A stretch of DNA of 64,000 nt from Affinundibacterium baiyunense. Lineage in GTDB: Bacteria > Pseudomonadota > Gammaproteobacteria > Burkholderiales > Burkholderiaceae_D. Below the pieces are notes generated by a model. The model worked only from the letters and a program-made list of their open reading frames with translations. It was not told the DNA's origin and did not search any database. Where the stretch lies: contig NZ_JAGSPM010000001.1 in the NCBI RefSeq assembly GCF_018139645.1, forward strand, positions 434,001-498,000. Reading direction: 5' to 3'. The translations under genes and the position numbers were made by a program. Below, one piece after another: positions 1 through 64,000 of the stretch (its first letter is position 1; every line of letters starts with the position of its first letter).

Positions 1-197
1 TTTGAACTCATATACTGCCCCCTAATAGCAAAGCTTAAATATCATTAATACCTATATTAATTTAAGTAAAACCTAAAGTAAACGATTTTATTTCAATATC
101 TCGCTTGAGTAATTTAATGTAAATGATAAGATTCTTCGCCAGCTAGTTTGATCCACATTTGGGATAAACGACGCTCTTATTTTGAATGGAAATTATC

Positions 198-809
198 ATG
201 TACAAAATCATCGCCCTAATCGCCAGCTTGTTATTGCCGATATCCATCGCCAGTGCACAATCCAACATCAAGCTAAGCACGATTGATGGTGTAGAAAATG
301 AAGACTTAATGAATGTCTTGCGTTTCCAAGGTATCAACTATCAAAAAGTGAAGTTTACAGGCACGCACTTATGGGGCAAAGATTTTAAGATTGTTATTCG
401 CGATTTCGCGAACGGCAAGCTGATCAAAACTTATGAAATTTTTGATTCAAAAGAAGATGAATATTTCAAACTCAAAGAGCAAGAGTTTCACTTTAATGTG
501 CTCGTACAAAAAACACCGAACGGCAAAGCCAAATTTGATTTTCGCTTCTTGGGATTCGGTGTTACGAAAGAAATCGCACTCGGCGCAGACCAGAAAGATT
601 TCGCTCTGAAAAGCTTTCAAGCTGGCGCTAACGAAGTTGGTTTCCCAATCAATCAAAGCCAGAGTATTATTGCGTTCACCATGCCTTATCAATCAAAAGG
701 CAAATCAACGCAATACCCCGACTTAATCAACGCCAATGTGCCACCAGAAAATCTAGGGCGTCAATTTAAGATTCCACGCTATTTTTTAGTCGATCTACGA
801 TTCGACTAA
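198..809 (+). CDS. exported protein of unknown function
   Basis: I do not recognise a family. The product is about 203 residues with an N-terminal signal peptide: a short basic start (MYK), a hydrophobic run, and a likely cleavage after SIASA, so it should be periplasmic or surface-exposed. I chose the ATG at 198 because it puts the signal peptide at the very N-terminus; an in-frame ATG at 186 would add only four residues. The mature part is soluble-looking, mixed alpha/beta in composition, without cysteine pairs or an obvious catalytic motif. It is convergent with the protease gene that follows and shares a bidirectional terminator with it. Real gene judged from the signal peptide and length; function open. 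Confidence 0.72.
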   Translation: MYKIIALIASLLLPISIASAQSNIKLSTIDGVENEDLMNVLRFQGINYQKVKFTGTHLWGKDFKIVIRDFANGKLIKTYEIFDSKEDEYFKLKEQEFHFNVLVQKTPNGKAKFDFRFLGFGVTKEIALGADQKDFALKSFQAGANEVGFPINQSQSIIAFTMPYQSKGKSTQYPDLINANVPPENLGRQFKIPRYFLVDLRFD

Positions 810-833
810 TTCCAAACAACAGACACCAATAAT

Positions 834-868
834 AAAAGAAGCGCATCAAAATCTGATGCGCTTCTTTT
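834..868. terminator. bidirectional intrinsic terminator
   Basis: A perfect 15-bp stem (834-848 with 854-868) and a 5-base loop, with A-rich and T-rich outer ends. It lies between two convergent genes and can end transcription from both sides. Confidence 0.85.
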
Positions 869-926
869 ATCACTCACAATTTATAAGCCAGCAGTTAGTT
901 CGGCCGCTTCACTTTCAATCCTCGTT

Positions 927-2477
927 TTATTTCGCATTCCAAATTGCCATCATGTCTGGCGAACCCTGCGATCGAATTCCATTGTCGGATAACACCGCCT
1001 CCGTTTCAGCGAGCATCGCTTTGCGTGGCAGCACCATTGTTTCTCCATAGCGTTGATCATAATGAATTACGATCAAATCATCTTGCATGTCACGTAACAG
1101 CGCGACCAAGTGCTTTAAACTTTTCACTGGTATTCCATTAATCGAATACACCACTGAACCAAATCGATTGCTATAGCCAGTCACAAGCTTATGTGGAAAA
1201 AATGGCGAGCTAATCACGACTAACTCTTCACGATCTGTACTTGGCTTTTCACCTCGTAAGGTAATCAGCGGGCTTGCATTGTATGCATAACCATTAATCG
1301 CGGGCGCGTTATTACTCAAGAAACTCATGTACTCAACCGTAGCGCGTGAAAATACGATTGGCCCAAAAATAAAATAAGACGGATAACCACCTTGCAAATC
1401 GCCAATCAAGTGAGGACGACCAATATGCACCGGCGCTTGTACATTCATAGGTTGTCCGCCGCGAATGATTTTTAACGCCACCTTGCCGTTGTTTGCTGCT
1501 TGTTGAACTTTGTACTTAAACATGACCCGCACACTTGGCTTAATTCTGACCATGCATTGGTTATCAATTGCGGTATCACCGATGTGCGTAATCACGTCCC
1601 ACTCTTTCAGAATTGATGTCGCAGATTGATCGTAAGGCTTATGGATGATACAACCCTCAACACTTTTATCTAGTTTCAAATACTCACGTACAGTAGGATT
1701 TTCTAGGGTCTGCGTGATATCGAGCAAGGATGGTTTTCCATCGTATTTTTTATCTGCGATATCTTTGAGGAAAATTTCTATCTCTTCATTAGGAATAATG
1801 TAGCCAATATTTTGTGCATGCATTAAACCTGAGAATGCCAAACCAATCATCTTATCGCCGGCGATAACAGGACCGCCGCTATTGCCTGGATTAATGGCCG
1901 CATCAATTTGAATACGCAATCCACCTGTGCTTCCATCGTAATCAACGAACTCAATACGAGAAACAATGCCCTTGGTGATCGACAATGAATTTCCACCTGT
2001 AGGGTAACCATACGCAAATACTGCATCGGTCACTTCAGGCAATTTATTGCTACGAGCAACGGCAGCGTGGCTATCAAAAAATTTCTCATCATCGAGCTTT
2101 AAAATCGCCAGATCCATTGCGCGCGATATCGCGACAACCGTGGCAGGAACTTTATCGCCTTCCTGTCCAGTTTGTATCTGCACTTGGCTGGCGTATTCGA
2201 CGACATGTGCATTCGTCAAAATGCGCTTACCCTCAATCACCACACCAGATCCGGTTACATCTTGCGGCGATGCCTTGCCCCAAGGCTTAAACGGATCAGG
2301 ACCACGTATGGTAGAAAATACCTTTACAACAGATTTTTCCAAATTGGTCGCGGTATTACTCTCTAAATTACTTACTTTCGCAACAGAGCTCTTGTTTTGC
2401 GCCGCATGCGCTATACCAATTGAGCCAACTAAACTACAAGCGATAAAACTAAGACCAAGCAAAAACTTTTTAAACAT
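927..2477 (-). CDS. DEG9-like trypsin-type serine protease with PDZ domains, exported
   Basis: Serine endoprotease of the HtrA/Deg superfamily, probably acting in the periplasm on damaged proteins. A signal peptide ends near GIAHA. The chymotrypsin-fold triad is visible: His91 in LTNAHVV, Asp122 in AMDLAIL and Ser200 in NPGNSGGP. Two PDZ-like regions follow; the second, with YFIFGPIVF and NGIPVKSLKHLV, looks like the plant DEG9/Nma111 type rather than DegP/DegS. Length is about 516 residues. I chose the ATG at 2477 because the signal peptide then starts cleanly and a GA-rich stretch precedes it; an ATG at 2495 adds six residues. The gene lies downstream of a lipoprotein gene on the same strand. 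Confidence 0.88.
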   Translation of the reverse strand: MFKKFLLGLSFIACSLVGSIGIAHAAQNKSSVAKVSNLESNTATNLEKSVVKVFSTIRGPDPFKPWGKASPQDVTGSGVVIEGKRILTNAHVVEYASQVQIQTGQEGDKVPATVVAISRAMDLAILKLDDEKFFDSHAAVARSNKLPEVTDAVFAYGYPTGGNSLSITKGIVSRIEFVDYDGSTGGLRIQIDAAINPGNSGGPVIAGDKMIGLAFSGLMHAQNIGYIIPNEEIEIFLKDIADKKYDGKPSLLDITQTLENPTVREYLKLDKSVEGCIIHKPYDQSATSILKEWDVITHIGDTAIDNQCMVRIKPSVRVMFKYKVQQAANNGKVALKIIRGGQPMNVQAPVHIGRPHLIGDLQGGYPSYFIFGPIVFSRATVEYMSFLSNNAPAINGYAYNASPLITLRGEKPSTDREELVVISSPFFPHKLVTGYSNRFGSVVYSINGIPVKSLKHLVALLRDMQDDLIVIHYDQRYGETMVLPRKAMLAETEAVLSDNGIRSQGSPDMMAIWNAK

Positions 2478-2578
2478 CGGAGTGTCTCTTTGCATAAGCT
2501 AATTATTGTTAAAAATCAGTACGAGGATTTGAACCAGTAAATCGAAGATTGTTCCCTAATTCTTTGAGATAGAGGAAT

Positions 2579-3169
2579 TTACTTCGTTACAGAACTTTCT
2601 TGCTGAGGCTGACTTGAACAAGATTTGGCCTGCGCAACGCCTTTCAAATATGAACGTCGCACGATACCAGCCATACCAGCAGCAGCGACCTCGCGCGCGT
2701 GACTATCCGCACCAGTTAAACGTCGCACCCAAGAACGAAATGGTACAAATCCTTCCGTAAAACTCTTCAGTGCGTTGATTGTCGCGTTACCAAGTTCACG
2801 CTCGACAATATTACCGTCAGCATCAACTTTTGCAGCATCTAAATCGGGGCCTAACACAGAATTCAAGCGATCAATTTCGGTTTGATACCATGCGCATTCA
2901 GCACCGGGCACGATCAGGTAAGGTGCTTTTCTTGCATTGATCAAGACCTCAGGAATATCTGACTTTACAATATTTAAATCACTCAAAGGCGAGGTCATTG
3001 CAGCACCGACTTTTGAATCAAACCCAGCTTCAGCACTTGGTCTCTCAGATTTATTTTTTGCGGGTTCTGACTTGGTCGCGCAAGCAGACAAACCGATGGC
3101 AGCTAACAAGACGATAAACGATAATTTTTTTCTGTACACCAATTGATGTGAAGGCATTCTATTCCTCAT
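2579..3169 (-). CDS. putative lipoprotein of unknown function
   Basis: A 196-residue protein with a lipoprotein signal: basic N-terminus, hydrophobic segment and lipobox LSAC, with cysteine near residue 30, so probably membrane-anchored. The mature part contains GAECAWYQTEIDRLNSVLG and a glycine-rich alpha-helical C-terminal half (AAGMAGIVRRSYLKG) which might be a short membrane-associated helix. An ATG four codons in (3157) is an alternative start. It lies directly upstream of the DEG9-like protease on the same strand with a gap of about 100 bases, so the two may be co-transcribed. I do not recognise a named family. Confidence 0.75.
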   Translation of the reverse strand: MRNRMPSHQLVYRKKLSFIVLLAAIGLSACATKSEPAKNKSERPSAEAGFDSKVGAAMTSPLSDLNIVKSDIPEVLINARKAPYLIVPGAECAWYQTEIDRLNSVLGPDLDAAKVDADGNIVERELGNATINALKSFTEGFVPFRSWVRRLTGADSHAREVAAAGMAGIVRRSYLKGVAQAKSCSSQPQQESSVTK

Positions 3170-3434
3170 TTTTAATACGGTTCTAACAATAAATTCGGGA
3201 CATTTAGCTCGTCAAACCAATTTCTAAAGCAAATGAAAGTTGAAGCAAATTTTTTATTTCGCACCCAAATTATCACGATTTTAACCGCTATGGCACGAAC
3301 CGACTTGCATCAAATGAAATATATTCACATCAAGCTCACACCCACTAACAATCATCTTCAAAAACAAGGGCTTACAACTTGCATCGTTTTGAACTAACGG
3401 GCGAAGAACGAAGGATTCAGGTAAAATCACGCCC

Positions 3435-5726
3435 ATGAATCCTGCACCGAAAAATCTCTTCGCCTCACCGCGCTATCGCCCCGATGTGGGCGGCAAGCAT
3501 GCTGCTCCTTTCCTTCCAATGTCACGCGCCGAAATGGATGCGCTTGGCTGGGATAGTTGCGACGTCATTCTAATTACTGGCGATGCCTATATTGACCATC
3601 CGAGTTTCGGCATGGCGCTGGTAGGCCGTCTACTTGAGCAACAAGGCTTCCGCGTCGGCATTATTAGTCAACCTGATTGGCATTCCGCGGAAGATTTTCG
3701 TACCTTAGGTCGCCCCAATCTGTATTTCGGCATTACAGCTGGAAATATGGATTCGATGGTAAATCGCTACACAGCAGATCGCAAAATTCGTTCAGAGGAT
3801 GCCTACACTCCCGATGGTGATCCGAATAAACGTCCAGATCGCGCAGTTGTTGTCTACGCACAAAGAGCACGCGAGGCATTCCCTGAAGTAAATGTCGTGA
3901 TTGGTAGTATTGAAGCCAGTTTGCGCCGGATCGCGCACTACGACTATTGGTCAGACAAAGTAAAGCGCTCGGTCTTGCCTGACTCCAAAGCAGATATGCT
4001 GTTATTCGGTAACGCAGAACGTGCGATTGTGGATTTAACCCATCGACTGGCAGCTGGTGAGCCAATCAAATCCATTCGTGACCTGCGTGGCACGGCCTTC
4101 ATGACACCGTCTAACTGGCTGCCTAGCCCCGAATGGTCCGAGATTCAATCGATCAAAATTGATACGCCAGGCAAAATTGAAGCGCATACCAATCCTTATG
4201 AAATGATGCCGGAGAAGGATGCAAAGTGTGCGACCGGACAAGTATCTGGCGCAGGAGAAAGTACTTCTAACACCGCAGAAGCTGACGTCGTCAAACAGCA
4301 AGCAATTCGCATTATGAGTCGCGAAGAGCGCCAAGCGATGCTACGCAATAAGCATAACAACACCGTGATACGCTTGCCTTCATTCGAGGCTGTGAAAGAT
4401 GATCCTGTTATGTATGCTCACGCATCGCGTGTGTTTCATCTTGAGGCGAATCCGGGCAATGCTAAAGCCTTGTCACAAGCGCACGGTGATCGTGACGTAT
4501 GGATCAATCCACCACCGTTACCATTAGCGATGGACGAAATGGATGGCGTTTATGACCGCGCCTATGCACGAGCACCGCATCCAAGTTACGGTAAAGCGCG
4601 CATCCCAGCATGGGAGATGATACGCTTTTCAATCAATATCATGCGCGGATGTTTTGGTGGCTGTACTTTCTGTTCAATTACCGAACACGAAGGTCGCATT
4701 ATTCAAAGTCGATCAGAGCCTTCTATCCTACGTGAGATCGAAGAAATTCGCGACAAAACCAAGGGCTTCACGGGAACGATTTCTGATCTTGGTGGCCCGA
4801 CGGCGAATATGTATCGACTTGCATGCAAAGACAAAAAGATTGAAGAATCTTGCCGCCGCCTGTCTTGCGTTTATCCCGGCATTTGCAGTAACCTGAATAC
4901 CGATCATAGCAAACTCATTTCGCTCTACCGCAAAGCACGTGCCATCCCCGGGGTGAAGAAAATTTTGATCAGTTCAGGCTTGCGCTACGATCTAGCGGTA
5001 CGCTCTCCTGAATACGTGAAAGAACTGGTCACGCACCATGTCGGTGGCTTGCTCAAAATTGCACCTGAACATACAGAATCCAATACTTTGTCAAAAATGA
5101 TGAAGCCGGGCATTGGTGCGTATGACGAGTTTAAGGCGATGTTCCATAAGTATTCAAAAGAAGCAGGCAAAGAACAATACTTGATCCCCTACTTCATCGC
5201 AGCCCATCCGGGCACAACCGATGAAGACATGGTGAATTTGGCCTTATGGTTGAAGAAAAATGATTTCAAACTAGATCAGGTACAAACCTTCATGCCAACG
5301 CCGATGGCCTTGGCAACCACGATGTACCACACACGTAAAAATCCGCTCAAAAAAATCACTGCAGATTCTGAAGTCGTTGAAACGGCACGCTCAGGCAAGA
5401 TACGCAAATTTCATAAAGCGCTGTTGCGTTACCACGCACCAGAAAATTATGAGATCGTGAAAGAAGGCTTGCTACGCATGGGACGTGGCGATTTGATTGG
5501 TAGTAGTGAACGGCATTTAATACCGTCACGTGCACCTATTGTGGCAAACTTGGTCAATACCGGCGTGGTTCCTGTCAAACGCGGCGTTGCACCAAAATTA
5601 AATACATTTGGCAAAAACTCTGCAAATCGTTTGGCAGCTAAGGTTGCGCCAGCAAGCACTAAATCTGGCTTGTCATACAATCCAGCTAAACCTAAAAAAG
5701 CACCTGCCAAATCAGGTCGACGTTAA
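3435..5726 (+). CDS. ygiQ: YgiQ family radical SAM protein
   Basis: Radical SAM protein of the YgiQ (UPF0313) family; the reaction is not established. The N-terminal region ([31 protein letters not shown] and onward) is the family's cobalamin-binding-like domain. The radical SAM core carries the 4Fe-4S motif CFGGCTFC with Cys406, Cys410 and Cys413. A basic, lysine-rich C-terminal tail follows the DUF3362-type end region. Length 763 residues is typical. Between about residues 265 and 300 there is a polar insert ([20 protein letters not shown]) that looks like a linker. The gene stands alone, with its own upstream region and a hairpin after the stop. Confidence 0.95.
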
Positions 5727-5737
5727 TTTGTGTTATC

Positions 5738-5771
5738 ACCCATGTTGTAAGCAATACGGCACAACATGGGT
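5738..5771 (+). terminator. hairpin after ygiQ
   Basis: An 11-bp perfect inverted repeat (5738-5748 with 5761-5771), 12 bases after the ygiQ stop. No clear T-run follows, so termination strength is uncertain. Confidence 0.45.
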
Positions 5772-5915
5772 AATCAATCTTCATAAACAACAGCGCAGCA
5801 AATTTCTCAAGGTTGGCGCACAAACTCGCGCTACAATTTCTTGATGGAAAATTTTTCCTCTGATATTGCCTGAGTTTCTCTAGTCTCACTTGCCCTAAAA
5901 ATAAGGAGAGTCGCC

Positions 5916-6206
5916 ATGAAGCACATGAAAACCGTATTAATTTTGGAACATACCGAAGAGGTTTTTGATAAATTAACATGTGACGTCTGCGGAGCCGAAT
6001 CACATTGGGATGAAAACTGGTCGAGTGCCGAACCAGAAAAAAAGATGACGACAATACAACTGGAAGAGGAAGAGTCGTTTCCTAATGGCGGTCAATCAAC
6101 ACAAACACAATTCCACATTTGTCCGACTTGCTTCAAAACCAAATTGAGCGCTTGGTTTGAAAGCCATCGTCAAGCAAAACCTACCGTTTCTAAATCTGTT
6201 TGGTAG
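5916..6206 (+). CDS. small protein with two CxxC pairs, putative zinc-binding
   Basis: A 96-residue protein with two cysteine pairs, CDVC near residues 22-25 and CPTC near residues 72-75, the layout of a small zinc ribbon or treble-clef domain. The middle is acidic (EPEKKMTTIQLEEEESFP). It is preceded by a good ribosome-binding site (AAGGAGAG about ten bases before the ATG) and followed by a hairpin, which supports a real, separately transcribed gene. An in-frame ATG three codons later is possible. Function unknown; the cysteine pairs suggest metal binding, but nothing shows DNA or protein partners. Confidence 0.75.
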   Translation: MKHMKTVLILEHTEEVFDKLTCDVCGAESHWDENWSSAEPEKKMTTIQLEEEESFPNGGQSTQTQFHICPTCFKTKLSAWFESHRQAKPTVSKSVW

Positions 6207-6214
6207 ATTTTTGT

Positions 6215-6240
6215 GAGTCACACAAAGTGTGGCTCATTCT
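6215..6240 (+). terminator. intrinsic terminator-like hairpin
   Basis: A 9-bp stem with one mismatched/wobble position (6215-6223 with 6227-6235), a 3-base AAA loop and a T-rich tail, nine bases after the stop of the small CxxC protein. Confidence 0.55.
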
Positions 6241-6398
6241 TGCTTCCATTAATTAAATCAACGTTCGCTTTCGCAGCAATTGCCGAGTTTGATAAATTGC
6301 AATCCAAACATGCTCCAGGATAAAGAGCGGTGAGGAACGAATTGCATTAAATTGCATGTCATTAGCCTGCCAAATCGCAAGTTCAGACCACACTGGGG

Positions 6399-6404
6399 TA
6401 TAAT
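6399..6404 (+). promoter_or_regulatory. -10 box (TATAAT) for prfB
   Basis: A perfect TATAAT lies 35 bases before the prfB ATG at 6439, giving a short 5' leader of about 28 bases. No good -35 hexamer is seen at the usual distance, so the promoter is only partly supported. Confidence 0.5.
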
Positions 6405-6438
6405 TTAGGGTTTATTTATCCGACTAGAAGAATCCCAA

Positions 6439-7543
6439 ATGGAAGCCGAACGCGTCAATAGTATTGCCAACCTGCTCATCGACTTAACTAATCGTGAAGC
6501 CGAACTTCGGAGGTATCTTTGACTTCGATATCAAGTCAGAGAAACTCGAACAAGTTAACGGTGAATTAGAAGACCCCAAAGTCTGGGAAGATCCCAAGCG
6601 TGCGCAGGAACTTGGCAAGGAAAAGAAATCCTTAGAAGCCATCGTCCACACCTTAATCAAGATTGATGCCGATTTAAAAGATGCGAGTGAAATCTTTAGT
6701 TTGGCGCGTGAAGAAGGTGATGAAGACACCTTAGAAGCAATCGAAGCCGATGCAGCACATCTCAAAGAGTTAGTCGAAGGCATGGAGTTCCGTCGGATGT
6801 TTAATAACCCTATGGATCCAAACAACTGCTTTATCGATATTCAAGCGGGCGCGGGCGGTACCGAAGCACAAGATTGGGCATCCATGTTATTGCGTCAGTA
6901 TTTACGTTATTGCGAACGCAAAGGCTTTAAGGTCGAAATTTTGGAACAATCTGACGGTGAGGTTGCAGGCATTAAGACCGCGACACTCAAAGTGGAAGGC
7001 GAATATGCGTATGGTTTCCTGCGCACGGAAACAGGCGTGCATCGCTTAGTCCGTAAGTCGCCATTTGATTCTGCCAATGGTCGCCACACCTCATTCTCCA
7101 GTTTGTTCGTGTATCCTGAAGTCGATGAGTCGTTTGAGATCGATATCAACCCTGCCGATGTACGCGTTGATACTTACCGCGCATCAGGTGCTGGTGGTCA
7201 GCACATCAATAAAACCGATTCCGCGGTACGTTTAACCCACGCACCATCAGGCATCGTGGTGCAATGTCAAAACGATCGTAGTCAACATCGTAACCGCGCT
7301 GAAGCATGGGAAATGTTGAAAGCGAAATTGTTTGAACTCGAATTGCGCAAACGCATGAGTGAGAAGCAAAACTTAGAAGACACCAAGACCGATGTCGGCT
7401 GGGGTCATCAAATTCGCTCCTACGTATTGGATCAATCTCGCATTAAAGATTTGCGTACCAACTACGAGATGGGTAATACCAAGGCGGTACTAGATGGCGA
7501 TTTAGACGGATTCATCGCGGCGTCGCTCAAGCAAGGCGTATAA
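6439..7543 (+). CDS. prfB: peptide chain release factor 2, with programmed +1 frameshift
   Basis: Release factor RF2, which reads UGA and UAA and triggers hydrolysis of peptidyl-tRNA on the ribosome. The gene is in two frames. Codons 1-27 run from the ATG at 6439 to CTT at 6517-6519, followed by an in-frame TGA at 6520-6522; the rest is read from 6521 after a +1 slip. The slip site CTT TGA C and an internal Shine-Dalgarno-like CGGAGG three bases upstream match the known autoregulatory frameshift of prfB. The joined product is about 367 residues, normal for RF2. The SPF recognition motif ([11 protein letters not shown]) and the GGQ catalytic motif near residues 252-254 are present. lysS follows, as in many proteobacteria. 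Reading only the second frame from 6494 would give a false N-terminus. Confidence 0.97.
6507..6523 (+). promoter_or_regulatory. programmed +1 frameshift site of prfB
   Basis: CGGAGG (6508-6513), then TAT CTT TGA C. The internal Shine-Dalgarno-like element, the slippery CTT codon and the poor-context UGA stop are all in the conserved spacing. When RF2 is scarce, UGA is read slowly and the ribosome slips forward one base to make full-length RF2. Confidence 0.95.
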
Positions 7544-7568
7544 AATGTGTACACACAAATCCAATTCT

Positions 7569-7645
7569 AGGGCGCATCACGGCGTTGCCAATGCTCGCAA
7601 TACCGACGTATTGCTGTGCTTGGCGCCTTGTGCTGCATCCCTATA
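7569..7645. repeat. long imperfect hairpin between prfB and lysS
   Basis: About 75 bases can fold into one long interrupted stem: AGGG/CCCT at the base, GGCG/CGCC, GCCAA/TTGGC, and a 7-bp top stem GCAATAC/GTATTGC around a CGAC loop. It lacks a T-run, so it is not an obvious terminator. It may be a dispersed palindromic repeat or an mRNA stability element. Confidence 0.55.
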
Positions 7646-7647
7646 AT
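7620..7647 (+). promoter_or_regulatory. candidate lysS promoter
   Basis: TTGGCG (7620-7625) and a perfect TATAAT (7642-7647) are separated by 16 bases, 67 bases before the lysS ATG. The -35 element lies inside the right arm of the intergenic hairpin. Confidence 0.5.
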
Positions 7648-7714
7648 TGAATTTCTACACGCACATTTCCGATTACATTATTAAAGAATCAAAATTTCAC
7701 TTTAGAGAACAATC

Positions 7715-9247
7715 ATGTCCGACCAACAAAATCCAGCAGCAGAATTGCCACAAGACGAAAATTCGATCATCGCTGAGCGTCGTGCCAAGCTCGATGCGAT
7801 TCGTGCGAAAGGCGTCGCCTTCCCTAACGATTTCCGTCCACAGCATAAGGCAGCAGATTTGCAGGCGCAGTATGGTGATGTGAGCCGTGAAGACTTAGAA
7901 GCGCAAAATGTGGAAGTCGTTGTTGCTGGTCGTATGATGCTCAAACGTGAAGCGGGCAAAAAAGCCGCCTTCGCCACTTTGCAAGATGCGTCTGGTTTGA
8001 AAGCCGATGGCCGCATTCAGTTGTACGTGACGACAGACAAAACAGGCGAAGCAGAAATGGAAGCCTTCCGTCATTATGATTTAGGCGACATTCTCGGCAT
8101 CGAAGGTGTTTTGTTTAAGACCAAGACAGACGAGTTGACCGTCAAGGTAACGAAGTTGCGTTTACTGACTAAATCTTTGCGCCCTCTTCCAGACAAGTTC
8201 CACGGCTTGTCGAATCAAGAAACCAAATACCGTCAGCGTTATGTTGACTTGATCATGAGCGAAGAAACACGTCGCACATTTAAAGCGCGCACTGCGGCAA
8301 TGAATTCCATCCGTAGCTTCATGAATAGCCATGATTTTATGGAAGTTGAAACGCCTATGTTGCATGTGATTCCAGGTGGCGCAGCGGCCAAACCGTTCAT
8401 CACACATCACAATGCGCTAGACATGGAAATGTACTTGCGTATCGCACCAGAGCTGTACTTAAAACGTTTGGTTGTTGGCGGTTTTGATCGCGTATTTGAA
8501 GTCAATCGTAACTTCCGTAATGAAGGTGTATCTCCACGTCACAATCCAGAATTCACCATGATGGAATTCTACGCCGCGTATGTCGACTACAAATGGTTAA
8601 TGGACTTCACCGAGTCCGTCATTCGCAAAGCAGCGATCGATGCACACGGCACTGCGGTATTGACTTACCAAGGTAAAGAATTAGATTTATCCAAACCTTT
8701 TCAACGTTTGACGATCGTCGGTGCGATCAATAAATATGCACCGCATTACACTACAGAACAATTGAACGATGCAGAGTTTATCAAAACTGAATTGTTGAAG
8801 TTTGGCGTCAAACCATTCGCGACAGCAGGCTTAGGCGCACTGCAATTAGCCTTGTTTGAAGAGACTGCCGAAGCACAATTGTGGGAACCGACTTACATCA
8901 TCGACTACCCAGCGGAAGTTTCTCCATTAGCACGCGCATCGGATACAGTTGCTGGCATTACAGAACGTTTTGAGTTGTTCATGACAGGTCGTGAAATCGC
9001 CAATGGCTTCTCAGAATTGAATGATGCAGAAGACCAAGCAGCGCGCTTCATGGCACAAGTAGCCGCGAAAGACGCAGGCGATGAAGAAGCGATGTATTAC
9101 GATGCGGATTATATCCGTGCGCTGGAATACGGCTTGCCACCGACCGGTGGTTGCGGTATCGGGATTGATCGTTTGATGATGTTGATTACGGATTCACCTA
9201 ATATTCGTGATGTGATTTTGTTCCCGCATTTGCGTCGTGAGGAATAA
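7715..9247 (+). CDS. lysS: lysyl-tRNA synthetase, class II
   Basis: Charges tRNA(Lys) with lysine in the cytoplasm. The N-terminal OB-fold anticodon-binding domain covers about residues 60-170. The class II catalytic core follows, with motif 2 ([21 protein letters not shown]) and motif 3 ([12 protein letters not shown]) near the C-terminus. Length 510 residues is normal for bacterial LysS. It follows prfB in the same direction, the usual arrangement, although the 171-base gap holds a hairpin and a candidate promoter, so it may be transcribed both from prfB and on its own. A strong terminator follows. Confidence 0.98.
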
Positions 9248-9280
9248 GAGTTATTTGATTTTTGTTTGAGGTTTTGTGGA

Positions 9281-9312
9281 GGGAGGAAGCTTTAAGGTTT
9301 CCTCCCTTTTTT
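9281..9312 (+). terminator. intrinsic terminator of lysS
   Basis: An 8-bp perfect stem (GGGAGGAA, 9281-9288, with TTCCTCCC, 9299-9306) followed by six T residues, about 35 bases after the lysS stop. Confidence 0.88.
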
Positions 9313-9344
9313 CTCCTGATTACCGCTTTTGTTAATCAGCGTCT

Positions 9345-9625
9345 GCTGGTCGGGTGTGGCCCGACAGCCAATTACCTTTTTTGCTTCGCCAAAAAAGGTA
9401 ATCCAAAAAAGGCGACCGTAGACTCGCCCCGTTGGGGTGCTTACGCTGCGCTTCAGCATAATTTGTGCATCACAAAAAATGGGAAAGTGTTGAAACTCGC
9501 TTCGCTCAAACAACAACACTTTCTTATCCATTTTCTGTGAAGCACAAATTACATCGTCTCAAACGGGGTAAGGCGAAATCAAAAGCAAAGTCAAAAGCAA
9601 CATCGAAACAAACAATATCAATTGC
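9345..9625 (+). repeat. three-hairpin repeat element, copy 1
   Basis: A non-coding element with three palindromes in order. First GTCGGG/CCCGAC (9349-9365). Then a perfect 12-bp stem ATTACCTTTTTT/AAAAAAGGTAAT around GCTTCGCC (9371-9402). Then a 91-base palindrome (9460-9550) with outer arms AATTTGTGC/GCACAAATT and core ACTCGCTTCGCTC. A tail with AAAAGCAAAGTCAAAAGC follows. The same modules recur inverted at 9790-10045. ORFs read through it are byproducts of the palindromes. Confidence 0.8.
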
Positions 9626-9666
9626 AATCGCGTTCAATCAGGCTAGAAAGATTGAGACATCATCCA

Positions 9667-9735
9667 TGCGCAGGCAGGGATCCAGTGACGTTAGACTTTT
9701 ACGCCACTGGATCCCCGCCTTTGCGGGAATGACGA
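9667..9735. repeat. REP-like palindromic doublet
   Basis: Two facing copies of a unit containing CACTGGATCCC and GCC(T)TTGCGGGAATGACG, the left one degraded. The right copy can form a hairpin CCCGC/GCGGG. It lies between the two inverted three-hairpin elements. The same unit family recurs at 14235-14318. Confidence 0.75.
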
Positions 9736-9789
9736 TACATGCAACTAGGCTTAGCTGAGAGATGCAACGTAATCTACCAGCTTGCATTT

Positions 9790-10045
9790 TTCTATTAGCA
9801 GCAGATAATCGCTGCTTTTGACTTTGCTTTTGACCTTCAACCACTTCTGACACTGCCAATTGTGCAAGACAGAAAATGGATAAAGAAAGCTTCGTTGTCT
9901 GAGCGCAGCGAGTTTCGAAGCTTTCCCATTTTTTGTCTTGCACAATTGGGAACCCGAAGGGCAGTGGCAGCGTGGTCGCCTTTCTTTGCTTACTTTCTTT
10001 GGCGAAGCAAAGAAAGTAAGTAGCTGTCGGTCTACCACCGACCGG
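9790..10045 (-). repeat. three-hairpin repeat element, copy 2 (inverted)
   Basis: Reverse-oriented copy of the element at 9345-9625. Read on the minus strand it shows the hairpin GTCGGT/ACCGAC (10026-10042). Next is a perfect 12-bp stem CTTACTTTCTTT/AAAGAAAGTAAG with the loop GCTTCGCC (9989-10020). Next is a 94-base palindrome (9856-9949) with a perfect 16-bp outer stem and core ACTCGCTGCGCTC, then the tail AAAAGCAAAGTCAAAAGC. Stems are compensated relative to copy 1: the sequences differ but pairing is kept. Confidence 0.8.
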
Positions 10046-10168
10046 TGAATGATGAGTTTTTGTGATAGTAAATATAGAAGATAAAATGCAGGGGCTCGCT
10101 CACAAATAAGAAGAGAGATTCACGCGTGGGCACAAAACGTGCCCACCGACATCAACAATCCACCACAA

Positions 10169-11161
10169 TTACCCAATTTCCTGCGCCAACCCCAAACCAC
10201 TCAAAAACGCATTCTCCACTCGCCCACCTCCCTCCAACCCAGCAGCAAACCAATCACCACACACCCCAATTTTCGCCTTCGCATCCCACAAAAATGATTC
10301 AGACAAAGGCGAATCGGCCTGCGCATAGCGCCAACGATGTGTGACTGCATGAATGGCTTGAATTGGTGACCCGGTCGCCTCATGAAAAGCCTTAGATAAC
10401 TTTTCTTTCGCACGCTCATGATCATCTTCTAAATGCTCAATACTCCAAGCGGCAGTGGCGTGGCAGACCCAACGCTCGCCAGCGCGATGATCAGGCTTAG
10501 ACGTATCGCGAGCAATCCATCCCAGGCGAGAATTCGCCACCCATGCACCATCGTAATCGAGATTTAAAGGATGTTGGAAACCCAGCATCAATACCCAGCA
10601 AGGCTGCAAATGCACGCCCGCGACTGTTTTACTAAAACTTGCATGGTCTTTCAATAACGCGGAGGCCTGTTCTGGTGGAGTCGCCATAATCACCGCATCG
10701 AATGGACCAGCTGATGCAGCAACTGGGATGTCCTCGGTTTTAACCGACAAGATCCACTGATCACCATGTGCCTCTAATGCAAGCACCTGCTGCTCTAGGC
10801 GCACATCTAATCCGTGTGCTAATTGTTTGCCGAGCGAACTCATGCCAGGCACAGGCACAAAACGTTGTGTACTTGTGCCGACAGCGCTTGTTTTTCCATG
10901 ATCGAGATTCACTAACTTACTTTCCCAAGGCACTACCCATTCCAATTTACGCCAATCAGCGACTTCTTTTTTGAAACGATCTGAACTCGTGGTGAAATAT
11001 TGCGCACCGTGATCAAAGCCACCGAGTTCGGTTTGTCGTGTACTCATACGTCCGCTGACGCCACGACTTTTTTCATACACAGTGACATGATGTCCTTGTG
11101 CCTGACATTGACGGGCTGCGGTTAATCCAGCTAAACCAGCACCGATGATGGCTACCTGCAT
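10169..11161 (-). CDS. FAD-dependent oxidoreductase, renalase/amine oxidase-like
   Basis: A flavoprotein of the renalase-like amine oxidase family, 330 residues, probably cytoplasmic. The N-terminal dinucleotide-binding motif GAGLAGLTAARQCQAQGHHVTVYEKSRG binds FAD, followed by the GGFDHGAQYFT stretch typical of this family. The C-terminus (IGVCGDWFAAGLEGGGRVENAFLSGLGLA) is the second conserved FAD-contact region. The substrate cannot be told from sequence. It is transcribed alone; a terminator of the upstream CBS gene separates the two. Its 3' end abuts the repeat island. Confidence 0.9.
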   Translation of the reverse strand: MQVAIIGAGLAGLTAARQCQAQGHHVTVYEKSRGVSGRMSTRQTELGGFDHGAQYFTTSSDRFKKEVADWRKLEWVVPWESKLVNLDHGKTSAVGTSTQRFVPVPGMSSLGKQLAHGLDVRLEQQVLALEAHGDQWILSVKTEDIPVAASAGPFDAVIMATPPEQASALLKDHASFSKTVAGVHLQPCWVLMLGFQHPLNLDYDGAWVANSRLGWIARDTSKPDHRAGERWVCHATAAWSIEHLEDDHERAKEKLSKAFHEATGSPIQAIHAVTHRWRYAQADSPLSESFLWDAKAKIGVCGDWFAAGLEGGGRVENAFLSGLGLAQEIG

Positions 11162-11320
11162 ATGCTTCTCCTTATTTTTATGGATTTTTCAAACTGATAT
11201 TCACTCAAAAATTCACTCAACTCAGCCATGCTACTTAGTACTATTCCTAACTCAACCTAACTCAACATAGTCTTTCTCAAAATTTTCTGTATCAAATCAT
11301 CCTCTCGTAAAATAAATAGG

Positions 11321-11353
11321 CAAAAAAAAACCCACAATTCGCATCGTGGGTTT
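11321..11353 (-). terminator. intrinsic terminator of the CBS-domain gene
   Basis: On the minus strand: an 8-bp stem AAACCCAC/GTGGGTTT (11328-11335 with 11346-11353) and then a run of T residues, nine bases after the stop of the CBS gene. Confidence 0.88.
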
Positions 11354-11361
11354 CGCACTAT

Positions 11362-11817
11362 TTATGACTGTTCTTTTTCATCCTCAACAGGCCAGTCGCG
11401 GATGTAGGCTTTCAACATTTTATTCTCAAAACTTTGTGCTTCTAATACGGCACGCGCAACGTCATAAAACGAAATCACGCCCATCAAGGTCTTTGCATCC
11501 ATTACTGGCAGATAACGTGAATGTTTCTCCAACATCATACGACGTACTTCATTCACTTCGGTCTCAGGGGTTACCGTCATTGGGTGGTCATCCATATATT
11601 TGCGTACTGTACCGTCGCCAAGCGCACCACCATTTTTATGCACCGCACGTATTACTTCTCGGAAGGTCAACATCCCCACCAGATCACCGAACTCCATGAC
11701 GATCAAAGAGCCGATGTCTTTTTCTTCCATAAAGCTCACCGCTTCTTTCATCGGAGTATCAGGCGTAATGGTAAAGAGAATATTTCCCTTCACTTGCAGA
11801 ATTTCAGAAACTTTCAT
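11362..11817 (-). CDS. CBS domain-containing protein
   Basis: A stand-alone pair of CBS domains (151 residues), which usually bind adenine nucleotides such as AMP or ATP and act as an energy or ligand sensor. The first domain covers about residues 1-65 (SEILQVKGNILFTITPDTPMKEAVSFMEEKDIGSLIVME). The second covers about 75-135 (MTVTPETEVNEVRRMMLEKHSRYLPVMDAKTLMGVISFYDVARAVL). There is no fused enzyme or transporter domain. A ribosome-binding site (GGAGGAATAAA) precedes the ATG. The gene is monocistronic, and no partner is evident from its neighbours. Confidence 0.93.
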   Translation of the reverse strand: MKVSEILQVKGNILFTITPDTPMKEAVSFMEEKDIGSLIVMEFGDLVGMLTFREVIRAVHKNGGALGDGTVRKYMDDHPMTVTPETEVNEVRRMMLEKHSRYLPVMDAKTLMGVISFYDVARAVLEAQSFENKMLKAYIRDWPVEDEKEQS

Positions 11818-12076
11818 TTTATTCCTCCGATCTGATAAGGCATTACGTCTTACATACTGTCAAACACACATCATGAAGCAGCGCAGTCTTTGCTTTCTTT
11901 CATCTAATGTATCGCAAGCCCCCAGAAAAATCTAGTGATAATGAACAAGTATTTTTGATTTATTGCAAGATGTTACGGGATCTGTGGCTTGACGAAATTG
12001 AAAGCTAAGTCAAGTCTTTTCAAAAACATGCCAAGTGCGTAGGATGTCGGCATCCAATTAGGGAGAATACCAGTTT

Positions 12077-13387
12077 ATGAGCGGTCCAAAATACCCAGGC
12101 TTTGACACCATGTCATTGCATGCCGGCGCTGTAGCCGATCCAGCCACAGGAGCACGAGCAACACCTATTTATTTCACCTCTTCATTTGAATTTAAAGACT
12201 CTGATCATGCGGCTTCTTTATTCAATATGGAACGAGCTGGCCATGTTTATAGCCGCATCACCAATCCGACCAATGCGGTCTTAGAAGAACGCATGGCTGC
12301 GCTAGAAGGCGGTGTCGCTGGCATTGCTGTCGCCAGTGGGCAAGCAGCGCTACATCTTGGATTATCGACAATTGCTGGTGCTGGCTCGCACATCGTTGCT
12401 TCACGCGCGCTATATGGTGGTTCGCATAATTTGTTGGCTTACACCATGAAACGTTTTGGGATAGAAACGACTTTTGTCGATCCACGCGATCTTGATGCTT
12501 GGCAGAATGCGATACGCCCGAATACCAAAGTTTTCTTCGGCGAGACTTTAGGCAATCCAGGTTTGGATGTGTTCAACATTCCCGCCATCGCAGAAATCGC
12601 ACATGAAAACCACCTACCACTCATGCTCGATTCTACTTTCACCACGCCTTACCTATTACGCCCATTTGAACACGGCGCGGATTTGGTCTATCACTCGGCG
12701 ACCAAATTTTTGTGCGGACATGGCACCGCAATTGGCGGCGTCTTAGTCGATGGCGGCACATTCGACTGGCAAGCAGCCTATGAAAAAACAGGTCGCTTCG
12801 CAGAGTTGTGTGAACCTTACGAGGGATTTCATGGCATGGTATTTAGCGAAGAATCGACGGTCGGCGCATTTTCATTAAGAGCCCGGCGTGAAGGTCTGCG
12901 TGACTTTGGTGCTTGCATGAGTCCACATAATGCCTTCGCAATTTTGCAAGGCATAGAAACGCTGGGATTGCGTATGGATAGACACGTTGCCAATACACGC
13001 AAGGTGGTTGAATTCTTATCTTCGCATGCTGCGATTGATAGCATCGCATTTCCAGAATTAGAATCCCATCCCGATTATGCACTCGCCAAAACCTTACTGC
13101 CGAAAGGTTGTGGTTCGGTCTTTAGTTTCAATATCAAAAGCGATCGTGCCGCGGGTCAGCGCTTTGTCGAATCTTTAAAAGTTTTCTCGCATCTAGCAAA
13201 TGTGGGCGACGCGAAATCTTTGGTGATTCATCCAGCTTCCACCACACACTTCCGCGTACCCGCCGAGCAATTGGCTGCATCTGGCATCAGCGAAGGTACG
13301 ATCCGTCTTTCTGTCGGATTAGAAAATGTCGATGATCTGATAGAAGATCTCGCACGTGGTTTAAAAATGGCACAGAAAGGCAAATAA
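12077..13387 (+). CDS. metY: O-acetylhomoserine sulfhydrylase (aminocarboxypropyltransferase)
   Basis: A PLP enzyme of the Cys/Met metabolism family that makes homocysteine from O-acetylhomoserine and sulfide in methionine synthesis. Seen: the SRITNPT substrate/PLP region near residue 60, SGQAA near 88, Asp185 in LDSTFTTP and the PLP lysine Lys210 in YHSATKFLCGHG. At 436 residues and with the N-terminal FDTMSLHAGA form it fits MetY rather than the shorter MetB/MetC. O-succinylhomoserine (MetZ) is an alternative substrate. A ribosome-binding site (AGGGAGAA) precedes the ATG. An alpha/beta hydrolase gene begins two bases after the stop, so the two are co-transcribed. Confidence 0.92.
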   Translation: MSGPKYPGFDTMSLHAGAVADPATGARATPIYFTSSFEFKDSDHAASLFNMERAGHVYSRITNPTNAVLEERMAALEGGVAGIAVASGQAALHLGLSTIAGAGSHIVASRALYGGSHNLLAYTMKRFGIETTFVDPRDLDAWQNAIRPNTKVFFGETLGNPGLDVFNIPAIAEIAHENHLPLMLDSTFTTPYLLRPFEHGADLVYHSATKFLCGHGTAIGGVLVDGGTFDWQAAYEKTGRFAELCEPYEGFHGMVFSEESTVGAFSLRARREGLRDFGACMSPHNAFAILQGIETLGLRMDRHVANTRKVVEFLSSHAAIDSIAFPELESHPDYALAKTLLPKGCGSVFSFNIKSDRAAGQRFVESLKVFSHLANVGDAKSLVIHPASTTHFRVPAEQLAASGISEGTIRLSVGLENVDDLIEDLARGLKMAQKGK

Positions 13388-13388
13388 G

Positions 13389-14195
13389 ATGCATCTGACG
13401 ATACTGAATAAAGAAGTGTATGCGTACACAGGTGGCAAAGCCTTCAATCCGAATTTACCAACCATCATCTTAGTACATGGTGCACAAAACGATCACTCGG
13501 TTTGGGCAATGCAATCGCGCTATTTAGCTCATCACGGTTTTAGTGTGCTGGCGATTGATCTGCCAGGTCATGGCCGCAGTGCAGGGCCAGCATTAAGCAG
13601 CGTGGAGAAGCTCGCACATTGGCTATTAGAATTGATAGAGCTCAGTGGCGTCCAACAAGCCTATGTGGCTGGTCACAGTATGGGTTCATTGATTGCTTTA
13701 GAAGCCGCAAGCATTGCACCCGAGCGCATACAAAAACTCGCCCTGCTCGGTACCGCATTTCCGATGAAGGTTTCGGACGCATTATTGTTTTCAGCACAGC
13801 ATGATGAGCAATCAGCGATTGATATGGTGAATATTTTCTCTCATAGCAGTAGTACACATAAGCCGTCTTGCCCAGGTCCTGGGTTCTCAGTCATGAATGG
13901 CAGTATGCGCTTAATGCAACGAATCTCCTCGATCAATCCAGATCAAGTTTTTTTCAACGACTTTACTGCTTGCAATACGTATTTGAACGGTGAAGAAGCC
14001 GCGAAAAAAGTACAATGCCCGACGCTGTTTTTATTAGCGCGTCAGGACATGATGACTCCAGTCAAAGCCAGTACTTTGCTATCTAATGCAATCAGCAATA
14101 AACAAATTCACATCATTGAAAACTGTGGACATTCGATGATGAGTGAACAGGCTGATGCGGTGTTGGATGTTTTGTTTGGGTTTATGAAGAACTAG
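13389..14195 (+). CDS. alpha/beta hydrolase
   Basis: An alpha/beta-fold hydrolase of 268 residues, cytoplasmic. The nucleophile elbow is GHSMG with Ser97, the acid is likely Asp221 (ARQDMMTPV), and the base is His249 (NCGHSMM). The oxyanion-hole region LVHGAQNDHSVW is near residue 29. The substrate is unknown. The start codon lies one base after the metY stop, so it is translated from the metY transcript; in such a position it might act on homoserine esters or related esters, but that is only inference from context. Confidence 0.9.
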   Translation: MHLTILNKEVYAYTGGKAFNPNLPTIILVHGAQNDHSVWAMQSRYLAHHGFSVLAIDLPGHGRSAGPALSSVEKLAHWLLELIELSGVQQAYVAGHSMGSLIALEAASIAPERIQKLALLGTAFPMKVSDALLFSAQHDEQSAIDMVNIFSHSSSTHKPSCPGPGFSVMNGSMRLMQRISSINPDQVFFNDFTACNTYLNGEEAAKKVQCPTLFLLARQDMMTPVKASTLLSNAISNKQIHIIENCGHSMMSEQADAVLDVLFGFMKN

Positions 14196-14234
14196 ATTGA
14201 AACAGTCTCACTTCAATCTTAAATTATTTTTTGC

Positions 14235-14318
14235 TGTCGTTCCCGCGAAGGCGGGAACCCAGTGTCGTAATTCCGTTTAGGATAAAGTCGCTAGATTCCC
14301 GCCTTCGCGGGAATGACA
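14235..14318. repeat. REP-like palindromic doublet
   Basis: Two inverted copies of the unit TGTCRTTCCCGCGAAGGCGGGAA-CYAG. Each contains its own hairpin: TTCCCGC/GCGGGAA at 14240-14257 and ATTCCCGC/GCGGGAAT at 14295-14314. About 30 bases separate them. It lies between the convergent hydrolase and DUF4407-like genes and may also help end transcription. Confidence 0.82.
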
Positions 14319-14337
14319 AACAAGATGTCGGTCATCA

Positions 14338-15858
14338 CTAAACTTTGATTGTTGATCCTTGAAAACCCGCCAGGCTATCCAATATCTTCGCAATTGTTTC
14401 TTGCACCATATTTTCTATCCTCGGATCAACACTGCCCGCATTCAACACCATCGAGTTATTTTTCAACTGCTGAATGGCGTCTAACTGCGACAAATGCAAT
14501 GTCAATGCCTCGACATTCAAACGCAATCCCATATCGAGTTCGCTTAACTGGCGATGCAACTGGGTTTCCAACTCTTGCTCCAATCGCAAACGTGCTTGCG
14601 CCATTTGCCCATCATCTTCCAACCAAACACCTTGCTCACCTTTCGCCTGCACACTGGCTTGTAATCGCTGAGTCGCAATTTGTTCCTGTTGGATTTGTAA
14701 CTGCGCGCTGATTTGCTCTTGCGCTGCGACCTCCATACTATTGAATCGTAGATCCACATCGGTGGTTGAAGTAAACTTCACCAAAATCGCCACCATTTCA
14801 ATCGCGAAAAACCAAGTCAACCACCAAATCAGTTGAAAGCGGCGATTAGCATCATTCCGCACTAAATCTGCGACTGCTGCAAAATCGGCAGCGAAGCCTG
14901 ATTGTGCTGCGAGTGTAATTTTTTTCTCTTGTGATTCGCTTAGTGAGATTTCTTTTTGCTTAGCTTCTGCGATGTGACTTTGCACTTGTTTTTGCTCGTT
15001 AAGCAGTACTTTCTTTTCTGCGTTTTTTTGCTGTTTCCAATCCAATAGTTTGGTCATTACTAGGCTATCAGCATTTTGACATGGCGCTTTTGCAGTATTT
15101 AGTTTTTGGTTTAAAGCATCGATTTTTGCATCTAATAAGGCATCAGGTGCAGCCGCATTTTTTTGCGACAATAAGGGACGCAATTGACGTTGTATAGCAA
15201 GATCAGTTTTCGCAAATGTTTGCCAACACTGTTTGGCACGTTGTCGATAAGCAGCCAAATCAGGTGGCTCGCTAGCAAGGGCTACATCGACTTGCTTGAT
15301 CGCACCTTCCACCCTAGTTGCATCTTGACGCAAAGCCGGCAACCCAACCGCCAGTTGGGCTGACTGCACATTATCAATCAAACGAGTGCGCGCCATCTCG
15401 CCTACTTTGACATCAATCTCGGCACGATTACTTTCAACAAAAAATGGATACACCATGGTCGATGCCGATAACAAGGCTAACAAGCCGCGCCAGCTCAAGC
15501 CAAATAGCTTCTTCCACCACGCTGCATCCGCGCGAATACTAATCAGCATTTGCCTTTCTAAACACCATTGGAATACGGCCCAAATAATTCCAGCCGTAAC
15601 CGCGCCCCAAGCAGAAATAGTACTCATGGTCGCAAGCATGTGTCCCATGCCATAACCAGAAAAGAGTGCGAAGAAGATGACTAAAGAGCCGATGCCATAA
15701 TATTTATGACGACCTCGCATAAAACGATAAACGCCCTGCTGATCGCGCTCTTCTAACACATCAACGGGAACGGCCGCTGATAAGGCAAGAAAACTCAGGG
15801 CGGCACGTCGCCACTGCCCACGGTCAAATACAGGAGCAGAATTCACTGAAGCATGCAT
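14338..15858 (-). CDS. DUF4407-like membrane protein with coiled coil
   Basis: A 506-residue integral membrane protein. About four hydrophobic segments are visible: near residues 55-75, 78-98 and 120-140, then one near 335-355 (WWLTWFFAIEMVAILVKF). A long coiled-coil-like helical region lies between the third and fourth segments, and a Gln/Glu-rich helical tail follows the last. This architecture resembles DUF4407 proteins. It is the third gene of an operon after a LytS-type kinase and a LytTR regulator, seven bases after the regulator, so it may be an output or accessory part of that system. Molecular function unknown. Confidence 0.8.
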   Translation of the reverse strand: MHASVNSAPVFDRGQWRRAALSFLALSAAVPVDVLEERDQQGVYRFMRGRHKYYGIGSLVIFFALFSGYGMGHMLATMSTISAWGAVTAGIIWAVFQWCLERQMLISIRADAAWWKKLFGLSWRGLLALLSASTMVYPFFVESNRAEIDVKVGEMARTRLIDNVQSAQLAVGLPALRQDATRVEGAIKQVDVALASEPPDLAAYRQRAKQCWQTFAKTDLAIQRQLRPLLSQKNAAAPDALLDAKIDALNQKLNTAKAPCQNADSLVMTKLLDWKQQKNAEKKVLLNEQKQVQSHIAEAKQKEISLSESQEKKITLAAQSGFAADFAAVADLVRNDANRRFQLIWWLTWFFAIEMVAILVKFTSTTDVDLRFNSMEVAAQEQISAQLQIQQEQIATQRLQASVQAKGEQGVWLEDDGQMAQARLRLEQELETQLHRQLSELDMGLRLNVEALTLHLSQLDAIQQLKNNSMVLNAGSVDPRIENMVQETIAKILDSLAGFQGSTIKV

Positions 15859-15865
15859 AGTGACC

Positions 15866-16651
15866 TCACATATTGCGGAATAAAACCATGAAGGGCTGAC
15901 TAACGGTGAGCGTCTCAGGTCGCGTTTTCAACTTGACGATCCCTTTGCCCGTATCATCGCGCGCAATGGAAGAAATGGCTTTTAAATTAACGATGGTGGA
16001 GCGATGAATTTGCTTAAAAATATTCGCATCGAGTAATTCCAGCAATTCGCGTATAGGTTTGCGCAATAAGGATTCGCCTTCGGCAGTCATCACGACCGTG
16101 TATTTATTATCGGCTTTAAAGTAAGCCACATCGTCGACCATGATCAATTTGGTTTCTGCACCGGAGCTAGCGGTCAACCATACCAAAGGCTCGTTCTTTT
16201 GTGTGCCTTGAAATGCAGCTTGCAAACTCTTATTGCCACCAAGATTTAATTGTTGCAATAGGTTCGCTACCGCATTCAAATCTTTCATCGCACGAGTTTG
16301 TAGTCTTTGCACGGTGGCAGATAAACGATCGTACGTGACTGGTTTCAATAAATAATCAACCGCCCCTTTATCAAACGCATCAATCGCGTACTGGTCATAC
16401 GCGGTAACAAATACAATCTGTGTATGTGGGCTAGTTACTTTCATGGCTTCCGCGATTTCTATACCCGTTAATCCAGGCATTCGAATATCTAAAAAGGCGA
16501 CATCAGGTTGATTCTCAACAATAGCCTCCAACGCGCTAGCACCATCATCACACGCCGCGACTATTTCCAAATTGGGCCATGCTTTATTCAACTGTTCAAG
16601 CAAAGCCTCACGTAATAGACTTTCGTCTTCAGCAACGACACATTTAGGCAT
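15866..16651 (-). CDS. LytTR-family response regulator
   Basis: A two-component response regulator, 261 residues. The receiver domain covers about residues 1-120 with Asp55 as phospho-acceptor (VAFLDIRMPG), acidic residues near 8-10 (AEDE) and the conserved lysine in YLLKPVTYDRL. The C-terminal LytTR DNA-binding domain (about 165-258) has the family signature FKQIHRSTIVNLKAI. It starts one base after the histidine kinase stop, so the two are translationally linked. A target could be its own operon or the downstream DUF4407-like gene; no LytTR direct repeats were identified by eye. Confidence 0.95.
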   Translation of the reverse strand: MPKCVVAEDESLLREALLEQLNKAWPNLEIVAACDDGASALEAIVENQPDVAFLDIRMPGLTGIEIAEAMKVTSPHTQIVFVTAYDQYAIDAFDKGAVDYLLKPVTYDRLSATVQRLQTRAMKDLNAVANLLQQLNLGGNKSLQAAFQGTQKNEPLVWLTASSGAETKLIMVDDVAYFKADNKYTVVMTAEGESLLRKPIRELLELLDANIFKQIHRSTIVNLKAISSIARDDTGKGIVKLKTRPETLTVSQPFMVLFRNM

Positions 16652-16652
16652 T

Positions 16653-17897
16653 TTATTCTCCTTGCAGAAAGCTAGTCGGCACTGTAATCGTTGCCGCTAC
16701 ACCGCTAGGGAAATTCGCTACGATGTGAAAATTAGCGTTATTGCCGTAAGCTAAACGCAGACGTTCTCGTACATTTCTTAAGCCAATACCTGTTCCCGCA
16801 CCTTCTGCACTAAAACCACGCCCGTCATCGGCGATCGTCACTGCCACATTATTCTCATGCGCACGCGCTAAAATCCAAATCGTGCCTCCACCGGTCTTCG
16901 GTTCCAAACCATGCTTAATCGCATTTTCAACCAAGGTTTGCATCATCATAGTGGGAAACAAAACTGGCTTTAAATACTCTGGCACCTCAATTTGAAAATT
17001 AAGACGTGATCCCATACGTATTTTCATAATATCGAGGTAAGCCTTGGCACGTTCCAATTCTGCCCCAATCGTGGATGGCGCGTCTTCTGTCTTGGGTAAT
17101 GAATGTCGCAAGTAAGTAATTAAATTTCCAAGCATCACATCCGCGCTGGCTGGATCTGAACGCGTTAATAATTGCGCACTGGCGAGCGTGTTGTACAGAA
17201 AATGGGGTTCCACTTGCGCGTGTAGCAAGTTCAGTTTGGCGACGGTTAATTCTTTCTCCGTCACAGTTTGTTGCGCACTCGCTTTTTCTTGTTTACGACT
17301 ATCTGCAATGCGGCGAGAAATCGCACGTCCCAAGGCCTCGGCATTTTCTAAATTGGTACCATTATCAACTAAGAACCAATCTGTCCATGCAGCACGATCA
17401 GGCTCACAAATTAAGGTAACGCTACAGGTTTCCGAACCTGGTGAAACTGTCGCCAGAATTTGATTGTTACCGCTTTCCAGCCATTGAAATAGTTTTGTTT
17501 CGCTTAAAAAATCATTGTGATAAGGATGAATGCGTTTGATTTTTGCGCGCAATTGCAAACTATCTGCAGCACTTTCAACGCGCTCCGCACCAGGCAACTC
17601 TTTGATTGCCGCTTCAATTAATGCGAATGCCGCGTTCGCATCCAAAGGAATTTCTATTTGCCGACGCTGACGGTTAGACAGCGTTGCAGAATTAACGTCC
17701 ATCGTAATTAAACGCACACGTCGTATATGCGAAAACGCGCCTATCATTGCAAAAAAACCTGCGCCTAGCGGCAAGATCTCAATACCATTCAAATGACCTA
17801 CGCGAAAGATCACCTCAGTTAAGGTTACCAAAATGATAAGGACTGCCATTCCCCAACCAAAAGCGATACGGGCGATAAAGAAAAGACTGGTTAACAT
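16653..17897 (-). CDS. LytS/YehU-type sensor histidine kinase
   Basis: A membrane-bound sensor kinase of the His_kinase (PF06580) family, 414 residues. There are two N-terminal hydrophobic segments (about 5-30 and 38-55), then a cytoplasmic region of about 150 residues of unknown fold. The phospho-acceptor His232 sits in the family motif QVEPHFLYNTL. The ATPase domain has the N-box ENAIKHG and the G-box DDGRGFS and GTGIGLRNVRERL. It partners the LytTR regulator encoded immediately downstream. Few periplasmic residues are present, so the signal is probably sensed in the membrane or cytoplasm. Confidence 0.94.
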   Translation of the reverse strand: MLTSLFFIARIAFGWGMAVLIILVTLTEVIFRVGHLNGIEILPLGAGFFAMIGAFSHIRRVRLITMDVNSATLSNRQRRQIEIPLDANAAFALIEAAIKELPGAERVESAADSLQLRAKIKRIHPYHNDFLSETKLFQWLESGNNQILATVSPGSETCSVTLICEPDRAAWTDWFLVDNGTNLENAEALGRAISRRIADSRKQEKASAQQTVTEKELTVAKLNLLHAQVEPHFLYNTLASAQLLTRSDPASADVMLGNLITYLRHSLPKTEDAPSTIGAELERAKAYLDIMKIRMGSRLNFQIEVPEYLKPVLFPTMMMQTLVENAIKHGLEPKTGGGTIWILARAHENNVAVTIADDGRGFSAEGAGTGIGLRNVRERLRLAYGNNANFHIVANFPSGVAATITVPTSFLQGE

Positions 17898-18114
17898 TGT
17901 ATTCTCCGTAGATTAGATGCTGGCAAGCTTAAGCAAACATCCAATAAAGATCGCGTATTATCCGATGAAAGACAAAAAATAGAGATAAAACCCCGATTTA
18001 AAGACGTAAAAAAGTTCAACTACCACAAAGCTGCTAGATAGTTTGTCAGCCATCTAATACATAGATAAACTAAGCCACATCTTTTATCCAAGTCGACTGA
18101 CTATCCTTTGCGCC

Positions 18115-19068
18115 ATGAACTCCTCTCGCCGTTATTTTTTGCAGCAAGCCGCTATCGCCACAAGTGCAACGCTACTCGCATCCCCTTCATTCGCAACACA
18201 GAAAAAAGGGATGCGACTGATCTTACTCGGTACCGCGGGTGGTCCCACTCCAAAGAAAAATCGCGCAGCGCCAGCGCAAATGATACTGATCGATGACGAG
18301 GCATACATTATTGATTGCGGCAACGGCGTTGCACAGCAAATCGTCAAAGCTGGCGTGAAATTATCAGCAGTGCGCCATGTCTTTTTAACTCACCACCATT
18401 CCGACCACAATGCAGATTATGGAAATCTCCTGTTGTTAGCATGGGCAGCGGATTTGAATCATCGTATTGATACTTACGGACCAGCTCCGATCAAACGCAT
18501 GACTCAGCAATTTTTAGCCTTAAATGATTTTGATATTCAAACTCGTATACAAGATGAGGGTCGCCGTCCACTCAAGTCGATGATAGTTCCTCACGAAATT
18601 TCACATCATTTCAAGCATGGTGGACTTGTTCTACAAAATGCGCAGATCAAAGTCACCGCGACGCAAGTCGTGCATCCACCAATTAGGTCGGCACTAGCTT
18701 ATCGCTTTGAGCATGCAAGAAAATCTATCGTGATTTCTGGTGATACGACTTACTCAGAAAATCTTGTCCAGCTAGCGAAAGATGCTGACGTGCTAGTTCA
18801 TGAAATCATGCACACACCCACCTTAGATCAATTGCTTGCGACAGAACCCAATGCGACAAGATTAAAAGAACATCTACTCGCGAGTCATAGCACGGCAGAA
18901 CAAGTTGGACGGGTGGCAAGCGAGGCCAAGGTCAAGAAACTCGTACTATCGCATTTTGTACCTGGTGGCTATCCTTATCTTGAAGATAGCATTTGGCTGA
19001 ACGCGGTACGGCCTTATTTTGACGGAGAAATTGTCGTCGGCAGTGATTTGATGGAAATCGCGGTGTAG
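18115..19068 (+). CDS. Tat-exported MBL-fold metallo-hydrolase
   Basis: A metallo-beta-lactamase-fold hydrolase, 317 residues, with a twin-arginine signal (SRRYFLQ at residues 4-10, followed by a hydrophobic stretch to about residue 27), so exported folded to the periplasm. The metal site is H93-x-H95-x-D97-H98 (THHHSDHNAD), with further ligands likely His in VVHPPIRS, Asp in SGDTTYS and His in LSHFVPGG. The overall layout resembles RNase Z/arylsulfatase-type members of the superfamily. The substrate is unknown. It is monocistronic. Confidence 0.92.
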   Translation: MNSSRRYFLQQAAIATSATLLASPSFATQKKGMRLILLGTAGGPTPKKNRAAPAQMILIDDEAYIIDCGNGVAQQIVKAGVKLSAVRHVFLTHHHSDHNADYGNLLLLAWAADLNHRIDTYGPAPIKRMTQQFLALNDFDIQTRIQDEGRRPLKSMIVPHEISHHFKHGGLVLQNAQIKVTATQVVHPPIRSALAYRFEHARKSIVISGDTTYSENLVQLAKDADVLVHEIMHTPTLDQLLATEPNATRLKEHLLASHSTAEQVGRVASEAKVKKLVLSHFVPGGYPYLEDSIWLNAVRPYFDGEIVVGSDLMEIAV

Positions 19069-19164
19069 AGAGTGACTCAGATTTTCGCTTGATTCGCCTT
19101 CGATATTTTCACTGCGCTCATACAAAAATATCTGCGTGACTAGTATGCTTTGCGATTAGCAAGC

Positions 19165-19896
19165 TTACTTATGCTCTTTTGCTTTTTCCTGCATCAAGTC
19201 TTGCAATAAGGCCGCGATATCGCGACGTTCCGATTCGACGGCAAAATCATAAGCAGTCCAACCCAACATATTTTTAAGCGAAATATCTGCGCCTTCAGCA
19301 ATCAAAAACTTTACGACATTTATTTCACCACGACGCGCTGCAAGCATCAATGGCGTAGTTTTATTGGGCGTTTCTGCATCGATGTAGGCGAAACGGGCAA
19401 TCAGCATTTCAACAATGTCGAGGCGCCCGACTACAGCGGCATAATGCAATGCTGTCCAACCAGCTTGATTCACTTGCGCACCCGCCTCGATTAAGCGTTG
19501 TACAGTTTCTTTTTGCTCTAGATAGGCGGCCAACATGATGGCAGTATCACCATTCTTAGAACGCTGATCGAGTTGAATTTTCGGATGCGTTATTAAGTAG
19601 TCAAACACTTTTTGCGATTGCTCTCGCACGCTGATCATCAACAAAGTTTCGCCGCGATCACGTTCTGCCAAATTCACATCGCCATCTTGCTCGGCAAATT
19701 GTTTAATCGTACGTAGGTCATCAAATCTTGCTGCCCGAATGATTTCATCTGTCTCAGAAAATGATGTTGAAGACGGAGTTGACGATATTGGAGATGATGA
19801 TTGCGCCCAGATGGACGGAGAGAAAAGAAACAAAAAAAACAAAATAGTCAATCGACTATATTGACGAAGCTGGTTAGTTAGTTGAAATTGACGCAT
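19165..19896 (-). CDS. exported ankyrin-repeat protein
   Basis: A 243-residue protein with an N-terminal signal peptide (hydrophobic LTILFFLFLFSPSIWA) and about five ankyrin repeats from residue 50 on, seen as repeated GDTAIMLAA, GWTALHYAA, NKTTPLMLAARRG and GWTAYDFAV units. Ankyrin repeats mediate protein contacts; the location is likely periplasmic. The gene follows tatD with a 15-base gap on the same strand and is probably co-transcribed. A partner cannot be named. Confidence 0.92.
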   Translation of the reverse strand: MRQFQLTNQLRQYSRLTILFFLFLFSPSIWAQSSSPISSTPSSTSFSETDEIIRAARFDDLRTIKQFAEQDGDVNLAERDRGETLLMISVREQSQKVFDYLITHPKIQLDQRSKNGDTAIMLAAYLEQKETVQRLIEAGAQVNQAGWTALHYAAVVGRLDIVEMLIARFAYIDAETPNKTTPLMLAARRGEINVVKFLIAEGADISLKNMLGWTAYDFAVESERRDIAALLQDLMQEKAKEHK

Positions 19897-19911
19897 GAAA
19901 TTTCACGCTCC

Positions 19912-20697
19912 TCAATGGGCTCGCGCAAATTGAAACAAATCAAAAAAGTTTTTCGTGGTTTGTTCTTGCACCTGCTTCAGCGGTAACTCTTTTAAATCCG
20001 CCAAAAACTCGCCCACATGCTTCACAAAGCCGGGTTCATTCATTTTGCCACGATGCGGTGCAGGTGCAAGATATGGTGAATCCGTTTCTATCAAAATTCG
20101 CTCAATCGGCAAGGCTTTCGCGACGGCTTGTAAATCTTTTGCACTCTTGAAAGTTAAGATTCCCGAGAAAGAAATATAAAAACCCATCTCCACCGCTGCT
20201 TGTGCCACCTCTAAAGATTCGGTGAAGCAGTGCATCACACCCGCCACACCGCCTTGATCAGTACCTGCGCCCTCTTCGCGCATAATGCGTATGGTATCTT
20301 CCGCCGCTGCACGCGTGTGAATAATCAAGGGTTTGCGACTCAAGCGTGAAGCGCGAATATGCTGGCGAAAACGCTCGCGCTGCCATTCTAAATCGCCTTT
20401 CAATCGAAAATAATCCAAGCCAGTTTCACCAATCGCAATGATCTTAGGATGCTGCGACAACTCAACTAAACGTTCAGCACTTGGATCTTCAGTATCTTCG
20501 TAATCAGGATGCACGCCAACCGACGCGTAGATATGTGAATACTGCTCAGCAAGCGCCAAAACTTGCGGAAAATCTGGCAAATCAACCGAAACACACAACG
20601 CATGGGTGACGCCATTGTCTTCCATACGTTGCAAGAGCTCAGGCATACGCGCTGCTAATTCTGGGAAATTAATATGGCAATGAGAATCGATATACAT
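19912..20697 (-). CDS. TatD-family metal-dependent hydrolase (DNase)
   Basis: TatD-type hydrolase, 261 residues, TIM-barrel fold; family members have 3'-5' DNA exonuclease or D-aminoacyl-tRNA deacylase activity. Metal ligands are visible: IDSHCH at the N-terminus, ETGLD near residue 93, LIIHTR near 129, MHCFTE near 156 and ETDSPYLAP near 205. The length is typical. An ankyrin gene follows. Which TatD paralogue (tatD or ycfH type) this is cannot be decided from sequence reading alone. Confidence 0.94.
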   Translation of the reverse strand: MYIDSHCHINFPELAARMPELLQRMEDNGVTHALCVSVDLPDFPQVLALAEQYSHIYASVGVHPDYEDTEDPSAERLVELSQHPKIIAIGETGLDYFRLKGDLEWQRERFRQHIRASRLSRKPLIIHTRAAAEDTIRIMREEGAGTDQGGVAGVMHCFTESLEVAQAAVEMGFYISFSGILTFKSAKDLQAVAKALPIERILIETDSPYLAPAPHRGKMNEPGFVKHVGEFLADLKELPLKQVQEQTTKNFFDLFQFARAH

Positions 20698-20907
20698 GGT
20701 GAAACTTTCCTACTGAATTTAATTGCAACTTAGGGCTACAGATTGTTAACGCGTATTGTCGAGCAATCCTCGTTGCAAGGAGCGCTATTTATTTACGCTA
20801 ACTTAGCGAATTAATGCAGGAACTAAAGCCGAGATGCTTGGATAGTCCCCAACAGAAAATTTACAAAGAGAGAAACCGTCATTGGCGATTCCCAGCCTAC
20901 TTTACTC

Positions 20908-21162
20908 TTAAAGCTCAGATACATTCTCTATCCATATAATTTCGTTAGGATGATGTTCTTCAATCGTCTCAAGTGCTCGATTTATTACATTTCGCGTCTC
21001 ACCACCAAGATCATAATTGAAACGCGAGACATTGCGACCTTTTAAGTTTTCATAGTCAATTTCAGAAATGGCATCTGAACCACACCAAATTGCTGAAATG
21101 CTCGTGTCAATTACTTGCAATGCATTCTTTAGTCCGGTCGGTGTAATTGCGAGGAAAATCAT
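20908..21162 (-). CDS. hypothetical protein downstream of lpxB
   Basis: An 84-residue protein I do not recognise. It is predicted soluble, mixed alpha/beta, beginning MIFLAITPTGLKNALQ and ending IIWIENVSEL, with no signal peptide and one cysteine. It starts 11 bases after the lpxB stop, on the same strand, which supports co-transcription with the lpx operon. In many Burkholderiales rnhB follows lpxB; here this gene takes that place. The roughly 210 bases between it and tatD hold nothing I can identify. Confidence 0.62.
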   Translation of the reverse strand: MIFLAITPTGLKNALQVIDTSISAIWCGSDAISEIDYENLKGRNVSRFNYDLGGETRNVINRALETIEEHHPNEIIWIENVSEL

Positions 21163-21173
21163 ATGAGCTTTAG

Positions 21174-22322
21174 CTAACGATTATGAATAAGATTAAGCAC
21201 CGCTTGTGCAGAGATACCCGCCGTATCACGCAACAAATCCTGATGCATATCGGCAAAGCGCAGCTTTAATCGTTTTTGCAAAGCGACATCGTTGAGTTGC
21301 TGCCACAAAGCATCCGCCATATTTTGCGGTGTTGCTGCCGATTGCAAAAATTCTGGCACCAAGAAATCTTCAGCAATGATGTTCGGCAATCCTATCCAAG
21401 GTTGGTAGCCCATATGCTTTAACACATGCCAAGATGCCGCCATCATCTTATAGGCGATCACCATCGGTTTCTTAAACAAGGCGACTTCCAGTGAAGCCGT
21501 TCCCGATGCGACCAACACCACATCTGCAGCAGCAATCGCCGTGTGCGACTTGCCTTCCATTAGCAAAATCGGCACTTCATCCAATTGCGCGGCCAATACC
21601 AGTTCTGAATAATATGCACGTTGTTTCGCACCAACCATAGGCACCAAAAATTGCAAATGCGGTTCGCGTTGTAAAAGTAATTTTGCCGTCGCAATAAACG
21701 CTGTCGTATTGTATTTGATCTCCGACATACGACTACCCGGCAAAATCGTCACAACGCGTGCGTCAGCTTCGAGACCAAGTTCCTCACGCGCTGCTTCCAC
21801 ATCCGGCTCCATCGGTATCACTTGCGCCAAAGGATGCCCAACATAGGTCGCGGGAATGCCTGCCTTGCGATAGATCTCTTCTTCAAACGGAAAGATCACC
21901 AACATATGCGAAACCGCTTCTGCGATCTTTTTGATTCGGCCACCACGCCAAGCCCAAATTGATGGACTGATGTAATGCATAGTCGGAATCCCAGCGCGCT
22001 TAAGTTGAACTTCTAAATCCAAATTAAAATCTGGCGCATCAACACCGATAAACACCTCAGGCTTTTCGTCCAACAACTGCGCCATTAATTGTTTGCGTAT
22101 CCCGGAAATTTCGCGATAGTGCATTAACACTTCGAACAAGCCGCGGACCGACAGCTTCTCCATAGGATAATCGCTTTGAAATCCGTACTCCGCCATGTGC
22201 TTACCACCGATTCCATGCATCAAAGAATCGGGTAATTGCGGACGCAGGCCCGACAATAAGCGGGCTGCCAGCATATCGCCAGAGGTTTCTCCGGCGACCA
22301 TAGAAATAATAGGACGAGTCAC
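21174..22322 (-). CDS. lpxB: lipid-A-disaccharide synthase
   Basis: Glycosyltransferase that joins UDP-2,3-diacylglucosamine and lipid X to give the lipid A disaccharide at the inner face of the cytoplasmic membrane. Family features are present: MVAGETSGDMLAARLL at the N-terminus, GIGGKHM, YISPSIWAWRGGRIKKI near residue 120 and LPGSRMSEI near 195. Length 382 residues is typical. It is the last conserved lpx gene of the minus-strand cluster, following lpxA. Confidence 0.98.
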   Translation of the reverse strand: MTRPIISMVAGETSGDMLAARLLSGLRPQLPDSLMHGIGGKHMAEYGFQSDYPMEKLSVRGLFEVLMHYREISGIRKQLMAQLLDEKPEVFIGVDAPDFNLDLEVQLKRAGIPTMHYISPSIWAWRGGRIKKIAEAVSHMLVIFPFEEEIYRKAGIPATYVGHPLAQVIPMEPDVEAAREELGLEADARVVTILPGSRMSEIKYNTTAFIATAKLLLQREPHLQFLVPMVGAKQRAYYSELVLAAQLDEVPILLMEGKSHTAIAAADVVLVASGTASLEVALFKKPMVIAYKMMAASWHVLKHMGYQPWIGLPNIIAEDFLVPEFLQSAATPQNMADALWQQLNDVALQKRLKLRFADMHQDLLRDTAGISAQAVLNLIHNR

Positions 22323-22350
22323 AATAATGGGGCGGTGCTAATGAATCGAC

Positions 22351-23139
22351 TTAACGCACGATACCGCGCGTTGAGGTGTCGAGAAATTGACGGAATGTAG
22401 AAATGTGTTCAGCGATTTCTGCCGTTTGTGCGGCAATTTCCTTGTCCAATTCGGCTTTCGCTTCGTCTAAAGTCAAACCCGATTTGTACAAGGTTTTATA
22501 AGCCTGGCGTATAGCAGAAATCTGTTCGCGACTAAAGCCGCGACGCTTCAAACCTTCGATATTAATTCCATGTGCAGCGGCGGGATTGCCATTCAAAATC
22601 ACAAATGGCGGCACATCTTGCGTCAAACTCGTGCTCATACCGACCATCGCGTGCGCACCAATTTTGCAGAATTGATGGACGTTGGAGAATCCGCCCAAAA
22701 TCACCCAATCACCAATATGTACATGGCCGGCCAAAGCCGCATTATTCGCGAAAATCGTGCGATTGCCGACGTGACAATCATGCGCAATGTGCACGTAGGC
22801 CATAATCCAGTTATCACTACCCACGCGTGTGACACCGCCATCTTGCACCGTACCCAGATTAAATGTGCAAAATTCACGCACCACATTGCGATCACCAATT
22901 TCTAACAATGTTGGCTCGCCCGCATATTTCTTATCTTGCGGCGCAGCGCCAATTGAAGAGAATTGGAAAAACTGATTGTCTTTGCCTATCGTCGTATGAC
23001 CTTCAATCACCACATGCGGGCCAATCGTCGTACCGGCATCAATACGCACATTGGGACCGATAATTGAATAGGCACCAACTTCAACACTAGAATCAAGCTG
23101 CGCTTTGGGATCAACAATTGCGGTGGAGTGAATCGCCAT
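22351..23139 (-). CDS. lpxA: UDP-N-acetylglucosamine acyltransferase
   Basis: First enzyme of lipid A synthesis: moves a 3-hydroxyacyl chain from ACP to UDP-GlcNAc. A left-handed beta-helix of hexapeptide repeats covers the first roughly 185 residues (for example [21 protein letters not shown]), with the catalytic histidine in [11 protein letters not shown] near residue 125. A helical C-terminal domain follows. Length 262 is normal. It lies two bases after fabZ. Confidence 0.98.
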
Positions 23140-23141
23140 TT

Positions 23142-23651
23142 TTATGCTCCTGTAGAAGCGCTAGTACCTGTTGCGGCTGCGGTTTTTAGTTCGTCATTGG
23201 TGGTGCGTAATGTGCACATTAATTCTGCCTCAACCGCCAATTGACCATCCACCGTTGCGACCGCTTTGTATTTCCAAATGCCACGCGCAACGCGTAAAAT
23301 TTCCACGTCCATCTTCAATTGATCGCCAGGACCTACTGGGCGCTTAAAACGAACATTGTCGATACCCACGAAATACACAATCGTATTTTCATCTGGTTTT
23401 TGGCCCATGGTCAGGAAGGACAAAATCGCCGCCGTTTGCGCCATGGCTTCTACCATCAACACGCCAGGCATTACTGGCTTGTTGGGGAAGTGTCCATTAA
23501 AAAATTCTTCATTTGCCGTGACATTTTTGATCGCTGTAATTGATTTGCCGCTTTCCCAAGTCAACACGCGATCAACCAACAACATCGGATAACGATGTGG
23601 CAGGTATTGTTTAATCTGGTTGATGTCCAAGCTTTTATCGATGTTTTCCAT
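23142..23651 (-). CDS. fabZ: 3-hydroxyacyl-ACP dehydratase FabZ
   Basis: Hot-dog-fold dehydratase of fatty acid elongation, acting on 3-hydroxyacyl-ACP, the branch point between phospholipid and lipid A synthesis. The active site His/Glu region is [23 protein letters not shown]. At 169 residues it carries about 20 extra C-terminal residues (Thr/Ala-rich) compared with common FabZ of about 150; this tail is low complexity and probably disordered. It sits between lpxD and lpxA, one to two bases from each. Confidence 0.97.
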
Positions 23652-23652
23652 A

Positions 23653-24747
23653 CTATTCTTCTGAGTTAGAGGTATTTGAATGTTGAATCATGGTTGCAGA
23701 AGTCTGTGCTTTGACAGTCTTCTCTAATTGTTTGAGTTTGTCGCGCATGCTATCGAGATTGCGCACAATCACTGCGGTTTTCTCCCAATCGGCATTCTTC
23801 GCCAAAGGATAAAAACCCGTGTACTGACCGGGTTCTAAAATCGAGCGAGACACCATACTGCCTGATGAAATATGCACGTTATCGACGATGGTCAAATGCC
23901 CCAGAACCATCGCTGCACCACCAAAGGTGCAGTTTTTGCCGATCTTGGCACTACCTGCTACACCAACACAGCCTGCCATCGCGGTATTTTCACCAATATG
24001 GCAGTTGTGCCCAATTTGGATTTGATTGTCGAGCTTGACGCCATTTTCGATAATGGTATCGGTCAAGGCACCGCGATCTATGCTGGTATTAGCGCCAATC
24101 TCCACATCATCACCAATCACGACACGGCCAGTTTGTGGGATTTTGATCCATTTACCTTTTTCATTAGCAAAGCCAAAACCATCCGCACCAATCACCGCGC
24201 CAGAATGGATAATGCAACGTTGGCCGATCACGCAATCGTTATAAATACTGACATTTGCATTGATTTGGGTATGATCCCCAATCGACACACCGCGCCCTAT
24301 CGACACACCGGGGGCGATCACCACATGCTCACCAATCACGGCATCGGCCTCAATCGACACATGCGCTGCAATGCTGGCACTGGCTGCCACTTCCGCTTGC
24401 GGGCTTACCCACGCTGACGGATGTACACCCTGAGTTGCCGCGATAGAATTGATATCGAAAAAGTGCTGCGCAGCTTTCGCAAAATACACATAAGGATTCG
24501 CCGTAATAATACGCGCGCCTTGGTAGGTATCGGCTAATTGCAGATGATCTTGTTCGGACAAAATCAAAGCGATCGCCTGTGTTTTTTCCGCTTGCGATCT
24601 GAATTTGGAATTAGAAAGGAAGGTGATATGACGATCGCTCGCATCACTTAATGGGGCAATGCCGACGACCTGAATATCAGGATTACCAATTAACTGACCA
24701 CCGAAGCGATCGACTAACTCCCCTAGTCGAATGCTTTTATTTGTCAT
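23653..24747 (-). CDS. lpxD: UDP-3-O-(3-hydroxyacyl)glucosamine N-acyltransferase
   Basis: Third step of lipid A synthesis: N-acylation of UDP-3-O-acylglucosamine. An N-terminal uridine-binding domain (about 1-105) is followed by a left-handed beta-helix of hexapeptide repeats. The catalytic histidine is probably in [16 protein letters not shown] near residue 247. A C-terminal helix follows. Length 364 is slightly longer than E. coli LpxD, from a polar C-terminal tail rich in Ser/Thr/Asn. It lies one base from fabZ and two from the skp-like gene. Confidence 0.98.
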
Positions 24748-24749
24748 TT

Positions 24750-25280
24750 TTATTTGGAAAGTGCTTTCAGTACTTTATCTGTAATATCGATGCGTGGATT
24801 AACATAAGAAGCGTCTTGTACCACGATATCAATTTTTTCTGCCTCAGCAATTTGGCGCACGATTTTCAAAGCACGTTCGCCCAACGCAATCGCTTCTTCT
24901 TGACGACGCTGTGCCAAATCTTCATTGTAAATGCGTTGTTTGCGATTAAAGTCTTGATCCAGTTCAGTTAATTCACGCTGACGACGAAGACGCTCGACTT
25001 CGGACAAAGACGGAGCATCTTTTTCATACTTGCGATAAGCACTACGAAAACGCTCATTCACTTCATCTAGTTCTTTTTTGCGCTTAGAGAATTCTTGTTC
25101 AATACGTGAAGAAGCTATCTTTGCTGGAACAGACTCGTCTAACACACGCTGACCATTAAAAAAAGCGACCTTAAAGTCCTGCGCCTGTACGTGCGCAAAA
25201 GCTAGCAACGAAGCCGCGCCAAAAAAGAAATTGCGCATCAATTTGGACGGATTAGATATGTGACTCAAAATATTCTCCAC
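24750..25280 (-). CDS. Skp/OmpH-family periplasmic chaperone
   Basis: A periplasmic chaperone of the Skp/OmpH family that carries unfolded outer-membrane proteins to the Bam complex. A signal peptide ends near AHVQA. The mature part begins with the family strand [17 protein letters not shown], then forms two long charged helices (the tentacle region). A C-terminal strand ([27 protein letters not shown]) completes the beta core. At 176 residues the length is normal. The N-terminal [14 protein letters not shown] stretch ahead of the signal suggests a start at MRNFFFG (about 25229) is also possible. It lies between bamA and lpxD. Confidence 0.93.
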
Positions 25281-25344
25281 ATTACAAACTTCAAATTACC
25301 AACAAGCGAATCTCAAACGCAAATCAACTATAACATTTAGGAAA

Positions 25345-27699
25345 TTAGAAACCAGTTCCCATTGTAAACTGGAAGCCTTGACGACGATCATCCGGTTTCG
25401 CATTTAAAGCCTTACCGAAACTCAATTTCAAAGGCCCCATTGGAGAAATCCAGCTAATCCCCATACCTACCGAGGTTTTCATATCCTGAGCGCGAATTTT
25501 TTGTCCTTCGTCGAACACATTACCGACGTCAAAGAAGGTGAACCAACGCAAGGACTTATCTGCACCAGGGAATGGAATTTGTAATTCTACATTACCAACT
25601 ATACGTGTGGCACCACCAAGTGTGTCTCCACGCGGATCTTTGGTTCCTAAAGATCCAGGTTCAAACCCACGAACCGATCCAATACCACCAGCATAGAAGT
25701 TTTTAAACACAGGATAAGGTTTACCTGCCAAACCATGACCATAGTTGACCTCACCGTTCATCGCCAAAATGACTGAGCGATAAACCGGCTTGTAGTACTC
25801 GTGTTTATAAATTGCACGATAGTACTTAAACTCGCCATAAGCAGAAACTTCAAGATTAATTCGTTGATAACGGCCGATTGAAGGCGTCAATACATTATCA
25901 CGACTATCACGCTGCCAAGCGACAGATAGAGGAATCGAATCATTGGTCGCACTACCGACACCCCACAGAGGATTAGTAGGATCTTTCACGATTTCTCGTC
26001 CACCGAAATCAGCAACATATTTCAAGTAGCGATATGGGCTGTCGGTATAAGTATCAATTTTTGAGCGCTCTAAACCTATACCGAAAAATACGGTATCTAA
26101 TTCAGAAAATGGAATCCCGTAACGTAAATTACCACCAGAGGATTGAATACGGTAGTAACCGTATGCGCCGATCGGCGGCAAGGAAGTACGAATATAAGCA
26201 TCGATACTACGGCTAATGCCGTCGTCAGTTACGTAAGGATCAACGTGCGTTAACGCAATCGTCCGATTGTATTTACTGGTGTTGATATCCAAGCCTATCG
26301 TGTCACCGCTACCGAACGCATTTACTTGCTGGATAGAACCTGTGATCGTCACTTTCTCAGCACTAGAATAACCAGCACCAATCATGATGTTACCGGTTGG
26401 TTTTTCAGTGACGCTCAAGTTGACATCAACCTGATCAATGCTAGTTGGCACTTCAGGTGTGTCAACCGTAACTTCTTTGAAAAAGCCCAAATATTCAACA
26501 CGATCACGCGATACTTTAATCTTTTCGCCGTCGTACCAAGAGCCTTCAAACTGCCTAAACTCACGACGAATAACTTCATCACGAGTACGGGTATTACCAG
26601 CCAAATTGATGCGGCGTACATATACACGCTTGCCTGGATCAACGAAAATAGTAAATGCGACTTCCTTTTTCTCTTTGTCTACCAAAGGATTCGCAACGAC
26701 ATTCGCAAATGCATATCCAAAATTACCCATGCGATCAGTAATTCGTTTGGTACTTGCGGTTAATAGACCCGCATTGTAGGTCTCGTTTTTCTTCAGCAAC
26801 ATGAGTGAAGCTAGCTCATCTTCACGGCCAAAAGTTTCGCCTTCAATCTTAATATCGGTAACTTTATATTTATCACCTTCATCAATATTTAAGGTGATGT
26901 AAACTTGCTTTTTATCTGGAGTAATCGAGATCTGAGTGGAAGTGACTTGCATTTCCAAGTAACCACGATTTTGGTAAAACGAACGTATCGTTTCGACGTC
27001 ACCTGACAACTTTTGTTTTGAATATTGATCCGCTTTAGAATACCAACTAAACCAGGTCGGAGTACTTAAGGCCAACATTTCTTTTAATTCGCCGTCAGAA
27101 AATGCCTTATTCCCAATGATATTAATTTGCGCAATCTTGGCAACATCACCCTCATCAACAGCAAACGTCACGTTAACGCGGTTACGCTCAATAGGGGTGA
27201 TCGTCGTGGTAATTTGTGCGCCGTATAAACCACGTGAAAGATATTGTTTCTTTAACTCTTGCTCAGCGCGATCCACAGTTGCTTTATCAAAAATACGCGT
27301 TTCACCAACGCCGATATCTTTCAAGGCTTTAACTAATTGATCTTTTTCAAACTCTTTGGTGCCAGTAAAATCAACGGTAGAGATAGTTGGTCGCTCATCC
27401 AAAAGAACAACCAATACGCCGTCTTCCACTTCTATCTGCACATCTTTAAAGAAGCCAGTTGCGAACAAAGCTTTAATTGCTGCAATACTTTTTGCATCAT
27501 TAAAAACTTCACCAACTCGTACAGGCAGATAACTGAAGACCGTTCCCGCTTCAGTTCTTTGCAGACCTTCAACGCGGATTTCTTTCACTGTAAATGGTTC
27601 AATTGCAAGGGCATGACCAGAACACAAAGCTAAGGCTGCTGCGGAGATGAGATGACGAGGAAATGCTGACAAAGTTAAATTCTCTAAAGGTAATTTCAT
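25345..27699 (-). CDS. bamA: outer membrane protein assembly factor BamA
   Basis: Central component of the Bam machine that folds beta-barrels into the outer membrane. A signal peptide ends near GHALA. Five POTRA domains cover about residues 35-435 (first one VKEIRVEGLQRTEAGTVFSYLPVRVGE). The C-terminal Omp85 barrel carries the VRGF loop-6 motif (GGIGSVRGFEPGSLG) and ends in Phe (GTGF), the outer-membrane sorting signal. Length 784 is normal. Downstream lie the skp-like gene and lpxD; upstream lies rseP. Confidence 0.98.
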   Translation of the reverse strand: MKLPLENLTLSAFPRHLISAAALALCSGHALAIEPFTVKEIRVEGLQRTEAGTVFSYLPVRVGEVFNDAKSIAAIKALFATGFFKDVQIEVEDGVLVVLLDERPTISTVDFTGTKEFEKDQLVKALKDIGVGETRIFDKATVDRAEQELKKQYLSRGLYGAQITTTITPIERNRVNVTFAVDEGDVAKIAQINIIGNKAFSDGELKEMLALSTPTWFSWYSKADQYSKQKLSGDVETIRSFYQNRGYLEMQVTSTQISITPDKKQVYITLNIDEGDKYKVTDIKIEGETFGREDELASLMLLKKNETYNAGLLTASTKRITDRMGNFGYAFANVVANPLVDKEKKEVAFTIFVDPGKRVYVRRINLAGNTRTRDEVIRREFRQFEGSWYDGEKIKVSRDRVEYLGFFKEVTVDTPEVPTSIDQVDVNLSVTEKPTGNIMIGAGYSSAEKVTITGSIQQVNAFGSGDTIGLDINTSKYNRTIALTHVDPYVTDDGISRSIDAYIRTSLPPIGAYGYYRIQSSGGNLRYGIPFSELDTVFFGIGLERSKIDTYTDSPYRYLKYVADFGGREIVKDPTNPLWGVGSATNDSIPLSVAWQRDSRDNVLTPSIGRYQRINLEVSAYGEFKYYRAIYKHEYYKPVYRSVILAMNGEVNYGHGLAGKPYPVFKNFYAGGIGSVRGFEPGSLGTKDPRGDTLGGATRIVGNVELQIPFPGADKSLRWFTFFDVGNVFDEGQKIRAQDMKTSVGMGISWISPMGPLKLSFGKALNAKPDDRRQGFQFTMGTGF

Positions 27700-27769
27700 T
27701 GGGGTTTTTCAGTCTCAATATTTCTACTTGATTGCAGCTTTTGCAACGCAGCGATGAATAAGCTACGTA

Positions 27770-29143
27770 TTATGACATCTGTCGGACGATATCATTAAAA
27801 AAAGCAACAAGCATTAAACACAACAGCACAGTTAGCCCTCCTCGCTGCGCCATCTCTACATACTTCTCGGGAATTGCTCTCCCTGTTAAAACTTCCAGCG
27901 AATAATACAACAAATGGCCGCCATCCAACACAGGTATAGGGAGCAAATTCATTACGCCAAGACTGATACTGATCAAGGCGATAAATTGAAGATAGCTAAT
28001 CCACCCTACCCTAGCAGTCTGACCAGCATAATCAGCAATCGTGATTGGCCCTGTAATATTGCGCCAAGAGACTTCACCCGTGAGCATTTTGCCTATCATT
28101 TTCAGCGTAAGCACGCTGGTATCCCAGGTACGCACCATACCGCGATAAGCCGACACAATGACTGGATAAGACAACTCGGTCATCTCAAGTTGCGCTCTAG
28201 GAGCAACTTGGATTTTTCCTACGATTTTTCCATTTTCTTCAACCGCCTCGGGTGTAACCACCACCTCAAATTCTTGTCCACCACCAAGCACTAACATCGT
28301 CAACGGCTTATTCGGCGATGCGTTGACCATATCTCTAAATGCCTGACTATCTAACACAGGCTGATCATTGATTTGCATAATTTGATCGCCTGGCTTAAGA
28401 CCCGCTTTGCTAGCCGCACCACCTTGAATAACATCATTCAAAATCGCCGGTGGTCGGAAAAACTCTATACCCAACTTATGCAAAAAATCCGATTCGAAGT
28501 CGGCTGAATTCAATTGCGCCATCGGCAACTTCAATTCCATCACATCCGTACTGCTATGGCGATCTAGATTTTGACGCGCCACTTGTACTCTAGCTTCAGC
28601 TCCATCTAAGCCCAATTGCAAGAGTTTCCAGCGCATATCAGACCACGACTTCACAGGTTCTCCATTGATACTTTGAACTAGATCTCCATGACGCAAGCCT
28701 GATGTATAAGCCGTGGAAGTTTCGGAGGCAATTCTTAGCTTTGCCACGGGATCTGGCGTGCCATGTGTGTATAAAGCAGCGAACAAAAAAATCGCCAATA
28801 TAAAATTAAAAATCGGCCCTGCAGCGACGATGGCAATTCGTTGCCAAACCGATTTGCGTGAGAAATCACCCGCCAATTCTTGCGGACTAGCTTGTGAAAC
28901 ATCGATTTCCCTTGAGTCATAAAACTTTACGTAGCCACCCAATGGGATAGCGGACAGAGTCCATTCAGTCTCGCTACTTCCAAACTTCTTGATCCACAAA
29001 GGCTTACCCATACCAACTGAGAATCGCAACACTCTCACGCCACACAAACGCGCAACCCAGAAATGCCCTAACTCATGGAAGATAATTAGAATTCCTAGCG
29101 CAAATATAAACGCGATTACCGTTTGCAGAAATTGTAAAGTCAT
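27770..29143 (-). CDS. rseP: site-2 intramembrane zinc protease RseP
   Basis: Inner-membrane metalloprotease that cleaves anti-sigma factors in the envelope stress response and trims signal peptides. Zinc motif HELGH lies at about residues 23-27, with the second motif NLLPIPVLDGGHL near residue 390. Two PDZ domains lie between them (DLVQSINGEPVKSW and DQIMQINDQPVLDS). I chose the ATG at 29143, one base after the dxr stop, because GGAAC precedes it and MTLQFLQTVIAF is a natural N-terminus. An ATG at 29179 would add 12 residues inside dxr. Length is then about 457. Confidence 0.95.
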   Translation of the reverse strand: MTLQFLQTVIAFIFALGILIIFHELGHFWVARLCGVRVLRFSVGMGKPLWIKKFGSSETEWTLSAIPLGGYVKFYDSREIDVSQASPQELAGDFSRKSVWQRIAIVAAGPIFNFILAIFLFAALYTHGTPDPVAKLRIASETSTAYTSGLRHGDLVQSINGEPVKSWSDMRWKLLQLGLDGAEARVQVARQNLDRHSSTDVMELKLPMAQLNSADFESDFLHKLGIEFFRPPAILNDVIQGGAASKAGLKPGDQIMQINDQPVLDSQAFRDMVNASPNKPLTMLVLGGGQEFEVVVTPEAVEENGKIVGKIQVAPRAQLEMTELSYPVIVSAYRGMVRTWDTSVLTLKMIGKMLTGEVSWRNITGPITIADYAGQTARVGWISYLQFIALISISLGVMNLLPIPVLDGGHLLYYSLEVLTGRAIPEKYVEMAQRGGLTVLLCLMLVAFFNDIVRQMS

Positions 29144-29144
29144 A

Positions 29145-30332
29145 TCAAGTTCCAATTGCCGCCACATGTGCAGAAGCAAATTGGCGTGTTTGCCTATCCA
29201 CTTCGAGTATCGATGCCAAATCTGTCACACTTTGCGCAGAAATTTTCGCTAGGGATTCAGCGACAACAGCTTCAATCTGCATAAAACCTAATTGTCCTTG
29301 CAAGAATGCCTCCACTGCAACTTCATTGGATGCATTCAAGACGGTCGGTGCTGAGCCGCCAGCACGCAAAGCATCGTATGCGAGTTGCAAACATGGAAAA
29401 CGTGCAAAATCAGGCTTAAAGAAGTTTAATTGCAAAAACTGACTAAGATCGAGCGCCTCTACGCCAGATGCGATGCGCTCAGGATAAGCCAGTCCATAAG
29501 CGATCGGCGTACGCATGTCTGGGTTCCCCAGTTGCGCTAGCAAAGATCCGTCGACATAATGCACCATAGAGTGAACTAAGCTTTGAGGATGAATTAACAC
29601 TTCAATCTGATCTGCCGACGCGCCAAATAGCCAATGCGCTTCAATCACTTCCAGACCTTTGTTCATCATGGTAGCGGAATCAACCGAAATTTTACGCCCC
29701 ATCACCCAGTTTGGATGAGCAACTGCTTCGGCCGCTGTCACTTGAGCAAGTGTTGCAATATCGCGTTTTAAGAATGGACCACCAGAGGCAGTTAATACGA
29801 TTTTTGCGATGCCACTTACCTGCAAATCACGACGATAATTTTGCGGTAAACATTGAAAGATCGCATTGTGTTCACTATCGATAGGCAATAAGCACGCGCC
29901 GCTTTTTGCAACTGCATCAATAAATAGCTGGCCTGACATCACCAAAGCTTCTTTATTTGCCAACAAAATCCGTTTTCCTGCTTGTGCAGCCGCCATAGAA
30001 GCTGGCAAACCTGCCGCGCCAACAATCGCTGCCATGACGACATCGCACTCTGCAGCACTCGCAACTTCACATAACGCCTCAGCGCCAGATAACACTACTG
30101 TTGTGCTAGAAAATTGCGCCAGCAAGTCACGTAGTTGCTGTGCATATTGAGGATCAGAAACCACCGCAAACTGTGGCTGAAATTGACGACATTGTTGCGC
30201 CAATTTTTCTACCTGTCTGTGCGCGCTTAATGCATAAACTTGATAACGCTCGGGGTGACGAGCAAGCACATCGAGAGTCGAAACACCGATAGAACCAGTT
30301 GATCCTAAAATACAGATTCTTTGTTTTTGCAT
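29145..30332 (-). CDS. dxr: 1-deoxy-D-xylulose-5-phosphate reductoisomerase
   Basis: Second step of the MEP isoprenoid pathway (IspC): converts DXP to MEP with NADPH. Seen: the NADPH site [14 protein letters not shown] at the N-terminus, the metal and substrate motifs [14 protein letters not shown] and [23 protein letters not shown] start it at the ATG at 30332 ([13 protein letters not shown]), about 395 residues. An in-frame TTG at 30362 would add ten residues encoded by a small tandem repeat and is less likely. It lies downstream of cdsA; rseP follows one base later. Confidence 0.96.
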
Positions 30333-30333
30333 A

Positions 30334-30366
30334 TGACTCAACAAATTCGACAAATTCGACAAATTG
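30334..30366. repeat. short tandem repeat before dxr
   Basis: CAAATTCGA-type units of nine bases repeat about three times (CAACAAATTCGACAAATTCG then ACAAATTG) just upstream of the dxr ATG, between cdsA and dxr. The unit length is a multiple of three. Confidence 0.6.
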
Positions 30367-30388
30367 ATTTAAAAAATCGGCGAGATAA

Positions 30389-31213
30389 TTACAAATTCCA
30401 AAGCGCAACGAACATTGCAGCAAATGGTAATACTGGAATCAGCGCATCAATGCGATCAAGTACGCCGCCATGTCCAGGCAATAAACCGCTACTATCCTTC
30501 ATACCGATACGGCGTTTTAATAGCGATTCAAATAAATCGCCAATCACACTAGCGACGGCAATTAAGATCATCAATACCACCATCACGACAAGACCTTGGT
30601 GATGATAAATTCTCGCAGGTAAAGTATCTGATAGTGAAGGCAAGTAAGCACAGCCAAACGCGAACAGTAAAACTAAAACTGCACCACCAATTGCGCCCTC
30701 CCAAGACTTACCTGGCGAAATAGTTGGCGCTAACTTTTTCTTTCCAATCGCTTTACCGACAAAATAAGCGCCGACATCAGCAATCCATACTAAAGCCAAT
30801 ACAGATAACAGCAACACAGCGGATTTACCAAACAAATAGCTCATCGCGACAAAACATCCGAAGATGGTCACTGCGTACACACCACTAATTAACCCACTCG
30901 CAAAACTATTGATATCTGGCAGGCCAAATTTCAAGCTAGGAATCAGACCGAACACCCAAAATAATACGCAAACAGTGAACAAAGTTTGCAAGGAAAAATT
31001 TGTTGTTTGCAAAGTAAGGTAAGCAAAAGCAAATGCCCACACCGCTGAAATGAGAATCGCACCTGGTTTATTAAACAAGCGTTGACTCTCCCACATTGCC
31101 GCTGCCAAGAAAATTGCTGCTGCCGCTGTGAACGCCAAACTTGAGCCAGAAAATACGATGGGAATCAAGATCGATAACAACACGATGGCGGTGAGAATTC
31201 TGGTTTTTAGCAT
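30389..31213 (-). CDS. cdsA: phosphatidate cytidylyltransferase
   Basis: Makes CDP-diacylglycerol from phosphatidic acid and CTP, the precursor of all phospholipids, in the inner membrane. Several transmembrane segments (about eight) span the 274-residue protein. The family signature is at the C-terminal end: GLLPGHGGVLDRIDALIP, preceded by KKKLAPTISPGKSWEG. It sits between uppS and dxr, the conserved order. Confidence 0.97.
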   Translation of the reverse strand: MLKTRILTAIVLLSILIPIVFSGSSLAFTAAAAIFLAAAMWESQRLFNKPGAILISAVWAFAFAYLTLQTTNFSLQTLFTVCVLFWVFGLIPSLKFGLPDINSFASGLISGVYAVTIFGCFVAMSYLFGKSAVLLLSVLALVWIADVGAYFVGKAIGKKKLAPTISPGKSWEGAIGGAVLVLLFAFGCAYLPSLSDTLPARIYHHQGLVVMVVLMILIAVASVIGDLFESLLKRRIGMKDSSGLLPGHGGVLDRIDALIPVLPFAAMFVALWNL

Positions 31214-31322
31214 AGCGTAGGTATGAAAGAATATGAGTCGTTGAAGTGTTAGTTGAATTTATTGTTTCAGGAATCGTAGACTGAATCGTTCAATTGCGCT
31301 ATCAGGTATTAATACGTGACGC

Positions 31323-32075
31323 TTAGACTTGAACATCTGTCACTTGCGCACTTGTACGACCAAACCGCCGCTCGCGAGATTGATAAGAAGCGATCGCCTC
31401 ATCTAATGACTGCGCGTTAAAGTCTGGCCAAAACGTCTCAGTAAAAAATAATTCTGTATAAGCTAATTGCCATAACAAAAAATTCGAGATACGCGTTTCC
31501 CCACCCGTGCGAATAAACAAATCGGGCTCCGGTGCGTAAGCCATCGATAACTGCGCCTCAAGCATCTCTTCTGTGATTTCACCAGCAAGCTGGCCATTTG
31601 CCACGACTTTATTCATCGCCTGCAAAATATCCCAGCGACCACCATAATTGGCGCAAACAGTGACTGTTAAACGGGTATTTGCTGCAGTTAGTTGCTCTGC
31701 TTGATGAATTGCTTCTTGCAAGGACAGATCAAATCGAGATAGATCACCAACGATTTTCAAACGAATATTATTGTCATGCATTTTTTTAACTTCTTTTTCT
31801 AAAGCAGTTACAAATAAACGCATTAATAATGAGACTTCATCCGCAGGTCTTCGCCAATTCTCTGAGCTAAAAGCAAATAAGGTCAAAAACTGAATATCGC
31901 GTTTGATACAGGCTTCGACAATGCCTCGCACCGCATCAACACCCTTCACATGACCTGCGACGCGCGGCAAAAATCGTTTAGTAGCCCAACGCCCATTGCC
32001 ATCCATAATAATGGCAATGTGTTTTGGCATCAGCCCCGTACTAGGAACTGTTTTCGTTGAGCTTGAATGATTCAT
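31323..32075 (-). CDS. uppS: undecaprenyl diphosphate synthase
   Basis: Cis-prenyltransferase that elongates farnesyl diphosphate to the C55 carrier lipid of cell-wall synthesis. Seen: [13 protein letters not shown] with the catalytic Asp near residue 25, FSSENWRRP near 75 and [27 protein letters not shown] near 195. Length 250 is typical. It follows frr with a short gap and precedes cdsA. Confidence 0.98.
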
Positions 32076-32118
32076 GAAACTCCGAATTGAATTAAAAAGA
32101 TGAGAGATAGAAACAGAT

Positions 32119-32679
32119 TTAAACTGTCAATACTTCTTTTTCTTTTTCAACTAATAGCTTATCAATTTCGGCGACAAATTTATCTGTCAATTTTTGAATA
32201 TCATCTTGCGCACGACGCTCATCATCTTCAGAAATATCTTTTTCTTTCAACAATTTCTTCAAAGACTCATTGGCATCACGGCGGATATTGCGCACCGCAA
32301 TTTTTGCATCTTCACCTTCTGTTTTAACCAATTTCACCATTTCCTTACGGCGCTCTTCGGTCAATGGCGGAGTTGGCACACGAATCATGTCGCCTTGTGA
32401 CGCTGGATTCAAGCCTAAATCAGACTCACGAATCGCTTTCTCAATCACTGTCAACATTTTCTTTTCCCAAGGCTGCACGCCGATGGTGCGCGCATCAATT
32501 AAGGTAACGTTCGCTACTTGAGAAATATTGGTAGGAGAACCGTAGTAATCAACCATTACGTGATCCAAAATACCTGTATGCGCACGACCAGTGCGCACTT
32601 TGGCTAGATCAGACTTCAAGGTTTCTATCGATTTTTGCATGCGCTGATCGGCGCTACTTTTAACACTGGCAATTGTCAT
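32119..32679 (-). CDS. frr: ribosome recycling factor
   Basis: Splits post-termination ribosomes together with EF-G and IF3. The 186-residue protein shows the family's features: [29 protein letters not shown] and the long helical domain [31 protein letters not shown] at the C-terminus. A good ribosome-binding site (AGGAG) precedes the ATG. An inverted repeat lies just upstream, between pyrH and frr. Confidence 0.98.
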
Positions 32680-32701
32680 GATTTACTCCTGAACTAAATG
32701 A

Positions 32702-32725
32702 GAATGAGAGCTTACGCTCTCATTC
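32702..32725. repeat. inverted repeat between pyrH and frr
   Basis: A perfect 10-bp stem GAATGAGAGC/GCTCTCATTC with a 4-base loop, directly upstream of the frr ribosome-binding site. No T-run follows on the minus strand, so it is probably not a terminator; an RNA processing or stability role is possible. Confidence 0.6.
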
Positions 32726-32785
32726 CACAATAAAATTAATTTACTTTAATAAAATTAGGATCTCAACACGACCCAAAACCGCGCA

Positions 32786-33502
32786 TTATACGTGGACTAA
32801 GGTACCTTCGTCTCCACCCATAATCAGATTTTTTAGAGCGCCCGGTTTAACAATAGAAAAGACCTTAATTGGTAGCTTTTGATCACGGCACAAAGCGAAT
32901 GCTGTTGCGTCCATCACCTGCAAATGACGCGCAATCGCTTCGTCAAATGAAATGGTCGAATAACGTGTCGCGGTAGGATCTTTTTTCGGATCGGCAGTGT
33001 ACACGCCATCCACTTTCGTTGCCTTCAACACCAACTCAGCGCCAATTTCAGAGCCGCGCAGCGCTGCCGCAGTATCAGTCGTAAAGAACGGATTACCAGT
33101 ACCAGCAGCAAAAATTACTACCTTACCTTCTTCCAAATACTGCAAAGCTTTCGGGCGAACATAAGGCTCAACCACTTGCTCAATCGCGATCGCTGACATC
33201 ACACGGGCCGTGATACCCACTTGACGCATCGCATCGCCCAAGGCGAGAGAATTCATTACCGTCGCTAACATACCCATATAATCTGCAGTAGCGCGATCCA
33301 TTCCTTGTGCACCGGGTGCAACACCACGGAAAATATTACCGCCACCAATCACGATAGCAAGCTCAACACCCATACGGGAAACTTCAGCGACATCCGCCAC
33401 CATACGTTCGATGGTAGAGCGATTGATACCATAAGCATCATCACCCATTAGGGCCTCGCCAGAGAGTTTTAAAAGCACACGCTTATAAGCTGGTTTAGTC
33501 AC
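32786..33502 (-). CDS. pyrH: UMP kinase
   Basis: Phosphorylates UMP to UDP in pyrimidine nucleotide synthesis; bacterial hexameric amino-acid-kinase fold. Seen: [15 protein letters not shown] at the N-terminus, [11 protein letters not shown] near residue 50, [18 protein letters not shown] near 130 and the C-terminal [18 protein letters not shown]. Length 238 is typical. It lies between tsf and frr. Confidence 0.98.
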
Positions 33503-33655
33503 GGTCTAGGCTCCTTTAAGTTTAAAAGACATTATTGCAAAAATTCTGGACGGTCAACTCTGCATTAACTCATGCAAAGCACCTAGGTAAAACACTTGCG
33601 ATAATCACTTACACATCTAGCACTTCTACAACACGAACAGTATTAAACTTCCCTT

Positions 33656-33680
33656 AAAAAAACGGGCCTTTCGGCCCGTT
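33656..33680 (-). terminator. intrinsic terminator of tsf
   Basis: On the minus strand: an 8-bp perfect GC-rich stem AACGGGCC/GGCCCGTT (33661-33668 with 33673-33680), a 4-base loop and then seven T residues, shortly after the tsf stop. Confidence 0.92.
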
Positions 33681-33696
33681 CTCTTTTAATGCTTGC

Positions 33697-34578
33697 TTAC
33701 GCTTGTTTAGCAGCAGCAACTTGCGCCGCCACTTCTGCAGCGAAGTCATCTTGCTTCTTCTCAATACCTTCCCCAACTACAAACATCGTGAATGCCTTTA
33801 CAGAAGCACCAACAGATTGCAACATTTGCTCAACTGTTTGCTTGTCGTTTTTCACGAAAGGTTGATTCAACAAAGACACTTCTTTCAAGAACTTTTGAAC
33901 TGCGCCATCAACCATCTTAGTAACGATATCCGCTGGCTTGCCAGATTCAGCCGCTTTTTGAGAAGCAACAGAGCGCTCTTTTTCGATCAATTCAGCGGGA
34001 ACTTGTTCAGTAGACAAAGACACTGGTTTCATCGCAGCGATGTGCATCGCAACGTCTTTACCAACTTGGTGATCAGCTGCGTCAAAATCAACAACCACAC
34101 CAATACGTGTTCCATGCAAATATGTCGCTACTTTTGCTGTTGTTTCGAAACGTTCGAAACGACGGATAGACATGTTTTCGCCGATTTTACCGATCAATCC
34201 AGCACGTACTGTTTCTACAGTGCCGTCATCCAATGGCAATGCAGACAATGCTGCAACGTCAGCTGGATTTTTTTCAGCAACCAATTTTGCCAATTTATTT
34301 GCAAATGCGATGAAGTCATCGTTCTTAGTCACGAAGTCTGTTTCGCAGTTAACTTCCACCAAAGATGCTACGCCGCCTTCAACATAAGAAGCAACAACAC
34401 CTTCTGCAGTCACACGAGAAGCTGCCTTAGAAGCCTTGCTACCCAATTTAACGCGCAAGATTTCTTCCGCACGTTCCATGTTACCTTCTGCTTCTGTCAA
34501 TGCTTTTTTGCATTCCATCATTGGCGCATCAGTCTTTGCACGTAATTCGCCGACCATCGCTGCTGTAATTGCTGCCAT
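33697..34578 (-). CDS. tsf: translation elongation factor Ts
   Basis: Guanine nucleotide exchange factor for EF-Tu. The N-terminal UBA-like domain ([32 protein letters not shown]) and the signature [26 protein letters not shown] identify it. Length 293 is normal. It is downstream of rpsB, separated by a terminator-like hairpin, and followed by a strong terminator, so pyrH probably has its own promoter. Confidence 0.98.
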
Positions 34579-34636
34579 GTTTCTCTCCTAATTCAATGCA
34601 TCGTAACGATGCACAAGTTCAATATCAATTCGATTT

Positions 34637-34670
34637 AAAAAAAGGGGCAAACACGCGTTGCCCCCTTTTT
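34637..34670 (-). terminator. terminator-like hairpin between rpsB and tsf
   Basis: On the minus strand: AAAAA-G-GGGGCAA paired with TTGCCCC-TTTTTTT, a stem of about 12 bp with one bulged base and then a T-run. Partial termination here would set the ratio of S2 to EF-Ts, as known for rpsB-tsf in other bacteria. Confidence 0.75.
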
Positions 34671-34713
34671 AGCTTTTTAAACGCCGCGCTTTAAAAAAGC
34701 TTCGGCGCAAAAA

Positions 34714-35457
34714 TTAAGCCTGCTCTACTTCAACAAACTCATCGCTTGGCTTAACAGCTTCAAGTACTTCATTCACTGCATTTGCACGGCCTTCCAAAAT
34801 CGCATCTGCAACGCCACGAGCGTACAAAGCAATCGCTTTAGAAGAGTCATCATTACCTGGAATGATGTAAGTTACGCCTTCTGGTGAGTGGTTTGTATCC
34901 ACAACACCAATAACTGGGATACCCAATTTAGCCGCTTCAGTGATCGCGCCTTTATGGTAACCAACGTCAACCACGAAAATAGCATCAGGAACGCCTGGCA
35001 TATCTTTGATACCACCAATTGACTTTTGCAACTTAATCATTTCACGTTGGAACATCAACGCTTCTTTTTTAGACAACTTTTCAACAGAACCATCTTGCAC
35101 AGATGCTTCCATATCTTTCAAACGCTTGATGGATGTTTTAACTGTTTTAAAGTTAGTCAACATACCACCCAACCAGCGTTGATCTACAAATGGCATACCA
35201 GCGCGGTTTGCTTCAGCAGCGATCAACTCGCGCGCTTGACGCTTAGTACCAACCATCAATACCGTGCCACGGTTAGCGGACAATTGGCGAATGAATTTCA
35301 TTGCTTCTTGATACATCGCCAATGTTTTTTCCAAATTCATGATGTGGATTTTATTGCGATGACCAAAGATGTACGGTGCCATTTTTGGATTCCAAAAACG
35401 GGTCTGGTGACCGAAGTGAACACCAGCTTCTAACATTTCACGCATTGTTACAGACAT
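34714..35457 (-). CDS. rpsB: 30S ribosomal protein S2
   Basis: Small-subunit ribosomal protein S2. The start [32 protein letters not shown] and the motif [13 protein letters not shown] are diagnostic. Length 247 is typical. It is the first gene of the minus-strand translation/envelope cluster, with a good promoter about 150 bases upstream. In other bacteria S2 represses its own mRNA; whether the 140-base leader here does so cannot be seen. Confidence 0.98.
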
Positions 35458-35604
35458 AATAACTCCAGGGTTAGGTCTTGAATCGAGTCAGTGATTCCTC
35501 TCATTGAGAAACACCCTTTTCGACCAGATTCGATCTTTAAAAAACAAACATAATTTAAAACGCTTACTTCTGATTAGCATGTAATTTATTCAAGCTAGCC
35601 ATCT

Positions 35605-35634
35605 ATTCTAACCCGAAACACGTAAATTGATCAA
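35605..35634 (-). promoter_or_regulatory. candidate rpsB promoter
   Basis: On the minus strand TTGATC (35629-35634) and TAGAAT (35605-35610) are separated by 18 bases, a good sigma-70 match. The predicted leader to the rpsB ATG is about 140 bases, within the range of an autoregulated ribosomal-protein leader. Confidence 0.6.
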
Positions 35635-35860
35635 GCATCAAACTTGCCCAATAGGCCCTTAAAGAGAAGAACTAGGTATTACTACACCGTCAATAACCGA
35701 TGCATTTTGATTTACGAACGGCTCGCCAGAAATTTATCGACGCTAAATTTCGCATACATAGGCAATGTGCTCCTCGCGAGTCGACTATAATTACAGCCTC
35801 GACGATTTTCGACAAAATTTCGTCTATTACTTACATACTCATTCTGATTACCAAAAACGC
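35635..35860. other. intergenic region between rpsB and map
   Basis: Divergent promoter region (the whole gap is 35458-35860). On the plus strand a perfect TATAAT lies at 35786-35791, about 70 bases before the map start, without a clear -35. An in-frame extension of map upstream of 35861 reaches 35765, but it overlaps this promoter and is unlikely to be translated. Nothing else was seen. Confidence 0.45.
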
Positions 35861-36691
35861 ATGTCAAACATTTCCATTAAATCCGCAGAAGATATCGCTG
35901 GCATGCGCATTGCCGGTCGTTTAGGCTCTGAGGTACTTGATTACATCACACCATTTGTGAAAGCTGGCGTAACGACTGGCGAACTTGATCGCCTATGCCA
36001 CGAATACATGACGAATGTTCAAGGGACCATTCCCGCTCCATTGAACTACTGCCCGCCCGGCTACACGCCCTACCCAAAAGCCATCTGTACGTCGGTCAAT
36101 GACGTTATTTGCCACGGCATTCCAGGGGACAAAGTTCTCAAAAATGGTGACGTCGTCAACCTCGACATTACTGTCATTAAAGACGGCTACCACGGTGACA
36201 ATAGCCGCATGTTTTTTATCGGCGAACCTTCCATTCTTGCCAAGAGATTGAGTGACATTACTTACGAATGCATGTGGTTAGGAATACAGCAAGTTAAACC
36301 AGGAAATCACTTGGGTGACATCGGTCACGCGATTCAACAACATGCAGAAAAAGCTGGCTATAGCGTAGTACGAGAATTTTGTGGTCACGGCATCGGCAAA
36401 GTCTTCCACGAAGAGCCGCAAATTTTGCACTACGGTCGCCCTGGCACTTTAGATGAATTGAAGCCAGGCATGATCTTCACGATTGAACCGATGATTAACG
36501 CAGGTCGTCGCGAAATTCGCGAAATGAATGATGGCTGGACGATCAAAACAAAAGATCGCAGCTTGTCGGCACAGTGGGAACACATGATTTTGGTCACAGA
36601 AACAGGGTATGAAGTCCTAACCTTGTCGGCTGGCTCACCTCCGCCGCCAGCTTTTATTACTGCACAAACCACATCGCAATCCAAAGCCTAA
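35861..36691 (+). CDS. map: type I methionine aminopeptidase
   Basis: Removes the N-terminal methionine from new proteins. Metal ligands are visible: Asp pair in VNLDITVIKDGYHGDNSRMF, His in FCGHGIGKVFHEEP, Glu in FTIEPMIN and Glu in QWEHMILVTETGYEV. I chose the ATG at 35861 (MSNISIKSAEDIAGMRIAGRL), giving 276 residues, the normal family start. The ORF stays open to 35765, but those 32 residues do not look conserved. The stop overlaps the glnD start by one base (TAATG), so the two genes are translationally coupled. The C-terminus has a short Pro/Ser-rich tail. Confidence 0.96.
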   Translation: MSNISIKSAEDIAGMRIAGRLGSEVLDYITPFVKAGVTTGELDRLCHEYMTNVQGTIPAPLNYCPPGYTPYPKAICTSVNDVICHGIPGDKVLKNGDVVNLDITVIKDGYHGDNSRMFFIGEPSILAKRLSDITYECMWLGIQQVKPGNHLGDIGHAIQQHAEKAGYSVVREFCGHGIGKVFHEEPQILHYGRPGTLDELKPGMIFTIEPMINAGRREIREMNDGWTIKTKDRSLSAQWEHMILVTETGYEVLTLSAGSPPPPAFITAQTTSQSKA

Positions 36692-39252
36692 TGAAGACAG
36701 CCATCGCGAATGCCATGGCTTTCAAAGCAAAGCTTAAGGCCGAACAACAAGCGATTATTCAGTCCTTCAAAGACAAACCGAAGGCCGAAACGCTGCTCAA
36801 AGATTTATGTCGCTGTGTTGACGTCAATTTAAGTGAGATCTGGAAAAGCTTTAACTTCCCCAAAGAGCTCGCTCTAGTGGCGGTAGGCGGCTATGGTCGT
36901 GGAGAATTGTTTCCGCATTCCGATGTAGATGTCTTAATTCTTTTAGCAGACAATCCAAATCCAGCCCTCAAAGAAAAGCTCGAAAGTTTGGTCCAAGTAT
37001 TTTGGGATATTGGTCTAGACATTGGCCACAGCATACGAACGATTGATGAGTGCATGACAGAAGCAGCCGCAGACATTACCGTCAAAACGGCTTTACTCGA
37101 AGCGCGTTTATTAGCAGGCAGTCGAAATAGCTTTCGCGAACTTAAAAATCGCTATGATGCGGCGATGCAACCCCAACAGTTTTTCCAAGCGAAACTGCTT
37201 GAACTACACCAACGTCACGTCAAGTACGAAGACACGCCATATAGCTTGGAACCAAATTGCAAAGAAAGTCCCGGTGGGCTACGCGATTTGCAAGTTATTC
37301 TGTGGGTCGCAAAAGCCGCAAAACTCGGCGACTCATGGGCAGAATTAGCCGCACGTGGCTTAATCACCGCAACTGAAGCACATCAACTCAAGCGCAATGA
37401 ACGCGCATTTAAAGACATCCGTGTTCGCCTACATATTCAGGCCGGTCGTCGTGAAGATCGTTTGGTATTTGACTTGCAGAATGCCATTGCTGCGACCTTC
37501 GGCTTTGAGACCACCGAGTCTCGCCGTGCAAGTGAATATTTGATGCAGCGCTACTATTGGGCAGCCAAAGCAGTCACCCAACTAAACACGATACTCTTAC
37601 AAAATATTGAGGCGGTGTTATTCCCGCTTCCTCATCAAGCGCACGCAATCAATGCGCGATTCAATGAAGTAAATGGACTCATCGACATTGCAGAAGAAAA
37701 CGTGTTTGAACAAACACCTTCCGCGATGCTAGAAGTATTTTTATTGCTATCGCAGAACGCCAACCTTAAAGGTATGACCGCCAAAACCTTGCGCGCTCTT
37801 TGGCATTCGCGCAATTTAATCGATGCGGAATTCCGTCACGATATTTTTAATCGCGGCACCTTCCTACAAATACTGCAGTCGCCGCGCGGCATCACGCACG
37901 TTTTGCGTAGTATGAATCAAACCAGTATTTTGGGACGCTACCTGCCAAGTTTCCGGCGCATCGTCGGACAAATGCAGCATGATTTATTCCATGCTTATAC
38001 TGTCGATCAGCATATCTTGATGGTGGTGCGTAATTTGCGTCGTTTCACCATGACTGAGCACGCGCATGAATATCCATTCTGCAGTCAGCTAATGGCTAAT
38101 TTTAATCAGCCTTGGGTGCTCTATATCGCAGCTCTGTTTCATGATATTGCCAAAGGTCGCAATGGTGATCACTCAGTTTTAGGCATGGCTGACGCACGTA
38201 AATTTTGCTTTGATCATGGAATTTCCAAAGATAATACAGAGCTAGTCATTTTCTTAGTGCAGCAGCATTTAACGATGTCGCAAGTCGCACAAAAACAAGA
38301 TTTATCGGATCCAGATGTGATTCAAGCATTTGCCAATTTAGTCAAAGATGAGCGTCATTTAACCGCCTTATACTTGCTCACTGTTTGTGATATTCGCGGC
38401 ACCAGCCCCAAAGTATGGAATGCTTGGAAAGGCAAGTTACTAGAAGATTTATATAAAATCACCTTGCGCGTACTCGGCGGCGAAACACCATCAACTGATC
38501 GAGAACTAAAGAACCGTCAAGAAGAAGCACTCAAAGCGCTACGTTTAGTCGGCATAGAAAATAACGCGCACAGCAAATTGTGGGATGAACTCGATATCGT
38601 CTATTTTTTAAGACATGATGCCTCTGACATCGCATGGCAAACACGAGTTCTCCACGATAAAATTGATAGCACAACACCCATCGTCAAATGCCGCGTCGCT
38701 CCGATCGGAGAAGGCCTACAAGTGACCGTATACGTACATGATCAAGCCGACTTATTCGCAAGAATTTGCAACTACTTTGACAGTAAAAATTTCGCCATCC
38801 TTGATGCCAAGATTCATACCACGAAGAGTGGCTATGCACTCGATACTTTTTTAGTTACCGAGCCTGCATTTGCCAGCAATTATCGTGACATCATCAATTT
38901 AATTGAGCATGAATTGGCAGAAGTCTTGGCAAAACAAACGCCCTTAAGCACGCCAAATCAAGGAAGGCTATCGCGCTTATCACGTAATTTTCCATTAGTT
39001 CCAACCTTAGAATTGCGCCCAGATGATAAAGGACAGTATTTTTTATTATCGATATCTGCAAACGACAGAAATGGCTTGTTATATTCTGTCGCTGGCGTTT
39101 TGGCAAAGTACAAAATTAACTTACACACGGCCAAAATCATGACCTTGGGTGAACGTGTCGAAGACGTTTTTCTCGTCGATGGCGCTGCCTTACATAACCC
39201 TAAGAACCAAATCCAATTTGAATCTGAATTACTTGATGCTCTACGCATTTGA
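36691..39252 (+). CDS. glnD: bifunctional [protein-PII] uridylyltransferase/uridylyl-removing enzyme
   Basis: Nitrogen sensor: adds UMP to PII proteins when glutamine is low and removes it when high. An N-terminal nucleotidyltransferase domain has GGYGRGELFPHSDVDVLIL near residues 67-85. A GlnD linker domain follows, then the HD hydrolase domain (FHDIAKGRNGDHSVLG near residue 495). Two C-terminal ACT domains, near 690-770 and 795-853, bind glutamine. Length 853 is normal. It overlaps the end of map by one base. Confidence 0.98.
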   Translation: MKTAIANAMAFKAKLKAEQQAIIQSFKDKPKAETLLKDLCRCVDVNLSEIWKSFNFPKELALVAVGGYGRGELFPHSDVDVLILLADNPNPALKEKLESLVQVFWDIGLDIGHSIRTIDECMTEAAADITVKTALLEARLLAGSRNSFRELKNRYDAAMQPQQFFQAKLLELHQRHVKYEDTPYSLEPNCKESPGGLRDLQVILWVAKAAKLGDSWAELAARGLITATEAHQLKRNERAFKDIRVRLHIQAGRREDRLVFDLQNAIAATFGFETTESRRASEYLMQRYYWAAKAVTQLNTILLQNIEAVLFPLPHQAHAINARFNEVNGLIDIAEENVFEQTPSAMLEVFLLLSQNANLKGMTAKTLRALWHSRNLIDAEFRHDIFNRGTFLQILQSPRGITHVLRSMNQTSILGRYLPSFRRIVGQMQHDLFHAYTVDQHILMVVRNLRRFTMTEHAHEYPFCSQLMANFNQPWVLYIAALFHDIAKGRNGDHSVLGMADARKFCFDHGISKDNTELVIFLVQQHLTMSQVAQKQDLSDPDVIQAFANLVKDERHLTALYLLTVCDIRGTSPKVWNAWKGKLLEDLYKITLRVLGGETPSTDRELKNRQEEALKALRLVGIENNAHSKLWDELDIVYFLRHDASDIAWQTRVLHDKIDSTTPIVKCRVAPIGEGLQVTVYVHDQADLFARICNYFDSKNFAILDAKIHTTKSGYALDTFLVTEPAFASNYRDIINLIEHELAEVLAKQTPLSTPNQGRLSRLSRNFPLVPTLELRPDDKGQYFLLSISANDRNGLLYSVAGVLAKYKINLHTAKIMTLGERVEDVFLVDGAALHNPKNQIQFESELLDALRI

Positions 39253-39309
39253 CATTGACGCATTTGAGCCGACACATCGAATTAACACACAAAATTAAAA
39301 AAATCCTCT

Positions 39310-40056
39310 ATGACAGAACAATTACGACTTTCTAAACGCATGTCCGAGTTAGGCCTATGCTCAAGACGCGAAGCGGATGAATGGATCGCCAAAGGCTGGG
39401 TGCGCGTAGACGGCAAAGTTATCTCGGAACTGGGCAGCAAAGTCTTTCCACATCAAAAAGTCACTGTTGAACGCCAAGCTGCTGCGGAACAATCGAAGCG
39501 TGTCACCATCCTTATCAACAAACCAGTCGGCTATGTGAGCGGCCAAGCCGAAGATGGTTATGAGCCTGCAATTGCGCTGATCAAAGCTGAAAATCGTTGG
39601 AGTGAATGCAAAGTCGAAAATACTTTTCACCCAACTCAGTTACGCAGTCTAGTGCCCGCCGGACGTCTCGATATTGATTCAGTAGGACTATTGGTACTAA
39701 CCCAAGATGGACGCGTCGCAAAAAAATTGATCGGCGAAAACACCGATGTCGAAAAAGAATATTTAGTGCGCGTCGAATACACAAAACCAGGTAAATTACC
39801 AGAACGTGACTTACGCCTACTCAATCACGGGCTCAGTTTAGATGGAAAAAAACTGATTCCAGCAAAAGTACGTTGGCAAAACGAGGATCAACTGAACTTC
39901 ATTCTCAAAGAAGGTAAGAAACGTCAAATTCGCCGCATGTGCGAAATGGTGGGATTAAAAGTGATTGGACTAAAACGCGTTCGAATCGGTAAAGTCAGAC
40001 TAGGCAATTTACCAGAAGGTCAATGGCGATATTTGCGCGATGATGAACCGTTTTGA
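39310..40056 (+). CDS. RsuA/RluB/RluF-type pseudouridine synthase
   Basis: Converts a uridine of rRNA (or tRNA) to pseudouridine. An N-terminal S4 RNA-binding domain ([31 protein letters not shown]) is followed by the catalytic domain with the active-site Asp in [15 protein letters not shown] near residue 122. The C-terminal motif [27 protein letters not shown] is also typical. The 248-residue form without a long basic tail is closer to RluF or RsuA than to the longer RluB; the exact target base cannot be told. It stands alone after glnD. Confidence 0.93.
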
Positions 40057-40189
40057 TCGACAGATTTCGATTCTCGCCTTCAAAAATTTGCACATTTAAT
40101 TTTTCAGTTGTAAAACCTCATTCAAGAGGATTTTCGAACTACGACTTTATCGAACTAATTAACTCACAGCTTTACTTGATCAAATTATG

Positions 40190-40222
40190 AAAAAAGGTCA
40201 TTCGCCAATGAATGACCTTTTA
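40190..40222 (-). terminator. intrinsic terminator of ilvC
   Basis: A perfect 12-bp stem AAAAGGTCATTC/GAATGACCTTTT (40192-40203 with 40210-40221), a 6-base loop and T-runs on both sides. It lies between convergent genes, so it may serve both strands. Confidence 0.9.
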
Positions 40223-40259
40223 TTCTTTGTAACGCAACAAGAACTAAGGAATCGTCAAA

Positions 40260-41285
<1,026 letters not shown>

Positions 41286-41346
41286 CTATAAATTTAAATA
41301 ATTCGAAATTGAAATTGCTTGAGTCGAAGTTCAAGCCTTAACCCAG

Positions 41347-41414
41347 ACCGCAGAGACACCGAGTGCACGGAGGAGGAGTCAAGCGACTCCCTGTATCCTC
41401 TGCGCCTACGCGGT
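41347..41414. repeat. cruciform-like inverted repeat between ilvH and ilvC
   Basis: Nested pairing: ACCGC/GCGGT outside, CAGAG/CTCTG inside it, and a 6-bp tip GGAGTC/GACTCC around AAGC. It contains the CGCAGAGACACCGAG-type sequence found dispersed in many proteobacterial genomes. It lacks a long T-run in the minus direction. Confidence 0.55.
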
Positions 41415-41437
41415 TTTACTTCTTCTGCTAAATCTGA

Positions 41438-41929
41438 TTACACTTTAAGAATGCGTTCACCACGTCCAATACCTGATCCACCGGTACGGACTGTTTCTAG
41501 AATCGCGGTACGCTCAATCGAGTCGATGAAAGCATCTAGCTTTCCTTTATTACCAGTCAATTCTATGGTGTAGCTTTTTTCAGTGACGTCAATGATGCGA
41601 CCGCGGAAAATATCCGCTGTACGTTTCATCTCTTCACGTTCTTTACCGACAGCACGCACTTTAATGAGCATTAACTCACGCTCAATGTGCGCGCCTTCGG
41701 TTAAGTCGACCACCTTGACCACTTCAATCAAGCGATTCAAATGTTTGGTGATTTGTTCAATCACATCATCTGAACCAGTGGTAACGATAGTCATACGTGA
41801 CAGCGTTGCGTCTTCGGTTGGCGCAACCGTCAAAGTTTCGATGTTATAACCACGTGCGGAGAATAAGCCTACTACACGTGATAAGGCTCCCGCTTCGTTT
41901 TCGAGCAATACGGAAATAATGTGTCGCAT
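41438..41929 (-). CDS. ilvH: acetolactate synthase regulatory (small) subunit
   Basis: Regulatory subunit of acetohydroxyacid synthase, which gives valine feedback and raises activity of the large subunit. The N-terminal ACT domain (HIISVLLENEAGALSRVVGLFSARGYNIETLTVAPTED) and the C-terminal regulatory domain (RAVGKEREEMKRTADIFRGRIIDV) are both present. Length 163 is typical. Its ATG overlaps the ilvB stop by one base (TAATG), so the two subunits are coupled in translation. Confidence 0.98.
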   Translation of the reverse strand: MRHIISVLLENEAGALSRVVGLFSARGYNIETLTVAPTEDATLSRMTIVTTGSDDVIEQITKHLNRLIEVVKVVDLTEGAHIERELMLIKVRAVGKEREEMKRTADIFRGRIIDVTEKSYTIELTGNKGKLDAFIDSIERTAILETVRTGGSGIGRGERILKV

Positions 41930-43704
41930 TACAAATCCTCCGAACCAAGCAACATTTCAGTCAGACCTTTTCCGGCTTTCACCATAGGCCACACTTTTTC
42001 GTCTTGATCTGTAATGAAATTCATGAATACCAGCTTGTCTTTCATGGCGAAAGCTTCTTGCAATGCGCCGTCCACATCCGCTGGATTTTCAATCTTCATG
42101 CCAACGTGGCCGTAGGCTTCGACCAACTTGGTAAAGTCAGGCAAAGAATCCATATAAGACTCAGCATAGCGACCAGCATAATCAATTTGTTGCCATTGAC
42201 GCACCATACCGAGCGCACGGTTATTCAACAAAATAATTTTTGGCGTCAGATGATATTGCTTACATGTAGCAAGCTCTTGGATACACATTTGTATCGACGC
42301 TTCGCCAGTAATACAAGCAACCGTTGCATCTGGATTTGCCATTTGTACGCCCATCGCATACGGCAAGCCAACACCCATCGTGCCTAAGCCACCAGAATTA
42401 ATCCAACGTTTAGGTTGATTAAACTTGTAGTATTGCGCTGCCCACATTTGGTGTTGACCAACGTCTGAAGTGACAAAGGCATCGCCACGTGTCAACTCAC
42501 ATACCTTCTGGATCACAGATTGTGGTTTGATAATTTCTGACGAATCAGAGAATGCCAAACAATCTTGAGCGCGCCATTTATTGATCTGCTTCCACCAATC
42601 AGCTAGTGGTTTTGCATTCGGTTTAGCATCAGAAGCCGCCAGTTGCGACAACATTTCAACCAAGACATCTTTAACATTACCAACAATAGGAATATCGACT
42701 TTGACACGCTTAGAAATCGATGAAGGATCAATATCTACGTGAATAATTTTGCGTGGATGCGTTGCAAAGTGTTTGGGATTACCGATAACACGATCATCAA
42801 AACGTGCACCGATCGCGATTAGCACATCGCAGTGTTGCATCGCCATATTGGCTTCATAGGTACCGTGCATACCTGGCATGCCGACGAATTTCTCATCAGT
42901 TGCACGATAGCCACCCAATCCCATCAGTGTGTTGGTGACAGGGAAACCTAATTGATCGACTAATTTATTTAATTCTGGTGCGGCATTCGCTAAGATCACA
43001 CCACCACCGGTGTAAATCATTGGACGTTCAGCTTGCAACAGCAATTGAACCGCTTTGCGAATTTGTCCTGCGTGACCTTTATCGACTGGGCGATAGGAAC
43101 GCATTTCAATTTCTTTTGGATAATGGAAAGTGGTTTTGTGATTGCTAATATCTTTAGGGATATCAATCAAGACAGGGCCAGGGCGTCCGGTAGTCGCAAT
43201 GAAGAAGGCTTTCTTCACAGTATCTGCCAGTTCACGCACATCTTTCACCAAGAAATTATGCTTCACGCATGGACGCGTAATGCCGACGGTATCGCATTCT
43301 TGGAAAGCATCTTCGCCAATTGCATGACTAGGAACTTGCCCAGAAATGACTACCATAGGAATTGAATCCATATAGGCAGTTGCCAAACCCGTCACTGCAT
43401 TCGTCACACCTGGGCCAGAAGTTACCAAGGCGACGCCAACTTTATTCGACGAACGGGAGTACGCATCAGCGGCATGAATCGCTGCTTGCTCGTGACGGAC
43501 TAAAATATGTTGGAATTTACGCTGATTAAAAATCGCGTCATAGATATAAAGAACAGCGCCACCCGGATAGCCGAATACGTGCTCTACACCCTCTTCTGCG
43601 AGACACTTAACGAGAATTTCTGCACCAGTGTATTCAGTGTTACGGTCTGAATTTTTTTCAGTGCCGCGATCCGATTGACGATCGGACGGTCGTTCTGAAC
43701 TCAT
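41929..43704 (-). CDS. ilvB: acetolactate synthase catalytic (large) subunit
   Basis: ThDP- and FAD-dependent synthase for the first step of branched-chain amino acid synthesis. Seen: the ThDP glutamate region GVEHVFGYPGGAVLYIYDAIF, RHEQAAIHAADAYSR, the FAD-binding middle domain, and the C-terminal ThDP motif ACITGEASIQMCIQELAT. Note this reads GEAS where GDGS is usual. I start it at the ATG at 43704 because AAGGAAA precedes it; the ORF is open to 43764. The N-terminus has a polar Arg/Ser/Asp-rich extension of about 25 residues before the conserved core. About 591 residues. Confidence 0.96.
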   Translation of the reverse strand: MSSERPSDRQSDRGTEKNSDRNTEYTGAEILVKCLAEEGVEHVFGYPGGAVLYIYDAIFNQRKFQHILVRHEQAAIHAADAYSRSSNKVGVALVTSGPGVTNAVTGLATAYMDSIPMVVISGQVPSHAIGEDAFQECDTVGITRPCVKHNFLVKDVRELADTVKKAFFIATTGRPGPVLIDIPKDISNHKTTFHYPKEIEMRSYRPVDKGHAGQIRKAVQLLLQAERPMIYTGGGVILANAAPELNKLVDQLGFPVTNTLMGLGGYRATDEKFVGMPGMHGTYEANMAMQHCDVLIAIGARFDDRVIGNPKHFATHPRKIIHVDIDPSSISKRVKVDIPIVGNVKDVLVEMLSQLAASDAKPNAKPLADWWKQINKWRAQDCLAFSDSSEIIKPQSVIQKVCELTRGDAFVTSDVGQHQMWAAQYYKFNQPKRWINSGGLGTMGVGLPYAMGVQMANPDATVACITGEASIQMCIQELATCKQYHLTPKIILLNNRALGMVRQWQQIDYAGRYAESYMDSLPDFTKLVEAYGHVGMKIENPADVDGALQEAFAMKDKLVFMNFITDQDEKVWPMVKAGKGLTEMLLGSEDL

Positions 43705-44320
43705 TTTATTTCCTTTCAAGGTCCATTGGAGATTGATCGGATGTTCTTTCCTGACGAAATTCAAATTTCAATAACGGTCTGCTGACTTTCCTTTTTGTGC
43801 GGTCACTCTCCCCTTCTACTATCCGTTGGACAATATTCCAGGCAAAGCTTAATGGCGACTCGTGCGGTCAGGGTAAGGCTAAGAAATTACAAATTTCTCA
43901 CGCTTGTGGCATGGGTTAGAACAAACTGCTACTAACAATTTACTGATAGTGACTTGTTGACAAAGGCATTGTGAGCCCGATCAAACAAGTTTTGGTGCCC
44001 CGAGATCTTGAGGCGAGGCTCTACAGTACTGCGATGCAGCAAATTGGTCAAGACTATTTAACGACTTATTTCCAAATAAATCGGCAAATTTAGAACAAAT
44101 GAATGGCAATTTCGATATCTAAACAAGAATTTCAGTGAAACATCGCGACATCGATACAGAATTTTGTTAGCATGTGCGCACTTTTAAAGTGAACAACAAT
44201 TCACAATTTTTACAATCAATGTAAACCAATTTTCTTGGAATTTCGTTGATCAGTTTTAAATCGAGATTCACTTCTTTACTATTTTAGAAATTTTACGCTT
44301 TCCAAGCATCCTCCCTCTGA
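43705..44320. other. intergenic region between ilvB and the sigma-factor operon
   Basis: About 600 bases without a gene, between divergent operons. On the minus strand a TGACCGCAC unit occurs twice (near 43796 and 43866) in the ilvB leader. I looked for a branched-chain leader peptide upstream of ilvB and found only unrelated ORFs of under ten codons. AT-rich sequence before 44321 probably holds the sigma operon promoter. No terminator or RNA gene was recognised. Confidence 0.4.
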
Positions 44321-44890
44321 ATGGCAACTAGCAAAGAATTATCCAATTTTCTCGAAGGCGTCGAGCGTCGGGCATATAAACATGCTGTATATATGGTACG
44401 AAATGACGAGTCAGCACTCGACATCGTGCAAGATGCCATGATTAAATTATCCGAAAAATATGGCGATAAGCCCGCTGAAGAATTACCTTTGTTATTCCAA
44501 AGAATTCTTCAAAATACAATTCTTGACTTTTTTCGTCGTGAAAAAGTACGCAATAATTGGGTAAGTCTGTTCTCAAATATCAGCACAAATAACCAAGACG
44601 ATGATAATTTTGATTTACTAGAAATCCATGCGGCCGAAGAAGGTAGCGAAGCAGCAGAATCAACAGAAAAAAAGTTGGAAAGAGAACAAGTTTTAAATAT
44701 TATCGACGATCAAATAAAAAAACTTCCCACGCGTCAACGAGAAGCCTTCTTGATGCGTTACTGGGAAGACATGGATGTCGCAGAGACAGCAATTGCTATG
44801 GGCTGCTCTGAAGGAAGTGTGAAAACACACTGTTCTAGAGCGACACACGCACTAGCCGCATCACTTAAAGCAATAGGGATACATTTATGA
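44321..44890 (+). CDS. RNA polymerase sigma factor, sigma-70/ECF type
   Basis: Alternative sigma factor, 189 residues. The region 2 helices are ALDIVQDAMIKLSEKYG and LPLLFQRILQNTILDFFRREKVRN. Region 4 has the HTH LPTRQREAFLMRYWEDMDVAETAIAMGCSEGSVKTHCSRATHAL. An acidic linker (about residues 88-125) joins them. It overlaps the next gene by four bases (ATGA). Downstream genes code for a DUF3619 protein with one membrane segment, which could play an anti-sigma role as ECF neighbours often do; that is inference. This four-gene order recurs in Burkholderiales. Confidence 0.95.
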   Translation: MATSKELSNFLEGVERRAYKHAVYMVRNDESALDIVQDAMIKLSEKYGDKPAEELPLLFQRILQNTILDFFRREKVRNNWVSLFSNISTNNQDDDNFDLLEIHAAEEGSEAAESTEKKLEREQVLNIIDDQIKKLPTRQREAFLMRYWEDMDVAETAIAMGCSEGSVKTHCSRATHALAASLKAIGIHL

Positions 44891-45318
44891 CTTACGCAAA
44901 AGAAAAAGAGGAAATTGACTTCGCCTACAAAGTGCGTCGTGCAATGACGGAATCAAGCGAAAACTTGCCGGAAGCCACTCTCGATCGATTGGCAGCAGCT
45001 CGTCAATTAGCGTTGTCACGTCAAAAGCAAGCTGAACCAAGCCGAGCACTCGCTTTTGGCGGCATTTTGGCAGGCAATAGCGGGCAGTCCATATCGCAAA
45101 AAAGCTGGGTAAAGAAAATGTGGATAGCATTACCTCTCTTAGCTTTGATGATAGGCTTGTATGGAATTTACGAATACGAACAAGAACAACAAATTAACGA
45201 TCTTGCGGAGATAGACGCAGCTGTTTTAGTTGACGAATTACCACCTGATGCTTATTTAGATGGCGGTTTTAATGCTTATTTAAACAAAGAAACACCACCA
45301 GTAAAAACAGAGGAATAA
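44887..45318 (+). CDS. DUF3619 family membrane protein
   Basis: A 143-residue protein with a cytoplasmic N-terminal half (about 1-75, charged, with RRAMTESSENLPEATLDRLAAARQLALSRQK) and one transmembrane segment near residues 80-97 (MWIALPLLALMIGLYGIYEY). A periplasmic acidic tail follows (DLAEIDAAVLVDELPPDAYLDGGFNAYL). The single-span layout directly after an ECF sigma gene, with a four-base overlap, is what an anti-sigma factor would look like, but no classical zinc-binding anti-sigma motif is present. DUF3619 has no assigned role known to me. Confidence 0.9.
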   Translation: MTYAKEKEEIDFAYKVRRAMTESSENLPEATLDRLAAARQLALSRQKQAEPSRALAFGGILAGNSGQSISQKSWVKKMWIALPLLALMIGLYGIYEYEQEQQINDLAEIDAAVLVDELPPDAYLDGGFNAYLNKETPPVKTEE

Positions 45319-45320
45319 GA

Positions 45321-45941
45321 GTGCAAATTACGAGTCTTTTGCTCCAAACAAGTTTCCCTAGCTTAGTATTTTTATTGACTGTTGGTTTATCGGCCAATGC
45401 TGTCGCACTTACACCAATGCAAGCACCCGCTAGTGCTACAAGCGTCAGCTCTTCCGCAGTTCCGACCAAAACAAATCAAAGTATAGTCACAACAAAGACC
45501 AGTTGGAAACAACTGCGGCCCGATGAGCAAAGCGCATTGGCACCGCTAGCCAATGAATGGGATCAAATGGACGCCACGCGCCAGAAAAAATGGCTCGCCG
45601 TTGCGCACAAATATGCCAACATGAAACCTGAAGAACAACAAAGAGTTCAGGAACGGATTCGCACTTGGGTAAAATTAACACCTGAGCAAAGGATGTCTGT
45701 TAGAGAAAACTTTGCTAATACCGCCAAGAAATCGCCAGAACAAAAATCAGCGCAATGGCAACAGTATCAACAGCTGAGCGAAGAGGAAAAAGCGAAGCTA
45801 GCCCAACAAGCAAAATCCAAAAAAACCATTACAACAATACAACCCGAATCGAAAAAAACAAGTCCTGTGCTGGCACCAATAAAAAAGGTGCCTCCAGCAA
45901 AACCAGCTGATAGCACTGCATCGCAAGCGAATATCAAATAA
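45321..45941 (+). CDS. DUF3106 family exported protein
   Basis: A 206-residue protein starting at GTG two bases after the DUF3619 stop, with GAGGAATAAG as ribosome-binding site. The signal peptide runs to about residue 25 (SANAVA). The mature part has the DUF3106 pattern of repeated short Trp/Leu-Pro-Glu-Gln units: WKQLRPDEQSALAPLANEWDQMDATRQKKWLAVAHKY, MKPEEQQRVQERIRTW and LTPEQRMSVRENF. A Lys/Pro-rich low-complexity tail follows. Such spaced units resemble CpxP/Spy-like periplasmic proteins, so a sensing or chaperone role next to a sigma factor is conceivable but unproven. Confidence 0.88.
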   Translation: MQITSLLLQTSFPSLVFLLTVGLSANAVALTPMQAPASATSVSSSAVPTKTNQSIVTTKTSWKQLRPDEQSALAPLANEWDQMDATRQKKWLAVAHKYANMKPEEQQRVQERIRTWVKLTPEQRMSVRENFANTAKKSPEQKSAQWQQYQQLSEEEKAKLAQQAKSKKTITTIQPESKKTSPVLAPIKKVPPAKPADSTASQANIK

Positions 45942-45984
45942 AATAACGGTCAATACAGAGAACCATCGACTAAGTTAGTTATTC

Positions 45985-46539
45985 ATGAATCATTCGCCTA
46001 CAAGTAGAAATACCCAAACAGCACAAATCAACAGCACACCAAGTTTAAAACGCCGCCTAGTATGTATGATCATATACGAGGCAGCGTTGGTATTTGGTGT
46101 GATTTTTTTTGCCAGTTTTATCTTTGATGTAACAACACAAAGCAAGAGTGCTTTAAGCCTGAGACTTGCGAGAGAAGTATTTCTATTTTTTGTGATTGGT
46201 TCTTATTTTGTGTTTTTTTGGCGTCGTGGCGGTCAGACGCTCGCCATGCAAACTTGGCGTATCAAATTAGTCAACGATGACTTTTCTCGCATCCCATTGA
46301 CCAAAGCAATCGTGCGATATTGCTTAGCTTGGCTGTGGTTCTTACCTGGACTTGTTGTTGCCTATCAACTTAACTTAAAAAATGCACAATTAGCGATTCC
46401 CGTCGTGATCGGCTTTTGCTGCTGGGCGGCGACCGCTCTATTCACTAAGGATGGACAGTTTTTGCATGACAAACTGGCAAAAACACGCTTGATTGAAATC
46501 CCAAAACCAGAAAAAAAACTTGAATCAGATCAAATTTGA
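45985..46539 (+). CDS. RDD family membrane protein
   Basis: A 184-residue inner-membrane protein of the RDD family. About four hydrophobic segments are visible (near 30-50, 65-85, 115-132 and 135-155), with the Trp-Arg motif QTLAMQTWRIKLVNDDFSRIPLTKAIVR typical of RDD proteins. Function in the family is poorly defined (possibly transport). It ends the sigma/DUF3619/DUF3106/RDD operon; the gap to DUF3106 is about 40 bases. Confidence 0.92.
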   Translation: MNHSPTSRNTQTAQINSTPSLKRRLVCMIIYEAALVFGVIFFASFIFDVTTQSKSALSLRLAREVFLFFVIGSYFVFFWRRGGQTLAMQTWRIKLVNDDFSRIPLTKAIVRYCLAWLWFLPGLVVAYQLNLKNAQLAIPVVIGFCCWAATALFTKDGQFLHDKLAKTRLIEIPKPEKKLESDQI

Positions 46540-46652
46540 TTTTGCTTAATTGCTTTTCTACGCCAGTAAATTTGGGGTAATGCTTGATTCAATGATATTC
46601 TATTGCCAAATGATCGCTGCTTGCGATTAGACAAGATCAATAGGCATTCGAC

Positions 46653-47327
46653 ATGCAAAACAAAACACCAAGACGAACGCGAGACCGTATTTTAGATTTA
46701 TCACTAAAGTTATTTAATGACTTTGGCGAACCTAATATCACAACTACAATTATTGCCGAGGAGATGAGTATATCTCCAGGTAATCTTTATTATCACTTCA
46801 GAAACAAAGAAGACATTGTAAATTCTTTATTCGTGCAATTTGAAGAAGAAATTAATAAAAAGCTGGCCTTTCCAGAAGGCCGAAAAGCCAATATTCAAGA
46901 CATTTGGATCTATCTTCACCTCACCTTTGAATTAATTTGGCGCTATCGCTTTTTCTATCGCGACCTCAACGACTTACTGACACGCAATAGAAAGCTTGAG
47001 CTCACCTTTAAGCAAATTCTAAATCACAAAATCAAAGTCGCGACGGAACTCTGCTTGGGTTTGCGTGCCGATGGCGAATTTGAGGCAGACGATATTACCG
47101 TGGATGCATTAGCGACAAATATGGTCGTGGTCGCAACTTACTGGCTATCCTATGAATACGTTCGTAATCCGCGCAAGTATACGGAATTACAAACAATGTC
47201 AGAATCATTGGCGCGCGGCTGCTATCAAGTTATCGTGCAAATCAGCCCATATTTGCGGGGCAACACGAAAGAAGTTTTTGAAAAGCTGTCACAAGATTAT
47301 TTACTCAAAATTAAGCGTGAAGCCTAA
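46653..47327 (+). CDS. TetR/AcrR-type transcriptional regulator
   Basis: DNA-binding regulator, 224 residues. The N-terminal TetR HTH is DRILDLSLKLFNDFGEPNITTTIIAEEMSISPGNLYYHFRNKEDIVNSLF. The C-terminal ligand domain (about 75-224) resembles the TetR group with an aromatic-rich pocket (WIYLHLTFELIWRYRFFYRDLNDLL) also seen in regulators of polyhydroxyalkanoate or fatty-acid genes. A ligand cannot be named. The stop is five bases before the LOG-family gene, so the two may be co-transcribed. Confidence 0.94.
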   Translation: MQNKTPRRTRDRILDLSLKLFNDFGEPNITTTIIAEEMSISPGNLYYHFRNKEDIVNSLFVQFEEEINKKLAFPEGRKANIQDIWIYLHLTFELIWRYRFFYRDLNDLLTRNRKLELTFKQILNHKIKVATELCLGLRADGEFEADDITVDALATNMVVVATYWLSYEYVRNPRKYTELQTMSESLARGCYQVIVQISPYLRGNTKEVFEKLSQDYLLKIKREA

Positions 47328-47332
47328 TTCAT

Positions 47333-47905
47333 ATGAAATCAGTTTGCGTCTACTGTGGCTCAGCGAGTGGAAATTCGCCCGCATTTCAACAAGCAGCCCT
47401 ATCTCTCGCTAAGCAACTTGTTGCGAAAAATTTAGAATTAGTCTATGGCGGTGGCGATGTCGGGCTAATGAAAGTCATCGCTGACGAAGTAATGCGACTT
47501 GGCGGTCATGTGACCGGCGTTATTCCACAAGCTTTATTGGACCGAGAAGTTGGCCATACTCAGCTGAATAAACTCCATGTTGTTGCCAACATGCACGAAC
47601 GGAAAGCCATGATGGCGCAGCTTTCGGATGGATTTATCGCACTTCCCGGTGGAATAGGTACGCTAGAAGAATTATTTGAGATGTTCACTTGGCTGCAACT
47701 TGGTTTTCATCACAAGCCTTTAGGTTTGCTAAATGCTGATGGGTTTTATGACCACCTTCTACAATTTCTGGAGCATGCAGTTTTTTCTGGCTTTTTGAAA
47801 CCTGAACACAACGCATTACTCATTAAAGAAACAGATCCTTCACTACTACTCAATCGCATGCAGCATTTTAAAGACGCAATCAACGCAAAATCAACGCTTG
47901 GCTAA
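47333..47905 (+). CDS. LOG family protein (TIGR00730, cytokinin riboside 5'-monophosphate phosphoribohydrolase type)
   Basis: A Rossmann-like protein of 190 residues. The family motif PGGIGTLEELFE near residue 104 and YGGGDVGLMKVIADEVMRLGGHVTGVIPQ near 38-65 define the LOG/TIGR00730 group, whose members hydrolyse nucleoside 5'-monophosphates with release of the base. In bacteria the physiological substrate is often uncertain. It follows the TetR gene closely. Confidence 0.94.
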   Translation: MKSVCVYCGSASGNSPAFQQAALSLAKQLVAKNLELVYGGGDVGLMKVIADEVMRLGGHVTGVIPQALLDREVGHTQLNKLHVVANMHERKAMMAQLSDGFIALPGGIGTLEELFEMFTWLQLGFHHKPLGLLNADGFYDHLLQFLEHAVFSGFLKPEHNALLIKETDPSLLLNRMQHFKDAINAKSTLG

Positions 47906-48080
47906 TCTGTTGGGTGGCTAATTCGTCAAACTCAATTACGATTCCAACATTTCCAATGAATATGTACTCTAATCAAGGGTAAATTTGCGATTACAAGGTA
48001 AAATACGAAAATTGCGCTGAATATACCAAAACAAAGCAATTTGAAGTGCGTCACTACCATTTTCTTTCGATTGAAATCCC

Positions 48081-48290
48081 ATGAAATTCTCTAAACATTT
48101 TTCTCTTTATCAATCCGAAGCCACACAGTTTATCAATGGCTTAAAAGAAGCAAATCCACACTTAGAGCAAGGGCAGCGCGATGGTCGCGCCTTATTGTGG
48201 GACAAAGCTCCAGTTGATTTAGATAATCAACGACGCATCGCGGAAGCTCGCGTCAAACAGCAAGCTTATGTTTATCAAAACAAAAACTAA
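48081..48290 (+). CDS. DUF3460 family protein
   Basis: A 69-residue soluble protein matching DUF3460 in style: FSLYQSEATQFINGLKEANPHLEQGQRDGRALLWDKAPVDLDNQRR. The family is small, found mostly in betaproteobacteria, and has no known function. It lies directly upstream of scpA on the same strand with a gap of about 56 bases, a conserved neighbourhood. Confidence 0.9.
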   Translation: MKFSKHFSLYQSEATQFINGLKEANPHLEQGQRDGRALLWDKAPVDLDNQRRIAEARVKQQAYVYQNKN

Positions 48291-48346
48291 GCAAAATTGA
48301 AGCTGACAAATCACTTTTAATCGCTCAGCTTCAATTCCTCAGACGC

Positions 48347-49201
48347 ATGTCTACACAAAGTCTACCAGCGACAGAACTCCCAATTATTGGCGCAAACGAC
48401 AGCACACCAGATGTTGTTGATGGTTTGGCGTTTGCCAAATTGTATGGCGAACCACTGTTTAAACTGCCAAACGACTTATATATACCACCGGATGCACTAG
48501 AAATATTTTTAGAAGCATTTGAAGGTCCGTTAGATTTGCTGCTTTACTTGATACGCAAACAGAATTTCAACATTCTAGACATTCCGATGGCGCAGGTAAC
48601 ACAGCAATACCTGCAATACGTCGATCAAATCCGCAAACACAATCTCGAACTGGCTGCAGAATATCTATTGATGGCAGCCATGCTGATAGAGATTAAGTCT
48701 CGCATGTTAGTGCCAAGCAATAAGACGCAAGACGGCGAAGAAGCTGACGATCCTCGTGCTGCATTAGTACGCCGATTGCTCGAATATGAGCAAATGAAGT
48801 TAGCAGCGTACGATTTGAATGCACTCCCGCAACTTGGTCGCGACTTTCTGCACGCACAAGTCTACATTGAGCAAAACACCGTCTTACACTGGCCCGAAGT
48901 TCGCGTTTCAGATCTTCAACAAGCTTGGGCAGAAGTTCTCGGTCGAGCAAAACTAGTCGCGCATCACAAGATCAGCCGCGAAGAATTATCGGTTCGCGAG
49001 CACATGAGTAGTATTCTAAGGCGCTTACAATCAAGTAAATTCGTTGAATTTGCTGAGTTATTTGACCCTAGTCGTGGTGCACCTGTGGTGGTGGTTAATT
49101 TCGTCGCTTTACTCGAACTCGCTAAAGAAACACTGATTGAAATTACGCAAGCCGAGGCTTATGCCCCAATCTATGTAAGGCTTGCATACGCACCTGCGTA
49201 A
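48347..49201 (+). CDS. scpA: segregation and condensation protein A
   Basis: Kleisin subunit that joins SMC and ScpB in chromosome condensation. The N-terminal domain carries FEGPLDLLLYLIRKQNFNILDIPMAQVTQQYLQYV and EYLLMAAMLIEIKSRMLVP, both family signatures. A C-terminal winged-helix region follows (VVVVNFVALLELAKETLIEITQAEAYAPIYVRLAY). The N-terminus is about 50 residues longer than in Bacillus ScpA, common in betaproteobacteria. Length 284. panC follows. Confidence 0.97.
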   Translation: MSTQSLPATELPIIGANDSTPDVVDGLAFAKLYGEPLFKLPNDLYIPPDALEIFLEAFEGPLDLLLYLIRKQNFNILDIPMAQVTQQYLQYVDQIRKHNLELAAEYLLMAAMLIEIKSRMLVPSNKTQDGEEADDPRAALVRRLLEYEQMKLAAYDLNALPQLGRDFLHAQVYIEQNTVLHWPEVRVSDLQQAWAEVLGRAKLVAHHKISREELSVREHMSSILRRLQSSKFVEFAELFDPSRGAPVVVVNFVALLELAKETLIEITQAEAYAPIYVRLAYAPA

Positions 49202-49214
49202 GCCGCCCCCATGA

Positions 49215-50081
<867 letters not shown>

Positions 50082-50101
50082 CTCCACTCAACGCTAACGC
50101 T

Positions 50102-51013
50102 ATGCATCAACTTCACTCCCTATTTTGGCATTTGCTCAGCTTGATTTCCTTGTCTAGCCTTGCCTACTTGACTTGCTTGCCAGCACAAGCGCAAATTACA
50201 GTAAAAGATGACGCTCAAAGAAAAGTTAGCATAGAGAAACCTGCTACACGCATTATTAGTCTTGCTCCACATGTGACGGAACTTGTATTTGCTGCGGGCG
50301 CTGGCCAGTATTTAGTCGGCGTTAGTGAATATAGTGACTATCCCGAACAAGCTAAACACATTCAATCCATAGGAAATATTTTCGCACTTGATTTAGAGAG
50401 GCTGCTCGCACTCAAACCAGATTTGGTGATTATTTGGGGAACTGGCAATGCAAAACAACTAGCAAATAAATTGCGAGACAATAAAATTACAGTGTATGAG
50501 AGTGAGCCACGTAATTACGAAGACATAGCCAACTCAATCGAAAAAATCGCACAATTAAGCAAGACTGAAAAAATTGGATTTGATAATGCGAAACAGTTTC
50601 GTGTTCGTCTAGAGCGTTTGCGCAACACCTATCAGCTAAAAAACAATGAAAAACCAATCACAGTTTTTCATCAAATGGTGAAGAGTCCGCTGATGACGAC
50701 GAATCGAGAACACTTCATCTCAAAGATGATTGAATTGTGTGGAGGCAAGAATGTTTTTGCAGATTTAAAGGAAATCAGTGCAAGCATTAGTTTAGAAGCA
50801 TTGCTTGCTGCTAATCCTGAGTTCATTTTTAGTAGCGGTCAAGACAATTCAAAACTACTTCAAGATTGGAAAAGTTTTCCCAATCTAACGGCTGTCAAAA
50901 AACAAAATTTATTCAGCATTCCTGGAGATTGGCTGCATCGCTCTGGTCCGCGCGTCCTTGATGCGACCGAACTGCTTTGCAAAAACATCAGTGAAGCAAA
51001 AAAGAAAATCTGA
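50102..51013 (+). CDS. BtuF-like cobalamin/iron-complex substrate-binding protein
   Basis: Periplasmic substrate-binding protein of the cluster A-II (BtuF/FhuD) type, 303 residues, with a signal peptide ending near PAQA. The Peripla_BP_2 fold is shown by RIISLAPHVTELVFAAGAGQYLVGVSEYSDYPEQA, FALDLERLLALKPDLVIIWG and the C-terminal FSIPGDWLHRSGPRVLDATELL. BtuF is the best guess (cobalamin), with heme or siderophore binders as alternatives. No permease or ATPase gene is adjacent, so it presumably works with a transporter coded elsewhere. Confidence 0.87.
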   Translation: MHQLHSLFWHLLSLISLSSLAYLTCLPAQAQITVKDDAQRKVSIEKPATRIISLAPHVTELVFAAGAGQYLVGVSEYSDYPEQAKHIQSIGNIFALDLERLLALKPDLVIIWGTGNAKQLANKLRDNKITVYESEPRNYEDIANSIEKIAQLSKTEKIGFDNAKQFRVRLERLRNTYQLKNNEKPITVFHQMVKSPLMTTNREHFISKMIELCGGKNVFADLKEISASISLEALLAANPEFIFSSGQDNSKLLQDWKSFPNLTAVKKQNLFSIPGDWLHRSGPRVLDATELLCKNISEAKKKI

Positions 51014-51032
51014 GATTTTTTCAATCTCAGAT
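51008..51032. terminator. hairpin over the btuF-like stop codon
   Basis: A perfect 10-bp stem ATCTGAGATT/AATCTCAGAT that includes the stop codon of the substrate-binding protein. No strong T-run follows. It lies between convergent genes. Confidence 0.5.
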
Positions 51033-51127
51033 CATACATACTTAATGTATAGCCTCGGTATAAGCCTCATTATTCGACGATTATCCTAATCAGACTAAAG
51101 TCGCCCTAAACCAGTCGACTTTTATGA

Positions 51128-51658
51128 TTAGTGCAATGGATAACTGCGATACTCGCCATCTTCGTCTTCGTCATCATGATGATGACCATGCGCACCGTGG
51201 ACATGACCGTGCGCTATTTCTTCAGTCGTCGCCTCGCGTACTTCAGTCACATGCAAAGTAAATCGCAGCGCAATTCCTGCTAATGGATGATTGCCATCTA
51301 AAACAACTTTATCTTCAGCAATTTCAGTCACTGTAAAAATCAAACTTTCTCCGTCCTGGTCATCATCTGGCGTGCCCTCAAATTGCATCCCCACTTCAAT
51401 CGGCGATGGTAAGCGACTACGGTCTTCGATCTTCACCAAGTCAGCGTCATATTCACCAAATGCGTCTTCTGGCTCAACTTGAATCGTCTCATTAAAGCCA
51501 ACTGACTGACCATCCAAGGCTTCTTCAATCTTTGGCAAAGTGTTTTCGTAGCCACCGTGAAGGTATACCATTGGTTCTTGCCCCTGCTCAATCAGATTTC
51601 CAAGCGTATCAGACAAGCTGTACTCGACAGTTACCACAGTATTTTTGGCAATTTTCAT
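51128..51658 (-). CDS. slyD: SlyD-type FKBP peptidyl-prolyl isomerase
   Basis: Cytoplasmic FKBP-type proline isomerase and chaperone, 176 residues. The FKBP domain (AKNTVVTVEYSLSDTLGNLIEQGQEPMVYLHGGYENTLPKIEEAL) holds the IF chaperone insert between about residues 70 and 125. The C-terminal tail is histidine- and acid-rich (HGHVHGAHGHHHDDEDEDG), a metal-binding tail as in SlyD, which supplies nickel to hydrogenases and other metal sites. No cysteines are present in the tail, unlike E. coli SlyD. Confidence 0.94.
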   Translation of the reverse strand: MKIAKNTVVTVEYSLSDTLGNLIEQGQEPMVYLHGGYENTLPKIEEALDGQSVGFNETIQVEPEDAFGEYDADLVKIEDRSRLPSPIEVGMQFEGTPDDDQDGESLIFTVTEIAEDKVVLDGNHPLAGIALRFTLHVTEVREATTEEIAHGHVHGAHGHHHDDEDEDGEYRSYPLH

Positions 51659-51772
51659 ACTATTTCCTTAAAATTTTCAGTTCTTTTGTAATACATCACG
51701 CATTATACCTTCCTCAAGTGACGTCGATGATTTATCCTGCCAGAACTTTTCACACCCGATTGACTTTGCAAA

Positions 51773-52912
51773 ATGAAAAAAAACACGACCGCGCTCACTT
51801 TATTAGGTGGAATTACACCTGAAGAATTCTTCGCTACCTATTGGCAAAAAAAACCACTGCTCATTCGTCAAGCAATTCCTAACTTTAAAGCCCTTTTTAG
51901 CCCTGAAGAACTGTTTGAAATGGCGGGTCGCGACGACGTCGAATCGCGCCTGATTTGCTTTTTCAATCAACACTGGGAAATGAAAAATGGCCCAATCGAG
52001 AAGATCCCCGTTAGGGAGAAGAAGGACTGGACGCTGTTGATTCAAGGCGTCAATCTTCACCAAGCCAAAGCAGATGAATTACTCCGCCAGTTTAGATTTG
52101 CACCTGATGCAAGGCTGGATGATTTAATGATCAGTTACGCACGTGAAGGTGGTGGTGTTGGTCCACATTTTGATTCTTATGATGTTTTCTTGCTGCAAGC
52201 ACATGGCCAGCGCCGCTGGCAGATCAGTGCACAAAAAGATCTAAGCTTGATCGAAGGAATGCCGCTGAAAATACTGCGCAATTTCAAACCAGAGCAGGAA
52301 TACATATTAGAACCTGGCGACATGCTGTACTTACCACCACACTACGCCCATGATGGTGTAGCTCTTGGTGAATGTATGACGTATTCAATTGGTTTCAAAT
52401 CACCTTCGTTTCAAGAACTAGGTGAAGGCTTTTTGCAGTTCATGGCAGACACGATTGATCTACCTGGCAGGTATGCCGACCCTGAACTCGAAGCGAGCAA
52501 AAATCCAGCGGAATTGGGCACAGCGATGATAGAAAAAATATGCGCCGAACTTGAGAAAATAAAGTTAGGCAAAGAAGACATGACTATCTTCTTGGGTGAA
52601 TATTTGACTGAACCTAAAGCCAGTGTTTTTTTCGACTCACCTGAGAAACCATTCTCGCCACAAAAATTTACTACCGCGGCGCTCAAGCATGGTGTCAAGC
52701 TTGCGCTAAAAACACAAATGCTATATCAAGCAAAACATGTATTTATCAATGGCGAATCTTTTAGTGTCGGAAAGAGTGACAAACAAATCCTTAGCTTGTT
52801 AGCCAACCAGCGCTTCCTCAGTTCAGAAGAGATTGCAAAAGCTTCAGACGATGTGCTCGAAGCCTTTTGTATTTGGTATGAAGATGGCTGGTTACAGCTT
52901 TCCAAAAAGTAA
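51773..52912 (+). CDS. ribosomal oxygenase, RoxA/YcfD type (cupin/JmjC)
   Basis: Fe(II)/2-oxoglutarate oxygenase, 379 residues, related to E. coli YcfD/RoxA, which hydroxylates an arginine of ribosomal protein L16. The N-terminal motif GGITPEEFFATYWQKKPLLIRQAIPNF is characteristic. The JmjC metal site is HFDSYDVFLLQAHGQRRW (HxD near residues 129-131) with a later His in YLPPHYAHDGVAL. A C-terminal dimerisation/winged-helix region follows. It is divergent from slyD. Confidence 0.93.
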   Translation: MKKNTTALTLLGGITPEEFFATYWQKKPLLIRQAIPNFKALFSPEELFEMAGRDDVESRLICFFNQHWEMKNGPIEKIPVREKKDWTLLIQGVNLHQAKADELLRQFRFAPDARLDDLMISYAREGGGVGPHFDSYDVFLLQAHGQRRWQISAQKDLSLIEGMPLKILRNFKPEQEYILEPGDMLYLPPHYAHDGVALGECMTYSIGFKSPSFQELGEGFLQFMADTIDLPGRYADPELEASKNPAELGTAMIEKICAELEKIKLGKEDMTIFLGEYLTEPKASVFFDSPEKPFSPQKFTTAALKHGVKLALKTQMLYQAKHVFINGESFSVGKSDKQILSLLANQRFLSSEEIAKASDDVLEAFCIWYEDGWLQLSKK

Positions 52913-53214
52913 AAATTTGTGACAAACAAGGTGTGGATTTGCTCGCTTTTGTACCTTTTTGATCGACTTACAACATGGAATGTCAGTATTCAAGTAAAAA
53001 TGCATAAATAAGCTGACTTTTTTAGAAAAAAGCGCAATCAAGTATATTCGATTGACAGAAAATTCATTATAATTCGCGGTTAGGAAAGTTTCGAAGGACA
53101 TGTAAAATCTACTTGATTTTTATGCCGACGACTTAACCTATTGAGCGATAATTACCGGTAATTATTCATCGCAAGTTTGTTGTTTTTTTAGATCTATTTT
53201 TTGAAAGTAAAAAC
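52913..53214. other. intergenic region upstream of the small lipoprotein
   Basis: About 300 bases without a normal gene. TTGACA (53052-53057) and TATAAT (53068-53073) are present but only ten bases apart, too close to act as a pair, so TATAAT probably works with another element. A perfect 18-base palindrome (53148-53165) flanked by GCGAT/ATCGC and followed by a T-rich run lies 50 bases before the gene. A ribosome-binding site with ATG immediately followed by TAA occurs at 53100-53105. Confidence 0.45.
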
Positions 53215-53454
53215 ATGAAAAAATCACTTTTGCTCGTTTCTATGTTGGCAGTAGCTTTGGTAGCATGCAACAAACCAGCTGAAACTCCAGCTTCTACTCC
53301 AGCTGTTGAAGCAGCTCCAGCATCTGCACCAGCATCTGCACCAGCAGCTGAAGCAGCTCCAGCATCTGCACCAGCAGCTGACGCAGCAGCATCTGCAGCG
53401 TCTCCAGCAGCTGAAGCAGCTCCAGCAGCAGCTTCTGCAGCAGCATCTAAGTAA
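53215..53454 (+). CDS. small Ala/Pro/Ser-rich lipoprotein
   Basis: A 79-residue protein with a lipobox LVAC (Cys18) after a short hydrophobic signal, so membrane-anchored. The mature part is almost only Ala, Pro, Ser and Glu, in repeated APASAPA and AAEAAP units. Such sequence forms an extended, disordered tether. The DNA shows the same direct repeats (CCAGCATCTGCACCAGC units). A strong terminator follows 20 bases after the stop, so it is transcribed alone as a very short mRNA, which often marks an abundant protein. No homologue was recognised by function. Confidence 0.85.
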   Translation: MKKSLLLVSMLAVALVACNKPAETPASTPAVEAAPASAPASAPAAEAAPASAPAADAAASAASPAAEAAPAAASAAASK

Positions 53455-53468
53455 TTTATTACTTTTAG

Positions 53469-53498
53469 AAAAAAGCCGGTCTTTGACCGGCTTTTTTT
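53469..53498 (+). terminator. intrinsic terminator of the small lipoprotein
   Basis: A 7-bp GC-rich stem GCCGGTC/GACCGGC extended by A-T pairs, a 3-base loop and seven T residues. Confidence 0.93.
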
Positions 53499-53574
53499 AA
53501 GTCTATCGATTTGTAAATAACTGGTTTTAGCAATAACTCGTCAGATAGCTCGCAAGTACGAAATAATCGACATA

Positions 53575-53603
53575 AAAAAAGCGAATTTCAAAATCCGCTT
53601 TCT
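53575..53603 (-). terminator. intrinsic terminator of bamC
   Basis: On the minus strand: a 9-bp stem AAGCGGATT/AATTCGCTT with one G-T pair, a 4-base loop and a T-run, just after the bamC stop. Confidence 0.75.
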
Positions 53604-53608
53604 ATTAC

Positions 53609-54811
53609 TTATTTCAACTGTTCATTAAGAACTTTTAAAATCTTATTCGCCACTGGTGTCGCTGAAACCTTGCCATCTTCGCCGTGAACTGTAACGCGAC
53701 TAACCTCACCTGCATCACGCACTAAGATTCGATATTTTTCACCATCTTTGGCGGCATCGCTAGAACCCCAAGAGAATAATTTTGCAAAGAAGCCTTCACT
53801 CGCACCTTTGGTTTTCGCATCAATATCTTGATCGATATAGCGCACAAAATAGATTCCTTTGGAGCGATCACGATCTTCAATCGTAAAGCCAATGCGATCA
53901 AGTGCTAAGCCAACTCGACGCCATGAGCGATCAAATCCTTCGTCAGTCTCTAAGTAACTTAAATCATTGAGACTCAGCAATTTAGAACGTGGCGCATCCG
54001 TACTAGCTGGCGCTTTATCCGTCGGCGCTGCGGCGGCTGCAACCACTGCTTTCGCCTTCACTTCATCCGCGCCTAAACGAAGCATTAAACGTGATAAGAA
54101 CTCTGCTTCTAATCCAGCATCATTAGCACGAGAAGTCCAAGCAGTATTACTCTTATCGCTACCAGTCAAAACCTCTTGGGCGCCGCGATGACTGACGTAA
54201 ATCTCGACTTCGCCATTTGGACTACGTTCAACACGGGTACGGAACTTGTCACGTTCACCAGTCGAATATAAACCATCGAATACCTTACCAATAGTTGAAC
54301 GAATTAAATCTTGTGGAATTTTTCCACGATTTTCAGCCCAATCAGTTTCCATCACACCAGTGGCTTCATTCTCGACATTAATCAAGAAACCTTGCTCTTG
54401 CCAAAAATCTTTCAACTGCGGCCATAACAATTCCGGCGTTTGCTTCACAACCAAATAACGTTGTGTGCCGTTGCGTTCAATACGCATATCTTTCAATTGA
54501 TTCGGAGCGACTACACCATTAGCTGTGGCAACCGCGCCGCCGGCACGTTTGGCTGCATAAGCCGATGCAGTTGCACTACCCTGGTCAGCATCAGGGATCG
54601 AAAAACGGCTATCGCGACGAATTTGTGTCAAATCCGGTGGAACTTCCAAAGAAGTCGTCTTTGCCTTACTCGCGCTCTTATAATCAATACGATTTGACTC
54701 AGCAATACTTCCAACAAAACTACAACCAGTAGAAATACTTGCAACTCCAATTACACCAGCCAATGCTAAAGCACGAACCATTTTTTTATTAGCAACAACG
54801 CTTTTTGCCAT
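53609..54811 (-). CDS. bamC: outer membrane protein assembly factor BamC (NlpB/DapX)
   Basis: Outer-membrane lipoprotein of the Bam complex, 400 residues. The lipobox is STGC (Cys30), followed by the unstructured BamD-binding segment (ESNRIDYKSASKAKTTSLEVPPDLTQ), which is the most conserved part of the family. Two helix-grip domains follow (about 115-215 and 280-395), joined by an Ala-rich linker. The true start could be M1 or M11 (MVRALALAG). It lies downstream of dapA, as is usual. Confidence 0.93.
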   Translation of the reverse strand: MAKSVVANKKMVRALALAGVIGVASISTGCSFVGSIAESNRIDYKSASKAKTTSLEVPPDLTQIRRDSRFSIPDADQGSATASAYAAKRAGGAVATANGVVAPNQLKDMRIERNGTQRYLVVKQTPELLWPQLKDFWQEQGFLINVENEATGVMETDWAENRGKIPQDLIRSTIGKVFDGLYSTGERDKFRTRVERSPNGEVEIYVSHRGAQEVLTGSDKSNTAWTSRANDAGLEAEFLSRLMLRLGADEVKAKAVVAAAAAPTDKAPASTDAPRSKLLSLNDLSYLETDEGFDRSWRRVGLALDRIGFTIEDRDRSKGIYFVRYIDQDIDAKTKGASEGFFAKLFSWGSSDAAKDGEKYRILVRDAGEVSRVTVHGEDGKVSATPVANKILKVLNEQLK

Positions 54812-54922
54812 GTGAAAATCCCTACGAATTGTAATCAGTTAAATATGCATGAAAACACGATTGCTGGCGTAAAACTGGGCATTCCAGAACACAATAAACC
54901 ATGCATTCGTCTGATGTTCTAA

Positions 54923-55798
54923 TTAAAGCACACCAGCTTCACGTAAAGCGGAACGAACAATATCATGATATTGCGTAGAAAGGCTAACCAATGGCAAACG
55001 AATTCCCTTAGGAATCAATCCCATTTCAGCCAAGGCCCATTTGACAGGGACTGGATTTGGCTCCACAAATAATTTCGCATGTAGCGGAATTAAGCGATTA
55101 TTTATCTCAACGGCCTTTGCAATCTCGCCATTCATTGCTGCCGCACATAATTCATGCATTGCACGTGGTGCGACGTTTGCAGTGACTGAGATATTCCCTT
55201 TACCACCGCAAAACATCAAGGTCATCGCGGTAGGATCATCACCGGAATACACCGCGAATGATTTCGGCAGCAAGCGCAACAACTCTAAATCACGTGCAAT
55301 ATTGCCGCTCGCCTCTTTGATACCAACGATGCCTGGCAATTGAGCTAAACGTACAAGCGTTTCATTGGACATATCAGCAACTGTACGACCTGGAACGTTA
55401 TACAAAATAATCGGAATATCAACGGACTCAGAAATTTTCTTGAAGTGTTGATACATACCTTCTTGCGTCGGACGATTATAGTAAGGCACGACTTGCAAAG
55501 AAGCATCCGCACCAGCCTCTTTCGCAAATTTCGTCAAAGCAATCGCTTCTACTGTTGAATTTCCGCCGGAACCAGCAATAATCGGAACGCGTTTGTTGGT
55601 GTGTTCGACTGCGATACGAATCAACTCACAATGCTCTTCCACACTTACTGTCGGAGACTCGCCTGTTGTTCCTACTATAACAATGCCGTCAGTCCCTTCA
55701 GCAATATGCCAATCAATCAGCTTACGCAAGCTTGGAATATCGAGACTACCATCGTCATGCATTGGGGTCACAATCGCGACCAAACTTCCTTGTATCAT
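54923..55798 (-). CDS. dapA: 4-hydroxy-tetrahydrodipicolinate synthase
   Basis: First committed step of lysine and diaminopimelate synthesis: condenses pyruvate with aspartate semialdehyde. TIM barrel with the Schiff-base lysine in [11 protein letters not shown] near residue 161, GTTGESPTV near 43 and the catalytic Tyr in [11 protein letters not shown] near 133. I start it at the ATG at 55798 ([17 protein letters not shown]), the usual family start, giving 291 residues. ATG 55804 and GTG 55831 are also in frame. bamC follows downstream. Confidence 0.97.
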
Positions 55799-55982
55799 TG
55801 TCATCTTAGCACGTGGAAAAAGTAAAGCCACTATTGTAGCGGATCGTTACCTGCTATGGGAGAGAATCGAAGATAGATTCAAGCACAATCAATGAACAAA
55901 ATCGATTCGCAAATAAAAACTAGCTCAATCAAATGGCAAAGTATTAGAAATCAAAAAAAACTACGCGTCACTACAATCTTAC

Positions 55983-56534
55983 TCACTCTTGGCTGCGTAA
56001 TTTACGTACACAAATTCTTTGAACGATGGCTGGTGATGGCTGGTTGACAAAACCATGTTCAAAACCAAGACATTGCTGGCGTCCACTTTGCTGCTGAGTG
56101 AAGACAAAATGATTTAACAACTCCTTTTCAGCAAGCAGAAAATCGGGATTACGCGGGCGACCAAATTGTTCGTTGCCAACGGCAAAGGTTTCGTAAATTA
56201 GCAGACCATGATGCATAATAGATTCGAGTAATTTAGGCATTAAAGGACGATGCAAATAATTCGTCACCACGATAGCCGCAAATTGATGGTCTTCAAATGG
56301 CCAAACAAAATCTGCCGACTCCAAATCAAGTTCAAAGCAGCGAATACCCAAAGGCCTTAACGTATCCAGCAAATCAGCGCGTTGATCAACTGCCCAAACC
56401 TCGTAACCAGCTTCCTTCAAAAGACGTGAATGACGCCCACTACCACAGGCAAGATCCAGAACAGGTCCGGTTGCGCGCGGAATTTCCGTCATATATCGCA
56501 ACACCCAATCAGATGGCTGGCTAGCAGGCGACAT
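55983..56534 (-). CDS. class I SAM-dependent methyltransferase
   Basis: A small methyltransferase of about 183 residues. The SAM-binding motif I is VLDLACGSGRHSRLLKEAGYEVWAVDQ near residues 25-50, and the next acidic motif is IRCFELDLESADF. The layout is like TehB. The substrate is unknown. I start it at ATG 56534 (MSPASQPSDWVLRYMTE), whose first base is shared with the stop codon of the upstream M50 protease (TGATG). The ORF extends in frame to 56612, but this overlaps the protease. Coupled translation is likely. Confidence 0.9.
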   Translation of the reverse strand: MSPASQPSDWVLRYMTEIPRATGPVLDLACGSGRHSRLLKEAGYEVWAVDQRADLLDTLRPLGIRCFELDLESADFVWPFEDHQFAAIVVTNYLHRPLMPKLLESIMHHGLLIYETFAVGNEQFGRPRNPDFLLAEKELLNHFVFTQQQSGRQQCLGFEHGFVNQPSPAIVQRICVRKLRSQE

Positions 56535-57193
56535 CACGACAATAACAAAACGAAAGGCGTTAAGAACAATTGCAACAGCCATTGGGCGGCCGACATGAGC
56601 GGGTACATCCAAACATGCAGCACCTTCAAAAAGACTAGCGCCAACACAATAAAAAATCCGTATTGTTCAATTTTTGCAAATTGATATGCCTGACGATTGG
56701 GCAAGAGACTCACCACAATTCGACCACCATCCAAAGGAGGAATTGGGAACAAGTTAAACGCAAACATCACTAAATTCGTCATTAATCCAGCTTGCGCCAT
56801 GCGATAAAAAAACTCCTGCTCAACTTGCAAACTAACAAGGAGTAAGGCTAAAACCATCCAGAGAAATGCCATCACAAAATTAGCAGCAGGTCCTGCTAGT
56901 GCTACCCATGCCATATCGCGCTTGGGCTTACGCAAGGCTCCAAAGTTCACGGGAACTGGTTTGGCATAGCCGAAAATAAATTCACCGTTAGTGCTAAAGT
57001 AAAGCAACAAAGGAATAATGATGGTTCCGAATACATCAATATGCATCACAGGATTAAGACTCATCCTTCCCTGACTGTATGCTGTCAAATCACCAAAGTA
57101 TTTTGCTGCAAACGCATGTGCAGCCTCGTGCAAGGTGATTGCCAAAATAACGGGTATTGCATAAACAGCGACGGTTTGAATCAAGGCATCCAT
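56534..57193 (-). CDS. site-2 protease family (M50) membrane metallopeptidase
   Basis: Intramembrane zinc peptidase of the short M50B group, 219 residues. The zinc motif HEAAH lies at residues 22-26 and the second conserved motif NLFPIPPLDGGRIV near 150. About five transmembrane segments are visible (near 8-28, 52-68, 92-118, 135-155 and 178-205). No PDZ domain is present, unlike RseP in this same window. Substrate unknown. It overlaps the downstream methyltransferase by one base. Confidence 0.94.
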   Translation of the reverse strand: MDALIQTVAVYAIPVILAITLHEAAHAFAAKYFGDLTAYSQGRMSLNPVMHIDVFGTIIIPLLLYFSTNGEFIFGYAKPVPVNFGALRKPKRDMAWVALAGPAANFVMAFLWMVLALLLVSLQVEQEFFYRMAQAGLMTNLVMFAFNLFPIPPLDGGRIVVSLLPNRQAYQFAKIEQYGFFIVLALVFLKVLHVWMYPLMSAAQWLLQLFLTPFVLLLS

Positions 57194-57365
57194 AAATTCC
57201 TTTGTTATAGGCTTAGGCTATTAGCTTAAGCTTTCTGCTTGTGATATCAGTTTCAAAAATCGGCTTGAGATATCTGCTTAAATGTCGAATTAAGAATTAT
57301 TAAGAATCATTAAGAATTAAGGCTGATTTGCACCGAGGTTTCTAAGCCTTATCACGACTTCGACA

Positions 57366-57989
57366 CTACAATCCAAACAGCGCAACATCTCCACGGCCTA
57401 AACGAATTAATTCAGGCGCTTCGTGTGTCATATCGATCACGGTCGTTGGTGACAAACTACAAGCACCGCCGTCGATAACTAAATCAATTTGTTTTTCCAA
57501 ACGTTCACGCACTAATTCCGCATCGGTTAATGGCTCTTCATCGTTTGGAAGAATTAAAGTTGTACCAAGCAATGGCTGCTGCAGCTCATCCAATAAAGCA
57601 TGCGTAATTGCGTTCTCAGGAACGCGCAAACCAATGGTCTTGCGAGATGGATGACTCAGACGTCGAGGCACTTCTTTTGTCGCTTCTAAAATAAAAGTAA
57701 ACGGTCCAGGGGTTGCCGCTTTTAACATACGGAACTGACGATTATCGACCTTGGCGTATTGCGCGATTTCTGACAAATCGCGGCACAATAGCGTCAAATG
57801 ATGTTTATCATCAACGCCACGAATTCGACGTAAGCGCATGACTGCGTCTTTATCGTCAAGGTGACAAACCAAGGCATAGCAAGAATCGGTTGGTAAAGCA
57901 ACGATGCCGCCTTGATGGATGATTTGCGCTGCTTGTTTAATCAGCCTAAGCTGCGGATTATCTGGATGTATTTGAAAAAATTGACTCAT
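57366..57989 (-). CDS. Sua5/YciO/YrdC family protein
   Basis: A 207-residue protein of the Sua5/YciO/YrdC family, whose best-known members make threonylcarbamoyl-AMP for the t6A tRNA base. Seen: GGIVALPTDSCYALVCHLDDKDAVMRLRRIRGVDDKHHLTLLC, GPFTFILEATKEVPRRLSHPSRKTIGLRVPE and SPTTVIDMT. The motif DDKHHLTLL in place of KPRxKP-type residues is closer to YciO than to YrdC/TsaC, so t6A synthesis is uncertain. I start it at ATG 57989; an in-frame TTG lies at 58013. Confidence 0.92.
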   Translation of the reverse strand: MSQFFQIHPDNPQLRLIKQAAQIIHQGGIVALPTDSCYALVCHLDDKDAVMRLRRIRGVDDKHHLTLLCRDLSEIAQYAKVDNRQFRMLKAATPGPFTFILEATKEVPRRLSHPSRKTIGLRVPENAITHALLDELQQPLLGTTLILPNDEEPLTDAELVRERLEKQIDLVIDGGACSLSPTTVIDMTHEAPELIRLGRGDVALFGL

Positions 57990-58010
57990 AAAACGACTTA
58001 TAGAAATAGA

Positions 58011-58033
58011 CAACGGAGGCTTAGCCTCCGTTG
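58011..58033 (-). terminator. hairpin after htpX
   Basis: A perfect 10-bp stem CAACGGAGGC/GCCTCCGTTG with a 3-base loop, 12 bases after the htpX stop. The following minus-strand sequence is only moderately T-rich. Confidence 0.6.
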
Positions 58034-58045
58034 ATCATCATTTGA

Positions 58046-58921
58046 TTATTTTAGTTGTTGTAGTGCCGCTATACGTTGCGCCATCGGTGGATGTGTAGAA
58101 AATAACTCACCCCAACCCGGTTTATCACTAATACCCGAAGCTGCCATTGATTGCGGCAACTCGCCAGGAGCCATGCCACCCAATCTCGCCAAGGCATTAA
58201 TCATTGGTTGACGGTCGCCCAACAATCTCGCAGCTCCTGCATCTGCACGGAATTCTCGTTGACGCGAGAACCAAGCAACGATCAAGGACGCACCGATTCC
58301 AAAGAGAATTTGGAATACAAATGAAGCGATATGAAAACCAATGCCGGGCGTATGATTTTCATCATTTTTAGACAAGAAACTATCCACGGCGTAAGCAGCG
58401 ATTCTCGACAGGAACACCACAAAAGTATTCACCACACCTTGAATCAAAGTCATAGTAACCATATCACCATTAGCGATGTGCGCAACTTCATGGCCCAATA
58501 CCGCTTCAACCTCTTCCTTGGTCATGCTTTCCAACAAACCAGTGGAAACTGCTACCAAAGCAGAATTTTTGAATGCGCCAGTAGCAAACGCGTTTGGTTC
58601 ACCGTTATAAACGGCCACCTCAGGCATACCAATACCTGCACGCTCAGACAAGGTCTTCACTGTATTGACCAACCAAAATTCAGTCGATGATGATGGGTTA
58701 TCGATTACTCGTGCGCCTGTAGACCATTTTGCCATCGGCTTACTGATCAATAACGAAAAAATTGCACCAGTAAAACCAACTACCAACGAGAACACAGCAA
58801 GACTGCCAAGATTTAAACCCTTTGCGGTCAAATAATTATTCACACCAAGCAAAGACAAAATCACCGTCATTACCAGCATGACTGCAATATTGGTTGCTAA
58901 AAACAACACGATACGTTTCAT
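58046..58921 (-). CDS. htpX: membrane zinc metalloprotease HtpX
   Basis: Inner-membrane M48 protease for quality control of membrane proteins, induced by envelope stress in other bacteria. The zinc motif HEVAH lies at residues 144-148 with the third ligand in [12 protein letters not shown] near 224. Four membrane segments are visible (about 5-25, 38-60, 158-178 and 195-215). Length 291 is typical. An AT-rich upstream region precedes it and the ribosome-binding site GGAGAAAT is clear. Confidence 0.97.
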
Positions 58922-59022
58922 AATATTTCTCCAAATTCGAGACCAGCAATCATTTACTCGTGACCTAATATTGTTCTCTTGTCGCCATTTTCAAGAGGTA
59001 TTTTACCTAGATTAAGAATTAA

Positions 59023-59895
59023 TCACTTTGCCCACGTACGCCAAACGGGAATTAACTCTTTCGATAAATTGGGCAGTTGACCAAGATCGGGGGAATGTTC
59101 GTCGGGCGCGTGAAAATCCGATCCACGTGATGCCATAAATCCATAACGCGAAGCAATTTTAGTGTATTCGTCATATTGATCAACAGTATGACTTCCGGTC
59201 ACAACTTCAATCGCCCCACCACCAAGCGCCTTAAACTCATTAAAAAAGGCATCAAATGCCAATGGGCTTAAATCATAACGCCCTGGGTGCGCGACAACTG
59301 CGACGCCGCCCGCGCCCTTTATCCAATTCACGGCTTCGGTCAGATTTGCCCAACGATGCGGCACATAGCCAGGTTTTCCCTCGATCAAATAAGACTTAAA
59401 GACGGCAGATACGTCTTCGCACACACCGATTTCAACCAAATAACGGGCGAAATGTGAACGTGAAATCAAATCAGGATTACCCACATACTTCAGCGCTCCC
59501 GCATAGCAATTTGAAATTCCAGCTTTCGCTAAGTCAGCAGCCATATCTTCGGCTCGACGCTGGCGTCCAGATCGAGTTTTAATTAATCCTGCCAATAAAT
59601 CAGGATTATTTTCGTCAATATTTAAACCAACAATATGAATGGTCTTATTTGCCCAAGTAACTGAAATCTCCAAGCCAGTCACAAACTGCATTCCCAAGTC
59701 AGTGGCGGCTTCGCGCGCTGCAACAATTCCACCTACTTCATCATGATCGGTTAATGCCCAAACATCAACGCCCTGCGCATGCGCACGCTGCGCCACCTCG
59801 GCAGGTGACAAAACCCCGTCGGAAACGGTTGAATGACAATGCAAATCGACATTCAAACTGGCAAATGGATCGGTGTTTATTACTTGGATGCTCAT
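59023..59895 (-). CDS. PHP-domain phosphoesterase (3',5'-nucleoside bisphosphate phosphatase/RNase AM type)
   Basis: PHP-superfamily metallo-phosphoesterase, 290 residues. Metal ligands are in DLHCHSTVSDGVLSPAEVA, ALTDHDEVGGI, a central GLEISVTW, VVAHPGRYD and a C-terminal SRGSDFHAPDE. This pattern matches the YciV/RnaAM family, which act on 3',5'-nucleoside bisphosphates or trim short RNA 5' ends. Cytoplasmic. It follows a separate divergent or upstream region; htpX lies downstream. Confidence 0.94.
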   Translation of the reverse strand: MSIQVINTDPFASLNVDLHCHSTVSDGVLSPAEVAQRAHAQGVDVWALTDHDEVGGIVAAREAATDLGMQFVTGLEISVTWANKTIHIVGLNIDENNPDLLAGLIKTRSGRQRRAEDMAADLAKAGISNCYAGALKYVGNPDLISRSHFARYLVEIGVCEDVSAVFKSYLIEGKPGYVPHRWANLTEAVNWIKGAGGVAVVAHPGRYDLSPLAFDAFFNEFKALGGGAIEVVTGSHTVDQYDEYTKIASRYGFMASRGSDFHAPDEHSPDLGQLPNLSKELIPVWRTWAK

Positions 59896-59965
59896 GACAA
59901 ACCAGAATCTAAATTAGAGAAACTGCATTGTACTCCTGCAGCGCGAGCTTTGCCGCCTTACAAAT

Positions 59966-60892
59966 TCAAGACAGATAAGACGAACTAGAAATTTGTTTCA
60001 ATGCATCTGCAACTGTCGGAAACAACAAACGTGCGCCCAATTCCAACTTAATCCGCTGATTTTTTAAGCGACGTGACTCAGACATGAATGAAAGTAGCAT
60101 AGGAGATACTTGCTGCTCTAATTCCTTTCGAGCAAGCCGGGGTGCACGCGCTAGTTGAAAATGGTCTGCCACAAGATCGAAATAATCCGCCATTTTCAAA
60201 TCACTATCATCAACTGCGTGATAGACACGATTTGGACGTGCTCGAAAAATTGCTAACTTAATCAATAGCGCGAGATCTTCAGCATGAATGTGGTTCGTAT
60301 AAACATCATCAGCCTCATTTAAAGCCGGTGTCGCTTTACGTAAACGCTCAATTGGCAAGCGATCTGCTGCATAAATCCCCGGAACTCGCAAAATGGACAA
60401 GTTTGCCCCGCGCCGTTTTGCCCATGCGCGCAACATGGTCTCAGCCGATACGCGACGCTTTGCTCTTGCATTATTCGGATTTAATGTACGCGTCTCATCA
60501 AATTCTGCGCCAATGCAATCGCCATAGACCCCAGTCGTACTAATATAAACAAGGCGTGCCTTCTCAGGTAAAATAGTCAGCAAATTTTGTGTTCTGCCAT
60601 CAATCGTCCCTTCGCCACGAGGCGGTGCCAGATGCACAATCACATCAGCAAGTCCAGCTAATCGTTTCAATGTATGAGCTTGATCTAAATCGGCAAAAAC
60701 AGGGATTGCTCCTGCTGCACGCAACTGTGCAAAACGCACTGAACCGACAGCTTGGCTAGTCACAGCAAATATCCGAAAGTGCTCACGCAGATGTGGTAGC
60801 AGGCGCATGCCAACATCACCGCAGCCAATAATTAGGCATCGTTGTTTCGCAAATTTATTGCTTCGGCGTTCATTAGAAATACTTGGCTGCAT
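59966..60892 (-). CDS. NAD(P)-binding epimerase/dehydrogenase-like protein (YeeZ-type)
   Basis: An extended SDR-like protein. The Rossmann motif is CLIIGCGDVGMRLLPHL near residue 20, with VIVHLAPPRGEGT near 80 and VYISTTGVYGDCIGAEFDE near 118 carrying the Tyr-type site. The group resembles E. coli YeeZ, of unknown substrate. I start it at ATG 60892 (MQPSISNERRSNK), about 308 residues, because the open frame up to 60940 would run into the divergent reductase start. Starts of the two divergent genes are then only 36 bases apart. Confidence 0.87.
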   Translation of the reverse strand: MQPSISNERRSNKFAKQRCLIIGCGDVGMRLLPHLREHFRIFAVTSQAVGSVRFAQLRAAGAIPVFADLDQAHTLKRLAGLADVIVHLAPPRGEGTIDGRTQNLLTILPEKARLVYISTTGVYGDCIGAEFDETRTLNPNNARAKRRVSAETMLRAWAKRRGANLSILRVPGIYAADRLPIERLRKATPALNEADDVYTNHIHAEDLALLIKLAIFRARPNRVYHAVDDSDLKMADYFDLVADHFQLARAPRLARKELEQQVSPMLLSFMSESRRLKNQRIKLELGARLLFPTVADALKQISSSSYLS

Positions 60893-60928
60893 GAGATTTA
60901 TATTATTCGTTTTAATTTCAGGAATCGT

Positions 60929-61957
60929 ATGACGTTTCAAATAACTATTTCACCAAGCGGTCGTCAATTTCAATGCGACGACGATGAAACCGTATTAACT
61001 GCCGCCTTACGAGCGGGGCTCATTTTGCCATACGGCTGTAAAAACGGGGCATGTGGATCATGCAAAGGTAAAGTCAGCGCTGGTCAAGTTGTCCACGGCA
61101 ACCATCAACAAAAAGCCTTGAGCGATGAAGAAGAAGCACAAGGTGGCGCACTATTCTGCTGCGCCAAACCGCAAACTGACCTTACTATCGAAGCACGTGA
61201 AATGTTAGCGGATGACGACTACCCAATCAAAAAACTCCCAAGCCGCATCGCTAAATTAGAAAAGTTATCGGATGACGTGATGCTGATTGAATTGCAATTG
61301 CCCGCTGCAGAGAAATTCAATTATCGTGCGGGGCAATATATCGAATTTCTCTTAAAAGATGGCAAACGCCGTAGTTATAGTCTCGCCAATGCGCCGCATG
61401 TTGAAGGTCCACTAAGTCTGCACCTACGCCACATGCCAGGCGGCTACTTCACCGATCAAGTTTTTTCTACGCTCAAAGAACGCGACATCATGCGCTTTGA
61501 AGGTCCGCAAGGTAGTTTCTATCTGCGAGAGGATTCCGATAAGCCGATGATTTTGCTGGCATCCGGCACTGGGTTTGCACCGATCAAAGCCATCGTTGAG
61601 CAGTTAATTCATATCGACTCGAAGCGCGCTGTTCATTTGTACTGGGGAGGTCGTCGACCACAAGATCTGTATATGCACGCGCTATGTGAAGAATGGGCGA
61701 ACACATTGGAAGGCTTCCAATACACGCCTGTCGTGTCTGATGCGAATGCCGAAGATGATTGGCAAGGTCGCACAGGATTCGTACATCAAGCAGTGTTGGA
61801 TGACTATGCCAATTTATCGAGCTATCAAGTCTATGCCTGCGGCGCTCCTATCGTGATCGAGTCAGCAAAACGGGATTTTGTTGCGAAATCACATTTGCCT
61901 GCGGACGAGTTTTATGCGGACTCATTCACATCGGAAGCAGATTTAGCAAAAAACTAA
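60929..61957 (+). CDS. 2Fe-2S ferredoxin/FAD/NAD reductase (CDP-6-deoxy-delta-3,4-glucoseen reductase-like)
   Basis: A three-domain electron-transfer reductase, 342 residues. The N-terminal plant-type 2Fe-2S ferredoxin has CKNGACGSCKGKV and a later Cys in LFCCAKP. The FAD domain has RRSYSLANAP, and the NAD domain has ASGTGFAPIKAIVEQL and the C-terminal YACGAPIVIESAKRDF. It resembles AscD and phenol/toluene monooxygenase reductases; in Burkholderiales a stand-alone copy is commonly annotated as glucoseen reductase, with no sugar cluster nearby here, so the true partner is open. I chose ATG 60929, preceded by CAGGA. A longer frame to 60842 overlaps the divergent gene. Confidence 0.9.
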   Translation: MTFQITISPSGRQFQCDDDETVLTAALRAGLILPYGCKNGACGSCKGKVSAGQVVHGNHQQKALSDEEEAQGGALFCCAKPQTDLTIEAREMLADDDYPIKKLPSRIAKLEKLSDDVMLIELQLPAAEKFNYRAGQYIEFLLKDGKRRSYSLANAPHVEGPLSLHLRHMPGGYFTDQVFSTLKERDIMRFEGPQGSFYLREDSDKPMILLASGTGFAPIKAIVEQLIHIDSKRAVHLYWGGRRPQDLYMHALCEEWANTLEGFQYTPVVSDANAEDDWQGRTGFVHQAVLDDYANLSSYQVYACGAPIVIESAKRDFVAKSHLPADEFYADSFTSEADLAKN

Positions 61958-62050
61958 TTTATTTAAAACGATGAAATTATTTTTCATTTTTTTTGATTTA
62001 TTTCAGGTTTGCATCGTACAAAACCGCAAAAAAACCGTTACACTACGCAA

Positions 62051-62134
62051 ATGAAAAATTTTACCGACATGTCTTCTCCAAATATCGCTCGACGTCGCCG
62101 TTCGGACACCGAGCCTGGGAAGTCTTGCGCGTAA
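62051..62134 (+). CDS. putative arginine-rich leader peptide of argD-argF
   Basis: A 27-residue ORF, too short for normal gene calling, with the core NIARRRRSD: four successive arginine codons CGA CGT CGC CGT at codons 14-17 (62090-62101). It ends at TAA (62132-62134), 18 bases before an intrinsic terminator and about 200 bases before the argD ATG. There is no Shine-Dalgarno sequence before the first ATG. A -10-like TACACT at 62039-62044 would place the RNA start at the ATG, so the message may be leaderless; an internal ATG at codon 7 is an alternative start. Clustered codons for the pathway's end product are the hallmark of attenuator peptides. Inference, not shown. Confidence 0.6.
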   Translation: MKNFTDMSSPNIARRRRSDTEPGKSCA

Positions 62135-62187
62135 GAAAAGCAAGATCACGATAAAACCACAGGCTCAAACCCTGTGGTTTTTTTTTG
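62087..62187 (+). promoter_or_regulatory. putative ribosome-mediated transcription attenuator of argD-argF
   Basis: Four RNA segments can pair in exclusive ways. Segment 1 (GCTCG, 62087-62091, inside the Arg codons) pairs with segment 2 (CGAGC, 62110-62114). Segment 2 (GAGCCTG, 62111-62117, plus GG) pairs with segment 3 (CAGGCTC, 62160-62166, plus CC with one bulge). Segment 3 (AAAACCACAGG, 62153-62163) pairs with segment 4 (62171-62181) to form the terminator. A ribosome stalled at the Arg codons would cover 1, leave 2 free to hold 3, and let transcription run on into argD. A ribosome at the stop codon would cover part of 2 and allow termination. Confidence 0.6.
62153..62187 (+). terminator. 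intrinsic terminator upstream of argD
   Basis: A perfect 11-bp stem AAAACCACAGG/CCTGTGGTTTT with a 7-base loop, followed by a total T-run of nine to ten bases. It lies 150 bases before argD, not after a normal gene, which is the position of an attenuator. Confidence 0.92.
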
Positions 62188-62336
62188 CGTGCTTGTGGAT
62201 GTGATGGTGGATCTGCTGACGTATGCTGAGACTGGTCGTTCTGCGGTAACATCTTTCGCTTATTCTGTTTTTGTATTTAATTTTATATTTAATTTCGGAT
62301 TTTTAGTCTTTGCTTTCTTCTTTGAGGAGTTTTGAA

Positions 62337-63554
62337 ATGGAATTTAGTCAGTACAACGTCAATGCCCTGATGTACATCACACCACGTCCTGAGTTGGTGT
62401 TTACGGAAGGCCGAGGCATGTGGCTGACTGACCATAATGGCAAACGCTACCTTGATTACTTGCAAGGCTGGGCGGTTAATTGCTTAGGGCACTCTCCTCA
62501 ATGCATCACCGATGCGGTGGTCGCTCAAGCGGGAAAATTGCTCAATCCTTCACCTGCTTTTTATAACGAAAACATGGTCAAGTTGGCGGATCAACTAACC
62601 CAACATTCTTGTTTTGATCGCGTCTTCTTTGCCAATAGCGGTGCCGAAGCAAATGAAGGTGCGATTAAATTAGCGCGTAAATGGGGACAAAAAAATAAAA
62701 ACGGCGCTTTTGAAATTATCACTTTCGATCACGGCTTCCATGGCCGTACTTTGGCTACCATGTCTGCTTCAGGCAAACCGGGTTGGGATACGATCTTTGC
62801 ACCGCAAGTCACCGGCTTTCCCAAAGCCGATTTAAACGATATCGCCTCAGTTGAAAAACTCATCAACGACAAAACCGTGGCAGTCATGTTAGAGCCTGTG
62901 CAAGGCGAAGGCGGCGTGATTCCAGCGAGTCGCGAATTCATGCAAGCTCTGCGTGCGCTGACCAAGCAACATAATATTTTATTGGTCGTCGACGAAGTGC
63001 AAACAGGCATGGGACGTACAGGCGAATTATTTGGCTACCAACTCTCAGGTATAGAGCCAGACATCATGACCTTGGGTAAAGGCATAGGCGGCGGCGTGCC
63101 ACTCGCAGCCTTATTAGCGAAAGAAGAAGTTTCCTGCTTCGTACCTGGCGACCAAGGTGGCACTTATAACGGAGCACCATTGATGACGGCGGTCGGTTTG
63201 GCTGTTATCAAGGCCTTGACCGCACCAGGCTTCTTAGATGAAGTGAAAGCAAAATCCGCGTATTTGAGCAAAGCACTTAATACGCTATCTGAGCAATTCG
63301 GCATGGAAGGCGAACGTGGTGAAGGCTTATTGCGCGCACTTAAACTCGGCAGCGATATCGGCCCACGTTTGGTCGAAGTCGCACGCGATCTGGAGCCGAT
63401 TGGTTTACTCATCAATTCTCCACGCCCTAACCTACTCCGCTTCATGCCCGCGCTGAATGTCAGCTACGAAGAAATCGACACCATGATTTCTATGTTGAGC
63501 AAAGTCATCCAACAGGTGATAGACGAAAAAGCCGCAGCATCGACAGCATCTTAA
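62337..63554 (+). CDS. argD: acetylornithine aminotransferase
   Basis: PLP-dependent transaminase of arginine synthesis: N-acetylglutamate semialdehyde to N-acetylornithine. Seen: [21 protein letters not shown] near residue 100, [13 protein letters not shown] near 135, [17 protein letters not shown] near 220 and the PLP lysine Lys248 in [10 protein letters not shown] chose the ATG at 62337 with GAGGAGT as ribosome-binding site; the frame is open to a TTG at 62310. Length 405 is typical. Some ArgD proteins also act as succinyldiaminopimelate transaminase. argF follows after 25 bases. Confidence 0.96.
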
Positions 63555-63579
63555 ATCGAACATATCCGAACAAATTAAC

Positions 63580-64000
63580 ATGGCTATCAAACATTATTTA
63601 CAGGTCTCTGACCTGACGCTAGATGAATACGACTATCTGATGCAGAGAGCACGGATCATCAAAGATCGCTTTAAGAAATACGAACCCTACCACCCGCTTT
63701 TGGATAGAACACTGGTGATGGTATTTGAAAAAAATTCCACTCGGACGCGCTTGAGTTTTGAAGCGGGTATGCATCAGTTGGGTGGCGCGGCAATTTATTT
63801 GAATACACGCGATAGCCAATTGGGTCGTGGCGAGCCAGTCGAGGATGCAGGTCAAGTCATGTCTCGCATGTGCGACATCATCATGATCCGCACTTTTGAG
63901 CAAGAGATGATAGAAAAATTTGCCGCCAATTCACGCGTGCCTGTCATCAATGGTTTGACCAATCAACACCATCCTTGCCAAGTGTTCGCGGATGTGTTTA
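63580..64000 (+). CDS. argF: ornithine carbamoyltransferase, 5' part
   Basis: Makes citrulline from ornithine and carbamoyl phosphate in arginine synthesis. The gene runs off the window end, so only about 140 residues are present. The carbamoyl-phosphate motif STRTRLSFE is near residue 51, followed by GGAAIYLNTRDSQLGRGEPVEDAGQVMSRMCDIIMIRTF and NGLTNQHHPCQVFADVF with the HPCQ site. It begins 25 bases after argD stops and is probably in the same transcript, so both would be under the same upstream attenuator. Confidence 0.96.
   Translation, partial: MAIKHYLQVSDLTLDEYDYLMQRARIIKDRFKKYEPYHPLLDRTLVMVFEKNSTRTRLSFEAGMHQLGGAAIYLNTRDSQLGRGEPVEDAGQVMSRMCDIIMIRTFEQEMIEKFAANSRVPVINGLTNQHHPCQVFADVF

Follow-up and report, generated by a model that had tools for sequence, protein, structure and literature searches.

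A putative arginine-sensing leader-peptide attenuator upstream of argD-argF-argG in Oxalobacteraceae

Introduction

How might a bacterium that lacks the arginine repressor sense when to make arginine? In the Proteobacteria, arginine biosynthesis has been described mainly through ArgR; the histidine, tryptophan, leucine, threonine, isoleucine-valine and phenylalanine pathways supply the textbook attenuators, and the general mechanism of ribosome-mediated attenuators of the his, trp and leu type is established in this phylum. PMC5343134 describes ArgR as strongly conserved in many groups of Gammaproteobacteria and absent from other classes, a pattern that raises the question of how such bacteria sense arginine. 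Control at the RNA level is described in parts of PMC1262725 as T-boxes for the arginine genes of other species, and as attenuators for histidine, threonine and phenylalanine.

The question arises in a stretch of 64,000 nucleotides from Affinundibacterium baiyunense (contig NZ_JAGSPM010000001.1, positions 434,001 to 498,000), here called the window, in which an original prediction had placed an arginine-codon leader peptide and a four-segment attenuator ahead of argD and argF. Following up that prediction, we conclude that the element is very probably a transcription attenuator worked by the ribosome, through which the level of charged tRNA-Arg governs argD-argF-argG.

Results

Anatomy of the leader

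The short reading frame of the original prediction is present with its 27 codons, four consecutive arginine codons occupying positions 14–17 (Table 1); among the 56 window ORFs of at least 150 codons, RRRR does not occur, RRR occurs once, and CGA accounts for 10% of arginine codons. The genes that follow are in the order argD-argF-argG, with profile matches for argF falling below their cut-offs because only part of the protein lies inside the window. Upstream, a reductase-like gene read in the same direction ends with a stop at 61957, 196 nt before the terminator hairpin.

Table 1. Features of the leader and of the genes that follow it (window coordinates)
Feature	Position	Strand	Details
-10-like hexamer TACACT	62039..62044	+	6 nt upstream of leader ATG; would imply a start at or beside the ATG (putatively leaderless)
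Leader peptide ORF	62051..62134	+	ATG at 62051, 27 codons plus TAA (62132-62134); encodes MKNFTDMSSPNIARRRRSDTEPGKSCA
Segment 1	62087..62091	+	pairs with 62110-62114, 5/5 bases
Four regulatory Arg codons	62090..62101	+	CGA CGT CGC CGT, leader codons 14-17 (RRRR)
Segment 2	62110..62128	+	5' arms of antiterminator: 62111-62119 and inner 62122-62128
Antiterminator inner 3' arm	62140..62146	+	pairs with 62122-62128
Intrinsic terminator	62153..62186	+	11-bp stem 62153-62163/62171-62181; T-run 62178-62186 (nine T)
Segment 3 (CCACAGGCTC)	62157..62166	+	antiterminator 3' arm; part of terminator 5' arm
argD Shine-Dalgarno GAGGAG	62324-62329	+	upstream of argD start
argD, acetylornithine transaminase	62337..63554	+	NF002985, 746.9 bits against a cut-off of 568
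argF, ornithine carbamoyltransferase	63580..64000	+	runs off the window
argG	just beyond window, 62 nt after argF	+	locus L265; named from sequence and gene order

Checked base by base, the terminator has all 11 pairs and nine T, and the three mutually exclusive pairings proposed for the leader hold throughout: 5/5 for segments 1 and 2, 7/7 for 62111-62117 with 62160-62166, and 11/11 for the terminator stem. The second of these had been drawn too small: the antiterminator comprises an outer stem of 9 bp, joining 62111-62119 to 62157-62158 and 62160-62166, and an inner stem of 7 bp. When segment 1 is masked, as the original prediction had suggested, the antiterminator forms: the RNA that a ribosome on the Arg codons would leave free (62107-62168) folds into it at -21.3 kcal/mol (z -4.55), a value equalled by none of 200 shuffles. 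The whole leader fold beats 200/200 shuffles (z -3.50) and the terminator stretch alone, 62147-62189, reaches -15.1 (z -4.00); the region 62051-62166, in which the 1:2 fold can form but the terminator cannot, is ordinary (z -0.64, with 55/200 shuffles equally good). On the complete RNA, with the ribosome placed at 12 positions on the window, the terminator fold is best in 9 and the antiterminator in 3 (for example -24.6 vs -21.3). Because the terminator fold mostly wins once the RNA is complete, the order of synthesis must decide the fold, as it does in the textbook attenuators.

A terminator-like match is in itself nothing unusual here, a simple scan finding one where 2.1 are expected in shuffles; the significance of the terminator therefore comes from its conservation. 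Rfam contains no family at gathering score within 61000-64000, where there are weak chance matches only, and none up to E = 10 within 62051-62186; the nearest weak match, to snR50, ends at 62045.

Conservation at argD loci

ArgD matches occur in 195/195 sampled genomes of the window's GTDB family, and only part of them are orthologues (≥71% identity). The conservation sample consists of 101 argD upstream regions from 100 genomes (G046 contributing two), all from orthologues that reach the start codon; six fragmentary loci (G066 twice, G087, G105 twice and G189) were set aside, as were genomes whose ArgD is no more than about 40% identical. The window ArgD is 98% identical to those of Undibacterium macrobrachii and U. 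fentianense, which places the window in Undibacterium or close beside it. A search that asked for no particular sequence found an intrinsic terminator, placed as in the window after the leader ORF and ahead of argD, at 88/101 of these loci, and CCACAGG is present in all 88.

An in-frame Arg run precedes the terminator in 87/88 leaders (RR in 12, RRR in 70, RRRR in 5). It opens with CGA in 86/87, its second and third codons vary mostly synonymously, and it begins at codon 9 in 68 leaders and at codon 14 in 12. The leader ORF was assigned by a rule requiring TTGAC, RR and CCACAGG in 81 cases and by hand in seven, and the start chosen for L032 and five leaders of genus g27 rests on a second TTGAC. 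The expectation that relatives would share a short ORF with clustered Arg codons is thus borne out, with its terminator, at 87/101 argD loci. Relatives lacking the Arg run or the terminator, which the original prediction had named as grounds for rejecting it, do exist as a minority, namely 13 loci and L076.

The 13 loci without the element fall in g5 (8), g13 (4) and g15 (L029); the same search finds no terminator in them, and none has a match to the leader model above 6.3 bits. Their argD genes are orthologous, and the missing leaders are either apparent losses or mark lineages that never had one. At L076 (genome G038, genus g38), promoter, segment 2 and terminator are kept and a single Arg replaces the run (MNIQTKFNRGSTSLVQSGKPCA); the locus keeps the frame of the attenuator device despite the lost run, and we read it as a decayed or retuned switch. 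Separately, genomes of g6, g12, g19 and g40 have a best listed ArgD match whose E-value is close to those of the 40%-identical paralogues; they apparently carry a different acetylornithine transaminase, and they give no strong match to the leader model.

Reading frame and transcript start

The spacing of the leader is constrained in frame up to the Arg codons and not beyond them. In 81 relatives having both a promoter-placed ATG and CGACG (the window's subclade, L076 with its lack of CGACG, and loci lacking a clear -35 stand outside this set), the distance between the two, measured without any frame criterion, is 24, 27, 30, 39 or 63 nt and divisible by 3 in 81/81, values that represent few independent length changes among related sequences. 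CGACG and CCACAGG are 64 nt apart in 50/81 and 58-83 nt apart in the rest, in all three frames. Two leaders stop early, L048 at codon 16 and L085 at codon 15, with all or most segment-2 bases kept. Together the spacing pattern and these early stops indicate that the reading frame is what counts as far as the Arg codons, and the RNA itself beyond them, which is the pattern that attenuation requires.

Promoter spacing suggests that the leader mRNA is probably leaderless. A TA...T hexamer ends 6-8 nt upstream of the ATG in 88/88 leaders (gaps of 2-8 searched), and TTGAC[GT] lies 35-37 nt upstream in 82/88 (33-40 searched); the six without it are the window, its three nearest subclade members (L003, L004 and L009), L102, and L033, for which the sequence retrieved does not reach far enough. 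In the window subclade the -10 (TACACT) is in place and no -35 is recognisable, and a sigma-70 scan of the window found no promoter. An SD-like match of 4 or more occurs before 2/88 leaders as against 28/88 argD starts. By standard promoter numbering the implied 5' UTR is 0-2 nt, which would put the first base of the transcript at the ATG or no more than about two bases from it. A further block, GCAGTGCGCAAAAC, overlaps the -35/-10 spacer in relatives and lies 9 bp further upstream in L003 and L009; at 62009-62044 of the window the block itself is altered and the -35 unrecognisable. The block may be more than core promoter.

Compatibility of the stems

The original prediction had proposed looking for covarying stems. 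Over 44 gap-free sequences the two competing stems are indeed 92% paired (1:2, 91.8%; 2:3, 91.9%), against at most 73.4% (1:2) and 46.1% (2:3) when the partner is slid; two-sided changes, however, are nearly absent, with 2 cells each for 1:2 and 2:3, not above what shuffles often give. Among six close Undibacterium sequences the 2:3 stem is 95.8% paired with zero two-sided changes. For the terminator stem, whose arms helped to delimit the leaders, pairing across 70 sequences reaches 98.4%, and its 4 two-sided cells all fall at one pair. With columns nearly invariant, a column-pair scan and pair counts for covariation add little, and RNAalifold on all 44 sequences gives weak consensus folds. 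Because two-sided changes are nearly absent, the structure rests on compatibility and folding, not on classical covariation.

Predicted effect of ribosome position on the fold

In 87 leaders a ribosome was placed on one codon after another and the RNA exposed beyond it was folded, segment 3 counting as sequestered when at least 5/8 of its bases were taken up. When Arg codon one, two or three occupies the A site, the fraction of leaders with segment 3 sequestered is 0.82, 0.91 and 0.90; from nine codons past the first Arg it is ≤0.06. The predicted effect of position is a broad peak: before the run, sequestering is 0.59 at nine codons (17 leaders), 0.26-0.40 at eight to four, and 0.61-0.82 at three to one; after the run starts, it is 0.66-0.90 at three to seven codons and 0.17 at eight. 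Without a ribosome, segment 3 is free in 80/87 leaders.

Both switch conditions, segment 3 sequestered with the ribosome on the Arg codons and free with no ribosome, hold in 73/87 leaders, compared with 14.1±3.2 (maximum 21) in 30 sets in which the stretch between Arg run and terminator was shuffled, a comparison in which kinship is not respected; switching leaders number at least one in 17/20 genera represented. A stricter test of 2:3 energy is passed by 23/87 leaders at p ≤ 0.05 (60 shuffles each), the signal being strong in the window's genus (-9.2 vs -3.2 kcal/mol) and no better than chance in g23 and g24. When folding begins downstream of the Arg codons and omits the terminator 3' arm, the outer 2:3 stem forms in 23/23 distinct Undibacterium-type leaders (these come from 33 loci, the rest being identical or outside the script's rule). 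An antiterminator that excludes the terminator is thus favoured, in silico, with the ribosome on the control codons.

Distribution of the leader

A covariance model was built from 70 of 81 distinct leaders, of which the 44 with one spacing make up the gap-free alignment. It matches 188/392 family genomes at E ≤ 0.01, with plain terminators at the weak end; full-length matches of at least 39.9 bits, counted by hand, occur in 147 genomes and 21/44 genera, many of these genomes lying outside the training set, whose own members match by construction. The next-best family match (G235, 36.4 bits), between rpsI and argC with genes named by eye, looks like the rpsI terminator. The window's own genome has one match, at argD.

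Across 274 genomes of the class, six match at E ≤ 1e-4, the window's own included; inspection by eye shows no Arg leader in G510, G439 or G572, and in G485 and G642 the match is confined to the 3' part of the model. As an observation apart, three loci outside the family (L260, L261 and L256, from G439 and G510) give weak model matches of 25-32 bits and have TTGAC 35-38 nt ahead of the ATG of a short Trp/Arg ORF (..SLWRLL.., ..VLWHR.., ..IMWRH..), followed by a terminator, with an EamA/DMT-type transporter gene, named by eye, next at L260 and L261. They may be another leaderless leader family.

In named genomes a degenerate pattern finds at least 120 loci, 58 of the 120 listed having argD directly downstream. 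Those listed with argD behind include Undibacterium, Herbaspirillum, Herminiimonas, Collimonas, Glaciimonas, Noviherbaspirillum, Oxalicibacterium, Keguizhuia and a Duganella MAG, together with records named only Oxalobacteraceae, Burkholderiales or Proteobacteria. The other 62 listed loci, with no argD behind, were dropped as chance, L200 (Undibacterium umbellatum) excepted: the only one of those 62 listed with the promoter-ATG arrangement, it is a genuine leader, truncated where its locus ends.

ArgR in the family

ArgR repression, which the original prediction took as the usual control of arg genes and as a ground for doubt, does not appear to be the rule here: ArgR (PF01316) passes its cut-off in 0/97 family genomes, with two sub-threshold matches, neither in the window's own genome. 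In a control set, 9/14 genomes match, E. coli and B. subtilis among them, 8 over the cut-off. Given this result, the doubt speaks in favour of attenuation.

Discussion

The anatomy of the leader, its conservation and the predicted response of its fold to the ribosome all support the arginine-starvation reading of the original prediction, and from them we infer start, stalling, read-through and signal as follows. Transcription would begin at the leader ATG or within about two bases of it, so that the peptide would be translated from a leaderless mRNA end. With arginine ample, the ribosome would pass the Arg codons and reach the stop, covering segment 2; segment 3 would then pair with segment 4 and transcription would terminate near 62186. 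With translation absent, segment 1 would pair with 2 and the terminator would again form. When arginyl-tRNA is short, the ribosome would stall at codons 14–17 and cover segment 1, leaving segment 2 to capture segment 3 and RNA polymerase to continue into argD.

Other explanations fit parts of this evidence. SpeFL, TnaC and the fungal AAP are arrest peptides that bind a ligand, and the leader might likewise bind free arginine or ornithine in the exit tunnel instead of gauging tRNA-Arg charging. An Arg-rich leader does precede an arginine pathway, and the Salmonella speF leader is under arginine-linked control (PMC6386406); but the peptide is poorly conserved between genera outside the Arg run (MKNFTDMSSPNIARRRRS.., MNTTAKLLRRRAPLP.., MIANATFLRRRSQPEKGLLLRA), and an arrest brought on by surplus arginine would release segment 2 and switch the biosynthetic operon on, the wrong sign, which makes such a peptide very unlikely. 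We regard it as highly improbable that the element is a ligand riboswitch or protein-binding leader with an incidental ORF: the bases of the RNA core hardly vary across the family, as such a device would have them, but no Rfam family reaches gathering score around the leader, the frame from ATG to Arg codons is kept in 81/81 with arginine preserved through synonymous changes, and the predicted fold responds to where the ribosome stands. That the hairpin is a mere terminator of the reductase-like gene, with a constitutive argD promoter further down, is scarcely credible, for although it follows that gene in the same direction and a simple scan finds as many terminators in shuffles, a TTGAC promoter-like element stands before the ATG in 82/88 relatives, an Arg-run ORF precedes the hairpin in 87/88, and the stem that segment 2 forms instead exceeds what chance would give.

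Read as a ribosome-mediated attenuator, the element resembles those of the his, trp and leu type in having an ORF with a run of end-product codons before a biosynthetic operon (as set out in parts of PMC2965389 and PMC1262725), in its 1:2, 2:3 and 3:4 pairings and in its intrinsic terminator; it differs in that the amino acid sensed is arginine. Nearer parallels each share one trait. The trpL leader (rnTrpL) of Sinorhizobium meliloti also starts with its leader ATG, in an operon stated to be free of transcription repression (passages of PMC7298713), but it senses tryptophan, belongs to the Alphaproteobacteria and has a known 5' end, whereas the start of the arg leader is inferred from promoter spacing. 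In orf34 of Salmonella speF, consecutive Arg codons, two in number, sense low arginine and alter RNA folding; there, however, the gene is an ornithine decarboxylase, not a biosynthetic arg operon, and control runs through Rho-dependent termination and RNase G (PMC6386406). Upstream of cysS in Rhodobacterales, uORFC-8-2 likewise has tandem codons for a single amino acid, and ribosome-mediated attenuation was proposed for it from comparative genomics; its codons are for cysteine, its gene encodes a tRNA synthetase and its hosts are Alphaproteobacteria (passages of PMC8632094).

The suspicion that the leader might be undescribed stands. The literature we searched on arginine attenuation, with most subscription journals outside its scope, yielded no leader-peptide attenuator for arginine biosynthesis; the words 'arginine', 'argD' and 'argF' are absent from the main text of the premature-terminator survey PMC2965389, and a term search of the Herbaspirillum seropedicae papers PMC7011215 and PMC3093359 met no passage on an arg leader. 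Having found none described, we take the arg leader as a previously undescribed example of the his/trp-type class with two unusual traits: arginine sensed by the leader of a biosynthetic operon and, probably, a leaderless start.

A wider reading, to which we give slightly less than even credence, is that a leaderless arginine attenuator replaced ArgR as end-product control of argD-argF-argG in about 21 genera of the family, and that its terminated leader RNA of ~135 nt and its Arg-rich peptide might also act in trans, for which rnTrpL and peTrpL of Sinorhizobium, which do so, offer a model. The attenuator itself offers a specific answer to how Oxalobacteraceae sense arginine, and its many natural variants form a large set in which attenuation from a probably leaderless mRNA end may be studied.
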